From: Curtobacterium sp. 9128 | GTDB taxonomy: Bacteria > Actinomycetota > Actinomycetes > Actinomycetales > Microbacteriaceae | Direction: 5' to 3' | Length of the DNA: 64,000 nt | NCBI RefSeq assembly: GCF_900086645.1 | Contig: NZ_LT576451.1 | Span: 1,488,001-1,552,000 of the forward strand | In this document: piece by piece, positions 1-64,000 of the stretch | Numbering within the stretch: position 1 is the first letter of the stretch | How the letters are laid out: the number at the start of each line of letters is the position of its first letter | Made by a program: the position numbers and the translations under genes | Notes under the pieces: generated by a model | What the model was told of the DNA's origin: nothing | Database searches by the model: none | What the model saw: the letters and a program-made list of their open reading frames with translations, nothing else

Positions 1-59
1 TCGGCGGCGCCGACGAGCCGGGCCGCACCGACGTCGCGGACGACACCGAACGCGGCTGA
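1..59 (+). CDS. Possible C-terminal end of an upstream gene (partial)
   Basis: An open frame entering from the left edge (codons in phase from base 3) ends at TGA 57-59. The 18 visible residues are acidic and Gly/Asp/Thr-rich, with no recognisable motif. The only support is the open frame and the repeat/hairpin array that follows, which would suit the end of a transcription unit converging on the TrhA-like gene. No function can be given. Confidence 0.3.
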   Translation, partial: GGADEPGRTDVADDTERG

Positions 60-135
60 CGGGACCGGTCACCGGCCTGGAGGCACCTGCCGGACCCCGC
101 CACGAGCCTCCCGTCCGCCGTTCCGCGCCTGGCGA

Positions 136-226
136 GCCGAATCGCGCGTAGGAGGCCGAATCGCGCGTAGGAGGTCGAATCGCGCGTAGGAGGTCGGAAG
201 TTCCGGCCTCCTACGCGCGATTCGGC
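136..226. repeat. Three tandem 19-bp repeats plus inverted copy (hairpin array)
   Basis: Three head-to-tail 19-bp units (136-154, 155-173, 174-192) share the core GAATCGCGCGTAGGAG. An inverted copy at 205-226 can pair with any unit; pairing with the third leaves a short loop holding GGAAGTTCC. The array lies between a possible left-hand gene and the 3' end of the convergent TrhA-like gene, where a two-way terminator is expected. There is no U-tract, so termination is inferred. A partial copy of the GAGCCTCCCGTCCG palindrome family lies just upstream (about 102-118). Confidence 0.75.
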
Positions 227-284
227 TTCCTCCTGCACGCGTTGTCGGAAGGAACGCGCGCGGTGCCGAGCTCGTCGTGCGCGG

Positions 285-1025
285 TCAGCGGACAGGGTGC
301 AGGGCCACCAGCAGGATGCCGACCCACTGCGCGGCGAACGCGGCGACCGTCAGCGCGTGGAAGACCTCGTGGAACCCGAAGACCGTCGGGGACGGGTTCG
401 GCCGCTTGAAGCCGTAGACCAGTGCGCCGACGACGTACGCGAGCCCGCCGGACAGCACGAGCACCGTCATCGGGACGCTCGCCGCGAAGAGCTGCGGCAG
501 GATCCCGAGCGCCGCCATGCCGAGTGCCAGGTAGAGCGGCACGTAGAGCCAACGTGGTGCGCCGATCCAGAACACCCGGAACGCGATGCCGAGGAGCGCG
601 CCGCCCCACATCACCCAGAGCACGACGAGCATGAGCGTGTGCGGCAGGGCGCACACCGCCACGGGCGTGTACGTGCCGGCGATGAGCAGGAAGATGTTCG
701 TGTGGTCGATCCGCTTCAGGACCTTCTTGACCACCGGTCCCCACGGGAAGCGGTGGTAGGTCGCGGAGACGCCGAACATGATCAGCGACGTGGCCATGAA
801 CACGGCGGACCCGGCCTTCGCGGCCGGACTCGCAGCGAGCGAGACGAGCACGATGCCCATCGCGATGGCGAACGGGAACGTGCCGAGGTGGATCCAGCCA
901 CGCCAGGCCGGACGCGGCTCGACGGCCGACGCGGTTGCCTGCGACGCTTCCTCCGCGGCCTCGTCCGCCGCTTCCTCCGTGAACGGGACGTGGGGGAGGG
1001 TGTCGCTGTCCCGGTCGTGCTGCAT
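285..1025 (-). CDS. Hemolysin III / TrhA (PAQR-like) family membrane protein
   Basis: A 246-residue polytopic membrane protein of the hemolysin III/TrhA/YqfA family. About the first 40 residues are acidic and cytosolic-looking; then come about seven hydrophobic segments. Family landmarks are WIHLGTFPFA near residue 44, a Ser-Ala-x-x-His-Arg segment near 88-92, an Asp-His-x-x-Ile-Phe segment (DHTNIF) near 107, and FHEVFHAL near 218, where the metal-binding residues of this fold lie. Function in bacteria is poorly settled; membrane-energetics or lipid-homeostasis roles have been proposed, and haemolysis is probably a misnomer. The ATG at 1025 is supported by a -10 box TATCGT (1032-1037, minus strand) exactly 6 nt upstream, giving a leaderless mRNA; GGAGG directly touches the ATG and is too close to be a ribosome binding site. 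Confidence 0.88.
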   Translation of the reverse strand: MQHDRDSDTLPHVPFTEEAADEAAEEASQATASAVEPRPAWRGWIHLGTFPFAIAMGIVLVSLAASPAAKAGSAVFMATSLIMFGVSATYHRFPWGPVVKKVLKRIDHTNIFLLIAGTYTPVAVCALPHTLMLVVLWVMWGGALLGIAFRVFWIGAPRWLYVPLYLALGMAALGILPQLFAASVPMTVLVLSGGLAYVVGALVYGFKRPNPSPTVFGFHEVFHALTVAAFAAQWVGILLVALHPVR

Positions 1026-1100
1026 CCTCCGACGATATGTCCGGCCGGCACCCGGACGGCTGGGAGTCCGCACCGAGGAGCCGTGCACTACAGTCGTTGC

Positions 1101-1886
1101 GTGACCGGCAGGCTGGGACGGGAAGGACGCGGGATCCTCTACCGCGCCTACCAGCAGCGCATCCGGAAGCAGATCGACGGTGCGCCGACGCCGAAGCACG
1201 TCGCGATGATCGTGGACGGGAACCGCCGCTGGGCGAAGCAGCTCGGCCTCGAGACCGCCGCGCACGGACATCGGGCAGGCGCGGCGAAGATCCCCGAGTT
1301 CCTGACCTGGTGCGAAGACCTCGACGTGCAGGTTGTCACGCTCTACCTGCTGTCGGCGGACAACCTCAAGGGCCGCGGCGGCGACGAACTCCAGGAACTC
1401 ATCGGCATCATCGCGGCGCTGGCCGATCGCCTGTCGCGGCAGGGCACGTGGCGTGTGCAGCACGTCGGGTCGAACGACGGTCTTCCGGACGAGCTCGTCG
1501 CGGCGCTGTCGGAAGCGGAAGCCAGGAGCGCCGGCAACACCGGGCTGCACATCAACCTGGCGGTGGGGTACGGCGGCCGGCGTGAGATCGCCGACGCCAT
1601 GCGCAGCATCGTCCGCGCGCACGGAGAAGGCGGTGGGACGCTCGACACCCTCGCCGAGGTCCTGACGCCCGAGCTCATCGGCGACCACCTGTACACGCAG
1701 GGGCAGCCGGACCCTGATCTGATGATCCGCACCTCGGGGGAGCAGCGCCTGTCCGACTTCATGCTGTGGCAGAGCGCGCACAGCGAGTTCTACTTCGTCG
1801 AGGCGTTCTACCCGGACCTGCGCGAGGTCGACTTCCTCCGGGCCGTACGCGACTTCGGGCGTCGGTCGCGGCGCTTCGGCGGCTGA
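1101..1886 (+). CDS. uppS: Isoprenyl transferase (polyprenyl diphosphate synthase, UppS family)
   Basis: A cis-prenyltransferase of 261 residues that condenses isopentenyl diphosphate onto an allylic primer to build the polyprenyl carrier lipid for cell-wall synthesis. The catalytic segment HVAMIVDGNRRWAKQ contains Asp39 and the DGNRRW signature; GHRAGA follows near residue 55, and the C-terminal RTSGEQRLSDFMLWQ block ends with the typical EFYF...FYPDL. The open frame extends far upstream, but GTG 1101 is chosen because a TACAGT -10 box (1089-1094) lies 6 nt before it (leaderless) and the protein then has family length. It is divergent from the TrhA-like gene, with 75 bp between starts. Chain length (C50 versus C55, or a short-chain Z-FPP synthase) cannot be read from sequence. 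Confidence 0.93.
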   Translation: MTGRLGREGRGILYRAYQQRIRKQIDGAPTPKHVAMIVDGNRRWAKQLGLETAAHGHRAGAAKIPEFLTWCEDLDVQVVTLYLLSADNLKGRGGDELQELIGIIAALADRLSRQGTWRVQHVGSNDGLPDELVAALSEAEARSAGNTGLHINLAVGYGGRREIADAMRSIVRAHGEGGGTLDTLAEVLTPELIGDHLYTQGQPDPDLMIRTSGEQRLSDFMLWQSAHSEFYFVEAFYPDLREVDFLRAVRDFGRRSRRFGG

Positions 1887-1975
1887 GGCCTCGACGCGCG
1901 TTCCGGCGTCGATTCGGGTGCTGACCCGGGTCCCAGTACACTCACAGGGTTCTGTTCCTGTGAAAGGTGTCCGCT

Positions 1976-3109
1976 GTGACCACGATCGACGAGTACGCCG
2001 CCGGCTTCGCCGAGGATCCCGGGTACCTCGACCACGCCGCCTTCGGGCCCGTGCAGACCGCCGTGCTCGAGGAGCAGCGCGTCCTCGGGACCATCCAGGA
2101 GCACATGCGGTTCGGCGCGATGGAGACGCTCGACGAGCAGGACGCCCGCGTCCGTGCCGTCGCTGCACGGCTGGTCGGCGTCCGCGAGGAGCAGGTCGTG
2201 TCGCAGACCGCGACGACGCCCGGGCTGCTCCACACCGCGTTCGGGCTGACCGGTGGCGTGCTCGTCGCCGCGGACGAGTACCCGTCGATGCCGCTGGCGC
2301 TGGCGAGTGCCGCGTCGGCCACCGGGGGCCGTGTGCGCCCGGTCGTCATCGAGTCCGGCGCGGGGTGGGTGACGCCGTCGCTGGTCGCGTCACGAATCGC
2401 CGCGGCCGCGGAGTCCGGGGCCGATGACATCACCGCCGTCGCCGTGTCGCTCGTGGACTGGCGGACCGGGTACCTCGCCGACCTCGCCGGCATCCGCGAG
2501 GTCATCGGCGACCGTCTGCTCATCGTCGACGCGATCCAGGGCTTCGGCGTCGTCGACGCCCCGTACGAGGCCGCCGACGTCGTGGCGACCGGTGGACAAA
2601 AGTGGCTGCACGCCGGGTGGGGCACGGGGTTCGTGTCGTTCAGCGACCGTGCGCTCGGCCGCCTGCAGCCGGCCCTGTCCGGGCCGCACGGCACGACCGG
2701 GTGGCCGGTCGAGGTGCCGTCGGTCCGTCCTGGTGCCGCCGGCTTCACGATGACGCGGATCGACCCCGTCGCACAGGCGCGGCTCGCGGTCTCCCTCGAG
2801 CGGCTCACCGCGGTCGGGGTGTCCGCCGTGCAGGAGCGCGTCGCGGACCGCGTGGAGCGGGTGTTCCAGATCGCCGACGAGTTCGGGCTCGAGGTCGAGT
2901 CGAGCCGCGACCCCGCAGAGCGTGCGGGCATCGTCGTGCTCCGGCCCGCCGAAGGACGACTCACCGCGCTGTCGGCGGCGCTGCACAACCACGGCGTCAC
3001 GGCGAGCACCCGACTCGGCACGGTCCGGGTGTCCGTCTTCGCGTCGACGACGGACGAGACCCTCGACATGTTCCGGGACGCCTGCATCTCCTACGCCACC
3101 TCGTTCTGA
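1976..3109 (+). CDS. Class V PLP aminotransferase-like protein
   Basis: A 377-residue fold-type I PLP enzyme of the class V aminotransferase (NifS/IscS/CsdA-like) superfamily. Motifs are LDHAAFGP at the N-terminus, the cofactor-binding DAIQGFG segment, and the Schiff-base lysine Lys209 in GGQKWLHAGWG. It lacks the mobile Cys loop of true cysteine desulfurases, so a kynureninase, isopenicillin-epimerase-like or unknown substrate role is likelier. Two in-frame GTGs are 9 nt apart; 1976 is preferred because AAAGG (1963-1967) sits 8 nt upstream, whereas GTG 1967 overlaps that site. The gene looks monocistronic, and no neighbour suggests a pathway. Confidence 0.82.
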   Translation: MTTIDEYAAGFAEDPGYLDHAAFGPVQTAVLEEQRVLGTIQEHMRFGAMETLDEQDARVRAVAARLVGVREEQVVSQTATTPGLLHTAFGLTGGVLVAADEYPSMPLALASAASATGGRVRPVVIESGAGWVTPSLVASRIAAAAESGADDITAVAVSLVDWRTGYLADLAGIREVIGDRLLIVDAIQGFGVVDAPYEAADVVATGGQKWLHAGWGTGFVSFSDRALGRLQPALSGPHGTTGWPVEVPSVRPGAAGFTMTRIDPVAQARLAVSLERLTAVGVSAVQERVADRVERVFQIADEFGLEVESSRDPAERAGIVVLRPAEGRLTALSAALHNHGVTASTRLGTVRVSVFASTTDETLDMFRDACISYATSF

Positions 3110-3310
3110 CGCGCGTCGCTCAGGAGGCGTTCACATGAACGTAACCGAGCAATCCGCGTGTCGCTGGCGCGCTGTCAGAGGCTCGTCGTAGCTTTGCCGC
3201 ATCGGGCACCGCGCCCGATCGAAGCGGCCACAGATGGTGCTTCGGGACCCGCTCCGTGGCCGTGTCGAGGACAAGGACCGGGTCGCGTGCGGCCCGGGGA
3301 TGGAGTGGTC

Positions 3311-4678
3311 GTGACCTCTCAGAACGTCTCCCACGGAACCTCGTCAGCAGCGTCGACCTCGGCTTCCGCCGCGGTGTCGACCGGCACGGACCAGCGCACC
3401 TACGTGCTGGACACCTCGGTGCTGTTGAGTGATCCGCGGGCCCTGTTCCGCTTCGACGAGCACGCCGTCGTGCTGCCCGTCGTGGTCGTCAGCGAACTGG
3501 AGTCCAAGCGCAACGACCCGGAGATCGGGTACTTCGCCCGGCAGGCCCTCCGCATCCTCGACGAACTCCGCATCGAGCACGAACGCCTGGACTTCCCGGT
3601 CGCGGTCGGCGAAGGCGGGTCGCTCCGCGTCGAGCTGAACCACTCGAACCAGTCCGTCCTGCCCTCCGGCCTCCAACTCGGCGACAACGACTCCCGGATC
3701 CTCGCGGTCGCGTCGAACCTCGCGAACGACGGGCTCGATGTCGTCGTCGTCTCGAAGGACCTCCCGCTGCGCGTCAAGGCCGCCTCGATCGGCCTCGCGG
3801 CAGAGGAGTACCGCGCCGAACTCGCCGTCGACTCCGGGTACACGGGCATCGCCGAGCTGCAGGTCTCCGGCGAGCAGATGTCCGACCTGTACGAGAAGGA
3901 GGAGATCCGGTCGTCGCAGCTCGACGGTGTCCCGGTCAACACCGGTGTCGTCATCCACTCCGAACGGGGATCCGGTCTCGGCCGCGTGCACACCGCCGGT
4001 TCGGTCGCCCTCGTCCGCGGCGACCGCGAGGTCTTCGGGCTCCGCGGCCGCTCCGCCGAGCAGCGGCTCGCGATCGACGCGCTCCTCGACCCGGAGATCG
4101 GCATCGTCTCGCTCGGCGGCAGCGCCGGCACCGGGAAGTCGGCGCTCGCGCTCTGCGCCGGACTCGAAGCCGTGCTCGAACGGCAGCAGCACAAGAAGAT
4201 CATGGTGTTCCGGCCGCTCTACGCGGTCGGCGGGCAGGAGCTCGGCTTCCTCCCCGGCGACGCGAGCGAGAAGATGAACCCGTGGGCGCAGGCCGTCTAC
4301 GACACGCTCGGCGCGCTGGTGTCCGACAACGTCCTCGACGAGGTCGTGGAACGCGGCATGCTCGAGGTGCTCCCGCTGACCCACATCCGCGGGCGCTCCC
4401 TGCACGACGCGTTCGTCATCGTCGACGAGGCCCAGTCGCTCGAACGGAACGTCCTGCTGACGATGCTCTCCCGCATCGGGCAGAACTCCCGCGTCGTGCT
4501 CACCCACGACGTCGCGCAGCGCGACAACCTGCGGGTCGGTCGGCACGACGGGGTCGCGTCGGTGATCGAGCGGCTGAAGGGACACCCGCTGTTCGCGCAC
4601 GTCACGCTGACGCGTTCCGAGCGCTCCGCGATCGCCGCGCTGGTGACGGAGATGCTGGACTCGCCCGACCTGGTCTAG
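3311..4678 (+). CDS. PIN-PhoH (PhoH2) family ATPase/ribonuclease
   Basis: A 455-residue fusion of an N-terminal PIN nuclease domain (about 30-160) and a C-terminal PhoH ATPase (about 240-450), the arrangement called PhoH2. PIN acidic residues include Asp34 in VLDTSVLL and Glu62 in VVSELESK. The PhoH part has Walker A GSAGTGKS (about 270) and Walker B FVIVDEAQ (about 370). Characterised PhoH2 proteins couple RNA unwinding to cleavage; classical PhoH2 operons also have an upstream PhoAT antitoxin, which I do not see here. The start is GTG 3311, preceded by GGAG (3302-3305). A Ser/Thr/Ala-rich stretch of about 25 residues precedes the PIN domain. Confidence 0.9.
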
Positions 4679-4681
4679 TCG

Positions 4682-4778
4682 AGTCCTTCGCCAAAGCGAC
4701 AGATCCCGCGATCGACGGGCCCAGTCCTTCGCCAAAGCGACAGATCACCGCAGGTTGTCTGCGGTGATCTGTCGCTTT
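4682..4778. repeat. Direct repeats (24 bp) plus inverted copy after phoH
   Basis: Two identical 24-bp copies (4682-4705 and 4723-4746), both containing CCAAAGCGACAGATC, are 41 bp apart. The second is followed by its inverse: 19 bp at 4734-4752 pair perfectly with 4760-4778 across a 7-nt loop. It starts three bases after the phoH stop, between convergent phoH and fumC, so the hairpin probably ends transcription from one or both sides. Why a second, unpaired direct copy exists is unexplained. Confidence 0.75.
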
Positions 4779-4824
4779 CGCGGGTCGAGGACCGGAGGCG
4801 CGGCGCACGAACCGAGCCGAGACA

Positions 4825-4864
4825 GACGGGAGGCCCGGTGCCAGCTGGCACCGGGCCTCCCGTC
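4825..4864. terminator. Perfect 40-bp palindrome between phoH and fumC
   Basis: Twenty bases (4825-4844) are perfectly complementary to the next twenty (4845-4864), with CCAG|CTGG at the centre; the core is GGCCCGGTGCC. It belongs to the same sequence family as palindromes at 27867-27916 and 39401-39447. It lies 20 bp from the 3' end of fumC, which suits a factor-independent terminator for the minus-strand gene, although there is no T-run. Confidence 0.7.
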
Positions 4865-4883
4865 CGTCAGAGGGTCGCGCGGA

Positions 4884-6326
4884 TCAGTTCGGGTGCGTCA
4901 TCGACAGGACGTCGAGCGCCTCGTCCAGCTGCGCCTCGGTGACCTCACCGCGCTCGACGAAGCCGAGCGCGACCACGGCTTCCCGCACGGTGATGCCCTC
5001 GGCGACGGCGTGCTTGGCGACCTTCGCAGCGGCCTCGTACCCGATGACGCGGTTGAGCGGGGTCACGATCGACGGCGAGGACTCGGCGAAGGCGCGGGCG
5101 CGCTCGAGGTTCGCCTGCAGCCCGTCGACGGTCTTGTCGGCGAGGACCCGCGAGCTGTTCGCCAGCAGCCGGATCGACTCGAGCAGGGCCGTGCCCATGA
5201 CCGGGATCGCGACGTTGAGCTCGAACGCGCCGGACGCGCCGGCCCATGCGACGGTGGCGTCGTTGCCGATGACCCGTGCCGCGACCATGAGCGTCGCCTC
5301 GGGGATGACCGGGTTGACCTTGCCGGGCATGATCGACGACCCCGGCTGCAGGTCCGGGATGTGCAGCTCGCCGAGCCCCGTGTTCGGCCCGGAGCCCATC
5401 CACCGCAGGTCGTTGTTGATCTTCGTCAGGCTGACCGCGAGCACCTTGAGCGCGCCGGATGCCTCGACGAGGGCATCACGGGCGCCCTGGGCCTCGAAGT
5501 GGTCGAGGGCCTCGGTGATCGGGAGTCCGGTGTCCTCCGCCAGCTGGGCGATGACCTGCTGCGGGAAGCCCTTCGGCGTGTTGATGCCGGTGCCCACCGC
5601 GGTGCCGCCGAGGGGGACTTCGGCGACGCGGGGGAGCGTGGCATTCACACGCTCGATGCCGAGGCGGATCTGCCGCGCGTACCCGCCGAACTCCTGCCCG
5701 AGGGTGACCGGGGTGGCGTCCATCAGGTGGGTGCGGCCCGACTTCACCGCGTCGGCCCACAGCGTGGCCTTCGCGTCGAGGGACTCGGCGAGGTGCTCGA
5801 GGGACGGGACGAGCGACCGGATGAGGGCGTCCGTGACGGCGACGTGCACCGAGGTCGGGAAGACGTCGTTCGACGACTGCGAGGCGTTGACGTGGTCGTT
5901 CGGGTGCACGGCCGTGCCGCTCCGGGACGCCAGGGTCGCCAGGACCTCGTTCATGTTCATGTTCGACGAGGTGCCGCTGCCGGTCTGGTAGACATCGACC
6001 GGGAACTGGTCGTGGTGCTCGCCCGCGATGATGGTGTCCGCGGCACCGACGATGGCGTCGGCCACGGCCCCGTCGACGATGCCGAGCTGCCCGTTGACGA
6101 TCGCCGCGGCACGCTTGATGCGCGCGAGGGCGACGATCTGCGCCGACTCGAGCCCGGTGCCCGAGATCGGGAAGTTCTCCACCGCGCGCTGCGTCTGGGC
6201 GCGGTAGAGCGCCGAGACGGGCACACGGACCTCGCCCATGGTGTCGTGCTCGATCCGGAAACCGTCGTCGGTGGTCGGTTCGGTGCCGGTCGAGGCGGTG
6301 GGTGTCGTCGCGGTGGTGTCGGTCAC
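4884..6326 (-). CDS. fumC: Fumarate hydratase class II
   Basis: A 480-residue class II fumarase catalysing fumarate + H2O to L-malate in the TCA cycle; a cytosolic homotetramer in the family. The superfamily signature [11 protein letters not shown] lies near residue 330, with [10 protein letters not shown] and [12 protein letters not shown] earlier, as in FumC rather than aspartase or argininosuccinate lyase. The N-terminus has about 20 extra Thr/Asp-rich residues before the conserved [14 protein letters not shown] start. It begins at GTG 6326 with AGGA about 10 nt upstream. The gene is followed on the same strand, upstream, by the carbonic anhydrase gene (125 bp gap). Confidence 0.96.
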
Positions 6327-6451
6327 GTCGTCGTGGTCCTTCCTGGTGGTGCTGCCGGTCGCGGTCGCGCCCGGGGTGTCGTTCGGGTCGCGGTGGATCG
6401 CCGCGGCTCGTGTGCCGTGCCGGTGCCCGTCGGACCGGCGGCGGCCCGTCG

Positions 6452-7066
6452 TCAGGCCTGGCCGACGACGGTGTCGATGCTGACCTCGCCCGTGGTCAGG
6501 TCGTAGGTCGCGCCGACGACGGCCAATCTACCCTCGGCGATGGCGTCGGACACGGCGCCGGAGCGCTCGAGGATCGCGCCGAGGGTGGACTCGAGGTGTG
6601 CGGCGCCGATGGCTTCCTGCGGCAGGTCGGCGTCGGTCGCCCTGACCCGCTCGACACTCGGCGAGATCGCGTCCACGAGCGCCTGCAGGTGCGGCGCCGG
6701 GACGGGTTCGCCGGAGCGTGCCGCCGCGACCGCCCCGCACTTGGTGTGGCGCAGCACGACGACCAGTGGGGTGCCGAGCGCCACGACGGCGAACTCGATC
6801 GAGCCGAGCACGACGTCGTCGACGATCTGCCCGGCGTTGCGGATCGCGAACACGTCGCCGATGCCCGCGTCGAAGACGTGCTCGAACGGCACGCGGGAGT
6901 CCGAGCACCCGAGGACGGTCGCGAACGGCGCCTGCGAGCCGGCGAGCTCGTTGCGGCGGTCGGGGTCGATGCGGCCGGTGCGGCGCTTGTCGGCCGCGAA
7001 CCGGGCGTTGCCCTCGACGAGGAGTCGGAGGGCGTCGGCTGGGGTGGACGCTGCGCGGTCGGTCAT
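6452..7066 (-). CDS. Beta-class carbonic anhydrase
   Basis: A 204-residue zinc enzyme interconverting CO2 and bicarbonate. Zinc ligands are visible as Cys54, His107 and Cys110 (CSDSR and HTKCGA), together with the catalytic Asp56-Arg58 dyad and a core AIRNAGQ segment. Length is typical of short bacterial beta-carbonic anhydrases, and no signal peptide is present, so it is cytosolic. The start is ATG 7066 with GGAG about 9 nt upstream. It lies between the DUF4245 gene and fumC on the same strand, with small gaps, so cotranscription with the exonuclease VII genes is possible. Confidence 0.94.
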
Positions 7067-7112
7067 GGGTTCGGCTCCTCGGTGCTGCTTCGGGTGACGG
7101 GTTCGGCCTGGA

Positions 7113-7751
7113 TCAGTCGCTCAGCTGCTTCGCGACGCCGGCGGCGATCTTCCGGAACGAGGCGTCGTCGGCGGTCCCGGCCAGCACGACGGTGTTCTGC
7201 CCGAAGGTCGCGACGAGGGAGTACGCCTGGTTCCCGGCGTCCTTGCCCTCTGCCCGGCGGTCGTACACGGTCCACTTCGTCCCGCCGATGGACCGTGAAC
7301 CCGTCGCTGCGTGCTGGTCGAGCTGGTTCGCCACCCAGGTCGGGTTGGCGTCGATGCCCTGCTGCAGGCCGACGTACTGCTTGTCCGGGGTCAGGAAACC
7401 CACGGTCCAGACGTCCACGCCGTCGGCGGCCTTGTCCTTGTAGTCGGCGCGGTTCGCGCTGTACGAGTCGGGGAGCTCCGGCGCTGCGAGCGTGACCCCC
7501 GGGACGTCCGCCTGGGCGGCGACCTGTTGGTAGTCGACGCTGCGGTCCACGGCGCCGTCCGGGCGTGCCACGACCGCGACCAGGAACACCACGATGCCGA
7601 GCGACGCGATGAGCGCGAGCACGAGGTTGAAGGCAGTCTGGTGCTGCCGGCGTGCACGGCGCGCCGAGTCCTTGCGTGCCCAGGTCTCCTCGGCCGTCTC
7701 GGGGCGGCCGAGCTCGGCGACGACCGGGCGGCCGGTCTCCGGATCGGTCAC
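7113..7751 (-). CDS. DUF4245 family membrane-anchored protein
   Basis: A 212-residue protein with a charged cytosolic N-terminus (about 1-38, rich in Arg/Glu), one transmembrane helix at about 41-62, and an extracellular domain of about 150 residues. The build matches the actinobacterial DUF4245 family, which has no assigned reaction. Its GTG start overlaps the xseB stop by 4 nt, so it is translationally coupled to the exonuclease VII small subunit; this linkage is common in Actinobacteria but has no known mechanistic meaning. Confidence 0.8.
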
Positions 7752-8002
7752 CGGGTCGCCTCGGCAGCGTCTCCGTCGCTGGCCGCGTCGAGGCGCGCAC
7801 GGGCGCCGACGAGCCACTCTTCGCAGCGTGCCGCGAGGGCTTCGCCGCGCTCCCAGAGGGACAGCGAGCGCTCGAGCGTCGCGGAGCCCTGTTCGAGCTC
7901 GTTGACGACGCGGACGAGTTCGTCGCGCGCGGCCTCGTAGCTCAGGGACCGGACGTCTGTCTGCCCGCTCGGGGCAGTCTCGGGCTGTTCCTCGGATGAC
8001 AC
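7748..8002 (-). CDS. xseB: Exodeoxyribonuclease VII small subunit
   Basis: An 84-residue protein with the XseB signature: [18 protein letters not shown] followed by the helical segment around [19 protein letters not shown]. It assembles in several copies with XseA to form exonuclease VII, which degrades single-stranded DNA in both directions. It starts at GTG 8002; a TAGGAT -10 box (8009-8014, minus strand) lies 6 nt upstream, so the gene can be transcribed leaderlessly independently of xseA, which ends 62 bp upstream. Confidence 0.93.
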
Positions 8003-8064
8003 CCCTCGATCCTACCGAGGGTCCACCGACGCGTTCGTCGGAAGGCTGCGCCTGTGGAGAACGC

Positions 8065-9303
8065 TCAGCCCTCGCCGTCGGGCCCCGGCCCCTCGGGTTC
8101 GAGCGTGCCCGTCGCCGTCCCGGCACCGAGCGTCACGCGGACGCCGGTGCTGCCGTCGAGGTCCGCGGCGGCCCGGACGACGCCACCGTCAGCCGTCTGG
8201 ACGATCGCGTACCCGCGCCGGAGCGTGTCCCGCGGCGAGAGCGCACGGAGGCGTCCGGTCAGGTGCCCGACGTCCGCGTGCGAGCGCTCGATGCGACGGT
8301 CGAGGAGCTCGCGCGCCCGGGAGAGGTCTCGTGCCACCTCCTCGGCACGGGTGTCGACGAGCCACGCCGTGGAGGCGAGTGCCGGACGGGAGCGCAGCGC
8401 GGCGATGCGGTCCGCCTCGACGGACAGGGTGTGCGAGAGCCGGAGCCCCAGCCGGGCTCGGGCCTGCCGCACGTTCGCCAGTTCCTCGGCGACGTCGGGC
8501 ACGACGCGCTTCGCGGCGTCCGTCGGGGTCGAGGCGCGCAGGTCGGCGACCTCGTCCAGGATCGGGCGGTCGGCTTCGTGGCCGATCGCCGAGACGATCG
8601 GGGTCGTCGCGGCCGCCGCTGCCCGGACCAGTCCCTCGTCGCTGAAGCCGAGCAGGTTCTGGAAGTCGCCGCCACCGCGGGCGACGATGATGACGTCGAC
8701 CTCGGGGTCGGCATCGAGTTCCTGGATGGCGGCCGTCACCTCGGTCACGGCACGCTCGCCCTGGACGGCTGCGTGGATCGTGCGGAACTCGACCTGCGGC
8801 CACCGGAGCTGCGCGTTCCGCTTGACGTCCTTCTCGGCGTCGGAGTCCTTGCCGGTGACCAGCCCGATGCGGTGCGGCAGGAAGGGGAGCCGCTTCTTGC
8901 GGGAGACGTCGAAGAGGCCTTCCTCGGCCAGGGTCCGCCGCAGCCGTTCGAGCCGTTCGAGCAGGTCCCCGAGGCCGACGTGCTTCATCTCGACGACCTG
9001 CATCGTCAGCGAGCCGCCCTTGACCCAGTAGTTCGGCTTGACCGCGGCGACCACCCGGGCACCCTGCTTGAGGTCGGCCGGCACCCGGGAGCGCACGCTC
9101 GACCAGATGGAGAACGACACGGTGGCGTCGACCTCGACGTCCTTGAGCTTGCCGTACACGTTGCCGCCCGCGACGTTCCACTGCGTGATCTCGCCTTCGA
9201 CCCACGCGGTGCCGAGCCGGTCGATCCAGTCCCGCATCTTCGCGCCGAGCAGCGCGACGGGCCACGGGTTGTCGGCCGTCGGTGGTCCCTGTTCGATCGC
9301 CAT
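8065..9303 (-). CDS. xseA: Exodeoxyribonuclease VII large subunit
   Basis: A 412-residue catalytic subunit of exonuclease VII. The N-terminal OB-fold (about 10-110, with WVEGEITQWNV) binds single-stranded DNA. The central nuclease region includes IIVARGGG near residue 205 and SAIGHEADRP near 240, and the C-terminal half is largely helical and Arg/Leu-rich. The start at 9303 is preferred over one 16 codons upstream because GAGGAGG precedes it at good spacing. It is transcribed divergently from ispH. Confidence 0.95.
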   Translation of the reverse strand: MAIEQGPPTADNPWPVALLGAKMRDWIDRLGTAWVEGEITQWNVAGGNVYGKLKDVEVDATVSFSIWSSVRSRVPADLKQGARVVAAVKPNYWVKGGSLTMQVVEMKHVGLGDLLERLERLRRTLAEEGLFDVSRKKRLPFLPHRIGLVTGKDSDAEKDVKRNAQLRWPQVEFRTIHAAVQGERAVTEVTAAIQELDADPEVDVIIVARGGGDFQNLLGFSDEGLVRAAAAATTPIVSAIGHEADRPILDEVADLRASTPTDAAKRVVPDVAEELANVRQARARLGLRLSHTLSVEADRIAALRSRPALASTAWLVDTRAEEVARDLSRARELLDRRIERSHADVGHLTGRLRALSPRDTLRRGYAIVQTADGGVVRAAADLDGSTGVRVTLGAGTATGTLEPEGPGPDGEG

Positions 9304-9396
9304 GCGCTCCTCCTCGTGGTGCCGTCCCATGGTGCCGGACACCGGTGACACCCGCGCCCAGGCCCCCGCCGGTCCCGCTCACCTATCATCGGGGAC

Positions 9397-10461
9397 GTGA
9401 CGATCACCAACGGCCACTCGGTCCCACTCGCCCCGCCGCGCATGCCCGCGCCGCGCGGACGGCTGCGGAACTACCCGGTGACCGGCACCAAGAAGGTCCT
9501 GCTCGCCGCCCCGCGCGGGTACTGCGCCGGCGTGGACCGCGCAGTCGTCGCGGTCGAGAAGGCGCTCGAGCAGTACGGCGAACCCGTCTACGTGCGCAAG
9601 CAGATCGTCCACAACGTCCACGTCGTGTCGACGCTCGAGCAGCGCGGTGCCGTCTTCGTGGACGACGTCGACGAGGTCCCCCGTGGATCGCACGTCGTCT
9701 TCAGCGCGCACGGGGTGTCCCCGGCGGTCGTGGCCGGTGCCGCGGACCGGGACCTGCACGCCATCGACGCCACGTGCCCGCTCGTCACGAAGGTCCACCG
9801 CGAAGCCACCCGGTTCGCCAAGGCCGAGCGCACCATCATCCTGATCGGGCACGCCGGCCACGAAGAGGTCGAGGGCACGATGGGGCACGCCCCGGAGCGC
9901 ACGATCCTGGTCAACGGGCCGGAGGACGTCGCCGCCCTCACCGTGGACGACCCGGACAACCTGGTGTGGCTCTCGCAGACCACGTTGAGCGTCGACGAGA
10001 CGATGGAGACCGTCCGCCGGCTGCGCGAGAAGTACCCGACGATCCAGGACCCGCCCTCCGACGACATCTGCTACGCCACCCAGAACCGGCAGGTCGCGAT
10101 CAAGAAGGTCGCCCCGCAGGCGGACCTGGTGATCGTGGTCGGTTCGGCGAACTCCTCGAACAGCGTCCGCCTGGTCGAGGTCGCACTCGAGCACGGCGCC
10201 CGGGCAGCGCACCGGGTCGACTACGCGGAGGAGATCCGGCAGGAGTGGCTCGACGGCGTCCGCACGGTCGGCGTCACGAGCGGAGCGTCCGTCCCCGAAG
10301 AGCTCGTCCACGAGGTCCTCGAGCAGCTCGCCGACGCCGGCTTCGGCTCCGTCGAGGAGGTCGTCACCGCGCACGAGGACCTGATGTTCTCCCTCCCGAA
10401 GGAACTCCGCACGGATGCGTCGGGCAAGCCGACGCGCGCCCTCGGCGGTCGTACCCGATGA
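9397..10461 (+). CDS. ispH: 4-hydroxy-3-methylbut-2-enyl diphosphate reductase
   Basis: A 354-residue iron-sulfur enzyme (LytB/IspH) that performs the last step of the MEP isoprenoid pathway, reducing HMBPP to IPP and DMAPP. The three cluster-ligating cysteines are visible: Cys43 (GYCAGV), Cys127 (ATCPLV) and Cys225 (DICYAT). It thus supplies substrate for the nearby prenyltransferase. The GTG start has a TATCAT -10 box (9384-9389) 7 nt upstream, consistent with a leaderless message. Its stop overlaps the next gene by 4 nt (ATGA). Confidence 0.97.
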
Positions 10462-11138
10462 GCACGGGGGACTGGTCGTCCGTTCCGTCGCGTGGGCACG
10501 GCGACGGACAGGAGGCCCGGCTCGATCCGCCGACGTCGGCCGCCGGTACCGCGGACGGTCGCGTCCACGGCCGTCCGGCACCGCAGTACGGCGAGTACGC
10601 CCCGGAAGGCTGGGTCAACCCGGTGTTCGTCGGACAGGAACGTGCCGAGCGCGAGCGCCAGGCACACGAGGCCGCCGTCGCCGCGCGCGAGTCGGCTGCG
10701 GCCGGCCCCGGCCCCGGAGCGCAGCCGTCGCGCACGTCGTCGGGTGCAGCCGTGCCGACGTCGCGGTTCGGGAAGTCACCAGGCGACTTCCTGCTCACCG
10801 TCATGCTGCTGGCGTTCGGGCTCGTGTCCGTCGTCCAGTCGCTGTCCGTCGGCACCGTCGCCTCCGGTGTCCGGCGGGAACTGGAACTCCGCTACACCGC
10901 GTTGGAGGACCCCGGCGCACTGACCACAGCGGCACTCGTGAGCGCGATCGTCACGGTCGTGCTGTTCGTCCTCGTCGCCTGGTGGTCGATCGTGCGCCTG
11001 CGCCGCCGGAAGCGCACGGTGTGGGTGCCGCTCCTCGGTGGTGCCGTCGCGTCCCTGGTCACCCTGGGTGCCTTCGCGACGGTGCTCGCCAACGACGGGC
11101 ACTTCGTGGCCTGGATGATGCAGAACGCCGGCGGCTGA
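10458..11138 (+). CDS. Small membrane protein with disordered N-terminus (possibly DUF6264)
   Basis: A 226-residue protein of unknown function translationally coupled to ispH. Residues 1-110 are Gly/Pro/Ala-rich and probably disordered, with a conserved-looking [12 protein letters not shown] segment near 38-50. Three hydrophobic helices follow (about 115-137, 153-178, 192-215), ending in a short tail. This resembles the Microbacteriaceae family labelled DUF6264, but I assign that only tentatively. Nothing in it suggests an enzymatic role in isoprenoid synthesis. Confidence 0.7.
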
Positions 11139-11159
11139 GTCCGCTCCGGGCGCCCCGGC

Positions 11160-12422
11160 TCAGCCGGCCAGGAACGCTGCGACGGCGCCGTGCAGTGCCG
11201 ACAGGTCGTCGACGTGCACGAGTTCACGGACCGAGTGCATCGAGAGCAGCCCGACACCGATGTCGACGGTGGGGATGCCGAGCCGGGTCGCCGCGATCGG
11301 TCCGATCGTCGAGCCGCCGGGGATCGTGTTGTTGTTCACGAACGGCTGGAACGGCACCCCGGCCGATGCGCACGCGGCAGCGAAGACGGCCTCGCCCTTC
11401 GCCTCCGTCATGTAGCGCTGGTTCGCGCTGATCTTCAGGAGCGGGCCACCACCCGGACGCGGACGGTTCGTCGGGTCGTGCTTCTCGGAGTGGTTCGGGT
11501 GCACCAGGTGTCCGGCGTCGCTCGACAGCAGCCACGAGGCGCGGAATGCCCGTGCTGCTTCGGAACGGGTGGCGCCGAGGCCCTCCTGCACGCGGCCGAG
11601 GACGTCCTCGAGGAACGGCCCACCGGCACCGGACGGCGTCGCCGACCCGACCTCTTCGTGGTCGAACGCCGCGAACACCGCGATGTGGTCCGTGTCTTCG
11701 GGGGCATCCACGATGCCGCGGAGCCCGGCGTGCACGCTCGTCAGGTTGTCCATCCGCCCGGAGGCCAGGAACGACCCGTCGATCCCGACCCGGGCGGGTG
11801 CCTGGGTGTCGGCGAGGAACAGGTCCCACGAGACCGCTGTGTCGCCGACCCGTCCGCGGAGCCACTCGAGGGCGTCGACGCCGCCGGACTCGGTGCCGTC
11901 CGTGCCGACGACCGGCAGGGTGTGGCGCTGCCGGTCGATCTCGTTGCCGGTGTTCACGCCGCGGTCGAGGTGGATCGCGAGGTTCGGGATCCGTGCGACC
12001 GCGCCGGTGTCCAGGAACGTGATCGATCCGTCGGCGTGCACGACGCGACCGGCGATGCGGAGGTCGCGGTCGAACCAGGTCGAGAGGATCGGGCCGCCGT
12101 AGACCTCGACGTTGAGCTGCTCCCAGCCCCCGACGCGCACGGTCGGGTTCGGCTTGATCCGGAAGCCGGGGGAGTCGGTGTGTGCGCCGAGGATCCGGAA
12201 GGGCGTCGTCGCGTTCGCGCCGGTCGGCGTCCGCCAGGCGATCACCGCGCCGTCGCGGACGACCACGTACGCACCGGGCTCGGTCGGCCACGCATCGAGC
12301 TCCGAGAGCTCCGTGAACCCGGCCGCCACCAGGCGGTCCCGGGTCGCGGCGGCGGCGTGGAACGCCGTCGGCGATGCGGTGACGAACTGGGCGAACTCGG
12401 AGGCGATGGCGTCGACGGTCAC
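11160..12422 (-). CDS. M18 family aminopeptidase
   Basis: A 420-residue dinuclear zinc aminopeptidase of the M18 (aspartyl aminopeptidase-like) family, cleaving N-terminal residues, often acidic ones. Metal and catalytic segments are AHTDSPGFRIKP (about 77-88), FDHEEVGS (about 242) and IGVGLLSMHSVRELV near the C-terminus. The length is typical and no signal peptide is seen. The GTG start has CACGAT 6 nt upstream (a weak but correctly placed -10). The gene converges on ispH's partner; only 21 bp separate their stops. Confidence 0.92.
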   Translation of the reverse strand: MTVDAIASEFAQFVTASPTAFHAAAATRDRLVAAGFTELSELDAWPTEPGAYVVVRDGAVIAWRTPTGANATTPFRILGAHTDSPGFRIKPNPTVRVGGWEQLNVEVYGGPILSTWFDRDLRIAGRVVHADGSITFLDTGAVARIPNLAIHLDRGVNTGNEIDRQRHTLPVVGTDGTESGGVDALEWLRGRVGDTAVSWDLFLADTQAPARVGIDGSFLASGRMDNLTSVHAGLRGIVDAPEDTDHIAVFAAFDHEEVGSATPSGAGGPFLEDVLGRVQEGLGATRSEAARAFRASWLLSSDAGHLVHPNHSEKHDPTNRPRPGGGPLLKISANQRYMTEAKGEAVFAAACASAGVPFQPFVNNNTIPGGSTIGPIAATRLGIPTVDIGVGLLSMHSVRELVHVDDLSALHGAVAAFLAG

Positions 12423-12480
12423 CCGACCATCGTGGCACGGGACGCGTCGTCCGGACGCGCCCCGAGCCTCCAGTCCGATG

Positions 12481-13509
12481 TCAGCTCTTGCTGTTGCCCG
12501 CCGAGCCGAGGACCGCAGCGGCCTCGCCGACGCGGGCGGCCATCGCCGTCTCGGCGACCTTGCCCCATGCGCGCGGGTCGTACTGCTTCTTGTTGCCGAC
12601 CTCGCCGTCGATCTTCAGGACGCCCTCGTAGTTGGTGAACATCGAGCCGGCGATCGAGCGCGTGAACGCGTACTGCGTGTCCGTGTCGATGTTCATCTTG
12701 ATGACGCCGTTGCGGACGGCCTCGTGGATCTCGTCGTCGGTCGAGCCGGAGCCGCCGTGGAACACGAGGTCGAGGGGGTTCTCGCCGGTGCCGTGCTTGG
12801 CGGCGACGGCGGCCTGGATCTCGCCGAGGAGTTCCGGACGGAGCTTCACGTTGCCGGGCTTGTAGACGCCGTGCACGTTGCCGAAGGTCAGGGCGGCGAT
12901 CCAGCGACCCTTGTCGCCGAGGCCGAGTGCGTCGACGACCCGCTCGACGTCGTTCGGGGTCGTGTAGAGCGCGTCGTTCGTGCCCTCGTGCTGGACGCCG
13001 TCCTCTTCGCCGCCGACGACGCCGATCTCGACCTCGAGGATGGCGTTGATGTTGCGGGTCTTCTCGATCATCGTGCGGGCGATCTCGATGTTCTCGTCGA
13101 GCGGCACGGCCGAGCCGTCCCACATGTGCGACTGGAAGATCGGGTTGCGGCCGTGGCGCACCTCTTCCTCGCTCGCTGCGATGAGCGGCAGGACGAAGCC
13201 GTCGAGGGCGTCCTTCGGGCAGTGGTCGGTGTGGAGCGCGACCGTGATCGGGTAGTTCTTGGCGACCTCGTGCGCGAACTTCGCCATCGCGAGCGCACCG
13301 GCGGCGCGGTTCTTCACGGTGTGGCCGGCGAAGTAGTCTGCACCGCCCGTGGTCACCTGGAGGATGCCGTCCGACCCTGCCTCGGTCAGGCCCTGGAGGA
13401 CCGCGTTGATGGTCTGGGACGAGGAGACGTTCACGGCGGGGTACGCGAACTTGCCCGCCTTCGCTCGGTCGATCATCTCGGCGTACTGTTCCGGCGTTGC
13501 GATGGGCAC
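12481..13509 (-). CDS. fbaA: Class II fructose-bisphosphate aldolase
   Basis: A 342-residue zinc-dependent aldolase that cleaves fructose 1,6-bisphosphate to DHAP and glyceraldehyde 3-phosphate, reversibly. The zinc-binding segment ALHTDHCPK (about 91-99) and the HGGSGSTDDEI loop near 255 that contacts substrate phosphate are clear. AAGGAG precedes the ATG at about 11 nt. It is divergent from glpX, so the paired glycolytic/gluconeogenic enzymes acting on FBP share a 147-bp intergenic region. Confidence 0.96.
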   Translation of the reverse strand: MPIATPEQYAEMIDRAKAGKFAYPAVNVSSSQTINAVLQGLTEAGSDGILQVTTGGADYFAGHTVKNRAAGALAMAKFAHEVAKNYPITVALHTDHCPKDALDGFVLPLIAASEEEVRHGRNPIFQSHMWDGSAVPLDENIEIARTMIEKTRNINAILEVEIGVVGGEEDGVQHEGTNDALYTTPNDVERVVDALGLGDKGRWIAALTFGNVHGVYKPGNVKLRPELLGEIQAAVAAKHGTGENPLDLVFHGGSGSTDDEIHEAVRNGVIKMNIDTDTQYAFTRSIAGSMFTNYEGVLKIDGEVGNKKQYDPRAWGKVAETAMAARVGEAAAVLGSAGNSKS

Positions 13510-13656
13510 TGGGATCTCCTTCGACTTCGGTGGTGGCCGGTCCGATCGTAGTCAGCCGGACTGGAGGCGCGGTGCGGGTTACGCGGTCGCGTCGCGTCGT
13601 CCTGCACATCCGTCCACGGCGGCGGCGTCGCCACAGCCGCTCGGTAGGCTGGAGCC

Positions 13657-14646
13657 GTGACTCCCACGACTGAAACCGGATCCCTCTTCCTGCAGCCCGA
13701 CCGCAACCTCGCGCTGGAACTCGTGCGTGCGACCGAGGCCGCGGCGATCCGTGCGCAGCCGTGGGTCGGTCGTGGTGAGAAGAACCTCGCGGACGGTGCT
13801 GCCGTCGACGCGATGCGGAAGTTCCTCGGCACGGTGAACTTCGACGGCGTGGTCGTCATCGGCGAGGGCGAGAAGGACAACGCCCCGATGCTCTACAACG
13901 GCGAGCACGTCGGCAACGGGCACGGCCCCGCGTGCGACATCGCGGTCGACCCGATCGACGGCACCTCCCTCACGGCTGCCGGTCGCCAGAACGCCATCTC
14001 CGTGATGGCCGTCTCGGACCGCGGCTCGATGTACGACCCGTCCGCCGTGTTCTACATGGACAAGATCGCCGCCGGGCCCGACGGCCGTGGGGTCCTGGAC
14101 CTCGAGAAGCCGATCGGCGAGAACATCCGCGCGCTCGCGAAGGCGAAGCACAAGGACCTCGAGGACATGCAGATCGCCGTCCTCGACCGTCCCCGCCACG
14201 ACGAGCTCATCCGTGCGATCCGTGCGACCGGTGCCGGCACGCGACTGCTGCTCGACGGTGACGTCGCCGGTGGGATCGCGGCGGCGCTGCCCGGTTCGCC
14301 GATCGACATGTGCGTCGGTGTCGGCGGCACCCCGGAGGGCATCATCACGGCGTGCGCGATCAAGGCGCTCGGTGGTGTGATCCTCGGCAAGCTCCAGCCC
14401 AAGGACGACGAGGAGCGCGAGAAGGCGATCGCCGCCGGGCACGACCTCGACAAGGTCCTCGACCAGGACGACCTCGTCACGGGCGACAACACGTTCTTCG
14501 TCGCGACGGGTGTCACCGACGGCGTGCTGGTCGACGGTGTCCGGCGCTCGCGCGGCGTCATCCACACGGACTCGCTCGTGCTGCGGTCCCGCTCGAACAC
14601 GATCCGTCGCATCCAGGCGGACCACCGCGCCGAGAAGTGGTTCTGA
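13657..14646 (+). CDS. glpX: Class II fructose-1,6-bisphosphatase
   Basis: A 329-residue GlpX-type FBPase, which hydrolyses FBP to fructose 6-phosphate for gluconeogenesis. Its metal-binding segments are [10 protein letters not shown] (about 69-78) and the sugar-phosphatase signature DPIDGTSLT (about 98-106). In most Actinobacteria this is the only FBPase. GTG 13657 has TAGGCT (13645-13650) 6 nt upstream, indicating a leaderless start. The end converges on rmuC with an 18-bp gap. Confidence 0.95.
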
Positions 14647-14664
14647 TCCGTCCCGTCTGCGGGA

Positions 14665-15915
14665 TCAGTCGCGGTCGGGGGAGCCGACGAGCTCCGGCGC
14701 GGTGAGCAGCCGAGGCTCGTCGTCGATCGTGGCGGGTTCGGCGATGACCTTCGACTCGTCGAGGAGTGACAGCCGTCGAGCGCTCGGCAGCACCTGGCGT
14801 TCGAGCGACCCGACGAAGCGGTTGTAGTCGACGACCGTGCTCCGGATCGACCGGCCGAGCTTGTCGACGTGTGCCGCCATCGTCGAGAGCCGGCCGTGCA
14901 GCTCCCGCGAGATCGTGAAGAGCTCGCGGGCTTCCTGCGTGACGACGTCTTGCTGCCAGGAGAACGCCACCGTCTTGAGCACCGACCAGAGCGTCACGGG
15001 CGAGGCCAGTGCGACCCGCTTGCGGAAGGCGTGGTCGAGCAGCCCGGGGTCGGCGGCGAGGGCGCTGGCGATGAGCGACTCGGACGGGATGAACGCCACC
15101 GTGAGTTCCGGTGAGGCGTCGTACCCGGACCAATACTCGCGGGCGGCGAGGGCATCCACGTGCGCCCGCAGCGCCTTGACGTGCTGCGCCATCAGCTGCG
15201 TGCGGCGCGCACCCTCGGCGCCGGTGGCCGACGCCGGGATCTCCACCGCCTGCAGGTAGGCGCTGAACGGCACCTTCGCGTCGACCGCGATGCTCTTGCC
15301 GCCGGGCAGGTGCACGATCATGTCGGGTCGGGCCGCTCCGGCCGCGGTCGTCACGGAGGACTGCACGTCGAAGTCGACCCGTTCGAGGAGCCCCGCCGCT
15401 TCGACCACGTTGCGCAGCTGCGTCTCGCCCCAGACGCCACGCGTGCTGTTGGCCGACAGGGCGCTCGCGAGGGTCTCCGCCGTGGCGCGCAGGCGTTCCT
15501 CGGACTCGGCGGCGGAGCGGAGCTGGGTGGAGATCGCACCGTACTGCTCGCTGCGGGAGCGTTCGAGCTCGGCGATCTTGGCGCGCATCACGTCGAGGGT
15601 CTCGGCGACGGGGCTGAGCGCGGTGAGGACCTTCGATTCGTCCTGTGCCCGGGCGGACTCGGCACCGTGCATGCGCTGCACGAGGTGCTCGAGCTCGGCC
15701 GCCCGGCGTTCCAGCGAGTCGACCTGCCGCCGGTACTGGGCGTCCTGTGCATCGAGCCGTTCTTCCGCATCGCGGCGTACCTCGTCCAGGCGCGCACGGA
15801 GCGCGGTGGCGGTGGCCTCGGCCGCGCCGGACCGGGTGCGCGCGACCGACCACGCGATCGCGGCGCCGGCGACGGCGCCGACCAGGAGGCCGATGAGCAG
15901 GGCGGGGAAGTCCAT
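14665..15915 (-). CDS. rmuC: DNA recombination protein RmuC family
   Basis: A 416-residue RmuC homologue: one N-terminal membrane helix (about 4-24), a long Arg/Glu/Ala-rich coiled coil (about 28-125), then the RmuC nuclease-like domain with GVWGETQLRNVVEAAGL (about 145), KSIAVDAKVPFSAYL (about 197) and ELTVAFIPSESLI (about 260). RmuC is linked to limiting inversions at short inverted repeats, but its chemistry is not established. The start at 15915 is chosen because GGAAGG precedes it at 9 nt and the membrane helix begins immediately; a longer open frame upstream lacks support. Confidence 0.9.
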   Translation of the reverse strand: MDFPALLIGLLVGAVAGAAIAWSVARTRSGAAEATATALRARLDEVRRDAEERLDAQDAQYRRQVDSLERRAAELEHLVQRMHGAESARAQDESKVLTALSPVAETLDVMRAKIAELERSRSEQYGAISTQLRSAAESEERLRATAETLASALSANSTRGVWGETQLRNVVEAAGLLERVDFDVQSSVTTAAGAARPDMIVHLPGGKSIAVDAKVPFSAYLQAVEIPASATGAEGARRTQLMAQHVKALRAHVDALAAREYWSGYDASPELTVAFIPSESLIASALAADPGLLDHAFRKRVALASPVTLWSVLKTVAFSWQQDVVTQEARELFTISRELHGRLSTMAAHVDKLGRSIRSTVVDYNRFVGSLERQVLPSARRLSLLDESKVIAEPATIDDEPRLLTAPELVGSPDRD

Positions 15916-16001
15916 GCCCAGACCTTCCCAGGACCCACCGACACCGGTGTTCCCAGGGCGATACGAGCCTCCAGGCCGACCGCTGGAAGCGGTGTGCAGC
16001 C

Positions 16002-16035
16002 ATGTCATGACATTAAGCCAAGGAGGGTGTACAGT
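16002..16035 (+). promoter_or_regulatory. Promoter and GntR-type operator of the iol operon
   Basis: A sigma70-like promoter: -35 ATGACA (16007-16012), a 17-bp spacer, and -10 TACAGT (16030-16035). The 12-bp palindrome ATGTCATGACAT (16002-16013) overlaps the -35, so a bound repressor would block polymerase. The same half-sites and spacing recur before the tautomerase gene (27943-27954) and before gntR itself (29193-29204), pointing to the GntR protein encoded at 28389 as the ligand-responsive repressor. This binding is inferred. Confidence 0.75.
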
Positions 16036-16081
16036 CGTGGTCGTCCGCCGATGAAGCCGCACGGAAGGTCCCGCACGTCGC

Positions 16082-17074
16082 ATGACGAACGAAGCTCCCC
16101 ACGCCTACGACGTGATCACCATGGGTCGCGTGAGCGTCGACATCTACCCACAGCAGACGGGTCCGCTCGAGGACGTCGAGACCTTCTCGAAGTCGGTCGG
16201 CGGCAGCGCCACGAACGTCGCCATCGCCGCTGCCCGGCACGGTGCCGACGCCGCGGTCATCACCCGCACCGGCAACGACCCGTTCGGCAGGTACATCGCC
16301 AGGACGCTCCCGGAGTTCGGCGTCGCCAACGCCTTCGTCGACACGGTCGACGGGCTGAACACCCCGGTCGCCTTCTGCGAGATCTTCCCGCCGGACGACT
16401 TCCCGCTCTACTTCTACCGGGCGCCGAAGGCCCCCGACCTGATGATCACCGCGAAGTCGCTGCCGCTCCACGAGATCGAGCGGGCGAAGGTGTTCTGGAC
16501 GACCGTGACCGGCCTCAGCGAGGAGCCGAGCCGACAGGCGCACCACACGGCGTTCGCTGCCCGCTCCGCGTCGGAGCACAGCACCAAGGTGCACACCGTG
16601 CTGGACCTCGACTACCGGTCGATGTTCTGGTCCTCCCCGGAGTCCGCGACGCGCGAGGTCGCCGTCGCACTCGAGCACGCCACCGTCGCGGTCGGGAACC
16701 GCGAGGAGTGCGAGGTCGCGGTGGGGGAGACCGATCCGGTCCGCGCTGCCGACGCGCTGCTCGAACGCGGCGTCGAGATCGCCATCGTGAAGCAGGGCCC
16801 CAAGGGCGTGCTCGCGAAGACCCGCGACGAGTTCGTCGAGCTCCGCCCGCACCACATCGACGTCGTGAACGGCCTCGGCTCCGGCGACGGCTTCGGCGGC
16901 GCGCTCACCCACGGCCTGCTGCAGGGCTGGGGCCTCGAGCGCATCCTCGCGTTCGCCAACGCGGCCGGCGCGATCGTCGCGACGCGGTTCGAGTGCTCCA
17001 CCGCGATGCCGACGAGCGACGAGATCGAGACGTTCCTGCAGGAGAACCCGACGGAAGAAGCGGTCAATGCCTGA
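16082..17074 (+). CDS. iolC: 5-dehydro-2-deoxygluconokinase
   Basis: A 330-residue PfkB-family kinase that phosphorylates 5-dehydro-2-deoxy-D-gluconate in myo-inositol breakdown. Features are the substrate-side VGGSATNVAIAAARHG (about 40-55), and the C-terminal ATP/anion-hole signature DVVNGLGSGDGFGGAL (about 260) with catalytic Asp in GDGF. Asp-Ile-Tyr-Pro near residue 20 is typical of IolC. It is first gene of a tight operon; its last 8 nt overlap the next gene. Confidence 0.94.
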   Translation: MTNEAPHAYDVITMGRVSVDIYPQQTGPLEDVETFSKSVGGSATNVAIAAARHGADAAVITRTGNDPFGRYIARTLPEFGVANAFVDTVDGLNTPVAFCEIFPPDDFPLYFYRAPKAPDLMITAKSLPLHEIERAKVFWTTVTGLSEEPSRQAHHTAFAARSASEHSTKVHTVLDLDYRSMFWSSPESATREVAVALEHATVAVGNREECEVAVGETDPVRAADALLERGVEIAIVKQGPKGVLAKTRDEFVELRPHHIDVVNGLGSGDGFGGALTHGLLQGWGLERILAFANAAGAIVATRFECSTAMPTSDEIETFLQENPTEEAVNA

Positions 17075-18056
17075 GATCAGCAGTGTCGACTTCGAGCGGC
17101 TGCGCGACGTCCGCGCCGGATCGCCGGAGACGATCGCGAGCACGCTCGCAGCACGGACCAAGCGGCCGCTCCTGGCCGACGACGGCAAGCTCTTCATCGT
17201 CGCCGCGGACCACCCGGCCCGTGGCGCCCTGGCGGTGCGCGACGACGAGTCCGCGATGGCCGACCGCTACGACCTGCTCGAGCGGCTGGTCACGGCCCTC
17301 GGCCGCCCCGGAGTCGACGGCGTGCTCGGCACGCCGGACATCCTCGAGGACCTGGCGCTGCTCGGCGCCCTCGACGGCAAGGTCGTCGTCGGCTCGATGA
17401 ACCGCGGCGGGCTGCGCGGTGCGACCTTCGAGATGGACGACCGGTACACGGCGTACTCGGCCGGGTCCATCGCGGACGCCGGCCTCGACTTCGCCAAGCT
17501 GCTCGTCCGCATCAACCTGTCGGACGCCGGCACCGCACCGACCCTCGAGGCGACCGCCCGGGCCGTCACCGAGGCCGCCCAGCACCGCCTGCCGATCATG
17601 CTCGAGCCCTTCATGTCGACGTGGCGGGACGACAAGGTCGTGAACGACCTGACCGCGGACGCCGTCATCACCTCGATGGCGATCGCCGCGGGGCTCGGCG
17701 AGTCCAGTGCCTACAGCTGGCTGAAGATCCCCGTGGTCGAGGACATGGAGCGGGTGATGGCAGCCACGACGCTGCCCACGCTGCTGCTCGGCGGCGACCC
17801 GTCGGCGCGTCCGCTCGAGACCTACGCCAAGTGGGCTGACGCGCTCGCACTGCCCGGTGTCCGCGGGCTCGTCGTCGGACGCACCCTGCTCTACCCGCCG
17901 GACGGGGACGTCGCGACGGCCGTGGACGTCGCAGCGGGTCTCGTCCACACCCAGGGAGCCCGGGCCGGGTTCTCCACAGATGCTCACGACCCAGCCGCGC
18001 GGCTCGCGGGCCCCACCACCATGGACTCGTCCATCTCGGAAGGAACCAACGCATGA
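17067..18056 (+). CDS. Cgl0158-family (beta/alpha)8 barrel aldolase, probable DKGP aldolase
   Basis: A 329-residue TIM-barrel protein of the class I aldolase type (DeoC/LacD fold), matching what is annotated as the Cgl0158 family in Corynebacterium iol clusters. AADHPARGAL (about 50-59) and YSWLKIPVVEDM (about 216-227) look like active-site strands, with Lys in WLKIP a candidate Schiff-base lysine. No classical IolJ (class II aldolase) is in the cluster, so the likely role is cleavage of 5-dehydro-2-deoxy-gluconate 6-phosphate to DHAP and malonate semialdehyde. The role is inferred from fold and position between iolC and iolA. It overlaps both neighbours (8 and 4 nt). Confidence 0.82.
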   Translation: MPEISSVDFERLRDVRAGSPETIASTLAARTKRPLLADDGKLFIVAADHPARGALAVRDDESAMADRYDLLERLVTALGRPGVDGVLGTPDILEDLALLGALDGKVVVGSMNRGGLRGATFEMDDRYTAYSAGSIADAGLDFAKLLVRINLSDAGTAPTLEATARAVTEAAQHRLPIMLEPFMSTWRDDKVVNDLTADAVITSMAIAAGLGESSAYSWLKIPVVEDMERVMAATTLPTLLLGGDPSARPLETYAKWADALALPGVRGLVVGRTLLYPPDGDVATAVDVAAGLVHTQGARAGFSTDAHDPAARLAGPTTMDSSISEGTNA

Positions 18057-19564
18057 CCATCTCGGACACCGTCACCACGACGATCGGCCACTGGATCGAC
18101 GGGGCGCGCGTCGCCTCGACGTCAGGGAACACTGCTCCGGTCTACGACCCGGCGCTCGGCGTCGCGACGAAGCAGGTCGCGCTGGCGAACGAGGACGAGA
18201 TCCAGGCGGCGATCGCCAGTGCGAAGGCCGCGTTCCCGAAGTGGGGCCACCTCTCGCTGGCCAAGCGTCAGCAGATCCTCTTCGCCTTCCGCGAGATCCT
18301 GAACCGCGACAAGGCCGAGCTCGCCGAGATCATCACGAGCGAGCACGGCAAGGTCCTCGACGACGCGCTCGGTGAGATCGCCCGCGGGCAGGAAGTGGTC
18401 GAGCTCGCGACGAGCATCCCGCAGCTGCTGAAGGGCGAGTTCAGCGACCAGGTCTCGACGGGCATCGACGTCTACTCGATCCGGCAGCCGCTCGGCGTCG
18501 TCGGCATCATCAGCCCGTTCAACTTCCCCGCGATGGTGCCGCTGTGGTTCCTACCGATCGCCATCGCCGCCGGCAACACCGTCGTGCTCAAGCCGAGTGA
18601 GAAGGACCCGAGCGCCGCGATCTGGCTGGCCGAGAAGTTCCAGGAGGCCGGCCTGCCGGACGGCGTCTTCAACGTGCTCAACGGCGACAAGCTGTCCGTC
18701 GACGGGCTCCTGACGAGCCCCGACGTCGAGTCGATCTCGTTCGTCGGTTCGACGCCGATCGCGCAGTACGTCTACGAGACCGGCACGAAGCACGGCAAGC
18801 GCGTGCAGGCCCTCGGCGGCGCGAAGAACCACATGCTCGTGCTCCCGGACGCCGACCTCGACCTCGTCGCGGACAACGCCATCAACGCGGGCTTCGGCTC
18901 CGCCGGCGAGCGCTGCATGGCGATCTCGGTCGTCGTCGCGGTCGAGCCCGTCGCGGACGAGCTCATCGAGAAGATCAAGGACCGTGCCGCCACGCTGCGC
19001 ATCGGTGACGGGCGTCGCGGCTGCGACATGGGCCCCCTCGTCACGAAGCAGCACCGCGACAAGGTCGCCTCGTACATCGAGGTCGCAGAGCAGGACGGCG
19101 CGGTGGTCGTGGTGGACGGCCGCACCGTCCGACCCGACGGCGACGAGAACGGGTTCTGGCTCGGCCCGACCCTGATCGACAGGGTCCCGACGACGAGCCG
19201 CGTCTACACCGAGGAGATCTTCGGCCCGGTGCTGTCGGTCGTGCGCGTCGCCACCTACGAAGAAGGCCTCGAGTTGATCAACTCCGGTGCGTTCGGCAAC
19301 GGCACCGCCATCTTCACGAACGACGGCGGCGCGGCCCGACGCTTCCAGCGCGACGTGCAGGTCGGCATGATCGGCATCAACGTCCCGATCCCCGTGCCGG
19401 TCGCGTACTACTCGTTCGGCGGCTGGAAGAACTCGCTGTTCGGCGACCACAAGGCGTACGGCGCCGACGGCGTGAGCTTCTTCACCCGGCAGAAGGCGAT
19501 CACGAGCCGGTGGCTGGACCCGTCGCACGGCGGCATCAACCTCGGCTTCCCCTCGAACAACTGA
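18053..19564 (+). CDS. iolA: CoA-acylating (methyl)malonate-semialdehyde dehydrogenase
   Basis: A 503-residue aldehyde dehydrogenase of the MmsA/IolA class, converting malonate semialdehyde + CoA + NAD to acetyl-CoA, CO2 and NADH, the last inositol step. The catalytic cysteine is Cys288 in SAGERCMAIS, with the substrate-pocket segment SPFNFPAMVPLWF (about 154-166) and KPSEKDPS. No Glu general base is seen at the usual ALDH position, as expected for CoA-acylating members. It overlaps the preceding gene by 4 nt (ATGA) and is followed by iolB after 8 bp. Confidence 0.95.
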   Translation: MTISDTVTTTIGHWIDGARVASTSGNTAPVYDPALGVATKQVALANEDEIQAAIASAKAAFPKWGHLSLAKRQQILFAFREILNRDKAELAEIITSEHGKVLDDALGEIARGQEVVELATSIPQLLKGEFSDQVSTGIDVYSIRQPLGVVGIISPFNFPAMVPLWFLPIAIAAGNTVVLKPSEKDPSAAIWLAEKFQEAGLPDGVFNVLNGDKLSVDGLLTSPDVESISFVGSTPIAQYVYETGTKHGKRVQALGGAKNHMLVLPDADLDLVADNAINAGFGSAGERCMAISVVVAVEPVADELIEKIKDRAATLRIGDGRRGCDMGPLVTKQHRDKVASYIEVAEQDGAVVVVDGRTVRPDGDENGFWLGPTLIDRVPTTSRVYTEEIFGPVLSVVRVATYEEGLELINSGAFGNGTAIFTNDGGAARRFQRDVQVGMIGINVPIPVPVAYYSFGGWKNSLFGDHKAYGADGVSFFTRQKAITSRWLDPSHGGINLGFPSNN

Positions 19565-19572
19565 CGCGACCG

Positions 19573-20478
19573 ATGCCTGAACAGAACTGGTTCAACCCGC
19601 GCGGGAGCCGACCGGAAGCCGGCTGGACCGACGTCGTCGACGGGCGGATCGCGGGGTGGGAACACACCGGCCTGCGGACCGGCACGTTGTCCGACGGGGC
19701 CGAGTTGCGCCTCCCGGCCGCTGCCGTCGAGCGCATGGTCGTGCCGCTCTCGGGGAGCTTCCACGTCGCGTGGTCCGGCTCCGAATCCGGCGAGCAGGGG
19801 CTGGAGGGACGTGGCGGGGTCTTCGAGGGGCCCACCGACGTCCTGTACCTGGGGTCCGGTCTGGAGGCTCGGATCACCGGATCGGGACGGGTCGCGGTCG
19901 CCGAGGCACCCACCGACATCGTCAAGCCGGTCGGGTACATCGCGAAGGCCGACGTGCCGGTGGAGCTCCGCGGTGCGGGGCAGTCGTCGCGGCAGGTGCA
20001 CAACTTCGGGACCCCTGCCGGGCTCGACGCGGTGAAGCTCCTGGTGTGCGAGGTCATCACGCCGGCCGGCAACTGGTCGTCGTACCCGCCGCACAAGCAC
20101 GACACGAACATCCCGGGCGGCGAGTCGAACCTCGAGGAGATCTACTACTACGAGTCTGCGGTGGCTCGTGGCGTGGATGCCCCTGCAACGGCCGATCCGT
20201 TTGCGTTGCACCGGACGTACGCCTCGGACGACCGCGCGATCGACGAGTTCCGTGAAGTCCGGACGGGCGACATCGCGCTCGTGCCCTACGGCTGGCACGG
20301 ACCGGCCGTCGCGGCTCCCGGCTACGACATGTACTACCTCAACGTGATGGCCGGGCCCGACCCGGAGCGCGTGTGGAACATCACCGACGACCCTGCCCAC
20401 GGGTGGGTCCGCCAGGTGTGGGAGACCGAGACCATCGACCCGCGCCTGCCCTACGCATCGAAGAAGGAGGACGTGTGA
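19573..20478 (+). CDS. iolB: 5-deoxy-glucuronate isomerase
   Basis: A 301-residue double-cupin metal enzyme converting 5-deoxy-D-glucuronate to 5-dehydro-2-deoxy-D-gluconate. Metal ligands are suggested by YPPHKHDTN (about 175-183), EEIYYYE (about 191-197) and the later YGWHGPAV (about 237). ATG 19573 is preferred because it lies just after iolA's stop; an open frame running back into iolA is a shadow. It overlaps iolD by 4 nt. Confidence 0.94.
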   Translation: MPEQNWFNPRGSRPEAGWTDVVDGRIAGWEHTGLRTGTLSDGAELRLPAAAVERMVVPLSGSFHVAWSGSESGEQGLEGRGGVFEGPTDVLYLGSGLEARITGSGRVAVAEAPTDIVKPVGYIAKADVPVELRGAGQSSRQVHNFGTPAGLDAVKLLVCEVITPAGNWSSYPPHKHDTNIPGGESNLEEIYYYESAVARGVDAPATADPFALHRTYASDDRAIDEFREVRTGDIALVPYGWHGPAVAAPGYDMYYLNVMAGPDPERVWNITDDPAHGWVRQVWETETIDPRLPYASKKEDV

Positions 20479-22373
20479 CCACCACACGCCGCATGACCGT
20501 CGGTCAGGCCCTCGTCGAGTTCCTGGCCAACCAGTGGACCGTCGACGGCGACCACCGCGAACGCACCATCCCGGGGATCTTCGGCATCTTCGGGCACGGC
20601 AACGTCGCCGGGGTCGGTCAGGCGATCAAGCAGCTCCACGTCGAGCAGCCCGGTCTGCTGCCCTACCACCAGGCCCGCAACGAGCAGGCCATGGTGCACG
20701 AGGCAGTCGGCTTCGCCCGCATGCACCGCCGTCGCGCCACCTTCGCCGCGACCGCATCGGTCGGCCCCGGGGCGGCGAACATGCTGACCGCCGCCGCGCT
20801 CGCCACGACGAACCGCCTGCCTGCCCTGCTGCTGCCGTCGGACACCTTCGCGACGCGGACCACCGACCCGGTGCTCCAGCAGATCGAGATGCCGCACGAC
20901 ACCTCGCTGCAGGTCACGGACGCGTTCCGCCCGCTCTCCCGGTTCTTCGACCGGGTCGAGCGTCCCGAGCAGTTGTTCTCGATCGCGCTCGCCGCGATGC
21001 GCGTGCTCACCGACCCGGCCGAGACCGGTGCGGTGACGATCGCGCTCCCGGAGGACGTGCAGGCCGAGGAGTTCGACGTCCCGGTCGCGTTCCTGCAGCC
21101 GCGCGAGTGGCACATCCGTCGTCCACTGCCCGAGCACGGGCCGCTCGCCCGTGCGGTCGCTGCGATCCAGGCCGCGGAACGCCCGGTGATCGTCGCCGGC
21201 GGAGGCGTCCTGTACTCCGCGGCGTCCGAACAGCTGCGGGCCTTCGTGGAAGCCACCGGCATCCCCGTCGGCACGTCGCAAGCCGGAGGCGGCGCGCTCG
21301 CGTGGGACCACCCGCAGTACCTCGGCGGCATCGGCGCGACCGGCACCGCCGCCGCGAACGCGATCGCGGCAGGAGCCGACCTCGTCATCGGCATCGGGAC
21401 CCGCTACAGCGACTTCACGACCGCGTCGCGGACGGCGTTCCAGAACCCGGACGTCACGTTCGTGAACGTCAACGTCGCCGCGTTCGACGCCTACAAGCAC
21501 GGCACCCAGCTGCCGTTGATCGCGGACGCCAGGGAGGCCCTGGTCGCCCTGACGGAGTCGCTCGCGTCGTTCTCGGTGTCGGACCGGTACGCGTCCGAGA
21601 TCGCCGAGCAGAAGCGCGCCTGGGACGCGCTGGTCGACGCCGCGTTCGCGCCGTCGGGCAACGCGCTGCCCGGCCAGCCCGAGATCATCGGTGCGGTCCA
21701 GTCCGTGTCGGACCCCCGCGACGTCGTGATCCAGGCGGCCGGTTCGCTGCCGGGTGACCTGCACAAGCTCTGGCGCGTCCGGGACGAACTCGGCTACCAC
21801 GTCGAGTACGCCTTCTCGTGCATGGGCTACGAGATCGCCGGGGGCCTCGGCGTCCGTCGGGGTGCTCCCGACCGCGACGCGATCGTCATGGTCGGCGATG
21901 GCTCGTACCTGATGCTGCACACCGAGCTCGTCACCGCGGTGGCAGAGGGCATCAAGATCATCGTCGTGCTCATCCAGAACCACGGGTACGCGTCGATCGG
22001 GCACCTCTCCGAGACCGTCGGTTCCGAGCGGTACGGCACCAAGTACCGCTACCTGGACGACACCCAGTCGTTCGAGGACGGCGAGCCCCTGCCCGTCGAC
22101 CTCGCGGCGAACGCCCGTTCGTACGGTGTCGACGTCATCGAGGTCGAGCCGGGCCCGAACGCGATCGAGGACCTCAAGGCCGCGGTGCGCCAGGCCAAGG
22201 CGAACGACCACACCACCCTCGTGCACATCAACTCGGACCCGCTCGTCTACGCCCCGGACGGCGACGGCTGGTGGGACGTCCCGGTCGCGCAGACCTCGAC
22301 CCTGTCCACCACCCAGGCCGCACGCGCCGACTACGAGCAGCAGGTCGCGGCACAGCGCCCGCTCCTCGGCTGA
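20475..22373 (+). CDS. iolD: 3D-(3,5/4)-trihydroxycyclohexane-1,2-dione hydrolase
   Basis: A 632-residue ThDP-dependent enzyme that opens the inositol-derived ring dione to 5-deoxy-glucuronate. It has the usual three-domain ThDP layout: N-terminal pyrimidine-binding region with HQARNEQAMVHEAVG (about 66-80; catalytic Glu), a central domain, and a C-terminal pyrophosphate-binding motif MVGDGSYL...(about 472) with NHGYASIG. The start GTG 20475 overlaps iolB's stop and has AAGGAGG (20464-20470) 4 nt upstream; a downstream ATG at 20493 is possible. Confidence 0.95.
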   Translation: MTTTRRMTVGQALVEFLANQWTVDGDHRERTIPGIFGIFGHGNVAGVGQAIKQLHVEQPGLLPYHQARNEQAMVHEAVGFARMHRRRATFAATASVGPGAANMLTAAALATTNRLPALLLPSDTFATRTTDPVLQQIEMPHDTSLQVTDAFRPLSRFFDRVERPEQLFSIALAAMRVLTDPAETGAVTIALPEDVQAEEFDVPVAFLQPREWHIRRPLPEHGPLARAVAAIQAAERPVIVAGGGVLYSAASEQLRAFVEATGIPVGTSQAGGGALAWDHPQYLGGIGATGTAAANAIAAGADLVIGIGTRYSDFTTASRTAFQNPDVTFVNVNVAAFDAYKHGTQLPLIADAREALVALTESLASFSVSDRYASEIAEQKRAWDALVDAAFAPSGNALPGQPEIIGAVQSVSDPRDVVIQAAGSLPGDLHKLWRVRDELGYHVEYAFSCMGYEIAGGLGVRRGAPDRDAIVMVGDGSYLMLHTELVTAVAEGIKIIVVLIQNHGYASIGHLSETVGSERYGTKYRYLDDTQSFEDGEPLPVDLAANARSYGVDVIEVEPGPNAIEDLKAAVRQAKANDHTTLVHINSDPLVYAPDGDGWWDVPVAQTSTLSTTQAARADYEQQVAAQRPLLG

Positions 22374-22412
22374 TCCCACCACCACCTCGTGCAGAAAGAA
22401 GACGACGACGTC

Positions 22413-23366
22413 ATGACCGACACCGCCACCCCGACCGGCGCCTCGTCCACGGACGCCACCACCGCGTCGATCCGCATCGGCACCGCTCCCGACTCGTGGG
22501 GCGTCTGGTTCCCGGACGACCCCAAGCAGGTCCCGTGGCAGCGCTTCCTGGACGAAGCGGCGGCCGCCGGGTACGTGTGGATCGAGCTCGGCCCGTACGG
22601 GTACCTGCCGACCGACCCCGCGCAGCTGTCGGACGAACTCGAGTCGCGTGGGCTGCAGCTGTCCGCGGGCACCGTGTTCACCGGGTTCCACAAGGGGGAC
22701 GACCAGTTCCAGCGGGCGTGGGACCAGGCCGTCGCGGTGGCCGGACTCGCGGCGAAGCTCGGCGCGGAGCACCTCGTGACGATCCCGGACCTCTGGCGCT
22801 CGGACGCCACCGAGGAGGTCCTGGAGCCCCGGACGCTCACGGACGAGCAGTGGGAGCGGCTCGGCAAGGGCCACGATCAGCTCGGCAAGGCACTGCTCGA
22901 GGAGTTCGGCGTCCACCAGCAGTTCCACACGCACGCCGACAGCCACGTGGGGACCTACAAGGAGACCGTGCGCTTCCTCGAGGTCACGGACCCGCAGTAC
23001 ACGAACCTCTGCCTCGACACCGGGCACTTCGCCTACTACGGCGGCGACAACCTCAAGCTCATCGCGGCGCACCCCGAGCGCATCGGCTACCTGCACCTCA
23101 AGCAGGTCGACACCGACCTGCTGTTCGACGTGCTGAAGAACGACGTGCCGTTCGCGACCGCCGTCTCCCAGGGCATCATGACCGAGCCGCCGCACGGCAC
23201 CCCCGAGCTCGCGCCGATCATCGAGGCAGTGGCCGCGATCAATCCGGACGTCTTCGGCATCGTCGAGCAGGACATGTACGGCTGCTCGGTCGACGCTCCG
23301 GGCCCGATCGCGGAGCGCACGTTCCAGCACATCTTCGGTTCGACGTCCGCCGCCCGCGCGTCCTGA
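22413..23366 (+). CDS. iolE: Inosose dehydratase (IolE-type sugar isomerase/epimerase fold)
   Basis: A 317-residue TIM-barrel protein of the xylose-isomerase-like family. GTAPDSWGVW (about 26-35) at the first strand, HTHADSHVG (about 172), LCLDTGHFAYYGG (about 198) and EQDMYG near the C-terminus place metal ligands as in IolE, which dehydrates scyllo-inosose (2-keto-myo-inositol) to the cyclic dione used by IolD. ATG 22413 is preferred over a GTG at 22389. Divergence from Bacillus IolE is noticeable, so IolE versus IolH labels rest partly on gene order. Confidence 0.82.
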   Translation: MTDTATPTGASSTDATTASIRIGTAPDSWGVWFPDDPKQVPWQRFLDEAAAAGYVWIELGPYGYLPTDPAQLSDELESRGLQLSAGTVFTGFHKGDDQFQRAWDQAVAVAGLAAKLGAEHLVTIPDLWRSDATEEVLEPRTLTDEQWERLGKGHDQLGKALLEEFGVHQQFHTHADSHVGTYKETVRFLEVTDPQYTNLCLDTGHFAYYGGDNLKLIAAHPERIGYLHLKQVDTDLLFDVLKNDVPFATAVSQGIMTEPPHGTPELAPIIEAVAAINPDVFGIVEQDMYGCSVDAPGPIAERTFQHIFGSTSAARAS

Positions 23367-23411
23367 CGCCGACACCGTCCACGCAGCGCCACCACCTCCA
23401 GGAGACATCCA

Positions 23412-24464
23412 ATGAGCACCACTGACAACCTCCGCGTCGCCGTCGTCGGCGCCGGGGCCATGGGCAGCGACCACATCCGCCGCATCACGTCGACCATCGC
23501 CGGTGCCGACGTCGTCGCGATCGTGGACCCCGACACCGCGCGGGCCACCGCCGCGGCCGCGAAGGCCCCCGGCGCGATCACCGCCGCGTCGTTCGAGGAC
23601 GCCCTCGACGCCACCCCCATCGACGCCGTCATCGTCGCGACCCCGGGCTTCCTGCACGAGCCGGTCCTGGTACCGGCGATCGAACGCGGACTCGCGGTGC
23701 TCTGCGAGAAGCCCCTCACGACGAGTGCTGAGGACTCGCTGCGGATCGTCGAGCTCGAGCAGGCGAAGTCGGACCGCCCGAAGATCCAGGTCGGCTTCAT
23801 GCGTCGCTTCGACAAGGGCTACCAGGAACTCCGGGCGCTCCGCGAGTCGGGGTCGAACGGCGCACTGCTCGCCCTGCACCACGCGCACCGCAACCCGACC
23901 ACCCCGCCGAACTTCAGCGAGTCGATGCTCATCCACGACTCGGTGATCCACGAGATCGACATCATCCCGTTCATCACCGGCGAGGCGATCACGAGCGTCG
24001 AGGTCAAGAAGCCGCGCAAGAACTCGCTGGCGCCGGCCGACCTGCCCGAGCCGCAGTTCGTGCTGTTCACGACCGAGTCGGGGACGATGGCGATCGTCGA
24101 GATCAACGTGAACGCGCAGTTCGGGTACCAGGTCACGACCGATGCCGTGTTCGAGTCCGGCGTCGCGTACATCGGGCGTGAGACCTCGCTGAACCTCGTG
24201 TCGCAGGGTGTCTCCGGCCAGGGCGTCACGCCGTCGTTCGTGGAGCGCTTCGGTGCGGCCTACGACGAAGAGGTCCAGCGTTGGGTCGACGCCGCCAAGC
24301 AGGGCGGGATCGACGGCCCGAGCGCATGGGACGGCTACACGGCGTCCGTCGTCGCCGAGGTGGCCGTCCGTGCGCAGCAGTCCGGTGCCCTCGAGGCCGT
24401 GACGTACGCCACGGCGAAGCCCGCGTTCTACGACGCCGCTCCGAACGAACTCGCGGACGTCTGA
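23412..24464 (+). CDS. iolG: Inositol 2-dehydrogenase
   Basis: A 350-residue Gfo/Idh/MocA oxidoreductase that oxidises myo-inositol to 2-keto-myo-inositol with NAD, the first pathway step. The Rossmann motif VVGAGAMGSDH (about 11-21), the CEKPLT motif (catalytic Lys100) and Asp176/His180 in IHDSVIHEID match the IolG active site. GGAG lies 9-12 nt upstream of the ATG. Its stop overlaps iolH's start (TGATG). Confidence 0.92.
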   Translation: MSTTDNLRVAVVGAGAMGSDHIRRITSTIAGADVVAIVDPDTARATAAAAKAPGAITAASFEDALDATPIDAVIVATPGFLHEPVLVPAIERGLAVLCEKPLTTSAEDSLRIVELEQAKSDRPKIQVGFMRRFDKGYQELRALRESGSNGALLALHHAHRNPTTPPNFSESMLIHDSVIHEIDIIPFITGEAITSVEVKKPRKNSLAPADLPEPQFVLFTTESGTMAIVEINVNAQFGYQVTTDAVFESGVAYIGRETSLNLVSQGVSGQGVTPSFVERFGAAYDEEVQRWVDAAKQGGIDGPSAWDGYTASVVAEVAVRAQQSGALEAVTYATAKPAFYDAAPNELADV

Positions 24465-25333
24465 TGCCGAAGATCGCGCTCGACCCCACCCCGTTCCACC
24501 ACGACCTGTCGCTGCTGGAGTTCCCGCGCAAGGTCGCTGATCTCGGCTACGAGTACCTGCAACTCACCCCGCACAAGGACTTCATCCCGTTCTTCCGACA
24601 CCCGAAGGCGGACGACGACCTCGTCGACGCGTTCGCTGCAGCCTGCGCGGACGCCGGCGTCCAGGTCGCGTCGGTGCTGCCGGTGCTCCGGTGGTCCGGG
24701 CCGGACCGGGAGACCCGCGAGACCGCCGTCAAGCAGTGGAAGCGCGTCATCGAGATCACGAAGCGCCTCGGCGTCGACACGATCAACACGGAGTTCTCGG
24801 GTCGCCCGGAGCGCGCCGAGGAATCGGAGGCGCAGTTCTACTGGGCGATGGAGGAGCTCCTGCCGATCATCGAGGACGCCGACCTGCGCGTGCTCATCGA
24901 CCCGCACCCGGACGACTTCGTCGAGGACGGCCTCGAAGCCCTGCGGGTGATCCGTGGGCTCAACTCGAAGAACATCGGTTTCGTCTACGTGGCGTGCCAC
25001 ACCTTCCACTACGGCGGGGACATGGACGCGATCATCGACGCCGCGGGTGACTCGCTCCAGCTCATCCACGTCGCGGACGCCTACGACCACCACCGGTCGC
25101 ACGGCCTCCGCTACATCACCAACCCGCCCGGCAACGCCGTCCGCGTCCACCAGCACCTGCCGGTCGGGCAGGGCGACGTCGACTTCGACGCGTTCTGGGC
25201 CGCGCTCGACCGCGTGGGCTTCTCGGCGAGGCCGGACACCGTCGCGGTGTCGAGCGTCTTCGCCGAGGACGAGAACGCCGACGAGGTCTCACGCTTCCAG
25301 CTCGACACGATCACGAACGGACTGCACCGATGA
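24464..25333 (+). CDS. iolH: IolH-type sugar phosphate isomerase/epimerase
   Basis: A 289-residue xylose-isomerase-like TIM barrel. The opening KIALDPTPFHHD, INTEFSGRPE (about 106), DPHPDDFVEDG (about 146) and HVADAYDHHRSHG (about 204-216) give a plausible metal site. Such IolH proteins accompany inositol genes, but no reaction is firmly assigned; a keto-inositol epimerase or isomerase role for other inositol stereoisomers is an inference. It is overlapped by both neighbours and clearly part of the operon. Confidence 0.82.
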   Translation: MPKIALDPTPFHHDLSLLEFPRKVADLGYEYLQLTPHKDFIPFFRHPKADDDLVDAFAAACADAGVQVASVLPVLRWSGPDRETRETAVKQWKRVIEITKRLGVDTINTEFSGRPERAEESEAQFYWAMEELLPIIEDADLRVLIDPHPDDFVEDGLEALRVIRGLNSKNIGFVYVACHTFHYGGDMDAIIDAAGDSLQLIHVADAYDHHRSHGLRYITNPPGNAVRVHQHLPVGQGDVDFDAFWAALDRVGFSARPDTVAVSSVFAEDENADEVSRFQLDTITNGLHR

Positions 25334-26442
25334 CCGACACCCTGGCGACCCCGGCCTCCTCCGACGTCGACACCCGCCCCGTCACCCTCCAGGCGGCGGA
25401 GCAGACGATCACCGCACTCTGGAACGACTCCGCCGATCCGCGCGAGCTCTCGACCGCGATCCACGAGTACGGCGCCGTCGGGGCGACCTGCAACCCCGTG
25501 ATCGCCTACACGTGCATCAAGCAGGACCCGGACACCTGGGTCCCGCGCATCCGCGAGATCGCCGCGGAGCACCCGACCGCAGGGGAGTCCTGGATCGGCT
25601 GGAAGGCCGTCGAGGAACTCTCCGTCGCCGCCGCTGCACAGCTCCTCCCGGCGTTCGAGGCATCGGGCGGCCGCAACGGGCGACTGAGCATGCAGACGGA
25701 CCCGCGTCTCCACCGGGACCGGGACGCCCTCGTCGAGCAGGCCGTCCGGTTCTCGGCGCTCGCACCGAACATCATCGTGAAGATCCCCGCGACGAAGGTC
25801 GGCATCGCCGCGATCGAAGAGGCCGCCTACCGCGGAGTGTCGATCAACGCGACGGTGTCCTTCACGGTGCCGCAGGTCGTCGCCGTCGGAGAGGCGATCG
25901 AGCGTGCACTCGACCGTCGTGCCGCCGACGGGCTGCCCGACCAGGAGTTCGGCCACGTCGTCACCCTCATGGCCGGGCGACTCGACGACTGGCTGAAGGC
26001 CGTGGTGCAGCGCGACCACGTGATGGTCGACCCCGGCATCCTGGAGTGGGCGGGCGTCGCCGCCGTGAAGAACGCCTACCGGGTGTTCCAGGAGCGCGGC
26101 TTCCGCTCCCGTGTGCTCGTCGCGGCGTTCCGCAACGCGCTGCAGTGGTCCGAGTTCCAGGGCGGCGATCTCGTCGTCTCGCCACCGTTCCAGTGGTCCA
26201 AGGACATCAACGCCAACGCGTTCCCGTTCCGGCCGGATGCCATCGACGACGAGGTCCCCGCGCACGTCATCGACGCGCTGCGTGCTGCCACGCCGGAGTT
26301 CGCCCGCGCCTACGACGTGGACGGCATGGCGATCGACGAGTTCGACCGGTTCGGCGCAACCGTTAAGACCCTGCGGCAGTTCCTCGACGCGGACGCACAG
26401 CTGGACGCCCTGGTCCGCGACATCATCGTCCCCGCCGAGTAG
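25330..26442 (+). CDS. Transaldolase-family protein of the inositol operon
   Basis: A 370-residue class I aldolase of the transaldolase family. GATCNPVIAY (about 51-60) corresponds to the usual GATTNPS strand and NIIVKIPAT carries the Schiff-base lysine Lys151. It is ATGA-coupled to iolH and ends the operon. It diverges from housekeeping transaldolase and there are no other pentose-phosphate genes here, so it may act on an inositol-derived ketose or phosphate, for instance as a second DKGP aldolase. That role is not shown by the sequence. Confidence 0.8.
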   Translation: MTDTLATPASSDVDTRPVTLQAAEQTITALWNDSADPRELSTAIHEYGAVGATCNPVIAYTCIKQDPDTWVPRIREIAAEHPTAGESWIGWKAVEELSVAAAAQLLPAFEASGGRNGRLSMQTDPRLHRDRDALVEQAVRFSALAPNIIVKIPATKVGIAAIEEAAYRGVSINATVSFTVPQVVAVGEAIERALDRRAADGLPDQEFGHVVTLMAGRLDDWLKAVVQRDHVMVDPGILEWAGVAAVKNAYRVFQERGFRSRVLVAAFRNALQWSEFQGGDLVVSPPFQWSKDINANAFPFRPDAIDDEVPAHVIDALRAATPEFARAYDVDGMAIDEFDRFGATVKTLRQFLDADAQLDALVRDIIVPAE

Positions 26443-26455
26443 CTCGCCCGCCGCT

Positions 26456-26577
26456 CTGACCCGAGACTCGTCCTCGCTGACCCGAGACTCGTCCTCGCTG
26501 ACCCGAGACTCGTCCTCGGCGACCCGAGACTCGTCCTTGGCGACAGTTCTCGCGTTCAAGAGCGCGAGAACCGTCGC
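26456..26577. repeat. Four tandem 21-bp repeats plus hairpin after the iol operon
   Basis: Four head-to-tail 21-bp units (26456-26476, 26477-26497, 26498-26518, and a slightly diverged 26519-26539) share CCCGAGACTCGTCC. They are followed by an imperfect hairpin: 26540-26554 pairs with 26563-26577 (one mismatch, 8-nt loop). GCGAGTCTCG at about 26583 is a further inverted fragment of the unit. The array begins 14 bp after the transaldolase stop and probably ends the long iol transcript or protects its 3' end; this is inferred. Confidence 0.75.
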
Positions 26578-26663
26578 TGTGGGCGAGTCTCGCGCCCGGG
26601 CGACGGCGCCACCACGCACCACGCACCATCACGACCACGCACCACCACGAACAGAGGAACTCA

Positions 26664-27857
26664 ATGGACACGATCGGCGTCGGCCTCATCTCGGTCGGGT
26701 GGATGGGGCGGCTGCACTCCCGTGCCTACCGTGCCCTGCCCGACCACTTCCCGGAACTCGGCATCGCGCCGCGCCTCGTGGTCGCCGCGGACCCGGTTCC
26801 GGCCGCCCGTGACCAGGCGATCGAACGACTCGGGTACGAGCGCGCCGTCGCCGACTACCACGAAGTGCTCGCCGATCCCGAGGTCGACGTCGTGTCGATC
26901 TGCTCCCCGAACTTCCTGCACCGTGAGATGGCCGTCGCCGCTGCCGCCGCGGGCAAGCCGTTCTGGATCGAGAAGCCGATGGGTCGCTACGCCAGCGACT
27001 CCCGCGAGATCCACGAGGCCGTTCAGCGGGCCGGCGTGATCACGAGCGTCGGCTTCAACTACCGGCACGCCCCGGCGATCGAACGCGCCCGCGAGCTGGT
27101 TCGGAGCGGACGCCTCGGCCGGATCACGAACGTCCGCGGGTCACTCCTCGCGGACTACTCCTCCGATCCGGCAGCGCCGCTGACCTGGCGGTTCGAGCGG
27201 GAGCGCGCCGGCTCCGGGGTCCTCGGAGACCTGTTGTCGCACGGCCTCGATCTCGCGCAGTACGTGGTCGGGCGCATCGCGAGCGTGACGGCGCTGGCGG
27301 AGACGTTCATCACCGAACGTCCGCTGCCCGGTGCCGGGATCGTCGACCGGTCCGCAGCTGCGACCGGCGAACGGAAGCCGGTCGAGAACGAGGACTACGC
27401 CGCGCTGCTGTTCCGATTCGAGGACGGCGCGGTCGGCACGATGGACTCGAGCCGGGTCATGCACGGCCCGCACGCCGAGTACACGATCGAGGTCTACGGC
27501 ACGAAGGGATCCGTCCGCTGGGACTTCCAGCGCCTCAACGAGCTCGAGGTGTCCCTCGACGGGCAAGAGGTCGATGGGTACGCGACGCACTACGTCGCGG
27601 GCGGGGACGGCGAGTTCGCGCGCTTCCAGCCCGGCGCGGGCACGGCCATGGGCTACGACGACCTGAAGACCATCGAGGCCGCCCAGTTCGTCGCGAGCGT
27701 CCGTCGCGGGGAGCAGCTCGCGCCGTCGGTCGCCGACGGCCTGGCGGCCGCGTCGATCGTGGAAGCGGCGGAGGCCTCGCTCGCCGACGGAGCCTGGCAC
27801 GACGTGGCGCGCGTCGACGGACCGCTCACCTACGCAGCGGCGACCCCCGTGATCTAG
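26664..27857 (+). CDS. Gfo/Idh/MocA family oxidoreductase
   Basis: A 397-residue NAD(P)-dependent oxidoreductase, a paralogue of IolG. The nucleotide-binding start is VGLISVGWMGRLHSRAY, where the usual GxGxxG is altered to SVGWMG; WIEKPMG holds the catalytic lysine (about 99), and DLLSHGLDLAQYVVG (about 189) the Asp/His. Position behind the iol operon suggests a role with scyllo-inositol or another isomer, or an unrelated sugar. GAGGAA lies 8 nt before the ATG. The repeat array upstream separates it from the operon, so it may have its own promoter. Confidence 0.85.
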   Translation: MDTIGVGLISVGWMGRLHSRAYRALPDHFPELGIAPRLVVAADPVPAARDQAIERLGYERAVADYHEVLADPEVDVVSICSPNFLHREMAVAAAAAGKPFWIEKPMGRYASDSREIHEAVQRAGVITSVGFNYRHAPAIERARELVRSGRLGRITNVRGSLLADYSSDPAAPLTWRFERERAGSGVLGDLLSHGLDLAQYVVGRIASVTALAETFITERPLPGAGIVDRSAAATGERKPVENEDYAALLFRFEDGAVGTMDSSRVMHGPHAEYTIEVYGTKGSVRWDFQRLNELEVSLDGQEVDGYATHYVAGGDGEFARFQPGAGTAMGYDDLKTIEAAQFVASVRRGEQLAPSVADGLAAASIVEAAEASLADGAWHDVARVDGPLTYAAATPVI

Positions 27858-27866
27858 ACCAACCGG

Positions 27867-27916
27867 AGACGGACGGGAGGCTCGGTGCCAGCTGGCACCG
27901 AGCCTCCTGTCCGTCT
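27867..27916. terminator. 50-bp palindrome after the Gfo/Idh gene
   Basis: Two 25-base arms (27867-27891, 27892-27916) pair with a single G-U position and no loop beyond the central bases; the core is GGCTCGGTGCC. It begins 9 bp after the Gfo/Idh stop and ends before the tautomerase operator, so it is well placed as a terminator. It belongs to the family seen at 4825-4864 and 39401-39447. Confidence 0.7.
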
Positions 27917-27941
27917 GGTGCTCGGGAGCAAGCCATGTTAG

Positions 27942-27955
27942 TTTGTTAGGACAAA
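27942..27955. promoter_or_regulatory. Candidate GntR operator before the tautomerase gene
   Basis: The dyad TTTGTTAGGACAAA has half-sites TTGT/ACAA spaced as in the sites before iolC and gntR. It lies 22 bp before the tautomerase ATG, in a locally AT-rich stretch that probably holds the promoter. I could not place -35/-10 boxes with confidence. Confidence 0.6.
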
Positions 27956-27977
27956 GTTCCGAACTGCAGGAGGCGCC

Positions 27978-28385
27978 ATGCCGCTCGTCCGTATCGACCT
28001 CGCCACCGGGCGCAGCCCGGAGGCCGTCCGCGCCATCGCCGACGCGATCCACACGGCCATCGTCGACGTGTACGGGATCCCGCCGCGCGACCGCTTCCAG
28101 ATCGTCACGGAACACCCGGTCGGCCAGATCATCGCCGAGGACGCAGGGCTCGGCTTCGAGCGAACCGGCGGTGTCGTGATGATCCAGGTCTTCACGCAGC
28201 GCGGCCGCACGGACGAAGCGAAGACGACGCTCTACGCGGCGATCCACGACGCGCTCACAGGCGTCGGTGTCGCGTCCGAGGACGTCTTCATCGGCTACGT
28301 CGAGAACGGCCCGCAGGACTGGTCGTTCGGGTTCGGTCGCGCGCAGTACGTGACCGGGGAGCTCGGCGTCCCGTCCGCGGCGTGA
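27978..28385 (+). CDS. Tautomerase-superfamily protein, malonate-semialdehyde-decarboxylase-like
   Basis: A 135-residue tautomerase-superfamily protein; after Met removal Pro1 would be the catalytic base. It resembles malonate semialdehyde decarboxylase (MSAD): DLATGR at 6-11, Asp37 in PRDRFQ at the position of the essential MSAD Asp37, EDAGLG at 53-58, an Arg-Gly-Arg (74-76) one residue offset from MSAD Arg73/Arg75, and a closing ENG..DWSFGFGRAQ similar to MSAD. MSAD turns malonate semialdehyde into acetaldehyde + CO2; malonate semialdehyde is exactly what the inositol pathway makes. AGGAGG precedes the ATG by 6 nt. Alternative: a non-decarboxylating tautomerase. Confidence 0.82.
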   Translation: MPLVRIDLATGRSPEAVRAIADAIHTAIVDVYGIPPRDRFQIVTEHPVGQIIAEDAGLGFERTGGVVMIQVFTQRGRTDEAKTTLYAAIHDALTGVGVASEDVFIGYVENGPQDWSFGFGRAQYVTGELGVPSAA

Positions 28386-28388
28386 GGC

Positions 28389-29147
28389 CTACTTGTCGAC
28401 GAGCGTGACCTCGAACGAGTAGCGGTCGGGGCGGTAGCAGTGCACGCCGTACTCGACCGCGCGGCCCGAGGCGTCGTACGCGGTCCGGCTCATCGTGAGG
28501 ACGGGGTCGCCGTCCTCGATCTCGAGGAGGTTCGCCTCTTCGTCGGTCACCGCGCGGGCACCGATCCGCTGCTTCGCGACACGCATCGTCACGCCTCGGC
28601 CGCGGAGCAGCTGGTAGAGGCCGTGCTCCTGCAGGTCGGTGTCGGTGATCTCGAGGAACTCCGGCGGCAGGTAGTTCTCGAGGATGGCCATCGGCACGTC
28701 CTCGGCGAACCGGACCCGGCGGATGTGGGCGACGGTCGTCCCCGGCGCGACACCGAGGGCCTCGGCGACGACGTCCGACGCGGGGACGTCGTTCCGCTCG
28801 AGGAGCTTCGTCGCGGGGGCCTGTGAACCCTGCGCGAGGTCGTCGTACAGACTCGTCAGCTCGACCTTGCGTGTGACCGGGCCGTGCACGACCTGCGTCC
28901 CGATGCCACGACGGCGGACCAGGAGGCCCTTGTCGACGAGGTCCTGGATCGCCCGGCGGATCGTCGGACGCGACAACCCGAGCCGTTCACCCAGCGCGAT
29001 CTCGTTCTCGAGCCGGGCACCCGGTGGCATCGCACCGGAGCGGATCGACTCCTCGATGCGGGATGCCACCTGGAAGTAGAGGGGCATCGGACCCGACCGG
29101 TCCAGGTCCATGAACAGGTCGGACGGCAGCTGGCCTTCGTTGGTCAT
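28389..29147 (-). CDS. GntR (HutC/UTRA) family regulator, probable inositol repressor
   Basis: A 252-residue regulator with an N-terminal winged helix (about 15-85; LGLSRPTIRRAIQDLVDKG is the recognition region) and a C-terminal UTRA ligand-binding domain (about 95-245). Its start is ATG 29147 with AAGGA 6 nt upstream. It converges on the tautomerase gene with a 3-bp gap. A palindrome 45 bp upstream of its own start matches the iolC operator, implying autoregulation; control of the iol genes by an inositol-derived ligand is inferred. Confidence 0.88.
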   Translation of the reverse strand: MTNEGQLPSDLFMDLDRSGPMPLYFQVASRIEESIRSGAMPPGARLENEIALGERLGLSRPTIRRAIQDLVDKGLLVRRRGIGTQVVHGPVTRKVELTSLYDDLAQGSQAPATKLLERNDVPASDVVAEALGVAPGTTVAHIRRVRFAEDVPMAILENYLPPEFLEITDTDLQEHGLYQLLRGRGVTMRVAKQRIGARAVTDEEANLLEIEDGDPVLTMSRTAYDASGRAVEYGVHCYRPDRYSFEVTLVDK

Positions 29148-29191
29148 CGCGGTCCTTCGGGGGAGTACGGGTCCGGCGACTGTGCCGGGGG

Positions 29192-29205
29192 AATGTCGTG
29201 ACAAT
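29192..29205. promoter_or_regulatory. Candidate autoregulatory operator of gntR
   Basis: AATGTCGTGACAAT contains half-sites ATGT/ACAA with a 4-bp spacer, nearly identical to ATGTCATGACAT before iolC. It is 45-58 bp upstream of the gntR start; read on the minus strand its edge TTGTCA could serve as a -35. Confidence 0.65.
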
Positions 29206-29238
29206 ACCACCGGGCTCGCGGCCCACCGGGCGACGGGG

Positions 29239-29874
29239 TCAGTCGGCGAAGATCATCGGGCGGCGGGACAGCCGCGGCTGGTTCGCCGCCTTCGGCTTCT
29301 CCGCGCGGATCCGCACCGGGTTGATCGACACCCGGGTCGCGGCACCGAGCGCCTCGACCGTGTCGACGTCGTGCCGGCCGGCGGCGTGGACGACGATCGC
29401 CGCACAGGCCTCGGCGTCGGCGGCGGCGTCGTGGTGCTGGAAGCCCTCGAAGCCAGCGGCCATCGCGGCGACGGGCAGGCGGTACGAGTCGAGGGTGTAC
29501 GTCTTGCGGGCCACCTGCAGGGAGCACATCGAGTGGTGCTCCGACAGCGCGATGCCCGTTGCGGAGCAGCCGCCGGCGATGACACCCATGTCGAAGCGGG
29601 CGTTGTGCGCGACGAGGACGTCACCCTCGGCGAAGGCGACGAGGTCCGGGTACTGCTGCTCCCATGTCTTGGCGCGGACGACGTCCTCGGCGACGATGCC
29701 GTGGATGCGGGTGTTCCACTCGAGGAAGTCGTCGTGTCCCATCGGCGGGCGGATGAACCACGACGCGCGGTCCACGACCCGGCCGGACCGGACCTTGACG
29801 AGTCCGACGGAACACGCGCTGGCGGGCGAGCTGTTCGCGGTCTCGAAGTCGATCGCGGTGAAGTTCAACGGCAC
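29239..29874 (-). CDS. DEDDh 3'-5' exonuclease (DnaQ/PolC epsilon-like)
   Basis: A 211-residue exonuclease with the DEDDh signature: Asp9/Glu11 in FTAIDFETA, Asp in HNARFD, and the terminal His-Asp in HHDAAADAEA. It resembles stand-alone DNA polymerase III epsilon-like proteins used in repair or RNA turnover. The C-terminal 35 residues are basic. The GTG at 29874 places the first catalytic strand at residue 5, as in homologues, and has a weak -10 (GACGAT) 7 nt upstream; an ATG at 29904 would add ten residues. Confidence 0.87.
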   Translation of the reverse strand: MPLNFTAIDFETANSSPASACSVGLVKVRSGRVVDRASWFIRPPMGHDDFLEWNTRIHGIVAEDVVRAKTWEQQYPDLVAFAEGDVLVAHNARFDMGVIAGGCSATGIALSEHHSMCSLQVARKTYTLDSYRLPVAAMAAGFEGFQHHDAAADAEACAAIVVHAAGRHDVDTVEALGAATRVSINPVRIRAEKPKAANQPRLSRRPMIFAD

Positions 29875-29943
29875 GCGTCCGATCGTCGCACGGAGCGCCG
29901 ACATCTCCGGAAGCCGGGTCGGCGTTGCGCCGGTGCGGTCGGA

Positions 29944-30405
29944 TCAGCGGCGCCGGGTTCGGCGGGAGCCCCGGCGGCGGCGCGCGGTCGTTCGCCACGT
30001 CGCGGCCTGACGCGCACGCTCAGCCGCCCAGTACGGGTCGAGGAGCGTCCCGACGAGCTCGAACGCGACCGCGACGGCATCGAGTCGCCAGCGCGGCGGG
30101 AGGCTCTCGACGTGGGTGGTGAAGGCATCGGCGAAGCCCGAGGTCGTCGACGGGAACGCGAACTCGACCGGGAGCGTTGCCAGCCGGAAGCCGTCCTCCT
30201 CGTCGTGGTCGATCGTCGCGGCCTCCGGGTCGTAGTCGACGAGGACGTCGGCCTCGAGTTCGGCGAGCGTGTCGTGCAGGGTCTCGAGGTCGCGTGGTGG
30301 CGTCGCGGCGAGCGCGTCGATCGTCTCCGGGGTGAAGTACCGCCGTTGCCCTCGGGCGTCGTACCCCATCGAGTGCACACCGAGCTGATCGCGTTCGAAC
30401 CACAT
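29944..30405 (-). CDS. Hypothetical protein
   Basis: A 153-residue protein I do not recognise. The N-terminus has FERDQLGVHSMGYDARGQRRYF, the middle is strongly acidic (about 45-75), then a helical region ending WAAERARQAATW, and the C-terminal tail is Arg-rich (10 Arg in the last 18), which may bind nucleic acid. It starts at ATG 30405, divergent from the small hydrolase (30-bp gap between starts). Confidence 0.6.
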   Translation of the reverse strand: MWFERDQLGVHSMGYDARGQRRYFTPETIDALAATPPRDLETLHDTLAELEADVLVDYDPEAATIDHDEEDGFRLATLPVEFAFPSTTSGFADAFTTHVESLPPRWRLDAVAVAFELVGTLLDPYWAAERARQAATWRTTARRRRGSRRTRRR

Positions 30406-30435
30406 GCAGGCCAGGCTGCCACGTACGGTGAGGTC

Positions 30436-30957
30436 ATGGTGACAGTGCTGCTCCTCGCCGGTGCCGGGTACGGGCAACAGGCGCCGCTGCTCTGGTGGTC
30501 GAAGCAGATCGCGCTCGAGGCCGGGTGCGAGGTGATCGCTCCGAACTGGATCGTCGACGACGCGGCGGGGGAGACACCCGTCGCGTTCGTGGAGACCGAG
30601 ATCGCGACGGCCCTCGGAGACCGGCTGCCCGACCTCGTCGTCGCGAAGTCCTTCGGCTGCTTCGCGCTGCCGTGGGCGGTCCGGAACGGGGTTCGCGGCG
30701 TGTGGCTGACGCCGGTGCTCACACATGACGACGTCGCGGCGGCGCTCGCCGCCGCTGCCGACGGGAACGTCGCGATCGGCGGGTCGGACGACCCCATGTG
30801 GCGGCCCGAGCGTGTCCCGGGGACGGCTGCGAGCCTCCAGACCGTTGCCGGCGCCGACCACTCGCTCCACGTGACCGGAGACTGGCGGCGATCGCAGCGG
30901 TTGCAGGCCGACGTCTTCGAGACCGTCGCGGCGGCCGTTCAGGCGCTCGGCCGTTAG
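30436..30957 (+). CDS. Small alpha/beta-hydrolase-fold protein
   Basis: A 173-residue protein with a compact alpha/beta-hydrolase-like layout: an N-terminal strand LLLAGAGYG, a nucleophile-elbow-like VVAKSFGCFAL (Ser near 75), an acidic position in IGGSDDPMW, and a late His in GADHSLHV (about 149-154). This suggests a Ser-Asp-His triad in a short hydrolase; the substrate is unknown. TACGGT (30424-30429) is 6 nt before ATG, so it appears leaderless. Confidence 0.75.
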   Translation: MVTVLLLAGAGYGQQAPLLWWSKQIALEAGCEVIAPNWIVDDAAGETPVAFVETEIATALGDRLPDLVVAKSFGCFALPWAVRNGVRGVWLTPVLTHDDVAAALAAAADGNVAIGGSDDPMWRPERVPGTAASLQTVAGADHSLHVTGDWRRSQRLQADVFETVAAAVQALGR

Positions 30958-30968
30958 GCTCTACTCCC

Positions 30969-32042
30969 GTGGCTCTCACCATCGGAATCGTCGGTCTCCC
31001 GAACGTCGGCAAGTCGACGCTCTTCAACGCGCTGACCAAGAACCAGGTCCTGGCCGCGAACTACCCCTTCGCGACCATCGAACCGAACGTCGGCGTGGTG
31101 AACCTGCCCGACTCGCGGCTCGATGAGCTCGCCGGGCTGTTCCACTCGGAGAAGACCGTGCCCGCGCCGGTGTCGTTCGTCGACATCGCCGGCATCGTCA
31201 AGGGCGCGAGCGAAGGCGAGGGGCTCGGCAACAAGTTCCTCGCGAACATCCGCGAAGCCGACGCCATCGCGCAGGTCGTCCGCGGGTTCACCGACGACGA
31301 TGTCGTGCACGTCGCGAACAAGGTCTCCCCGAAGGACGACCTCGAGGTGATCAACACCGAGCTGATCCTCGCGGACATGGAGACCATCGACAAGGCGCTC
31401 CCGCGGTACGAGAAGATGCTCAAGCTGAAGCAGGCCGAGCCGATCGTGCTCGAGACGGCGAAGGAGGCACGGGCGGCGCTCGAGCAGGGCACGCTCCTCT
31501 CCGCCACGTCGATCGACCTCGCACCGATCGCGGAACTCGGGCTGCTCAGCGCGAAGCGGTTCATCTTCGTCTTCAACGTCGACGAGGCGATCCTCACCGA
31601 CGACGCTCGCAAGGCTGAGCTCGCCGCACTCGTCGCTCCCGCGCAGGCAGTGTTCCTGGACGCGCAGGTCGAGTCCGAGCTGATCGAGCTCGACCCCGCT
31701 GACGCCCGCGAGCTCCTCGAGTCCACCGGGCAGACGGAATCAGGGCTCGACCAGCTCGCACGCATCGGGTTCGACACCCTCGGGCTGCAGACCTACCTGA
31801 CGGCCGGGCCGAAGGAAGCGCGTGCGTGGACGATCGGCAAGGGGTGGAAGGCTCCCCAGGCCGCCGGGGTCATCCACACCGACTTCGAGAAGGGCTTCAT
31901 CAAGGCGGAGGTCATCTCGTTCGCCGACCTGATGGAAGCGGGGTCGATCGCCGAGGCCCGTGCGCACGGCAAGGCCCGGATCGAGGGCAAGGACTACGTG
32001 ATGCAGGACGGCGACGTGGTGGAGTTCCGGTTCAACAACTGA
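30969..32042 (+). CDS. ychF: Redox-regulated ATPase YchF
   Basis: A 357-residue universally conserved Obg-related P-loop protein. G1 is GLPNVGKST (about 9-17) and the G3 region VDIAGIVKGAS. In place of the guanine-specific NKxD motif it has NVDE, which is the known reason YchF prefers ATP. A coiled-coil segment (about 125-200) and a C-terminal TGS domain (about 275-357) complete the family architecture. It binds ribosomes and has been linked to stress responses. GTG 30969 has TAGGCT (30955-30960) 8 nt upstream, whose TAG is also the stop codon of the preceding gene. Confidence 0.96.
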   Translation: MALTIGIVGLPNVGKSTLFNALTKNQVLAANYPFATIEPNVGVVNLPDSRLDELAGLFHSEKTVPAPVSFVDIAGIVKGASEGEGLGNKFLANIREADAIAQVVRGFTDDDVVHVANKVSPKDDLEVINTELILADMETIDKALPRYEKMLKLKQAEPIVLETAKEARAALEQGTLLSATSIDLAPIAELGLLSAKRFIFVFNVDEAILTDDARKAELAALVAPAQAVFLDAQVESELIELDPADARELLESTGQTESGLDQLARIGFDTLGLQTYLTAGPKEARAWTIGKGWKAPQAAGVIHTDFEKGFIKAEVISFADLMEAGSIAEARAHGKARIEGKDYVMQDGDVVEFRFNN

Positions 32043-32061
32043 CCCGCGCTAGCGTGTCGGG

Positions 32062-32499
32062 GTGATCCGGCACGAGCACTTCGGCGTCTACGGGGCGTGG
32101 CTGCAGGACGGCCTGCTCGTGACCGTCGAGAAGTCCCGCGGTCCGTACACCGGATGGATCGACCTGCCGGGCGGAGCGCCGGAGCCCGGCGAGACCGAGA
32201 TCCAGACGCTCCGACGCGAGCTCGACGAAGAGTGTGGCGTGACGCTCGCCGGGGCAACCGGGTGGGAGTCGTTCGAGTTCCACCTCGACCCTGCGAGCGA
32301 CGGAACTCCGATCGACTTCGTCCACCGGGGCCGGATCGCGCTGGTACGGATCGACGAGCCCGTCCGCGAAGTGGTCGACGTCGAGGACGTCGCTCGGGTG
32401 GTGCTGGCCTCCCCACACTCGGCCGTGCCACTGACCCCGGCTGCGCAACGGGCGTGGGCGATGCTCGGCCGACCCGTCAGCGGTACGGTTCCTGCATGA
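32062..32499 (+). CDS. Nudix hydrolase
   Basis: A 145-residue Nudix protein with a full Nudix box at about 37-60: GG-x5-E-x7-RELDEECGV, including the metal-binding Glu cluster. Substrate cannot be read from this. TAGCGT (32050-32055) is 6 nt before GTG 32062, so the gene is likely leaderless. It overlaps the next gene by 4 nt (ATGA), suggesting a functional pair. Confidence 0.9.
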   Translation: MIRHEHFGVYGAWLQDGLLVTVEKSRGPYTGWIDLPGGAPEPGETEIQTLRRELDEECGVTLAGATGWESFEFHLDPASDGTPIDFVHRGRIALVRIDEPVREVVDVEDVARVVLASPHSAVPLTPAAQRAWAMLGRPVSGTVPA

Positions 32500-32960
32500 C
32501 GTACACGGTCGACTTCGTCGATGTCTCCACCACCGGGCTCGAGTCGTCCCCGGTCGCCGAAGCACTCGCCGGGCTGCGCGCGAACGAAGCCCGGTACTAC
32601 AAGAACAAGTACGACCACGTGTTCGTCACGAGTACCCCGGACGAAGCCCCCGAGGTGCTGGACCTCGTCACGCGCGTGCTGCACGACGAGCGGGGCATCG
32701 TGATCGCGTCGCCCCCGCTCGAGGCCAGCGGGTTCGAGGTTGGCGGACTCCGGATGGCGTACGTGTTCTACGAGTCCGGTCTGGCGATCAACGTGATGTA
32801 CGCGATCGAGGACGGCGGGAAGCGCGCGGTGGGGTTCAAGCTGTCGATGGGCATGGACGTGCCCGAGGAGCTGTCTGCGTTCAAGTTCGCCCGACAGCGG
32901 TCGAAACTGGCGGGAGAGATCCGCGGCTCGTACTTCGTCATCAAGGGCGAGTACGCCTGA
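32496..32960 (+). CDS. Hypothetical protein coupled to the Nudix gene
   Basis: A 154-residue soluble mixed alpha/beta protein with no motif I recognise. Notable segments are ANEARYYKNKYDHVFVTS (about 29-46) and FKFARQRSKLAGEI near the C-terminus. The only functional hint is translational coupling to the Nudix hydrolase. Confidence 0.65.
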   Translation: MTYTVDFVDVSTTGLESSPVAEALAGLRANEARYYKNKYDHVFVTSTPDEAPEVLDLVTRVLHDERGIVIASPPLEASGFEVGGLRMAYVFYESGLAINVMYAIEDGGKRAVGFKLSMGMDVPEELSAFKFARQRSKLAGEIRGSYFVIKGEYA

Positions 32961-32990
32961 GCCCTACGCGAGCAGTGAGCTGAGCACGCT

Positions 32991-33368
32991 TCAGCCAGGG
33001 GGCGATCCGTACCGTCGGGAGTACGCCTCGACGAACCTGCCGACGTGCACGAATCCCCAGCGACCGATGATCGCGGCGAGGGGCTCGTCCGTGGTGGACT
33101 GGAGTTCCGTACGGACCCCCTCGAGCCGGAGGCGCTGCACGTACTGCAACGGCGAGATCCCGAACTGCGTCCGGAATCCCCTTTGGGACTCGCCGGGACT
33201 GACACCCGCAGCACGCGCGATCGTCTCCGTCGTCAGGGGTTCCGTGACGTGCGTCGAGATGTAGACGACGGCGGCGACCACGCTGTCGGACATCGCGTCG
33301 TCGTTCGCTGACGGGTCATTCGGGGTACCCGATGGCGGAAAGCCGAAAGAGGAACGCTGCGCGGTCAT
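32991..33368 (-). CDS. Short AraC-type DNA-binding protein
   Basis: A 125-residue protein that is essentially one AraC/XylS DNA-binding domain: first helix-turn-helix around LTTETIARAAGVSPGESQRGF (about 45-65 with RGFRTQFGISPLQYVQRLRL following) and a second around WGFVHVGRFVEAYSRRYG. It has no ligand-binding domain beyond 30 low-complexity residues. AGGAG lies 7 nt before the ATG, so it looks like an intact gene, although loss of an N-terminal domain is possible. The target is unknown. Confidence 0.78.
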   Translation of the reverse strand: MTAQRSSFGFPPSGTPNDPSANDDAMSDSVVAAVVYISTHVTEPLTTETIARAAGVSPGESQRGFRTQFGISPLQYVQRLRLEGVRTELQSTTDEPLAAIIGRWGFVHVGRFVEAYSRRYGSPPG

Positions 33369-33488
33369 GATCGTCTCCTGTCATCGGAATGGTGTCTTCC
33401 GGCGACCAGGGACTGGGGCAGCTCGAACGCAACGCTAGGCGTGCAGGACCCGCGCGCGCAAGACCCGTGTGCCGACAGCGAGGGTGCG

Positions 33489-34259
33489 TCACCCCCGCAG
33501 CGTCAGGACCTCCGCACCGTCTTCGGTGATCGCGATGGTGTGCTCGCTGTGGGCGGTCCGCGCGCCGGTGGCGCTGCGGAGCGTCCAGCCGTCCGGGTCG
33601 GTCACCAGCACGTCGGTGTCGGCCATCACCCACGGCTCGAGCGCCAGCAGGAGCCCCGGCCGGAGCACGTAGCCGCGGCCCGGCCGTCCGTCGTTCGAGA
33701 TGTGCGGGTCCTGGTGCATCGTCGACCCGACGCCGTGCCCGCCGAACTCCATGTTGATCGGGTAGCCGGCCTCGTGCAGGACCGTACCGATCGCGTGGGA
33801 CAGATCACCGATGCGTGCTCCTGGGGCGGCAGCGGCGATGCCGGCTGCGAGGGCGCGCTCGGTCGCATCGATCATCGCGACGTCCTCGGGCCGTGCCGCT
33901 GACCCGACGACGAAGCTCACGGCGGAGTCCGCGACGACGCCGTCGAGCGAGACGGCGAGGTCGAGCGTCAGGAGGTCACCGTCGCGGAGGGCGTAGTCGT
34001 GCGGGAGTCCGTGCAGGACGGCGTCGTTCACGGCGGTGCAGATGTAGTGGCCGAACGGGCCGCGGCCGAACGACGGCGCGTAGTCGACGTAGCTCGACAC
34101 GGCGCCGGCTTCGAGGATCATCGCCCTCGCCCACCGGTCGATGCCCAGGAGGTTCGTGCCCACCGTCGCCCGCCCCTGCAGGGTGTGCAGGATCCGGCCG
34201 ACGAGCGCACCGACGGCGCGTGCGCGGGGGAGTTCGGTCGGGGTGAGGAGCTCGATCAT
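33489..34259 (-). CDS. map: Type I methionine aminopeptidase
   Basis: A 256-residue pita-bread-fold metallopeptidase removing initiator Met. All five metal ligands are present: Asp100, Asp111, His175, Glu208 and Glu239. It lies outside the usual secY-adk context, so it may be a second, accessory enzyme (inference). Its start codon is 6 nt from a strong -10, TATAGT (34266-34271 on the minus strand), giving a leaderless message from a promoter that overlaps that of the divergent XRE regulator. Confidence 0.93.
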   Translation of the reverse strand: MIELLTPTELPRARAVGALVGRILHTLQGRATVGTNLLGIDRWARAMILEAGAVSSYVDYAPSFGRGPFGHYICTAVNDAVLHGLPHDYALRDGDLLTLDLAVSLDGVVADSAVSFVVGSAARPEDVAMIDATERALAAGIAAAAPGARIGDLSHAIGTVLHEAGYPINMEFGGHGVGSTMHQDPHISNDGRPGRGYVLRPGLLLALEPWVMADTDVLVTDPDGWTLRSATGARTAHSEHTIAITEDGAEVLTLRG

Positions 34260-34265
34260 GCAATA

Positions 34266-34284
34266 ACTATACCGGTACTAGTAT
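34266..34284. promoter_or_regulatory. Overlapping divergent promoters and twin palindromes (map / XRE)
   Basis: Minus-strand -10 TATAGT (34266-34271) serves map and plus-strand -10 TAGTAT (34279-34284) serves the XRE gene. Each start codon is 6-7 nt from its -10. The -10 boxes are only 7 bp apart, so the two polymerase footprints overlap and each -35 would lie near the other gene's start. Two overlapping palindromes, TACCGGTA (34270-34277) and TACTAGTA (34276-34283), cover this region and could be the regulator's binding sites. Confidence 0.65.
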
Positions 34285-34291
34285 GGGCGCC

Positions 34292-34555
34292 ATGGTCCGG
34301 CTCCCACTCACCCCCGCAGACGTCGAACGCGGTCAGCGCCTGGGTGCGCTGCTCCGCCGGGCGCGCGGCGATCGGTCGATGCTCCAGACGGCGCTCGACG
34401 CCGGGGTGTCCCCGGAGACGTTGCGGAAGATCGAGACCGGGCGGGTGGCGACACCGGCGTTCCCGACGATTGCCGCCATCGCGGACGTCCTCGGGCTGTC
34501 GCTCGACGAGGTCTGGGCGGAGATCACCGCCGCCGAGCGCCGGCTCGCGTCCTGA
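34292..34555 (+). CDS. XRE-family helix-turn-helix regulator
   Basis: An 87-residue single-domain Cro/CI-type HTH protein (helices around residues 12-70, with LQTALDAGVSPETLRKIE as turn and recognition helix). ATG 34292 is preferred over ATG 34283 because the TAGTAT -10 box overlaps the latter and lies 7 nt before the former. It is divergent from map with a shared promoter region, so control of map and of itself is likely. Confidence 0.85.
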   Translation: MVRLPLTPADVERGQRLGALLRRARGDRSMLQTALDAGVSPETLRKIETGRVATPAFPTIAAIADVLGLSLDEVWAEITAAERRLAS

Positions 34556-34558
34556 CCC

Positions 34559-34939
34559 TCAGTCGACGATCGCGATGATCGCCTGGGGGATCCGCTGTTC
34601 GATGACGTCCCAGACGATGTTCTTCTGCGCCGCTCGGTAGTCGTGCGACAGGATGTTGCGCGTACGACGGACCGATGCGAGCGGGAGGTCAGCCGGGAGC
34701 AGCGCCGAACGGTCCGTCGGAAGCCTGCTCAGGAGGTCGTCGAAGTGGATGATCACGGCCTCTGCGGCTCGGTACGTCAAGCTGCGGTCGGCCATGAACG
34801 CATCACGTCCGTGTTCGACGATCTGCGCGCACTCGGAGAGGAGATCGATGAGGCTCGCCTCCAGGGCAGGCCAGCGGTCGATCGTCGATTCGGCGCGCGC
34901 GGGATCGACGCGGGGCCTCGGCGTGAACGATCCGGTCAC
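34559..34939 (-). CDS. HepT-like HEPN-domain toxin
   Basis: A 126-residue all-helical HEPN protein with the HepT motif R-x4-H-x-Y at Arg94, His99 and Tyr101 (in RNILSHDY). HepT toxins are ribonucleases, neutralised in type VII modules when the MntA nucleotidyltransferase adenylylates this Tyr. Its start overlaps the antitoxin stop by 4 nt, the usual antitoxin-first order. It ends 3 bp from the convergent XRE gene. An internal ATG could give a shorter protein. Confidence 0.85.
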   Translation of the reverse strand: MTGSFTPRPRVDPARAESTIDRWPALEASLIDLLSECAQIVEHGRDAFMADRSLTYRAAEAVIIHFDDLLSRLPTDRSALLPADLPLASVRRTRNILSHDYRAAQKNIVWDVIEQRIPQAIIAIVD

Positions 34940-35400
34940 AGCGGGACCGCTTGTTCCCGGACGTGTGCGAAGTGTTCGTCGACGACCTGGCCGTCGGTGA
35001 GGAGATCGACGGCGAAGCCCGTGATGCCCTCCACCGCGTCGGCGAATCCGCCGAGATCGAACAGCGATGCTTCCGGGCGGAGGGTCACGAGCAGGTCGAT
35101 GTCACTGTGCTCGTCGTCCTCGCCGCGCACGGCGGACCCGAACACGCGGACGTCGGTGAGGTTGAAGCGCGTCGCCTCGGTTCGGATCGCGTCGGCGTAC
35201 ACGGACAGCGGGATGCTCGGGCGCATGCGAGCCGCTGTCAGCAGGCGTTCGAGCGACTCGACGCGAGGGAGCTTCCGGCCGCTCTCGTATGCGGAGATCG
35301 TCGGCTGCTGCACGCCTGCGACGCGAGCCAGGTCCGACTGTGACATCCCGATGTCCTCGCGAGCGAATCGGATCAGCTCGGCTGCCTTGTCGGTACGCAT
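34936..35400 (-). CDS. MntA-like nucleotidyltransferase antitoxin with N-terminal XRE domain
   Basis: A 154-residue fusion. Residues 1-58 form an XRE helix-turn-helix (SQSDLARVAGVQQPTISAYE); residues about 60-150 form a minimal nucleotidyltransferase with the G-S-x10-D-x-D motif at Gly88-Ser89 and Asp100/Asp102. In MntA this site adenylylates HepT. The HTH fusion would let the antitoxin repress its own promoter. GAGG lies 5 nt before the ATG. Confidence 0.85.
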   Translation of the reverse strand: MRTDKAAELIRFAREDIGMSQSDLARVAGVQQPTISAYESGRKLPRVESLERLLTAARMRPSIPLSVYADAIRTEATRFNLTDVRVFGSAVRGEDDEHSDIDLLVTLRPEASLFDLGGFADAVEGITGFAVDLLTDGQVVDEHFAHVREQAVPL

Positions 35401-35405
35401 CAGGA

Positions 35406-35428
35406 CCTCCTATAGCTCCCGACTATAG
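35406..35428 (-). promoter_or_regulatory. Promoter/operator of the HepT-MntA module
   Basis: Two CTATAG hexamers (35410-35415 and 35423-35428) are 13 bp apart; the distal one forms part of a minus-strand -10, TATAGT (35422-35427), and the proximal one abuts the ribosome binding site AGGAGG (35406-35411). The pair straddles the expected start of transcription, a good place for the XRE-fused antitoxin to bind. Confidence 0.6.
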
Positions 35429-35542
35429 CGGCGGACTCGCCCGCCATGGGGCGCGGTGGCGTGCGCCCGGTTCATCCACCGAACGCATCCACTGGGCTGT
35501 CGTGGACCCACGGGTGCCTACCGTGCAATGCGGAGGTGGAAC

Positions 35543-35890
35543 GTGAAGTACATCAACTACGACGGCAGCATCGTCATGACGGGTGATCGCATCGCCGAAG
35601 CACTCGCCGACTACGCGGCGGTCCTCGGCGCCAACGGGCGTACGGACTCGGTCCACGTCCCGACCGTCGCCGAGGACGGTTCGATCGAGACGACCACGGT
35701 CCTGGTGGGGCCGGCGAGCGAGCTGGTGCTGACGGCAGCGCCGGACGACGAACTCGAGTACGAGGATCCCGATTTCATCCGCCGACTTCGTGATGCGGCG
35801 GCACACGCAGGCCCTGATGGCCCGCTGAACGCCGACGGCCGCACGCCCTTCGCGGGAGCCGACGACCCGGAACCGTTCCCGGACGCCTGA
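35543..35890 (+). CDS. Hypothetical protein, conserved-looking
   Basis: A 115-residue acidic protein. It begins KYINYDGSIVMTGDRIAEALADYAAVL and continues with a beta-strand region (SVHVPTVAEDG...TTTVLVGPASEL) and a disordered Pro/Asp-rich C-terminus. No catalytic motif is evident. GTG 35543 has GGAGG (35532-35536) 6 nt upstream. It is followed by a strong hairpin terminator, supporting a real monocistronic gene. Confidence 0.7.
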   Translation: MKYINYDGSIVMTGDRIAEALADYAAVLGANGRTDSVHVPTVAEDGSIETTTVLVGPASELVLTAAPDDELEYEDPDFIRRLRDAAAHAGPDGPLNADGRTPFAGADDPEPFPDA

Positions 35891-35905
35891 GGCGCCCCGG
35901 GAACG

Positions 35906-35937
35906 ACGAAACGCCGCCGAAATCGGCGGCGTTTCGT
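35906..35937. terminator. Hairpin terminator between convergent genes
   Basis: A perfect 15-bp stem (35906-35920 with 35923-35937; ACGAAACGCCGCCGA) closes around two A residues. Both flanks have A/T-containing ends (CGAA / TTCG), fitting a bidirectional terminator for the hypothetical gene and the convergent small OB-fold-like gene. Confidence 0.8.
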
Positions 35938-35995
35938 GTATTCGGGGGGGTTCTCGAGGGGCGAGCCGGGCGAGCCTCCGGACGGGAGGCCCGAC

Positions 35996-36283
35996 TCAGG
36001 CTGCGAGCGCGAGCTCCGACCGGCGGACGGTCGCCGCCTGGAGGATGGTGCGGCTCGACTCGCCGAGCCAGGAGCGCCCGGGGACGGTCCAGCCGGCTTC
36101 GCCGTCGACCTCAACACGGGTGCCGGGGGTGACGAACAGGTCGAGCACGTCGACGGGCACGCGCACGACGTACTCGCGCTGGGTGCCGTTGTCGCGCACG
36201 GGGAACTCCGCGATGCGGTCGGGGGAGACGACGGGAGCCGCGGTCGCGGTCCCGATGATGGTGATTCGTTCGTTGCTGGTCAT
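35996..36283 (-). CDS. Small OB-fold-like (SSB-like) protein
   Basis: A 95-residue protein. The N-terminal pattern ERITIIGTATAAPVV followed by REYVVRVPVDVLDLF and GTRVEVDGEAGW resembles the strand order of a single-stranded-DNA-binding OB fold without the acidic C-terminal tip of SSB. The SSB relationship is a weak fold impression only. It starts at ATG 36283 with no strong ribosome binding site. Confidence 0.55.
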   Translation of the reverse strand: MTSNERITIIGTATAAPVVSPDRIAEFPVRDNGTQREYVVRVPVDVLDLFVTPGTRVEVDGEAGWTVPGRSWLGESSRTILQAATVRRSELALAA

Positions 36284-36680
36284 GGTGCTGTCTTTCTCGT
36301 CTTCTGGCGAGCCCACGCTGCGGTCCGACGGACGACTGAGTCGCATCGGTCGCATGTGGTGGGCACGCGCACGTCGGCATTCGACGTGCTGTTCGGCCTG
36401 GCCTCGATCGGAAGGATCCGGATCGGACGTTCGGGCGAACGGTGGTCTCGGGGGAATGCGACTCGGGTGAGTCGGCTTCGAGACGGTTCGGTGTGCGCGA
36501 GTCAGATGGGTTCGCTGCAGTGCACCAGAGAAGAACACTACACGAGTGTGCCCCGAATGTCCACCGATCAAGCGCGTTACGCGGTGGAAACCGATCGGGT
36601 CCGTCCGCGAAACACCGCGTCGTTACGGTTCGAGAGCTGAGCCCCCGCTCAGCAACCACCCGGACGAAGGACCTGCACGG
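36284..36680. other. Intergenic region before the cohesin gene
   Basis: 397 bp between divergent genes with no supportable ORF. It contains the small hairpin GCTGAGC..GCTCAGC (36637-36654) just before the cohesin ribosome-binding region. Promoters for both flanking genes must lie here; I could not place them with confidence. Confidence 0.5.
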
Positions 36681-37460
36681 ATGCAGCACCGAACACGCCA
36701 GCGCCCCCGCGCGGCGATCGCCACCGCGACGGCGGTCATGACGGGAGCCCTCGGGCTCGTCGTCCTGACGGCCGGCCCGGCACAGGCGGCCCCGACAGCG
36801 ACCACAGCGACCATCGACGCCCCGGCGTCCGTCACGGTCGGCGACGACTTCGACGTCTCCGTCACGATCCCCGCAACCGCCGACGTCTTCGCGTACGAGA
36901 TCACGCTCGACGCCGACGAGGCGGCCGTCGCCTACCAGGACGGCAGTGTGACCGGTCCGGACGGCGGCTTCGACAGCGTCACCCAGGACGGCGACGAACT
37001 CACCATCGTGCACACCCGACTCGGTACGTCGCCCGCGATCGGGGGCGACCTCGCGAGTTCGATCGGCATGACGGCGACGGGCGCCGGCACGGTGGACCTC
37101 GCGGTCACGAGCATCACGCTCCTCGACGAGGACGGTGCAGCGACCACGCTCGACGCCCCCGCGGCGACGGCCATCGCGATCGAAGCAGCGGCGACCACCG
37201 CGCCGACCGATCCGGCAACGCCGGGCACCCCGGGAGGCGACCCGACGAACGGGGCCGGAGCAGGCGGTGGAACCGGCACCGGCGGCACCGCGACCGACGC
37301 GGACGCCGTGAGCGGTGCCTCCCGTCCGGCCGCAGGCCAGCTCGCCTGGACCGGTGCACAGGTCGCACCGTGGATCGCCGCAAGTCTCGCCCTGCTGCTG
37401 GCCGGTGGCGGCGTCCTCGTCGCCCGGGCCCGCGCCCGCCGGAACGGAGCCACCCGATGA
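36681..37460 (+). CDS. LAWTG-anchored cohesin-domain surface protein
   Basis: A 259-residue exported protein: a signal peptide (1-36, cleavage after AQA), a cohesin-like beta-sandwich (about 39-170) with VTVGDDFDVSVTIP and a closing AGTVDLAVTSITLLDEDG, a Pro/Gly/Thr linker (about 171-227), then LAWTG (231-235), a membrane helix (about 240-258) and an Arg-rich tail. LAXTG is the class E sortase signal of high-GC Gram-positives, so covalent cell-wall attachment is likely. Cohesins bind dockerins, and the next gene, overlapping by 4 nt, encodes a dockerin-like domain. AAGG lies about 11 nt before the ATG. Cohesin assignment is by pattern, not a search. Confidence 0.8.
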   Translation: MQHRTRQRPRAAIATATAVMTGALGLVVLTAGPAQAAPTATTATIDAPASVTVGDDFDVSVTIPATADVFAYEITLDADEAAVAYQDGSVTGPDGGFDSVTQDGDELTIVHTRLGTSPAIGGDLASSIGMTATGAGTVDLAVTSITLLDEDGAATTLDAPAATAIAIEAAATTAPTDPATPGTPGGDPTNGAGAGGGTGTGGTATDADAVSGASRPAAGQLAWTGAQVAPWIAASLALLLAGGGVLVARARARRNGATR

Positions 37461-39388
37461 CCACCCGGCGCACCACCCAGCGCGCCACCCAGCGCGCCAC
37501 CCAGCGCGCCACCCAGCGCGCCACCCAGCGCACCACCCAGCGCACCACCCAGCGCGCGACGCACACCACCAAGCGAGCTGCCGCCGGCGCTGCCCTCATC
37601 GCCCTCGTCGGCACCGTCCTCGCCGCGACACCGGCGCTGACGGCGCAGGCGGCCGACCCCACCGTCGACGCGAGCCCTGCCGCGATGCTCGCGCCGTACT
37701 ACACGTCCCTCGACCTGACCGGCGACGACCAGGTCACGACCGAGGACCTGACCGTCCTGACGAAGTCCCTCGGGACGACGAGCACCGACACCAGCTGGTC
37801 CGCCGTCGCGAAGGCGGACACCGACGGCGACGGCACCATCACGGTCGCCGACGTCGCCGCGCTGTCCCAGCGCATGATCTACGACGACGGCCCGTTCCAG
37901 CTCGTCGAGGCCTCGACCCTCGACATGCAGGCCGCGATGAACGCGGGCGTGACGACCTCGGTCGCGATCACGCAGGACTACCTCGACCGCATCGCCGCCT
38001 ACGACCGCACGACCGTGCAGGCCGGCGGACGTCCGCTGAACTCGATCATCACCACGAACAAGGAAGCACTCGCGGCCGCGAAGACCGCCGACACCGAGCG
38101 GGCCGAGCACGGGATGACGAGCATGCTCCTCGGCGTGCCGATCGCGCTGAAGGACAACTACGACACGAAGGACATGCCGACCACCGGTGGCTGCGGCTGC
38201 TGGGACGACAACCAGACCGACACCGACGCCGCGATGGTCACCGGCCTCCGCAGCGCCGGTGCCGTGATCCTGGCGAAGGCGAGCCTCGACGAGTTCGCGT
38301 ACGGCTTCGTGTCGGAGTTCTCCTCGAACCAGCCGGCGGGATCCTCGCTCCTCGTCGCGAGCCCCTACGTCACGACGCAGACAGCAGGCGGGTCCAGCGG
38401 TGGAACCGGTGCTGCGATCGCCGCGAACCTGGCGGGCATCGGCTTCGGCACCGACACCGGTGGGTCGATCCGCATCCCGTCCTCGTACAACCAGCTCGTC
38501 GGCATCCGCCCGACGGTGGGGCTGACGAGCCGAGACGGCATCATCCCGCTCGCGCTGTCGCAGGACACCGGTGGGCCCATCGCCCGCTCGGTGACCGACG
38601 CCGCGGTGGCACTCGACGCCGTCACCGGGGTCGATGCAGCCGATCCGGTGACGAGCGGCCAAACGGGCAAGGTCCCGACGTCCTACACCGCCGCGCTCGA
38701 CCCGGAGGCGCTCCAGGGCGCGCGGATCGGCTACGTCACGTCGATGGTCGGCACGAACGCCACGACGCTGCGTCTGTTCAACGAGTCCGTCGCGAAGCTC
38801 GCCGCCGCCGGGGCGACGGTCGTGCCGATCAGCAGCACCGCGGACTTCGCGAAGGTGCTGAACGAGGGCAGCGGATCGACGAACGAGTTCAAGCACGACC
38901 TCGACGAGTACGTCCAGAAGCACCTCGACCCGGACGTCACCGCCCGGAGCATCTCGGGCATCCTCGCATCGGGTGAGTACGTGCCGAGCCGGAAGTCCAC
39001 GTACGAGGCACGCGACAAGATCACGGACGCCCAGTACCAGGCGTGGGCCGGTCCGAGCGGGACGCACACGACGCAGCTCGCCACCGGCAAGCAGGTCGTC
39101 ACGTCGATGATGGACACGCAGGACCTCGACGCGCTCGTCTACCCGTCGGGCACGCCGTACGGCACGCAGTCGACGAACATGCGCCTCAGCCCGAACACCG
39201 GCATGCCGGCCGTGACGGTCCCGATGGGACAGGCCACCGCGGCCGACAACACGGTCACCGGCGGCGGCGTGAACCTGGAGTTCCTGGGCCGCTCGTACGA
39301 CGAGAGCACCGTGATCGGGCTCGGCTACGCCTTCGAGCAGGCGACGCACGCGCGCACCACGCCGGCCGCGTACGGCCCGCTCGGGTAG
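37457..39388 (+). CDS. Secreted dockerin-bearing amidase
   Basis: A 643-residue exported amidase-signature enzyme. A long Arg/Thr n-region precedes a signal sequence that ends AQA-AD (about 65). A dockerin-like double Ca-binding domain follows: Asp86-Asp97 (LTGDDQVTTED) and Asp121-Asp132 (DTDGDGTITVAD, canonical). The amidase domain has the Ser-cisSer-Lys triad Lys232, Ser314 (GGSSGG) and Ser337 (GTDTGGSIR). It hydrolyses amide bonds; the substrate is unknown, and a surface location suggests an external amide or peptide. ATG overlaps the cohesin gene stop. Seven Thr-Gln-Arg-Ala/Thr repeats extend the n-region. Confidence 0.88.
   Translation: MTTRRTTQRATQRATQRATQRATQRTTQRTTQRATHTTKRAAAGAALIALVGTVLAATPALTAQAADPTVDASPAAMLAPYYTSLDLTGDDQVTTEDLTVLTKSLGTTSTDTSWSAVAKADTDGDGTITVADVAALSQRMIYDDGPFQLVEASTLDMQAAMNAGVTTSVAITQDYLDRIAAYDRTTVQAGGRPLNSIITTNKEALAAAKTADTERAEHGMTSMLLGVPIALKDNYDTKDMPTTGGCGCWDDNQTDTDAAMVTGLRSAGAVILAKASLDEFAYGFVSEFSSNQPAGSSLLVASPYVTTQTAGGSSGGTGAAIAANLAGIGFGTDTGGSIRIPSSYNQLVGIRPTVGLTSRDGIIPLALSQDTGGPIARSVTDAAVALDAVTGVDAADPVTSGQTGKVPTSYTAALDPEALQGARIGYVTSMVGTNATTLRLFNESVAKLAAAGATVVPISSTADFAKVLNEGSGSTNEFKHDLDEYVQKHLDPDVTARSISGILASGEYVPSRKSTYEARDKITDAQYQAWAGPSGTHTTQLATGKQVVTSMMDTQDLDALVYPSGTPYGTQSTNMRLSPNTGMPAVTVPMGQATAADNTVTGGGVNLEFLGRSYDESTVIGLGYAFEQATHARTTPAAYGPLG
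37475..37558 (+). repeat. Seven tandem 12-bp repeats inside the amidase signal peptide
   Basis: Seven in-frame 12-bp units encode Thr-Gln-Arg-(Ala/Thr) at residues 7-34. They lengthen the basic n-region to about 40 residues, unusual for a Sec signal. Slippage would change length by four residues without shifting frame. Confidence 0.9.
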
Positions 39389-39400
39389 TCGGCCCGGCAC

Positions 39401-39447
39401 GACGGACAGGAGGCTCGGTGCACGTCGTGCGCCGAGCCTCCTGTCCG
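39401..39447. terminator. Hairpin of the GGCTCGG palindrome family between convergent genes
   Basis: A perfect 17-bp stem (39401-39417 with 39431-39447) encloses GCAC..GTGC, which can extend it. It begins 12 bp after the amidase stop and ends 10 bp before the 3' end of the convergent PEP-mutase-like gene, the position of a bidirectional terminator. Arm sequence ACGGACAGGAGGCTCGG places it in the family of 4825 and 27867. Confidence 0.75.
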
Positions 39448-39456
39448 TCCGGTGCG

Positions 39457-40233
39457 TCAGTTCAGGGCCGGGGTGTCCTCCGGCACGACGCCCCCGCCGT
39501 ACAGGTCGGTCGCCAGGTCGCGGAGCGCCCGGAGGGCGACGCGCTGCGTCAGCGGACCGTAGGAGATCCGGGCGACGCCGAGGGCCTCGTACTCCGCCGC
39601 GGGCAGGGCACCGGGGAGCCCGATGACGCTGAGCTTCCCACGGCCGAGCCCCTCGACGAGCCGCTCCACGACGTCGCGCTGGATCGCACCCGGGACGAAC
39701 ACGAGCGGTGCGCCGGCGTCGAGGAACGCCTTGCCGCGGGCGATGGCGTCGGCGATGCTCTCGTCGAGCGGGCGGTCGCCGCCGCGGGCGATCGCATCGG
39801 TCCGTGCGTTGAGCTGGAACGCCACACCCTCGTCCTCCGCGGCCTTCGTGATCGCGGCGACGCGGGCGACGGCCTCGTCGAAGGGACGGAGGCGGTCCTC
39901 GACGTTCGCGCCGACGACGCCGAAGCCGATCGCGCGACGGATGGTCTCGGCGGGGTCCTCGTACCCGTCGTCGAGGTCGGCCGTCACGGGCAGGTCGACG
40001 GCCTCGGCGACGATCCGGGCGCCCTGGAGCGCGAGGTCGAGGGGCATCCCGCCGTCGTCGTAGCCGTACGACGCGGCGATCGAGTGCCCGGCGGTCGCGA
40101 TCGCGTGGGTGTCCGGCAGTGCCGCGACGGTCTTCGCGCTGATCGCGTCCCACACGTTCACGACGCGGAGGATCTCGGGGGCTTCGTGCAGGGTCTTGAG
40201 GGTCGACGCCTTGTCGGCGGTACTCGTGCTCAT
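39457..40233 (-). CDS. Isocitrate lyase/PEP mutase superfamily protein
   Basis: A 258-residue TIM-barrel protein of the ICL/PEP mutase superfamily. RVVNVWDAISAK (about 23-34) and TADLDDGYED (about 84-93) hold the substrate and Mg-binding residues, and GANVEDR (about 108) follows. It lacks the KKCGH motif of isocitrate lyase. Likely chemistry is C-C or P-C bond cleavage of a 2-oxo acid-like compound; substrate unknown. TACTGT (40241-40246, minus strand) lies 7 nt before the ATG (leaderless). Confidence 0.83.
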   Translation of the reverse strand: MSTSTADKASTLKTLHEAPEILRVVNVWDAISAKTVAALPDTHAIATAGHSIAASYGYDDGGMPLDLALQGARIVAEAVDLPVTADLDDGYEDPAETIRRAIGFGVVGANVEDRLRPFDEAVARVAAITKAAEDEGVAFQLNARTDAIARGGDRPLDESIADAIARGKAFLDAGAPLVFVPGAIQRDVVERLVEGLGRGKLSVIGLPGALPAAEYEALGVARISYGPLTQRVALRALRDLATDLYGGGVVPEDTPALN

Positions 40234-40288
40234 GGCACCGACAGTAGGCCGACGCGTCGGCCCCCGGCCCAAGGTGACCCGGAGACGA

Positions 40289-40330
40289 CGCGAGATGACG
40301 GACGGACTCGCGCCGAGCCTCCTGTCCGGT
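40289..40330. repeat. Degenerate half-copy of the GGCTCGG palindrome family
   Basis: GCCGAGCCTCCTGTCCG near 40310-40327 matches one arm of the 39401-39447 hairpin, while the facing arm GGACGGACTCGCG is decayed. Unlike the other members it sits between divergent genes, so terminator function is not expected here. Confidence 0.5.
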
Positions 40331-40343
40331 GCACCATGAGGGG

Positions 40344-41531
40344 ATGGCGAGCGACGAGGAGGACCCGGTCGGCACGATCCGCGGGGTCCGCACGAGCATC
40401 AAGTGGACGCGGTACGCGCCGGACGTGTTGCCCCTGTTCGTCGCCGAGATGGACCACGAGGTCGCGCCGGAGATCCGGCAGGCGCTCGTCGAACGGGTGC
40501 AGCAGTCCGACCTCGGCTACCTCGACGGCCCCGGGCCGCTGGCGCCGGCGTTCGCGTCCTTCGCGCGTGAGCGCTGGGGCTGGGAGGTCGACCCAGCCCG
40601 CGTGTACCTGGCCACCGACGTCAGCGTCGGGATCGTCGAGACGCTGCGGCTGGCGCTGCCGGACGGTGGTCGCGTCGCGATCACCCCGCCGGTGTACCCG
40701 CCGTTCTTCGAACTCGTCGAAGAGGCCCGATGTCAGGTGGAAGAGGTCCCGCTCGCCGAGCAGTGGGGCGTCTACCGGCTCGACCTCGAGGGGCTCGAGC
40801 GTGCCTTCGCATCCGGGGTCCGGGTGTTCCTGCTCTGCAACCCGCACAACCCCATCGGGCTCGTGCACGACCGTGCCGACCTGCTCGCGCTGGCAGAGCT
40901 GGCCGCACGGTACGACGTCCTCGTGATCTCGGACGAGATCCACGCGCCGCTGACCCACCCGGGCGTGCAGTTCACGCCGTTCGCCTCGATCGCGTCGTCC
41001 GTCGGAGCGCGCAGCGTCTGTGTCACGTCCGCGAGCAAGGGCTGGAACCTCGCCGGGGTGAAGTGCTCCGTCATCGTCGCCGGGGACGACCGGACCGCAG
41101 CGCTCCTCGACACCCTGTGGGAAGAGGTGGCGTGCCGGACGAGCATCCTCGGGCTGCACGCGAACCTCGCGGCGTTCTCGCTCGCGGTGGGGTGGCTCGA
41201 CGACGTCATCGACCGGATCGTCGCGAACGACCGCTTGCTCGCGAAGCTCCTCGCCGAGCACCTGCCGGGGGTCGTGTACTCCCGGCCGCGCGCCGGTTAC
41301 CTGGCGTGGCTCGACTTCCGGGGGATCGGCCTCGGGGACGACCCGGCCGTGCAGCTCCGCGAGCACGCCTTCGTGGCGCTGAACTCCGGCGTGCCCTTCG
41401 GGTCCGAGGGACGCGGGTTCGCGCGGATCAACCTGGCGTGCTCGCCGGACACCCTGCGCGAAGCGGTGCTGCGGATCGCGGCGGCGTACCCGTCGAGTGC
41501 GCAGGAAGCCGTGGTCTGGCACGTCGCGTGA
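40344..41531 (+). CDS. MalY/PatB-like PLP-dependent C-S lyase or aminotransferase
   Basis: A 395-residue fold-type I PLP enzyme. LPLFVAEMDHEVAPEI (about 35-50) is the MalY/PatB substrate-side signature, CNPHNPIG (about 165) binds cofactor, ISDEIHAPL follows, and Lys232 in SASKGWN forms the internal aldimine. The closest characterised proteins are cystathionine beta-lyases. ATG 40344 gives a family-length protein, but its purine-rich GAGGGG is adjacent rather than spaced, so the exact start is uncertain. Confidence 0.9.
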   Translation: MASDEEDPVGTIRGVRTSIKWTRYAPDVLPLFVAEMDHEVAPEIRQALVERVQQSDLGYLDGPGPLAPAFASFARERWGWEVDPARVYLATDVSVGIVETLRLALPDGGRVAITPPVYPPFFELVEEARCQVEEVPLAEQWGVYRLDLEGLERAFASGVRVFLLCNPHNPIGLVHDRADLLALAELAARYDVLVISDEIHAPLTHPGVQFTPFASIASSVGARSVCVTSASKGWNLAGVKCSVIVAGDDRTAALLDTLWEEVACRTSILGLHANLAAFSLAVGWLDDVIDRIVANDRLLAKLLAEHLPGVVYSRPRAGYLAWLDFRGIGLGDDPAVQLREHAFVALNSGVPFGSEGRGFARINLACSPDTLREAVLRIAAAYPSSAQEAVVWHVA

Positions 41532-41556
41532 GCTGCTCGGCGCGACGAGCTGGTGC

Positions 41557-41760
41557 TCACGCGTCGATGTACTGGTTCCGGCCGACGACGCGGATCGCCA
41601 GGTCGACCTCGCTGGAGGGGATCTCCTCCGTCATGGCGACCCATTCCCGAGCGACGAACCCGACCGAGCCCCAACGGGAGACCTCGGTGACGAGGAACCC
41701 GTCGATGAACACCTGCCACATGCCCTTGTCCCGGACCGCCTGGACCTCGTGCGTCGCCAT
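41557..41760 (-). CDS. Small HicB/antitoxin-like protein
   Basis: A 67-residue protein with a beta-beta-alpha look: HEVQAVRDKGMWQVFIDG then an amphipathic helix VGFVAREWVAMTEEIP and a final strand. The pattern resembles partial RNase-H-like HicB antitoxins, but no HicA toxin is adjacent. TACGCT (41767-41772, minus strand) lies exactly 6 nt before the ATG, evidence that this short gene is real and leaderless. Confidence 0.65.
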   Translation of the reverse strand: MATHEVQAVRDKGMWQVFIDGFLVTEVSRWGSVGFVAREWVAMTEEIPSSEVDLAIRVVGRNQYIDA

Positions 41761-41815
41761 GCCGCGAGCGTAGCAAGCGTGCCCGGCGGCGCTCAGCCGA
41801 CGCGCTTGGCGCTGC

Positions 41816-42271
41816 TCAGCCGACGCGCTTGGCGTAGTAGCGGAGCATCGGCGTCTCGCCGGAGGGCTTCGACCAGTCGGCCGGCCCGGTGCCCGTGAGG
41901 TGCCATCCGCGTCGCTCGTACAGTCGCCACGCCCCGGGTGTCTCCTCGGTGACGTCGAGTCGCACGTGGGTGCCGGGTGCGCCGTGTTCCGCCGCAGCGA
42001 GCAGGTCGTCCGCGAGTCCTCGGCAGCGGTGCTCCGGGTCGACGAAGAGCCGCGTGACCGACGGCATGCGACCTGGTCCGGCGACGGCGATGCCGACGTG
42101 CCCGACGACCCGTCCCTCGTCGACGGCGACCCAGGCGGCGAGGAGCCCCTCCGGGGAGAGCCAGGCGCGTGGGTCGTCCGGCCAGGTCGCCGGGTACCCG
42201 TCGGCGTGCACGCGCCAGAGCACCTCGACCAACGTGTCGAGGTGGGCGTCGGTGCGTTCGTGGATCCGCAT
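41816..42271 (-). CDS. GNAT-family N-acetyltransferase
   Basis: A 151-residue acetyltransferase with beta4/beta5 VTRLFVDPEHRCRGLADDLLAAA (about 90-112), which includes the acetyl-CoA pyrophosphate loop RCRGLA, and the late YERRGW. The substrate is unknown. ATG 42271 is preferred to a longer frame to 42316. The adjacent membrane protein gene ends 4 bp upstream, so they are probably cotranscribed. Confidence 0.85.
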   Translation of the reverse strand: MRIHERTDAHLDTLVEVLWRVHADGYPATWPDDPRAWLSPEGLLAAWVAVDEGRVVGHVGIAVAGPGRMPSVTRLFVDPEHRCRGLADDLLAAAEHGAPGTHVRLDVTEETPGAWRLYERRGWHLTGTGPADWSKPSGETPMLRYYAKRVG

Positions 42272-42275
42272 GGCG

Positions 42276-42659
42276 TCAGGCACTGTCGGCAGCGCCCCGC
42301 GATCCGTCAGGAGCACGACGTGATCCGTCGGGGTCAGTGCCCGATCCGTCGGGTCGTGCGTCGCGGTCGTCGAAGAACCCCTTGGCCCCGAACGCGAACG
42401 ACAGGATGCAGAGCAGTGCGCCGACGACGAACCACACGATGTCGCCGGTCGTCGGGTCGGCCACGGCCGAGCGTCCGAAGAGCAGGCCGATCGCGATGAC
42501 GAAGTTGGTCATGCCCCACGCCACGTTGGTGCACGGCGACGAGTACCGCCCGAACGGCGTGCGGAACACGCGACCGCCGAGCCCCGCCACGAAGTGCGGC
42601 ATGCCGTTGGTCAGCGCGAACCCTGCGATCGCGAACAGCACCACCCCGATGATCCCCAT
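42276..42659 (-). CDS. Small four-helix membrane protein
   Basis: A 127-residue protein with hydrophobic segments at about 2-18, 44-62, 70-90 and a shorter first loop containing the conserved-looking MPHFVAGLGGRVFRTPFGRYSSP (positions about 20-42). The C-terminus is a charged Asp/Gly/Arg-rich tail with a repeated PDGS pattern. ATG 42659 is supported by TAGGGT (42666-42671, minus strand) 6 nt upstream; a GTG two codons earlier overlaps that spacing. Function unknown. Confidence 0.75.
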   Translation of the reverse strand: MGIIGVVLFAIAGFALTNGMPHFVAGLGGRVFRTPFGRYSSPCTNVAWGMTNFVIAIGLLFGRSAVADPTTGDIVWFVVGALLCILSFAFGAKGFFDDRDARPDGSGTDPDGSRRAPDGSRGAADSA

Positions 42660-42703
42660 GCGCACACCCTAGGACGTGCGGCGCGTCGGGGTCAGGTCGG
42701 GCC

Positions 42704-43192
42704 TCAGTCCAGGTCGAGCGCCATGTGGACGTTCGCGCGCGTGTACGGGCTCGGTTCGTGTTCGTCCGCGCCGAGGTGCCGGAACCCGGTGGTCTCGTAG
42801 AGGTGCACGGCGCTGGCGAGGTCGGCGTTGCTCTCGAGCACCACGCGCGACGCGCCGAGCGACCGGGCGCGGTCGATGGCGGTCTCGATGAGTCGTCGAC
42901 CGGTGCCGTGCCCCTGGTGGTCCGGAGCGACCGCCATCTTGACGAGTTCGAACACCCCGGGGGTCACCGGCGCGATCCCGATGCAGCCGACGACGGTGCC
43001 GTCCGCCAGCCGTGCGACGAGCACGGCACCGCCGGGTTCGACGATGCGTCCCACGGGGTCACCGAGGTACTTGCGGTCCTCGTCCTCGAGCGCGAAGAAG
43101 CGGGTGATCCACGCTTCGTTGAGGACACGGAACGCCTCGGCGTCCGCGGGGGTGGCGAGGTCGGCGATGGTGATGTCGGCGGTGTCGGGCAT
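42704..43192 (-). CDS. GNAT-family N-acetyltransferase
   Basis: A 162-residue acetyltransferase: ELVKMAVAPDHQGHGTGRRLIETAI (about 92-116) holds the Q/RxxGxG/A acetyl-CoA motif (QGHGTG), and LYETTGFRHLG follows. PDHQGHGTG is typical of broad-specificity members. It is divergent from the LysR regulator gene, 68 bp between starts, and so is a plausible target of it. Confidence 0.87.
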   Translation of the reverse strand: MPDTADITIADLATPADAEAFRVLNEAWITRFFALEDEDRKYLGDPVGRIVEPGGAVLVARLADGTVVGCIGIAPVTPGVFELVKMAVAPDHQGHGTGRRLIETAIDRARSLGASRVVLESNADLASAVHLYETTGFRHLGADEHEPSPYTRANVHMALDLD

Positions 43193-43260
43193 GGCTCCAT
43201 CCTCAGGCCGACCCCGAGAAGAGTCCAATACTCGTTCGCGTCGATCGATACGCTGGATGC

Positions 43261-44139
43261 ATGGATCACGACGTCGACCTCCGGCAGCTCCGCGCGTTCC
43301 TGGCGGTCGCCGACGAACTGCACTTCGGCCGGGCCGCCGAGGCCCTCCACATCGCCCAGCCCGCGCTCTCCCAGCAGATCCGACGGACCGAACGCGCGCT
43401 CGGCGTGGACCTCTTCGCCCGGACGTCGCGGAGCGTCGCGCTCACACCGGCCGGTCGCGCCCTGCAGGGGCGTGCGCGGTCGCTCCTGGCCCAGGCAGCG
43501 CGGGACCTCGACGAGACGGTCCGCGTCGGACGAGGTGAAGCCGGGCGCCTCGACGTGGGGTTCGTGGTCTCGGCGCTGCCGCTCGGTCCGATCGAACGCG
43601 TGCAGCGGTTCCGGGAGCGCTACCCCCTGGTCCGCGTCGAACTCACTGAGGGCTACACGTCGCAGCTGCTCGCGCGCATCGTCCGTGGCGAGCTCGACCT
43701 GGCGATCGTGCGCGACCCGGACCCGACGGACGGTGTCCGGACCACGCCGTTCCGGAGCGAGCGGTTCGTCGCGGCCGTCCCGCGGGACCACCGGTTCGCC
43801 GAGCGTGCGGAGATCGACGGCACCGAGCTCGTCGACGACCCGTTCGTGTTCTTCCCCGCCGAGGCGGGCACCGTCGCCACCGAGCGGAACCTCGCCCCGG
43901 TGGTGCGGGGTGCGAAGCGTCCGACGGTCGTGCAGGAGGCGACGACCTGGGCCACGGTGCTGCACCTCGTCGGTGCCGGGCTCGGCGTCACGATCGCGCC
44001 GGCGAGTGCGACGCTCGCGGCACCGGACACCGTCGTGCTGCTGCCGCTGACGAGCGACCACCGCAGCGAGCTGTGCTGGGCGGTCCGCGCCGACGACGAC
44101 CGCGAGATCCTCCGGAACTTCGTCGCAGCGGCCGACTGA
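43261..44139 (+). CDS. LysR-family transcriptional regulator
   Basis: A 292-residue LysR protein: N-terminal winged HTH (about 6-65, FGRAAEALHIAQPALSQQIRR) and a two-lobed periplasmic-binding-like effector domain (about 95-290). The divergent GNAT gene is the likely target. TACGCT (43249-43254) is 6 nt before ATG, giving a leaderless message. Confidence 0.92.
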   Translation: MDHDVDLRQLRAFLAVADELHFGRAAEALHIAQPALSQQIRRTERALGVDLFARTSRSVALTPAGRALQGRARSLLAQAARDLDETVRVGRGEAGRLDVGFVVSALPLGPIERVQRFRERYPLVRVELTEGYTSQLLARIVRGELDLAIVRDPDPTDGVRTTPFRSERFVAAVPRDHRFAERAEIDGTELVDDPFVFFPAEAGTVATERNLAPVVRGAKRPTVVQEATTWATVLHLVGAGLGVTIAPASATLAAPDTVVLLPLTSDHRSELCWAVRADDDREILRNFVAAAD

Positions 44140-44148
44140 CCGAGCTGC

Positions 44149-44403
44149 CTACCCCAGCGGCAGCACCGGTGCCCGCTGGTCGCCGAGCTCGTCCCGTCGC
44201 CACGGTCGCGAGCCGCGCAACCCGAGGCCGAGCTGCACGAGCACGAACGACACGTGCGGCTCGACGTCGGGGTCCCACGGACCCTCGACGCCCAGGCCGA
44301 AGGCGCCGAGCTCGTCATCGGCCTCGTCGCGGACCGTCAGCCGCCAGCGTCCGTCGCCCTGTTCCTCGACGACGACCCATCGCGCAGTGGGGAACCGGCT
44401 CAC
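44149..44403 (-). CDS. Hypothetical small protein coupled to the EF-G-binding protein
   Basis: An 84-residue protein of beta-rich appearance (RWVVVEEQGDGRWRLTVRDEAD; VSFVLVQLGLGLRG) that I do not recognise. Its GTG overlaps the stop of the FBP-domain gene by 4 nt, so the two are made together. Longer upward extension of the frame is antisense-like and rejected. Confidence 0.6.
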   Translation of the reverse strand: MSRFPTARWVVVEEQGDGRWRLTVRDEADDELGAFGLGVEGPWDPDVEPHVSFVLVQLGLGLRGSRPWRRDELGDQRAPVLPLG

Positions 44404-44882
44404 GCCGTCTTCATGATGTCGGCCGTGAAGTTCTGCACGCGCTGCAGGAGTGCTTCGCCCCGCATGGCGATGGTCGCCGGCGGGTTCAGGTGCGGGGGAG
44501 CGGTCCGGATGAGCATCGAGCACCCGAGGTCCTCGCAGATGTAGGACCCGATGGTGTTGCCGTTGCGGCCGGACTCGCCGGCGCGCGCCGCCGAGAACAG
44601 GCGGACCTGCGTGGCGGGCTGCGGCGAGTGGCAGAACGAGCACATCGCGGCGATGCCCGGGCGGAGCGACCCGCCGGCCGAACGCACCACGATCCCGACG
44701 GCGACACCGTCGATCCAGGACACGATGTACCCGCGCCGGGCCGCCTGGGGGTCGCGCCAGCCGAGGAACTCGCGCTCGTCCCAGAGCATCTCGTGCAGCC
44801 CCGGGATCGGGAGCTGGGCGAGCTCGTCCGGGGTGGCGTTGACGAACGACGATCGGATGTCTGCTTCGGTCAGTGGTTTCAC
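44400..44882 (-). CDS. FBP-domain (FusB-like) elongation factor G-binding protein
   Basis: A 160-residue protein with a C-terminal four-cysteine zinc finger: Cys81-x2-Cys84 (CSFCHS) and Cys116-x4-Cys121 (CEDLGC), and the LFSAARAGESGRNGNT loop between them. These match the FBP family, whose best-studied member FusB binds EF-G and releases it from fusidic-acid-stalled ribosomes. A housekeeping role in ribosome rescue is likely here. GTG 44882; TAGGGT lies 9 nt upstream. Confidence 0.85.
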   Translation of the reverse strand: MKPLTEADIRSSFVNATPDELAQLPIPGLHEMLWDEREFLGWRDPQAARRGYIVSWIDGVAVGIVVRSAGGSLRPGIAAMCSFCHSPQPATQVRLFSAARAGESGRNGNTIGSYICEDLGCSMLIRTAPPHLNPPATIAMRGEALLQRVQNFTADIMKTA

Positions 44883-44922
44883 GGTGCGAACACCCTATGC
44901 CTCGCCTCCGACAGACGGTCCG

Positions 44923-45648
44923 TCAGCCCAGCCTGGAGGCCCGGATCACCGCGAGCGCGCTCGTCTCGTCCGCCACCAGGACGGCTCGACGCACCGCGTC
45001 GCGTCCGGTACGGCGCGCGGCCGCGTCGTCCGCGGCGAACTCGACGAGGACGCGTGTCGATCGCGCCATCGCGCGCGCACCGGGGATCCACGGGACCGCA
45101 CGCTCGATCGATTCGGCGACCGCGACGACGGCCGCGTGGCGCTGCTGCAGGTGGGCGCGTTCGTGGGCGACCACTGCCTCCAGTTCGTCGGTCCGCAACC
45201 GGTCTGCGAGACCGGTGCTGACCAGCACCCCGCCGCTCCGGCCGGGGACGGCGCAGGCGAGCGCGTGCTCCGCCTCGACGACCGCGACCAGCGTGCCGTC
45301 GATCTCGCGGTGCGGGGCGACGCCTGAGCGCATCGCCTCGCGGACGGCCTGGTGCTCCGGGCCCGGCCGGACGCGCACGGCGACGACGAAGGCGAGCACG
45401 GCCAGCACGGCGACCCCGATGTTGAGGCCGTGCGTCGGAGAAGCGCCGAACGTGATCGGGCGGTTCGCGAGCACGACGAGGGTGATGCCGGCGACGAAGC
45501 CGAGTGCGCCGAGGAGGACGGCGACCGACCAGCTCAGGAGCGCGGTGCGGGGGCGGTCGATCGTCCAGGCGGAGCGGGTCAGGATGCGGGGCGCGACGAC
45601 CACGACGGCCAACGCCAGCACGATGAGCACGATGCCGGTGATCACCAC
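44923..45648 (-). CDS. M56-family membrane metallopeptidase (BlaR1/MecR1-like, truncated form)
   Basis: A 241-residue protein with three or four membrane helices (about 1-20, 34-60, 74-92) followed by an M56 zinc-peptidase domain, motif HERAH at 162-166 (His162, Glu163, His166). Unlike BlaR1 it has no penicillin-binding sensor domain. The BlaI-like repressor gene lies directly upstream on the same strand, 37 bp away, so the peptidase may cleave or control it. Confidence 0.88.
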   Translation of the reverse strand: MVITGIVLIVLALAVVVVAPRILTRSAWTIDRPRTALLSWSVAVLLGALGFVAGITLVVLANRPITFGASPTHGLNIGVAVLAVLAFVVAVRVRPGPEHQAVREAMRSGVAPHREIDGTLVAVVEAEHALACAVPGRSGGVLVSTGLADRLRTDELEAVVAHERAHLQQRHAAVVAVAESIERAVPWIPGARAMARSTRVLVEFAADDAAARRTGRDAVRRAVLVADETSALAVIRASRLG

Positions 45649-45685
45649 GTCGCTGTCGCCATGCTCGTCGTGTTCTGGCTCGTCG

Positions 45686-46063
45686 TCAGGATCGGGCGCG
45701 GGCGTCGAGTGCCCGGCGGATGACGTCGAGGTCGTCGGAGGCGAGCGAGCCGGTGAACTGCAGCAGCGCCGCTTCGCGGTCGGACGCCGCTGCGAGCGCG
45801 GTCGACATGAGCGACGCGGTCTGCTCTTCCCGGCTGTGGGTGGCGCGGAAGGTCAGGGGTGCCTCGGTGTGCTGCTGCCGCTCGACCGTGCCCTTGCGGC
45901 CGAGCCGGTCGAGCACGGTGAGGACGGTCGTCAGCGCCGGTCGGGGCTCCGGGAAGGCGTCGAGCACCTGTCGTGCGGTGAGGCCCGAGTCGTCGGCGGA
46001 CCAGAGCGCGTCGAGCACCGCCTGCTCGAGCTGCCCGCGGGGGCGCTGTCTCTGTCCTGCCAC
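45686..46063 (-). CDS. BlaI/MecI-family transcriptional repressor
   Basis: A 125-residue winged-helix repressor: EQAVLDALWSADDSGLTARQVLDAF and RPALTTVLTVLDRLGRKGTVER (about 40-61) form the DNA-binding unit; the C-terminal helices dimerise. With the M56 peptidase it forms a BlaI/BlaR-type pair common in Actinobacteria, where antibiotic sensing is not assured. TAGAGT (46070-46075, minus strand) is 6 nt before GTG 46063. Confidence 0.92.
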   Translation of the reverse strand: MAGQRQRPRGQLEQAVLDALWSADDSGLTARQVLDAFPEPRPALTTVLTVLDRLGRKGTVERQQHTEAPLTFRATHSREEQTASLMSTALAAASDREAALLQFTGSLASDDLDVIRRALDARARS

Positions 46064-46093
46064 CAGGCCACTCTACGAGATGTCGAAGCGGTC

Positions 46094-46107
46094 GTGGCAC
46101 GTGTCAC
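46094..46107. promoter_or_regulatory. Candidate BlaI operator
   Basis: GTGGCACGTGTCAC is a near-perfect dyad (12 of 14 positions) overlapping where the -35 of the blaI promoter should lie, about 17-22 bp from its -10 at 46070-46075. A site for autorepression is inferred. Confidence 0.45.
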
Positions 46108-46164
46108 ATGCCCGTAACGCGATCTCGGTAAGCTTCCCGCGGACAACAGAACATCGAGGCCGAC

Positions 46165-46392
46165 CACCCGCCGCGGGAGACGTCGTGCCGGCCACCGCTC
46201 GCCGGTGGTCGCGCGACACCGAAGGAGCATCCTCCCCGCCAATCTCTCAGGTCCAACACCGCAGCGGACAGGCCACTCTGAAAAGCAGGCGCTCCTCCAC
46301 CCTCCGGGTGCGGAACGGCTCGCCCACGGTGAAAGCCGCCGGACCTCACGGGCCGCGGTGAAACTCTCAGGCCCATGACAGAGGGGGAGTTC
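46165..46392 (+). ncRNA. Tandem glycine riboswitch
   Basis: Two successive glycine aptamers. Aptamer I starts near CGGGAGA (46174) and includes CACCGAAGGAGCA, CAATCTCTCAGG and GCGGACAGG, closing near CACTCTGAAAAGCAGG. Aptamer II includes CACGGTGAAAGCCG, GGTGAAACTCTCAGG and ends GACAGAGGGGGAG (46378-46389). It sits 50 bp before gcvT and fits the usual genetic-ON control of glycine cleavage. A TAAGCT -10 (46129-46134) lies just before it. Confidence 0.95.
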
Positions 46393-46441
46393 GCGCCCGG
46401 CGATCGTCGTCGGGGGCTGCCCGACCTCGGGAGAACTCCGC

Positions 46442-47602
<1,161 letters not shown>

Positions 47603-47607
47603 CCGTC

Positions 47608-47981
47608 ATGACCGACCAGAGCGCACTGCAGTACACCAAGGACCACGAGTGGCTGCTCGTCGAGGGTGACGTCGTCACCGTCGGCATCACCGACCACGCC
47701 GCCGAACAGCTCGGTGACGTCGTGTACGTCGAGCTGCCGGCCGTCGGCACCGCCACCACCGCCGGTGAGCAGCTCGGCGAGATCGAGTCGACCAAGAGCG
47801 TCGGCGAGCTCTTCGCGCCGATCGAGGGCGAGGTCGTCGAGGTCAACGACGCCGTCGTCGACGCGCCCGACACCGTGAACCAGGACCCGTTCGGTGCCGG
47901 CTGGCTCGTGAAGATCAAGGTCGAGGGCACGGACTTCCCCGAGGACCTCATGGACCACGACACGTACCGGGCGTCCATCGC

Positions 47982-47985
<4 letters not shown>
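47608..47985 (+). CDS. gcvH: Glycine cleavage system H protein
   Basis: A 125-residue lipoyl carrier. The lipoyl lysine is Lys63 in IESTKSVGE, within a barrel-sandwich hybrid fold. It shuttles the aminomethyl group between GcvP and GcvT. It follows gcvT after 5 bp and overlaps gcvP by 4 nt. Confidence 0.97.
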
Positions 47986-50906
<2,921 letters not shown>

Positions 50907-50921
50907 ACCCCGTCCACACGT

Positions 50922-50956
50922 CGACGGCCCCGGAGCATCTCGCTCCGGGGCCGTCG
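50922..50956 (+). terminator. Terminator of the gcv operon
   Basis: A perfect 15-bp stem (50922-50936 with 50942-50956; CGACGGCCCCGGAGC) with a 5-nt ATCTC loop, starting 16 bp after the gcvP stop and followed by TCGTGTGCCCTT. No true U-run. Confidence 0.8.
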
Positions 50957-51061
50957 TCGTGTGCCCTTGCGGGTGCGGGTGCGGGTGCGGGGAGCGGGGG
51001 CGGGGAGCGGGAACGGGGGCGGCGTGCGGTGTCCGTCCGTGTCCGTCGGCGTTTTCGACCT

Positions 51062-51178
51062 GGAACGACACTCTCGCTGTCGTACGACAGCGATCCTGTC
51101 GTTCCTTGCGGACGCTGCCTTTTGTGCACGCGCAGAAGCGACACCTTCGTCGTCGTACGACAGCGGTGTTGTCGTTCC
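51062..51178. repeat. TCGTACGA palindrome array
   Basis: An 18-bp palindrome CGCTGTCGTACGACAGCG (51075-51092) lies inside an outer 9-bp inverted pair GGAACGACA/TGTCGTTCC (51062-51070, 51097-51105). A second, incomplete copy of the right part, TCGTACGACAGCG-N4-TGTCGTTCC, lies at about 51153-51178. Nested inverted plus direct repeats, comparable with the other intergenic arrays but with unrelated sequence. Confidence 0.7.
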
Positions 51179-51488
51179 GAGTCCGCGCCACCACCCTCAC
51201 CTCCCTGCCCTCGAACCCCCTACCACGCCCCCGACACACGGTGGAGCGGTCCGATTCGTCCAAGCGGTGGATCATTGCGTCCAGACGCCGCACAGCCCAC
51301 ACATGGGGTCGGGCATGTCATGCCCGCCGAAACGCGGACACGAGCCTCCGTGACATGACCCCCGAAGAGGTGGCACACTGCGAGGAACTGTTCCGATGCG
51401 CAACGAAGATGATGCAGATGCAACAATCCAGCATGTTGTGCCGTGAAACGCGCATATCTTGCAGCATCTCGCAAGGATCATGCAAGTT

Positions 51489-51550
51489 GGTTACCAGCGT
51501 GTAACCGTTCGTTCCAGGGTTTGGCGGGTTCTCAGCGCACTGCCTACAGT
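51489..51550 (+). promoter_or_regulatory. Promoter and operator-like dyad of the first peptide ABC operon
   Basis: -35 TTGGCG (51521-51526), 18-bp spacer, -10 TACAGT (51545-51550). Fourteen bases upstream of the -35 lies GGTTAC-N6-GTAACC (51489-51506), a dyad suitable for an activator or repressor. After the start, the 5' UTR folds as a hairpin (about 51562-51595: ACGCGCCTGGC with GTGCCGGGCGCGT) just before the ribosome binding site. Confidence 0.6.
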
Positions 51551-51615
51551 GCAAAGGTCAAACGCGCCTGGCGACACCTCTGTGCCGGGCGCGTCCCATG
51601 CACCAGGAGGAACTC

Positions 51616-53247
51616 TTGATCAAGAAGCGCGCTGGGCTCGCAGCCCTCGCCGTGCTCGGGGCCACAGCAATCGCCCTGGCCGGCTGCTCCAGCAACAGTG
51701 GTAGCGGCAGCAACTCGGGCTCCGGCTCGACGAACGCGAACGGCATCGTCACCACCAACGGCAGCGAGCCCCAGAACCCGCTCATCCCCTCGAACACCAC
51801 CGAGACCGGTGGTGGCAAGATCATCAACTCGATCTTCGAGGGACTCCGCTCCTACGACGCCGACGGCAAGCCGGTGAACGAGGTCGCGAAGAGCATCACC
51901 ACCGACGACTCGAAGACGTTCGACATCAAGCTCAACACGGGCTGGAAGTTCACGAACGGCGAGAAGATCACCGCAGAGTCCTTCACGAAGGCGTGGAACT
52001 GGGCGGCGCAGAAGTCGAACGCCCAGGGCGCGAGCTACTACTTCGAGAACATCGAGGGCTACAGCGCCGACGCTGACTCCGAGCTCACGGGCCTCAAGGT
52101 CAAGAGCGACGACGAGTTCACCGTCACCCTGAAGTCCCCGCAGTCGGACTTCCCGCTGTCGCTCGGTTACTCGGCGTTCGTGCCGCTGCCGTCGTCGTTC
52201 TACGACGACCCCAAGGCGTTCGGTGAGAACCCGATCGGCAACGGCCCGTACAAGCTGGCCAGCAAGAGCGCGTGGACGCACAACACGGACATCAAGCTCG
52301 TCACCAACAAGGACTACGAGGGCAAGCGCAAGCCGAAGAACGGTGGTCTGACGATCACGTTCTACACCTCGCAGGACACCGCGTACTCCGACGCGCAGGG
52401 TGGCAACCTCGACATCCTCGACGCCGTGCCGGACAGCGCGTTCGCGAACTACAAGTCGGACTTCCCCGACTCGAACGTGAACCAGCCGGCCGCGATCTTC
52501 CAGGGCATCTACCTGCCCTACTACCTCGACCACTGGAAGGGCGAGGAGGGCAAGCTCCGTCGCGAGGCGGTGTCGATGTCCATCAACCGCAAGCAGATCA
52601 CCTCGAAGATCTTCGACGGCACCCGTACGCCGGCCAGCGACTTCACCTCGCCGGTCATCGACGGCTGGTCGAAGGACCTCAAGGGTTCCGACGTCCTGGA
52701 CTACAACAAGTCCGAGGCGAAGAAGCTCTGGGCCGAGGCCGACAAGATCTCGCCGTACAACGACACCCTCACCATCTCGTACAACGCCGACGGCGGGCAC
52801 GAGGCGTGGGTGACCGCGGTCACGAACAGCATCTCCAACACCCTGGGCATCAAGGCCGAGGGCAAGGCGTACCCGACCTTCCAGGAAGCGCTGGACGTCC
52901 AGACGAACGACAAGCTCACGGGCGGTAGCCGCACCGGTTGGCAGGCCGACTACCCGTCGCTGTACAACTTCCTCGGCCCGACCATGGGCGAGGGCTCGTC
53001 GAACAACTACTCGCGCTACGACTCGACCGAGTTCAACGACCTGCTCAAGCAGGGCCAGTCGGCCGACAGCGTCGAGGCGGGCAACAAGATCTTCGACCAG
53101 GCCCAGGAGCTCCTGCTCAAGGACCTGCCGGAGATCCCCCTCTGGTACTCGAACGTGACCGGTGTGTGGTCCGCTGACAACGTGTCGAACGTCAAGTTCG
53201 GCTGGGACTCGGTGCCGCTCTACTACGACGTCGAGGTCAAGAAGTAA
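51616..53247 (+). CDS. Peptide ABC transporter substrate-binding lipoprotein
   Basis: A 543-residue family-5 (OppA/DppA) binding protein. Signal peptide with lipobox LAGC (Cys about residue 24), a Ser/Gly/Asn-rich linker, then the two-lobed domain from about residue 45 (ANGIVTTNGSEPQNPLIPS). A TTG start at 51616 is preferred: AGGAGG (51605-51610) lies 5 nt upstream, while the upstream ATG overlaps that site and would add six non-signal residues. First gene of an importer operon. Confidence 0.93.
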   Translation: MIKKRAGLAALAVLGATAIALAGCSSNSGSGSNSGSGSTNANGIVTTNGSEPQNPLIPSNTTETGGGKIINSIFEGLRSYDADGKPVNEVAKSITTDDSKTFDIKLNTGWKFTNGEKITAESFTKAWNWAAQKSNAQGASYYFENIEGYSADADSELTGLKVKSDDEFTVTLKSPQSDFPLSLGYSAFVPLPSSFYDDPKAFGENPIGNGPYKLASKSAWTHNTDIKLVTNKDYEGKRKPKNGGLTITFYTSQDTAYSDAQGGNLDILDAVPDSAFANYKSDFPDSNVNQPAAIFQGIYLPYYLDHWKGEEGKLRREAVSMSINRKQITSKIFDGTRTPASDFTSPVIDGWSKDLKGSDVLDYNKSEAKKLWAEADKISPYNDTLTISYNADGGHEAWVTAVTNSISNTLGIKAEGKAYPTFQEALDVQTNDKLTGGSRTGWQADYPSLYNFLGPTMGEGSSNNYSRYDSTEFNDLLKQGQSADSVEAGNKIFDQAQELLLKDLPEIPLWYSNVTGVWSADNVSNVKFGWDSVPLYYDVEVKK

Positions 53248-53290
53248 CGAACTGATCGCAGGTATCCTGCATCAGCAGCAACACCACCGG

Positions 53291-53327
53291 ACGGGGGTTC
53301 GGGGACGATCAGTCCTCGGGCCCCCGT
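53291..53327 (+). terminator. Hairpin between binding-protein and permease genes
   Basis: ACGGGGG (53291-53297) pairs with CCCCCGT (53321-53327), extended inward by CGGGGAC with GTCCTCG (one mismatch). In the 219-bp gap after the binding-protein gene; such hairpins often stabilise the upstream mRNA and thin out transcription into permease genes, giving excess binding protein. No other ORF is evident in the gap. Confidence 0.6.
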
Positions 53328-53466
53328 ACCGCGGCGGCACACCCTCCCCCCACGACCCAAGCGGGCGCCGCCTCCCGCGCCGGGCAGCCGTGTCAACTCA
53401 CGCGACGTCCACCCACGACGAAATGACTGTGATCCACATGCTCGCTCCGAACCAGGCGGAGATCTG

Positions 53467-54396
53467 ATGCTCTGGTACCTCGGGAAGCGCCTCCTGCAGC
53501 TGATCCCCGTGTTCTTCGGTGCCACGTTCCTCATCTACCTGATGGTGTTCCTCCTCCCCGGAGACCCCATCGCCGCGCTCTTCGGCGACCACCAGCCGTC
53601 GCCCCAGGTCATCGAACAGATCCGCGCGCAGTACAACCTCGACAAGCCGTTCATCGTCCAGTACCTGCTGTGGATCGGCGGCGTGTTCCGCGGTGACCTC
53701 GGCGTGACGTACTCGGGCATCCCGGTCACCGAGCAGCTCGCGCAGGCGTTCCCGATCACGGCACGCCTCGCGATCCTCGCGCTGGTGTTCGAGTCGGTCG
53801 CCGGCATCATCGTCGGTGTCATCGCCGGCCTCCGGAAGGGCAAGCTCTTCGACGCCACCGCGCTCGTCGTCAGCCTGTTCCTCATCTCGATCCCGGTGTT
53901 CGTCATCGGCTTCGTCCTGCAGTACGGACTCGGCATCCAGCTCGGGCTGTTCCGTGCGACGGTCTCCGGTCAGGCGCCGTGGTCGGAGCTCGTGCTCCCC
54001 GCGATCGTCCTCGCGACCGGGTCGTTCGCCTACATCGTGCGACTCACCCGTGCCAGCGTCGCCGAGAACATGAGCGCCGACTTCGTGCGTACCGCCACGG
54101 CGAAGGGACTCCCGCGTCGCCGCGTCATCGGTGTGCACATCTTCCGGAACTCGCTCATCCCGGTGGTCACCTACCTCGGCATCGACATCGGCAACCTGAT
54201 GGTCGGCGCGATCGTGACCGAGGGCATCTTCAACATCCACGGCGTCGGCGGCACGGTCTACCAGGCCGTCAAGCTCGGCCAGGGTCCGACCGTCGTGTCG
54301 TTCGTCGCCGTGATGGTCATCATCTTCATGCTCGCCAACCTCCTGGTCGACCTGCTGTACGCCGTCCTGGACCCGAGGATCCGTTATGCCAAGTAA
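53467..54396 (+). CDS. ABC transporter permease (OppB/DppB type)
   Basis: A 309-residue inner-membrane permease with six predicted helices, N-terminal LGKRLLQLIPVFFGATFLIY, and the EAA-like loop SADFVRTATAKGLPRRRVIGVHI (about 198-220) that docks on the ATPase. It overlaps the next permease by 11 nt. Confidence 0.94.
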   Translation: MLWYLGKRLLQLIPVFFGATFLIYLMVFLLPGDPIAALFGDHQPSPQVIEQIRAQYNLDKPFIVQYLLWIGGVFRGDLGVTYSGIPVTEQLAQAFPITARLAILALVFESVAGIIVGVIAGLRKGKLFDATALVVSLFLISIPVFVIGFVLQYGLGIQLGLFRATVSGQAPWSELVLPAIVLATGSFAYIVRLTRASVAENMSADFVRTATAKGLPRRRVIGVHIFRNSLIPVVTYLGIDIGNLMVGAIVTEGIFNIHGVGGTVYQAVKLGQGPTVVSFVAVMVIIFMLANLLVDLLYAVLDPRIRYAK

Positions 54397-55336
54397 CACC
54401 GAATCGCGCTCGGCGACGCACTACGTCGCGCCGCTCGAGGAGACGCCGCTCCAGGCGATCGACAACGTCAACGAAGATGAGAAGACCCGGTCGCTCTGGA
54501 CCGACGCGTGGGACTCCATGCGCGTCCGTCCGATCTTCTGGGTGTCGAGCGTCCTGATCGTCCTGATCATCGCCGTCGCACTGGTGCCGGGTGTGTTCGC
54601 ACACGCCGACCCGCGTGCGTGCGACCTGTCGAACTCCGGGAAGGGCGGCAGCGCCGGCCACATCCTCGGCTACACGCGCCAGGGCTGCGACGTCTACTCC
54701 CGTGTCATCTACGGCACGCAGAACTCCCTGCTCGTCGGCCTCGTCGCGACGATCCTCGTGGTCATCGTCGGCGTGATCGTCGGCTCGCTCGCCGGTTTCT
54801 ACGGCGGATGGCTCGACTCCGTGGTGTCCCGCATCGGTGACATCTTCTTCTCGATCCCGACCGTCCTCGGCGCGATCGTGATCATGTCGAGCATCCCGCA
54901 GCGCAGCCCGTGGACGGTCGCACTCGTCCTCGCGGCGTTCGCGTGGCCACAGATCGCCCGCATCATGCGCGGTGCGGTGCTGTCCGCGAAGAACGCGGAC
55001 TACGTCACCGCATCGGCAGCACTCGGTGTGAGCCGGTTCAAGACGCTGATCCGCCACGTCATACCGAACTCGATCGCCCCGGTGATCGTCGTCGCGACCG
55101 TCTCGCTCGGCACGTTCATCGTCGCCGAGTCGACCCTGTCGTTCCTCGGGATCGGTCTGCCGCCGTCGTCGCTCAGCTGGGGCTACGACATCAACGCCGC
55201 GCAGCCGTCGCTCCGCACCAACCCGTCGACGATCTTCTGGCCGTCGCTCGCCCTGTCCATCACCGTGCTCGCGTTCCTCCTCCTCGGTGACGTGGTCCGC
55301 GACGCACTCGACCCGAAGGCGAGGGCCCGCCGATGA
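54386..55336 (+). CDS. ABC transporter permease (OppC/DppC type)
   Basis: A 316-residue permease with a cytosolic N-terminus of about 45 residues, six helices, and the coupling loop NADYVTASAALGVSRFKTLIRH (about 208-229). It pairs with the preceding permease as a heterodimer. ATGA overlap with the ATPase gene. Confidence 0.94.
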   Translation: MPSNTESRSATHYVAPLEETPLQAIDNVNEDEKTRSLWTDAWDSMRVRPIFWVSSVLIVLIIAVALVPGVFAHADPRACDLSNSGKGGSAGHILGYTRQGCDVYSRVIYGTQNSLLVGLVATILVVIVGVIVGSLAGFYGGWLDSVVSRIGDIFFSIPTVLGAIVIMSSIPQRSPWTVALVLAAFAWPQIARIMRGAVLSAKNADYVTASAALGVSRFKTLIRHVIPNSIAPVIVVATVSLGTFIVAESTLSFLGIGLPPSSLSWGYDINAAQPSLRTNPSTIFWPSLALSITVLAFLLLGDVVRDALDPKARARR

Positions 55337-57075
55337 GCGAGACGCTGACCGAGCCGACCGCGCGTCGCGCCAACGCGAACGGCGCGCCGCTCCTCGAGAT
55401 CTCCGGTCTCGAGATCGGCTTCAAGACCCAGAGCGGGTTCGTCCAGGCGGTCCGCGGTGTCGACTTCACCCTCGAGCAGGGTGAGCGACTCGCGATCGTC
55501 GGCGAGTCCGGTTCCGGCAAGTCCACGAGCGCCCAGGCGATCATCAAGCTGCTGCCCGGCGCCGGCCAGGTGACCGGCGGGTCGATCAAGTTCAACGGTC
55601 GCGAGCTCGTCGGCCTCTCCGACAAGGAGATGTCCGAGATCCGCGGCAAGGAGATCGGCTACGTCCCGCAGGACCCGATGTCGAACCTCAACCCGCTGTG
55701 GACCATCGGGTTCCAGGTCGAGGAAGCCATCCGTGCGAACGGCATGGCCACCGGCAAGAAGGCCGTGCGCGAGCGTGCGATCGAGGTCCTGAAGGAAGCG
55801 GGTCTCGGCGACGCCGCGAACCGTCTCAAGCAGTACCCGCACGAGTTCTCCGGCGGCATGCGGCAGCGCGTGCTCATCGGGATCGGCCTGTCGAGCCACC
55901 CGCAGCTGCTCATCGCCGACGAGCCGACGAGCGCGCTCGACGTGACCGTGCAGCGAGTCATCCTCGACCACCTCGAGACCCTGACCCGCGACTACGGCAC
56001 GAGCGTGCTCTTCATCACGCACGACCTCGGCCTCGCCGCCGAGCGTGCCGAGAAGCTCGTCGTGATGTACAAGGGGCAGGTCGTCGAGGCGGGTCCGTCG
56101 CAGGAGATCCTCGGCAACCCGCAGCACCCGTACACGCAGCGACTCGTCGCCGCGGCACCGTCCCTCGCCAGCCGCCGCATCCAGTCGAAGGTGCAGCACG
56201 AGAGCATCGCGATCTCGGACAGCGGCAGCGACGACGCCGAACTGATCGCACGCGCCCAGGAGCGCGAGCACCAGCCGGCCGAGGACCTCATCGTCGTCAA
56301 GAACCTGCAGAAGATCTACAAGCTGCGCGGCAAGAACCTCGCGTCGCGTGAGCTGAAGGCCGTCGACGACGTGTCGTTCTCGATCCCGAAGGGCACCACC
56401 ACGGCGCTCGTCGGTGAGTCCGGCTCGGGCAAGTCGACCGTCGCCAAGCTCGTGCTGCAGCTCGAGGGCATCACGAGCGGCACCGTCCAGTTCGACGGCA
56501 CCGACATCGGTGCGTTGAAGGGCAAGGAGCTCTTCGACTTCCGCCGCCGTGTGCAGCCCGTGTTCCAGGACCCGTACGGGTCGCTGGACCCGATGTACAA
56601 CGTCGGGAACACCATCGCGGAGCCGCTCGTCACGCACGGCGTCGGGGACAAGGCATCGCGTCGCGCTCGCGTGCGCGAGCTCCTCGACCAGGTGGCGCTG
56701 CCGTCCTCGATGGTGAACCGGTACCCGAACGAGCTCTCCGGCGGTCAGCGGCAGCGGATCGCCGTCGCGCGTGCGCTCGCGTTGAAGCCCGAGGTCATCG
56801 TGCTCGACGAGGCGGTCTCCGCGCTCGACGTGCTCGTGCAGGGCCAGATCCTCGAGCTCCTCACCGAGCTCCAGTCGGAACTCGGCCTGACGTACCTCTT
56901 CATCACGCACGACCTCGCCGTCGTCCGCCTCGTCGCGGACAACGTGTGTGTCATGCGCAAGGGACAGATCGTGGAGAAGGCGACGACCGACGAGGTCTTC
57001 GCCAACCCGCGGGAGCAGTACACCCGCGACCTGCTGGCCGCGATCCCGGGCGCCTCGTTCGAGTTCGGACGCTGA
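55333..57075 (+). CDS. Fused dipeptide ABC transporter ATPase (OppD-OppF)
   Basis: A 580-residue protein with two complete ABC ATPase domains: Walker A GESGSGKS at residue 57 and again at about 360; signatures FSGGMRQR (about 175) and LSGGQRQR (about 470). It replaces separate OppD and OppF proteins. Expected to energise the two permeases above. Confidence 0.95.
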   Translation: MSETLTEPTARRANANGAPLLEISGLEIGFKTQSGFVQAVRGVDFTLEQGERLAIVGESGSGKSTSAQAIIKLLPGAGQVTGGSIKFNGRELVGLSDKEMSEIRGKEIGYVPQDPMSNLNPLWTIGFQVEEAIRANGMATGKKAVRERAIEVLKEAGLGDAANRLKQYPHEFSGGMRQRVLIGIGLSSHPQLLIADEPTSALDVTVQRVILDHLETLTRDYGTSVLFITHDLGLAAERAEKLVVMYKGQVVEAGPSQEILGNPQHPYTQRLVAAAPSLASRRIQSKVQHESIAISDSGSDDAELIARAQEREHQPAEDLIVVKNLQKIYKLRGKNLASRELKAVDDVSFSIPKGTTTALVGESGSGKSTVAKLVLQLEGITSGTVQFDGTDIGALKGKELFDFRRRVQPVFQDPYGSLDPMYNVGNTIAEPLVTHGVGDKASRRARVRELLDQVALPSSMVNRYPNELSGGQRQRIAVARALALKPEVIVLDEAVSALDVLVQGQILELLTELQSELGLTYLFITHDLAVVRLVADNVCVMRKGQIVEKATTDEVFANPREQYTRDLLAAIPGASFEFGR

Positions 57076-57146
57076 GCCCCCGTTCACCGCACACGGAACG
57101 CGTCGCCCCGATGGGGCGGCGCGTTCCGCGTTTCCGCCCCGACCGG

Positions 57147-57400
57147 CCCCGTCGAGCGGGCGAAATACCGTCGTCGCCCCGAGCGTGCACCACGGTATTT
57201 CGCCCGCTCGACGGGGTGGGCGTGCTCCCGCGGGCCGCGCTTGCGTCGAGGGGGCGAAATACCGTGGTCGCCCCGAGCGCGCACCCGGGTATTCCGCCCG
57301 CTCGACGTGCGGGCGTGCTCCCGCGGGCCGCGCTTGCGCCGAGCGGGCGAGATACCGTGGTCGGTCCGAGCGCCCACCCGGGTATACCGCCCGCTCGACC
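57147..57400. repeat. Three tandem 94-bp hairpin units
   Basis: Units begin at 57151, 57245 and 57338. Each has inverted arms based on GAGCGGGCGAAATACCG / CGGTATTTCGCCCGCTC; the first unit's arms (57147-57171, 57192-57216) match perfectly over 25 bp with a 20-nt loop. Spacers share GCGTGCTCCCGCGGGCCGCG. Later units carry single-base changes, several occurring in one arm only. Confidence 0.85.
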
Positions 57401-57554
57401 GTGGACACGGACTGGAGGACCGCCCCTCGTCCGCGCGACCGTCCTGCCCGCCTCGTATCCGGACCGACGCCGGGTGAGATCGCAGTCCGTGTCGCCTCGG
57501 GTCTGCCGAGTCGCCACGGATGGCGACTTCACCGTGGGTCGGGCTCCGCGTGCG

Positions 57555-57615
57555 GCCGAACGGGCGAAATGCCAGGGCTCGGGTTGGGACCGACACGGGT
57601 ATTTCGCCCGCTCGA
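57555..57615. repeat. Diverged fourth copy of the GGGCGAAAT hairpin
   Basis: ACGGGCGAAATGCC on the left and GGTATTTCGCCCGCTCGAG on the right recall the tandem units 150 bp upstream, separated by a different loop. A further fragment, GAGCGGGCGTGAAACGCC, occurs near 58386. Confidence 0.7.
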
Positions 57616-57624
57616 GTCACGGTC

Positions 57625-57730
57625 CGCCACGCACGCACGCACACACGCACGCACCACACGCACGGACGCACGCGCGAGCGCACGCACGCACGCACGCAGG
57701 AGCGAGCGCACGCACGCACGAGCGCACGCC
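57625..57730. repeat. CACG/GCAC simple-sequence tract
   Basis: About 105 bp of imperfect tetranucleotide repeat (ACGC/CACG), with short interruptions GAGC. Such a tract is rare in this genome type and could be slippage-prone. It lies near the 3' end of the convergent PH-domain gene. Confidence 0.8.
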
Positions 57731-57765
57731 CTGATGGCGCCCAGCCCGCACGTCGGCGGGCGCGG

Positions 57766-58335
57766 TCAGAGGCGGGCGGCGGCCATCGACGCGGCGATGG
57801 CGAGGATCGTGATCGCGAGGATCGTCCATCCGTGGACACGGTGCACGATCGGGTGCGGGGTGACGGTCGCCGGAGGCGGGCCGTCCTGCGGAGCCGCCGC
57901 GGGGACGAACGCGAGTACCTCGGCAGCCGCAGCGTCCACGGTTGCTGGCACCGAGCCTCCCGGCCGGTCCACGCGCAATCGTGCCGTCGGCCGCGGCGCG
58001 ATCCAGGTGCGACGGTCGGGTTCGTTCGACTGGATCTCGAGGCCGTACTTCGTCCGGACGCCGGTGACGCGTCGCCAGGCGTACGTCGAGGTACGGCGGA
58101 CGTCGACGACCACGAGCGCGTCTGGGGTGAGCAGCAGCCGAGGACGCCAGAGCGCAGCCCATGCCACGAACGCGATGAAGATGCTCGGGATCGGCACGAG
58201 GAGGACCGACGTGTCACCGCGGCTGATGAAGCCGAGGACGAGCAGGACGGCGGCGACGGCCCAGAGCACGATGGCCAACGTCCGCATGCCGGGAGCGACG
58301 ATGCGCGCGGGTACGGGGCCGGGGGAGTCGCTCAC
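57766..58335 (-). CDS. PH-domain-like membrane protein
   Basis: A 189-residue protein: two N-terminal helices (about 18-52), a bacterial PH-like beta domain (about 60-130; LLLTPDALVVVDVRRTSTYAWRRV segment) and a C-terminal helix (about 168-187). Function unknown. GTG 58335 has TACGAT (58342-58347, minus strand) 6 nt upstream. A fragment of the GGCTCGG palindrome (CTGGCACCGAGCCTCC at about 57945-57960) falls inside the coding region. Confidence 0.75.
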   Translation of the reverse strand: MSDSPGPVPARIVAPGMRTLAIVLWAVAAVLLVLGFISRGDTSVLLVPIPSIFIAFVAWAALWRPRLLLTPDALVVVDVRRTSTYAWRRVTGVRTKYGLEIQSNEPDRRTWIAPRPTARLRVDRPGGSVPATVDAAAAEVLAFVPAAAPQDGPPPATVTPHPIVHRVHGWTILAITILAIAASMAAARL

Positions 58336-58362
58336 GGCTCCATCGTAGGAGAGGTGCGAGAG

Positions 58363-58442
58363 TGCCTCCCCGGAACCGTCTGTTGAGCGGGCGTGAAACG
58401 CCGTGCGCGTACCAACTGACGACCCGATGTTCCGGGGAGGCA
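58363..58442. repeat. 14-bp inverted repeat around a 52-bp spacer
   Basis: TGCCTCCCCGGAAC (58363-58376) and GTTCCGGGGAGGCA (58429-58442) match perfectly. The spacer includes GAGCGGGCGTGAAACGCC, a fragment of the neighbouring repeat family. Could be a long hairpin or a small mobile-element relic. The whole 58336-58564 gap otherwise shows no gene. Confidence 0.6.
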
Positions 58443-58564
58443 AATCCATGACGGATCTCTCGTACCGACGATGGTCCCCGACCCCAGTTCGGGTGTCAAT
58501 ACCCCTGCACGAAAGGATCAGGAAATCGACACGCCGATCGAGCGCAAAGTCGATGCGGACGTAC

Positions 58565-59044
58565 CTACCGGACGAGCTGTTCGATCTCCGCGCGGATCAC
58601 GGAGGCCTTCGGGAACCGGAGCCCGACGAGTCCGACGTGCCGCCAGCGGACGATGCCGTCCGGGCCGATGACGAACACGGAGCGTCGGAGTCCGAGTCCC
58701 GGCGCGCGGACCCCGTAGTCGCGGATGACGGTGCCTGCGGTGTCGCTGAGGAGCGGGAAGGTGAGCGAGGAGTCGCGGGCGAAGGCCTCGTGCGAGTCGA
58801 GCGCCTGCGGGCTGATGCCCCAGACGACGGCACCGAGGTCGCCGAATTCGTCGAGCTCCTCCTGGTAGCTGCAGAGCTGCGCGGTGCAGACGGGGGTGGC
58901 ATCGCCCGGGTAGAAGGCGAGGACGATCGTGCGACCGATCTCGGACGACAGGTCGTACTCGTCGTCGGTGCGCACCCCGTCGCGGACGATCATGCCCGGC
59001 AGGGTGAAGGTCGGGGCGGGTTCGCCGACCACGGGGATGCTCAT
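58565..59044 (-). CDS. Peroxiredoxin (Bcp/PrxQ or AhpE-like)
   Basis: A 159-residue thiol peroxidase. Peroxidatic Cys53 in the FYPGDATPVCTAQLC motif, with Cys58 five residues on as the resolving cysteine, the PrxQ/Bcp arrangement. It reduces peroxides using thioredoxin-like partners. ATG 59044 has TACGTT (59051-59056, minus strand) 6 nt upstream, deciding it over another ATG two codons earlier. Confidence 0.92.
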   Translation of the reverse strand: MSIPVVGEPAPTFTLPGMIVRDGVRTDDEYDLSSEIGRTIVLAFYPGDATPVCTAQLCSYQEELDEFGDLGAVVWGISPQALDSHEAFARDSSLTFPLLSDTAGTVIRDYGVRAPGLGLRRSVFVIGPDGIVRWRHVGLVGLRFPKASVIRAEIEQLVR

Positions 59045-59132
59045 GTGCACAACGTACGGCGCGCGGGGGCGGGGGAGCCCTCGGCGCGCTGCGGGAGGGC
59101 TGTGAGTCCGGACGGTTGCTGTCGAAACGGCC

Positions 59133-59166
59133 AGCGGGGCCGAGCGCTGCTGCGCTCGACCCCGCT
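59133..59166. terminator. Hairpin after the second binding-protein gene
   Basis: AGCGGGGCCGAGCG (59133-59146) pairs with CGCTCGACCCCGCT (59153-59166), 13 of 14 bases, 6-nt loop. It is 20 bp beyond the stop of the minus-strand binding-protein gene. Confidence 0.7.
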
Positions 59167-59185
59167 GTGACCTGGTGCGGATCGA

Positions 59186-60859
59186 CTACTTCGTGAGGCC
59201 GACCTTCGTCCAGTCGTAGGCCATCGCGCCCGAGCGTGCGCCGTAGTTGGCGAGCTTCGGGTTCTGCGCGATGACACGCGGCGACTGCACGATCGGCAGC
59301 GAGTGCCCGATCGACCAGACCTGCTTGTCGACCTTGTTCCACAGGGCGTTCGCCTTCGAGGCATCCGTCTCGGCGATCGCCTGGTTGACGAGCTTGTCGA
59401 TCGACTTCGTGCCGACGCGACCGTAGTTCTGGCCGGTGTCGCCGGTGATGAAGATGCTCGCGCCGCTGGCGTGGTAGCCGGTGCCGCCCCAGAGGAAGAT
59501 CGTCATGTCGTAGTTGCCCGGCGTGACGTACTGCGGGAAGAAGTCGTCACTCGACACCGCCTTGATCGACAGCTTGATGCCGACGTCCTTGAGCTGCGAC
59601 TGGATGACCTCGGCCATCTTCTGCGAGCTCGTCGCACCGGACGGGATGGTGATCGAGATGGACAGGTTCTTGCCGTCCTTCTTGCGGTACGTGCCGTCGG
59701 TCTTCCAGCCGTCGTCATCGAGGATCTTCTTCGCCTTGTCGACGTCGAAGGTGCCGTTCGGGCTCGAGTTGTCCTTGTAGCCGTCGTCCGTGGCGAGGAA
59801 CACGTGGTTGTTCAGCACCGGCAGCTTGTAGGGCAGGGTGCCGCCGATCACCGAGGCGAGCGAGTCACGGTTCACCGCGTGCTGGATCGCGAGGCGCAGG
59901 TTCTTGTCCTTCAGGAGCCCCTGCGTCGAGAAGTCCACGTGCGTGTAGGACGCGGACTGGGACGCGTAGATCTTCGTGTTCTTCGCGTCCTTGACCCGGG
60001 CGTAGCGGTCCGACGTGCCGGCCGCCACGGAGTCGAGCTCCTTGTTGAGGTAGGCGTCGATGTCCGCGTTGCCGTCGAGCGAGCGGAAGATCACGGTGTC
60101 GAGCTTCGGCTTGTCGCCCCACCAGTTGGGGTCGGGGGCGAGCGTGACGGTGCCGGCGGTCTCGTCGAGCTTGGAGACCTTGTAGGGACCGGCAGACAGC
60201 GGGACCTTGTCCTTGTAGCCGTTGTTGAAGCCGTCGGGGGTACCGATGACGCTCGCCGGGTAGAGCGGGCTGAAGAGCGACTTCCAGTCAGAGAACGGCG
60301 TCGAGTACTTCACGATCGCCTGGCGCTCGTCGGTGCCCTGCGTGACGGACTCGATGTCCTTCCAGCCGGTGTCGTCACCGATCTGGTAGCTCTCGTCGGT
60401 GCCGTTGTTGGCCTTCCAGAGCGCCTCGAAGTCCTTCCACGTGATCGGCGAGCCGTCGTTCCACTGCGCTTTCGGGTTCACCGTGTACGTGATCGTCAGC
60501 GGGTCTTCGCTGGTGACCTTCGCGGACTCGAGCGTGTTCTTGTCGAGCTGCGGCTTGCCGTCGGCATCGATGTTGAACGTGTGCGGCATCGTTGCCTGCT
60601 CGATGTCGGCGGCGTCCTGCAGGGTGCCGTCGAGCTCGAAGTAGTTCCACTGCGAGATCCACTGCGAGATCGGCAGCCGGACGGTGCCGCCCTGCTGCAG
60701 GTCCGACACGGGCTTCTCGTTGATCTGGGCGGCCGACGGCAGCGACTTCTTGCCGGAGTCTGAGCTCGATCCCGTCGAGCCACCGCCCGAGCAGCCGGTC
60801 ACGGCCAGCGCGATGCCGGCGAGGACCGCCGTCGTCGCGAGGACTTTCTTGTGCAACAT
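59186..60859 (-). CDS. Peptide ABC transporter substrate-binding lipoprotein (second system)
   Basis: A 557-residue family-5 solute-binding lipoprotein. Signal with lipobox VTGC (Cys23), Ser/Gly linker, then the binding domain (LPISQWISQWNYFELDG from about 63; FRSLDGNADIDAYLNKEL about 250). It is transcribed away from its probable permeases; GAGGGGAAG precedes the ATG. Confidence 0.93.
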   Translation of the reverse strand: MLHKKVLATTAVLAGIALAVTGCSGGGSTGSSSDSGKKSLPSAAQINEKPVSDLQQGGTVRLPISQWISQWNYFELDGTLQDAADIEQATMPHTFNIDADGKPQLDKNTLESAKVTSEDPLTITYTVNPKAQWNDGSPITWKDFEALWKANNGTDESYQIGDDTGWKDIESVTQGTDERQAIVKYSTPFSDWKSLFSPLYPASVIGTPDGFNNGYKDKVPLSAGPYKVSKLDETAGTVTLAPDPNWWGDKPKLDTVIFRSLDGNADIDAYLNKELDSVAAGTSDRYARVKDAKNTKIYASQSASYTHVDFSTQGLLKDKNLRLAIQHAVNRDSLASVIGGTLPYKLPVLNNHVFLATDDGYKDNSSPNGTFDVDKAKKILDDDGWKTDGTYRKKDGKNLSISITIPSGATSSQKMAEVIQSQLKDVGIKLSIKAVSSDDFFPQYVTPGNYDMTIFLWGGTGYHASGASIFITGDTGQNYGRVGTKSIDKLVNQAIAETDASKANALWNKVDKQVWSIGHSLPIVQSPRVIAQNPKLANYGARSGAMAYDWTKVGLTK

Positions 60860-61003
60860 GTTCTTCCCCTCGTGAAGTTGTGGAACACACTATGACCCCC
60901 GAGCAGGGGCGTCAGAACATTTCGTCTTCGAACTATGAATCGTTACCCGGCCGGACGGTCTGTGACATCTCCCGGAAACAAATCGACCCGTAGGGTGTTC
61001 CGC

Positions 61004-61987
61004 ATGATCCGCTTCCTGGCGCGTCGAATCGTGTACTACGTCGTGCTCGTGTTCCTCGCCACGTCGTTGACGTACTTCCTTGCGTCGGCGACCTTCAGCC
61101 CACGATCCGTGTACGCGCAGCGCAATCCGGCCCCGCCCGTGGCCGTCATCGACGCCAAACTGGACCACATCGGCGTGAACGACAAGACGCCGATCATCGT
61201 CCGCTACGGCCACTGGCTGGGCGACGCGGTCCACGGTGACCTGGGGCAGACCATCCAGGACCGGAGCGTGGACGACGCATTCTGGCCACGGCTCGGCGTC
61301 AGTCTGCGGCTGCTCCTCGTCGGGTCGGTGATCGGCATCGTGATCGGTGTCCTGGTCGGGGTGTGGAATGCGATCAGGCAGTACCGCATATCGGACAGGG
61401 TGAGCGCGATCATCTCGATCTTCCTGATCTCGACGCCCGTGTTCCTGACCGCGGTGTTCCTCAAGATCGGCGCGACGAAGCTCAACCAGGACACCGGGCA
61501 GCAGCTGATCAACTTCACCGGCGAGGCGACCCCCGGGCTGACCGGCACGTGGTGGGACCTCTTCGTGGACCGCGGGGTGCACCTGCTGCTCCCCACGATC
61601 TCGATCGCACTCGGCCTCATCGCGATCTACAGCCGTTACCAGCGCGCGACGATGCTCGACGTGCTCGGATCGGACTTCTTGCGTACCGCACGTGCGAAGG
61701 GCCTGACCAGGCGACAGGCGACCTTCAAGCACGGACTCCGGACGGCGCTCATCCCGATGACGACGCTGTTCGCATACGGCTTCCTCGGCATCCTCACCGG
61801 TGCGACGTTCACCGAGAAGATCTTCGGGTGGAACGGCCTCGGCGCGTGGTTCATCGACTCCGTCCAGGGCAACGACGTCAACGCGGTCACCGCGTACACA
61901 CTCTTCGCCTCGGTGGTGGTGCTCATCGCGGGCTTCCTCGCCGACGTGATGACCGCAGCGCTCGACCCGCGCGTCCGGAGGAGCTGA
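61004..61987 (+). CDS. ABC transporter permease (OppB/DppB type, second system)
   Basis: A 327-residue permease, N-terminus FLARRIVYYVVLVFLATSLTYF, six helices, coupling loop GSDFLRTARAKGLTRRQATF (about 222-241). TAGGGT (60991-60996) is 7 nt before ATG 61004; a longer frame to 60935 is not needed. One base separates its stop from the next gene. Confidence 0.93.
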   Translation: MIRFLARRIVYYVVLVFLATSLTYFLASATFSPRSVYAQRNPAPPVAVIDAKLDHIGVNDKTPIIVRYGHWLGDAVHGDLGQTIQDRSVDDAFWPRLGVSLRLLLVGSVIGIVIGVLVGVWNAIRQYRISDRVSAIISIFLISTPVFLTAVFLKIGATKLNQDTGQQLINFTGEATPGLTGTWWDLFVDRGVHLLLPTISIALGLIAIYSRYQRATMLDVLGSDFLRTARAKGLTRRQATFKHGLRTALIPMTTLFAYGFLGILTGATFTEKIFGWNGLGAWFIDSVQGNDVNAVTAYTLFASVVVLIAGFLADVMTAALDPRVRRS

Positions 61988-61988
61988 G

Positions 61989-63017
61989 ATGACCGACACC
62001 CGCATCGAACCCGTCGACGGCGACACCCTCGGCAAGGCCGACGTCCCGCTGCCCGGTAGCCCGGGGACGAGCCAGAAGCAGCGGAACCGCTTCGTCCAGA
62101 CCGTCGCCCGCGTCTTCATGAACCGCGGTGCCGGCATCGGCCTCGTCGTGATCGTCCTGCTGTTCGCGTTCGCGTTCCTCGGCCCGTTCGTGACCAGGTG
62201 GGGGTACTCGCAGATCGACTACACCGCCTTCACGCAGCCGCCGAGTGCAGCCCACTGGTTCGGGACGAACGGCATCGGACAGGACGTGTTCGCCCAGACC
62301 GCCCGTGCCATGCAGAAGAGCCTGCTCATCGGATTGCTCGTCGCGCTGTTCTCGACCGCCCTCGCGGCGCTCACCGGCGCGGCGGCCGGGTACTTCGGCG
62401 GCTGGACCGACCGCATCGTGATGTTCTTCGTCGACATGCTGCTCGTGCTGCCGTCGTTCCTCATCATCGCGATCATCAGCCCGCGCATCCAGAACTCGGG
62501 GTGGATCGTGCTCGTGGTCCTCATCGCGGCGTTCGGGTGGATGGTCACGGCGCGCGTCGTCCGCTCGATGACGCTGTCCGTGAAGGAGCGCGAGTTCGTC
62601 CGGGCCGCGCGGTACATGGGGATCGGGCCGTTCCGGATCATCGTCCGGCACATCCTGCCGAACGTCGCGTCGTTCCTGATCATCGACGGGACGATCCAGG
62701 TGGGCGCGGCGGTCCTCGCGGAGACCAGCCTCAGCTACTTCGGCTTCGGCGTGCAGCCGCCCGACGTGTCGCTCGGTACCCTCATCGCGCAGAACCAGGA
62801 CGCGGCACTCACCAGCCCGTGGCTGTTCTACTTCGCGGCAGGCGCGCTCGTGATCTTCGCGATCGCGGCGAACCTGCTCGGCGACGGCCTCCGTGACGCC
62901 CTCGACCCGACGTCCGCGACGGGCAAGAAGCAGAAGCGCACGGGTCGGAAGCGCGACCAGAACCAGGCCGCGGTCGACGCGGCGTCGATCACCACACAGG
63001 CGGGCGCCGGCGCATGA
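61989..63017 (+). CDS. ABC transporter permease (OppC/DppC type, second system)
   Basis: A 342-residue permease with a cytosolic N-terminus of about 45 residues, six helices, coupling loop EREFVRAARYMGIGPFRIIVRH (about 199-220), and an extended basic C-terminal tail (KKQKRTGRKRDQ). ATGA overlap with the ATPase gene. Confidence 0.94.
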   Translation: MTDTRIEPVDGDTLGKADVPLPGSPGTSQKQRNRFVQTVARVFMNRGAGIGLVVIVLLFAFAFLGPFVTRWGYSQIDYTAFTQPPSAAHWFGTNGIGQDVFAQTARAMQKSLLIGLLVALFSTALAALTGAAAGYFGGWTDRIVMFFVDMLLVLPSFLIIAIISPRIQNSGWIVLVVLIAAFGWMVTARVVRSMTLSVKEREFVRAARYMGIGPFRIIVRHILPNVASFLIIDGTIQVGAAVLAETSLSYFGFGVQPPDVSLGTLIAQNQDAALTSPWLFYFAAGALVIFAIAANLLGDGLRDALDPTSATGKKQKRTGRKRDQNQAAVDAASITTQAGAGA

Positions 63018-64000
63018 GCACCACCACGACGAACACCGACGAGATCCTCCGCGTCCGCGACCTGCACGTCCGCTTCCCGACCCCTCGGGGCGAGGTGCAC
63101 GCCGTCCGCGGGGTGGACCTCGAGCTCCGCCGTGGCGAGGTCCTCGGCATCGTCGGCGAGTCCGGCTCGGGCAAGTCGGTCACGAGCATGGCGATCCTCG
63201 GCCTGCTCCCGGAGACCACCGTCGTCACCGGCTCGATCGACCTCGACGGGCAGGAGCTCGTCGGTCGCAGCGACCGGCAGATGAGCAAGCTCCGCGGGTC
63301 GAAGGTGGCGATGGTCTTCCAGGACCCGCTGTCCGCGTTCACGCCGGTGTACACGATCGGCGAGCAGATCGCCGAGACCGTCCGGATCCACCGCGACGTC
63401 ACGAAGCAGCAGGCCCGCGAGCGTGCGATCGAGCTCCTGAAGCTCGTGGGCATCCCGCAGGCCGAGAGCCGCGTCGACGCGTTCCCGCACGAGTTCTCCG
63501 GCGGCATGCGGCAGCGCGCGATGATCGCGATGGCGATGGCGAACGACCCCGAGGTGATCCTCGCCGACGAGCCCACCACGGCGCTCGACGTGACGATCCA
63601 GGCGCAGATCATCGACGTGCTCCGGACCGCGCAGCGGGAGACCGGCGCGGCACTGGTGTTCGTGAGCCACGACCTCGGCGTCATCGCCGGGATCGCCGAC
63701 CGGATCGCGGTCATGTACGCCGGACGGATCGTGGAGACCGCCAGCGCCGACGAGCTGTTCGCGCGGCCCCGGATGCCGTACACGATCGGCCTCATCGGCG
63801 CCCTGCCCAGGCTCGACGAGTCCAGCGGCGGTCCGCTCGTGCCGATCCCCGGATCGCCGCCGTCGCTCATCGGGCTAGCCGACGCGTGCCCGTTCGCCGA
63901 TCGCTGCCCGCTCGCTGCGGAGGCATGCCGGACGTCCGAGCCGGCGCTCGAGGTCCTCGACGTCGCGGCCGGCGTCCCCGGTGAGGCGCCGGTGGACACG
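63014..64000 (+). CDS. Peptide ABC transporter ATPase (OppD/DppD type), C-terminus off the window
   Basis: At least 329 residues. Walker A GESGSGKS (about 51-58), signature FSGGMRQR (about 161), Walker B VILADEP, and the C-terminal oligopeptide-transporter domain with Cys residues in ACPFADRCPLAAEAC (about 292-306), which in related ATPases hold an iron-sulfur or structural cluster. Open at the right edge; an OppF partner or a fused second domain is probably beyond it. Confidence 0.93.
   Translation, partial: MSTTTTNTDEILRVRDLHVRFPTPRGEVHAVRGVDLELRRGEVLGIVGESGSGKSVTSMAILGLLPETTVVTGSIDLDGQELVGRSDRQMSKLRGSKVAMVFQDPLSAFTPVYTIGEQIAETVRIHRDVTKQQARERAIELLKLVGIPQAESRVDAFPHEFSGGMRQRAMIAMAMANDPEVILADEPTTALDVTIQAQIIDVLRTAQRETGAALVFVSHDLGVIAGIADRIAVMYAGRIVETASADELFARPRMPYTIGLIGALPRLDESSGGPLVPIPGSPPSLIGLADACPFADRCPLAAEACRTSEPALEVLDVAAGVPGEAPVDT

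Follow-up and report, generated by a model that had tools for sequence, protein, structure and literature searches.

What do a cohesin and a dockerin do side by side in an actinobacterial genome, on two proteins with signal peptides of which one ends in a sorting signal and the other in an amidase? The window, the whole 64,000-nucleotide stretch of Curtobacterium sp. 9128 DNA analysed here, carries gene A (36681–37460), encoding a 259-aa anchor protein with a signal peptide, a cohesin, a linker and a LAWTG sorting signal, and gene B (37457–39388), encoding a 643-aa dockerin-amidase; all features given below lie on the plus strand unless marked otherwise. The two genes have 4 nt in common, the stop of gene A and the start of gene B lying within ATGA (37457–37460). 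The answer that we favour, and hold to be likely, is a one-to-one cohesin–dockerin couple by which a peptide-amidase-like enzyme is kept at the cell wall. A sequence-only reading had described the coordinates, the overlap, both signal peptides, the LAWTG motif with its helix and basic tail and the two Ca loops as they are found here, and that observation is confirmed; its interpretation as a wall-tethering system is partly supported, and is too narrow on tethering.

The signal peptide of protein A, as read from the sequence, extends to GPAQA (36681–36788) and is followed by the cohesin domain (36786–37187, PF00963), a Pro/Thr/Gly linker, and a C-terminal region (37341–37457), kept in relatives, in which LAWTG (37341–37355) precedes a membrane helix and then a basic tail. 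NCBIfam LAXTG/LAVTG models match this tail weakly, below their cut-off. With the Pfam Cohesin model, full-length protein A scores 22.1 bits (E = 1.9e-4), slightly below the cut-off of 24.1, and the isolated domain scores 24.5 bits, slightly above it; the same model is matched by 41 of the 42 members of the gene A cohesin family (best E = 1e-13), in agreement with the cohesin assignment made earlier. When run over the whole host genome the Pfam model returned no match; gene A, a divergent member, is recovered by a search with the family alignment. The closest solved cohesin by sequence is NagJ of Clostridium perfringens (E = 1e-4 with protein A). The family profile matches NagJ over a near-complete domain (E = 3e-9) and a type II scaffoldin cohesin in two stretches (E = 4e-10). 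The most conserved stretch of the family is T-R/K-L-G-T/S-S-P, with L79, G80 and S82 invariant, and is a candidate dockerin contact; the comparison of the family profile with the CipA cohesin covers 35 columns, close to the start, so that this motif is not placed at the known dockerin-binding face.

The fold was assessed on AlphaFold2 (AF2) models of L110, a homologous natural fusion from Microbacterium sp. 2FI. In two such models the L110 cohesin domain is predicted with a pLDDT of ∼90. A Foldseek search with the first model retrieves 2jh2 at E = 4e-10, while the top matches of the second are the C. perfringens cohesins 2vo8, 2w1n and 2jh2 with Z 17.3–17.4 (for 2vo8, Z 17.4 and rmsd 1.9 over 128 residues). 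The NagJ and GH33 cohesins of C. perfringens are the closest folds, and many cellulosomal cohesins rank next, so the cohesin beta-sandwich is predicted for this family by way of its homologue L110.

Protein B begins with a signal peptide that ends in TAQA (37457–37651, read from the sequence) and has a long repetitive n-region. A type I dockerin follows at residues 86–139 (37712–37873), scoring 29.3 bits with Dockerin_1 (PF00404) against a cut-off of 22.9, as the sequence-only reading had anticipated. Sequence and alignment place Ca loop 1 at Asp86–Asp97 (37712–37747, DLTGDDQVTTED) and Ca loop 2 at Asp121–Asp132 (37817–37852, DTDGDGTITVAD). In both loops, positions 1, 5 and 12 are Asp in 98–100% of 91 sequences, and position 12 of each loop is Asp in 91/91. 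In the second L110 model the dockerin is folded: each Ca loop is followed by a predicted helix, with a further short helix in between. Searched against the PDB, the dockerin family profile places calmodulins at the top, and EF-hand proteins, not dockerins, are among the matches listed, so that the identity of the dockerin is not final from sequence alone. The two domains might accordingly only resemble a cohesin and a dockerin and not bind each other, the domain of protein B supporting the amidase as an EF-hand-like Ca module and protein A being a surface protein co-transcribed with it for some other reason. The calmodulin matches suit this explanation, which we nevertheless consider very improbable: canonical EF-hands have Glu at position 12, where dockerins and all 91 sequences examined here have Asp, and the EF-hand Pfam models stay below their cut-offs on protein B, while Dockerin_1 exceeds its own. 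A stronger argument for dockerin identity than the sequence is the cohesin that is always at hand, described below. As a separate observation, the n-region of gene B contains a 12-base tandem repeat in 8 copies (37460–37555, ACCACCCAGCGC), encoding a repeated T-T/A-Q-R. In L032, the closest relative, whose protein is 97% identical, the repeat is present in a short version only, suggesting that it was recently expanded here.

When the two domains were modelled together, the dockerin of L110 stayed unfolded with alignment A4, and with alignment A12 both domains folded at a pTM of 0.52, at which their relative placement is not fixed and no cohesin–dockerin interface is claimed. Both alignments, which were inspected by eye before use, include numerous truncated L110 copies as a guide to the aligner and are therefore of small real depth (22 cohesins and 5 dockerins in A12). 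The mean covariation is higher between cohesin and dockerin than between cohesin and amidase, a difference confounded by column variability at ∼47 effective sequences and given no weight here. That structure prediction leaves the interface unestablished is the second point in favour of an EF-hand-like module with no cohesin partner.

The remainder of protein B (37889–39385) is an amidase-signature enzyme, as both profile and alignment indicate. It scores 254.7 bits with Amidase (PF01425), in line with the amidase named by the sequence-only reading, and all of the NCBIfam amidase models listed for it score below cut-off. Its closest solved relatives are the peptide amidases 5ac3 and 1m21, aligned over the entire amidase domain at E ∼1e-73, and Lys232, Ser313 and Ser337 align with the peptide amidase Lys and both of its Ser residues. 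Of the triad first proposed, Lys232/Ser314/Ser337, the Lys and the nucleophile stand, and the cis-Ser is probably Ser313, one residue earlier. Ser313 is the first Ser of GGSSGG and lies 24 residues ahead of the nucleophile, with Ser314 as its neighbour; in Pam and FAAH the cis-Ser likewise precedes the nucleophile by 24 residues, and it is this spacing, together with the alignment with Pam, that points to Ser313. Since protein B is most like Pam, its expected activity is the extracellular hydrolysis of primary amides or peptide amides. Assignment as an N-acetylmuramoyl-L-alanine (peptidoglycan) amidase was considered and rejected, the domain belonging to PF01425, the amidase-signature family.

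When 84,980 species genomes were scanned for gene B, 80 loci emerged, of which 6 end before the adjoining gene. At every one of the 74 loci with flank, a cohesin lies beside the dockerin-amidase or is fused to it, and across all samples the same holds for 97 of 97 distinct intact dockerin-amidases with flanking DNA. The loci come from Curtobacterium, Leifsonia, Microbacterium, Frigoribacterium, Mycetocola, Herbiconiux, Cellulosimicrobium, Cellulomonas, Georgenia, Isoptericola, Demequina, Nocardioides and other genera. Where the cohesin gene is upstream, the exact 4-base overlap of this window recurs in 67 of 69 relatives (one base in the other 2), and the cohesin gene finishes with a sorting motif, mostly LAxTG, in 69/69. 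Gene order varies, the cohesin gene being downstream in several lineages. Among 297 genomes of the host's order, 17 have the dockerin-amidase, and a family cohesin occurs in these 17 and in none of the others, each pair being adjacent or fused. Related amidases that lack a dockerin, which belong to the same wider group and have at most ∼48% identity to the dockerin clade, have a flanking cohesin in 0/22 cases (13 at order level and 9 at class level). Genome G584 has both kinds, with a cohesin at the dockerin copy (L147) and none at the other (L158).

In a midpoint-rooted tree the dockerin-amidases form one clade (support 1.0), and a single branch marks the appearance of both the dockerin and its cohesin partner. 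Because the loci have a common ancestry, they cannot be counted as independent events. The side-by-side recurrence in about a hundred genomes puts the pair far beyond chance. The link between cohesin and dockerin-amidase is kept through changes of gene order and through three fusion architectures, and this exact co-occurrence, with the fusions, points to a joint function, against an EF-hand-like module that merely lies next to an unrelated surface protein. Some individual loci deviate in detail. At L094 (4780–7641) the cohesin gene is frameshifted after the domain and the adjoining dockerin lacks its middle, from joint decay or an assembly artefact. In the complete genome of Demequina sediminis (L060, 5256–6061) a cohesin frameshift falls directly after TRLGTSP, and the anchor can still be read in the other frame. 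A 3.5-kb contig labelled Stenotrophomonas maltophilia (L090) carries an actinobacterial dockerin-amidase and is probably contamination.

The fusions place all parts on a single chain, in the order cohesin–dockerin–amidase in L110, dockerin–amidase–cohesin in L111, and dockerin–amidase–cohesin followed by a LAVTG anchor in L128. The wall anchor is a frequent, lineage-specific and not a universal part of the unit. A sorting signal is present on the cohesin chain at 92 loci, consistent with the wall tether proposed by the sequence-only reading, and is absent at the Nocardioides-type loci L095 and L145–L149, at L086 (Isoptericola) and L120 and in the Microbacterium and Nocardioides fusions L110 and L111, to which that proposal does not extend. 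In the Nocardioides-type loci L145–L149 the downstream cohesin partner has extra C-terminal repeats instead of the signal. The partners and fusions without a sorting signal indicate that the conserved unit is cohesin, dockerin and amidase; in L128, where the enzyme's own chain bears an anchor, docking is unneeded for reaching the wall.

Because the anchor is not universal, it is a live rival that the contact itself holds or regulates the enzyme. The cohesin–dockerin contact would then act mainly as a clamp on the amidase, by stabilising, positioning, regulating or oligomerising it, with the tether secondary and lineage-specific, as the signal-less Nocardioides-type and Isoptericola partners and the single-chain L110, L111 and L128 (the last with its own anchor) would suggest. 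We regard this as unlikely, given that the majority of loci, 92, keep the sorting signal on the cohesin chain and that known cohesin–dockerin systems serve attachment. A self-contained actinobacterial couple with the primary job of holding and regulating one extracellular amidase, as a clamp that has outlasted rearrangements and fusions, its tether gained or lost by lineage, is possible if doubtful; were it true, a cohesin–dockerin contact would be in use outside scaffold assembly.

The inventory of the host genome bears on whether the couple is closed. A six-frame search finds one dockerin, that on the amidase (33.5 bits), and a family-alignment search finds one cohesin of the gene A family; no other partner for protein A or protein B was found in the genome. 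One anchor and one enzyme is also what had been proposed from the sequence, together with a non-cellulosomal nature and class E sortases, and these claims hold. Two class E sortases are encoded (169 bits each, cut-off 160), along with one class F sortase, and protein A bears the signs of a class E substrate, with the LAWTG motif, the helix and the basic tail in a genome that encodes such a sortase. The two class E copies (L142 and L143, at ∼644 kb and 1268 kb) lie far apart, inside an identical 857-base block. Membership of a cellulosome was rejected, there being one cohesin, one dockerin and no multi-cohesin scaffoldin; several dockerin enzymes, mostly glycoside hydrolases, would mark a cellulosome, and here the sole dockerin is on an amidase. 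In some cohesin–dockerin pairs elsewhere binding crosses species, and protein A could by analogy be an open adaptor, displaying or recruiting dockerin proteins from other cells or species, while the dockerin of protein B docks elsewhere. The sole dockerin and the sole family cohesin of this genome adjoin each other and are fused in some relatives, which makes such an adaptor extremely improbable. Elsewhere in the window, at 34559–35400 on the minus strand, a gene for an HTH/nucleotidyltransferase protein adjoins one for a HepT-like RNase, and the two look like an MNT/HepT toxin–antitoxin pair whose nucleotidyltransferase carries a fused HTH.

For the one-to-one couple the following course can be proposed. 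Genes A and B would be translationally coupled, their overlap giving matched amounts of the two products, and both products would be secreted. A class E sortase would use LAWTG to attach protein A to the cell wall, exposing a single cohesin on the outside. In the presence of Ca2+ the dockerin of protein B would dock on this cohesin, one enzyme per anchor, keeping the amidase on the surface. We infer the binding, its Ca2+ dependence and the wall attachment; the independent domain matches, the L110 fold, the conservation of the Ca loops, the gene overlap, the exact co-occurrence, the fusions and the class E sortases are together best explained in this way.

A literature search, in which coverage of subscription journals was thin, returned no description of a cohesin/dockerin-amidase pair. 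Non-cellulosomal cohesin- and dockerin-like modules across the three domains of life have reportedly been surveyed, and the single domains of the pair may already be listed there. As a minimal pair in one operon, spread over about a hundred actinobacterial genomes, it offers a clean system for studying the evolution of specificity, suits the study of docking roles besides assembly, and is a candidate source of orthogonal couples for Gram-positive surface display. It also points to an unstudied peptide-amidase-like enzyme, putatively held at the surface.

Cohesin–dockerin interactions are best known from anaerobic cellulosomes, in which dockerin-bearing enzymes form a pool and compete for many cohesins; the gene A/B unit resembles, on a miniature scale, the way in which clostridial cellulosomes attach their enzymes. 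The amidase domain of protein B resembles Pam of Stenotrophomonas maltophilia (1m21, 1m22) and 5ac3, which are peptide amidases without a dockerin. The non-cellulosomal cohesin 2xdh of Archaeoglobus fulgidus resembles the L110 model in fold (Z 14.5, rmsd 2.9, 126 residues), is archaeal, unlike gene A, and to our knowledge has no linked amidase. Nearer in kind are the X82 cohesin/dockerin proteins of C. perfringens (NagJ, NagH and NanJ), which share with the pair single non-cellulosomal cohesins and dockerins on secreted enzymes. That organism has five Coh and five Doc proteins, one protein carrying both; there, glycoside hydrolases bear the cohesins and dockerins, which bring several enzymes together (PMC12997984). 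The cohesin chain of the present pair, in contrast, carries no enzyme, mostly has a sorting signal, and is matched with one partner, an amidase. Anchoring scaffoldins of the Limousia cSca5 type use a cohesin and a C-terminal sorting motif to fix dockerin proteins to the wall, and gut mucinolysomes likewise have a sortase-anchored scaffoldin (PMC12997984). Protein A has the same combination of cohesin and C-terminal sorting motif as these cellulosome and mucinolysome anchors, whereas the gene A/B unit lacks a multi-cohesin scaffoldin, further dockerin enzymes and a glycosidase, and its motif is of the LAxTG type paired with class E sortases. The amidase cargo, already picked out by the sequence-only reading, the actinobacterial lineage, the strict one-to-one operon pairing and the natural fusions set the pair apart from the known non-cellulosomal cases.
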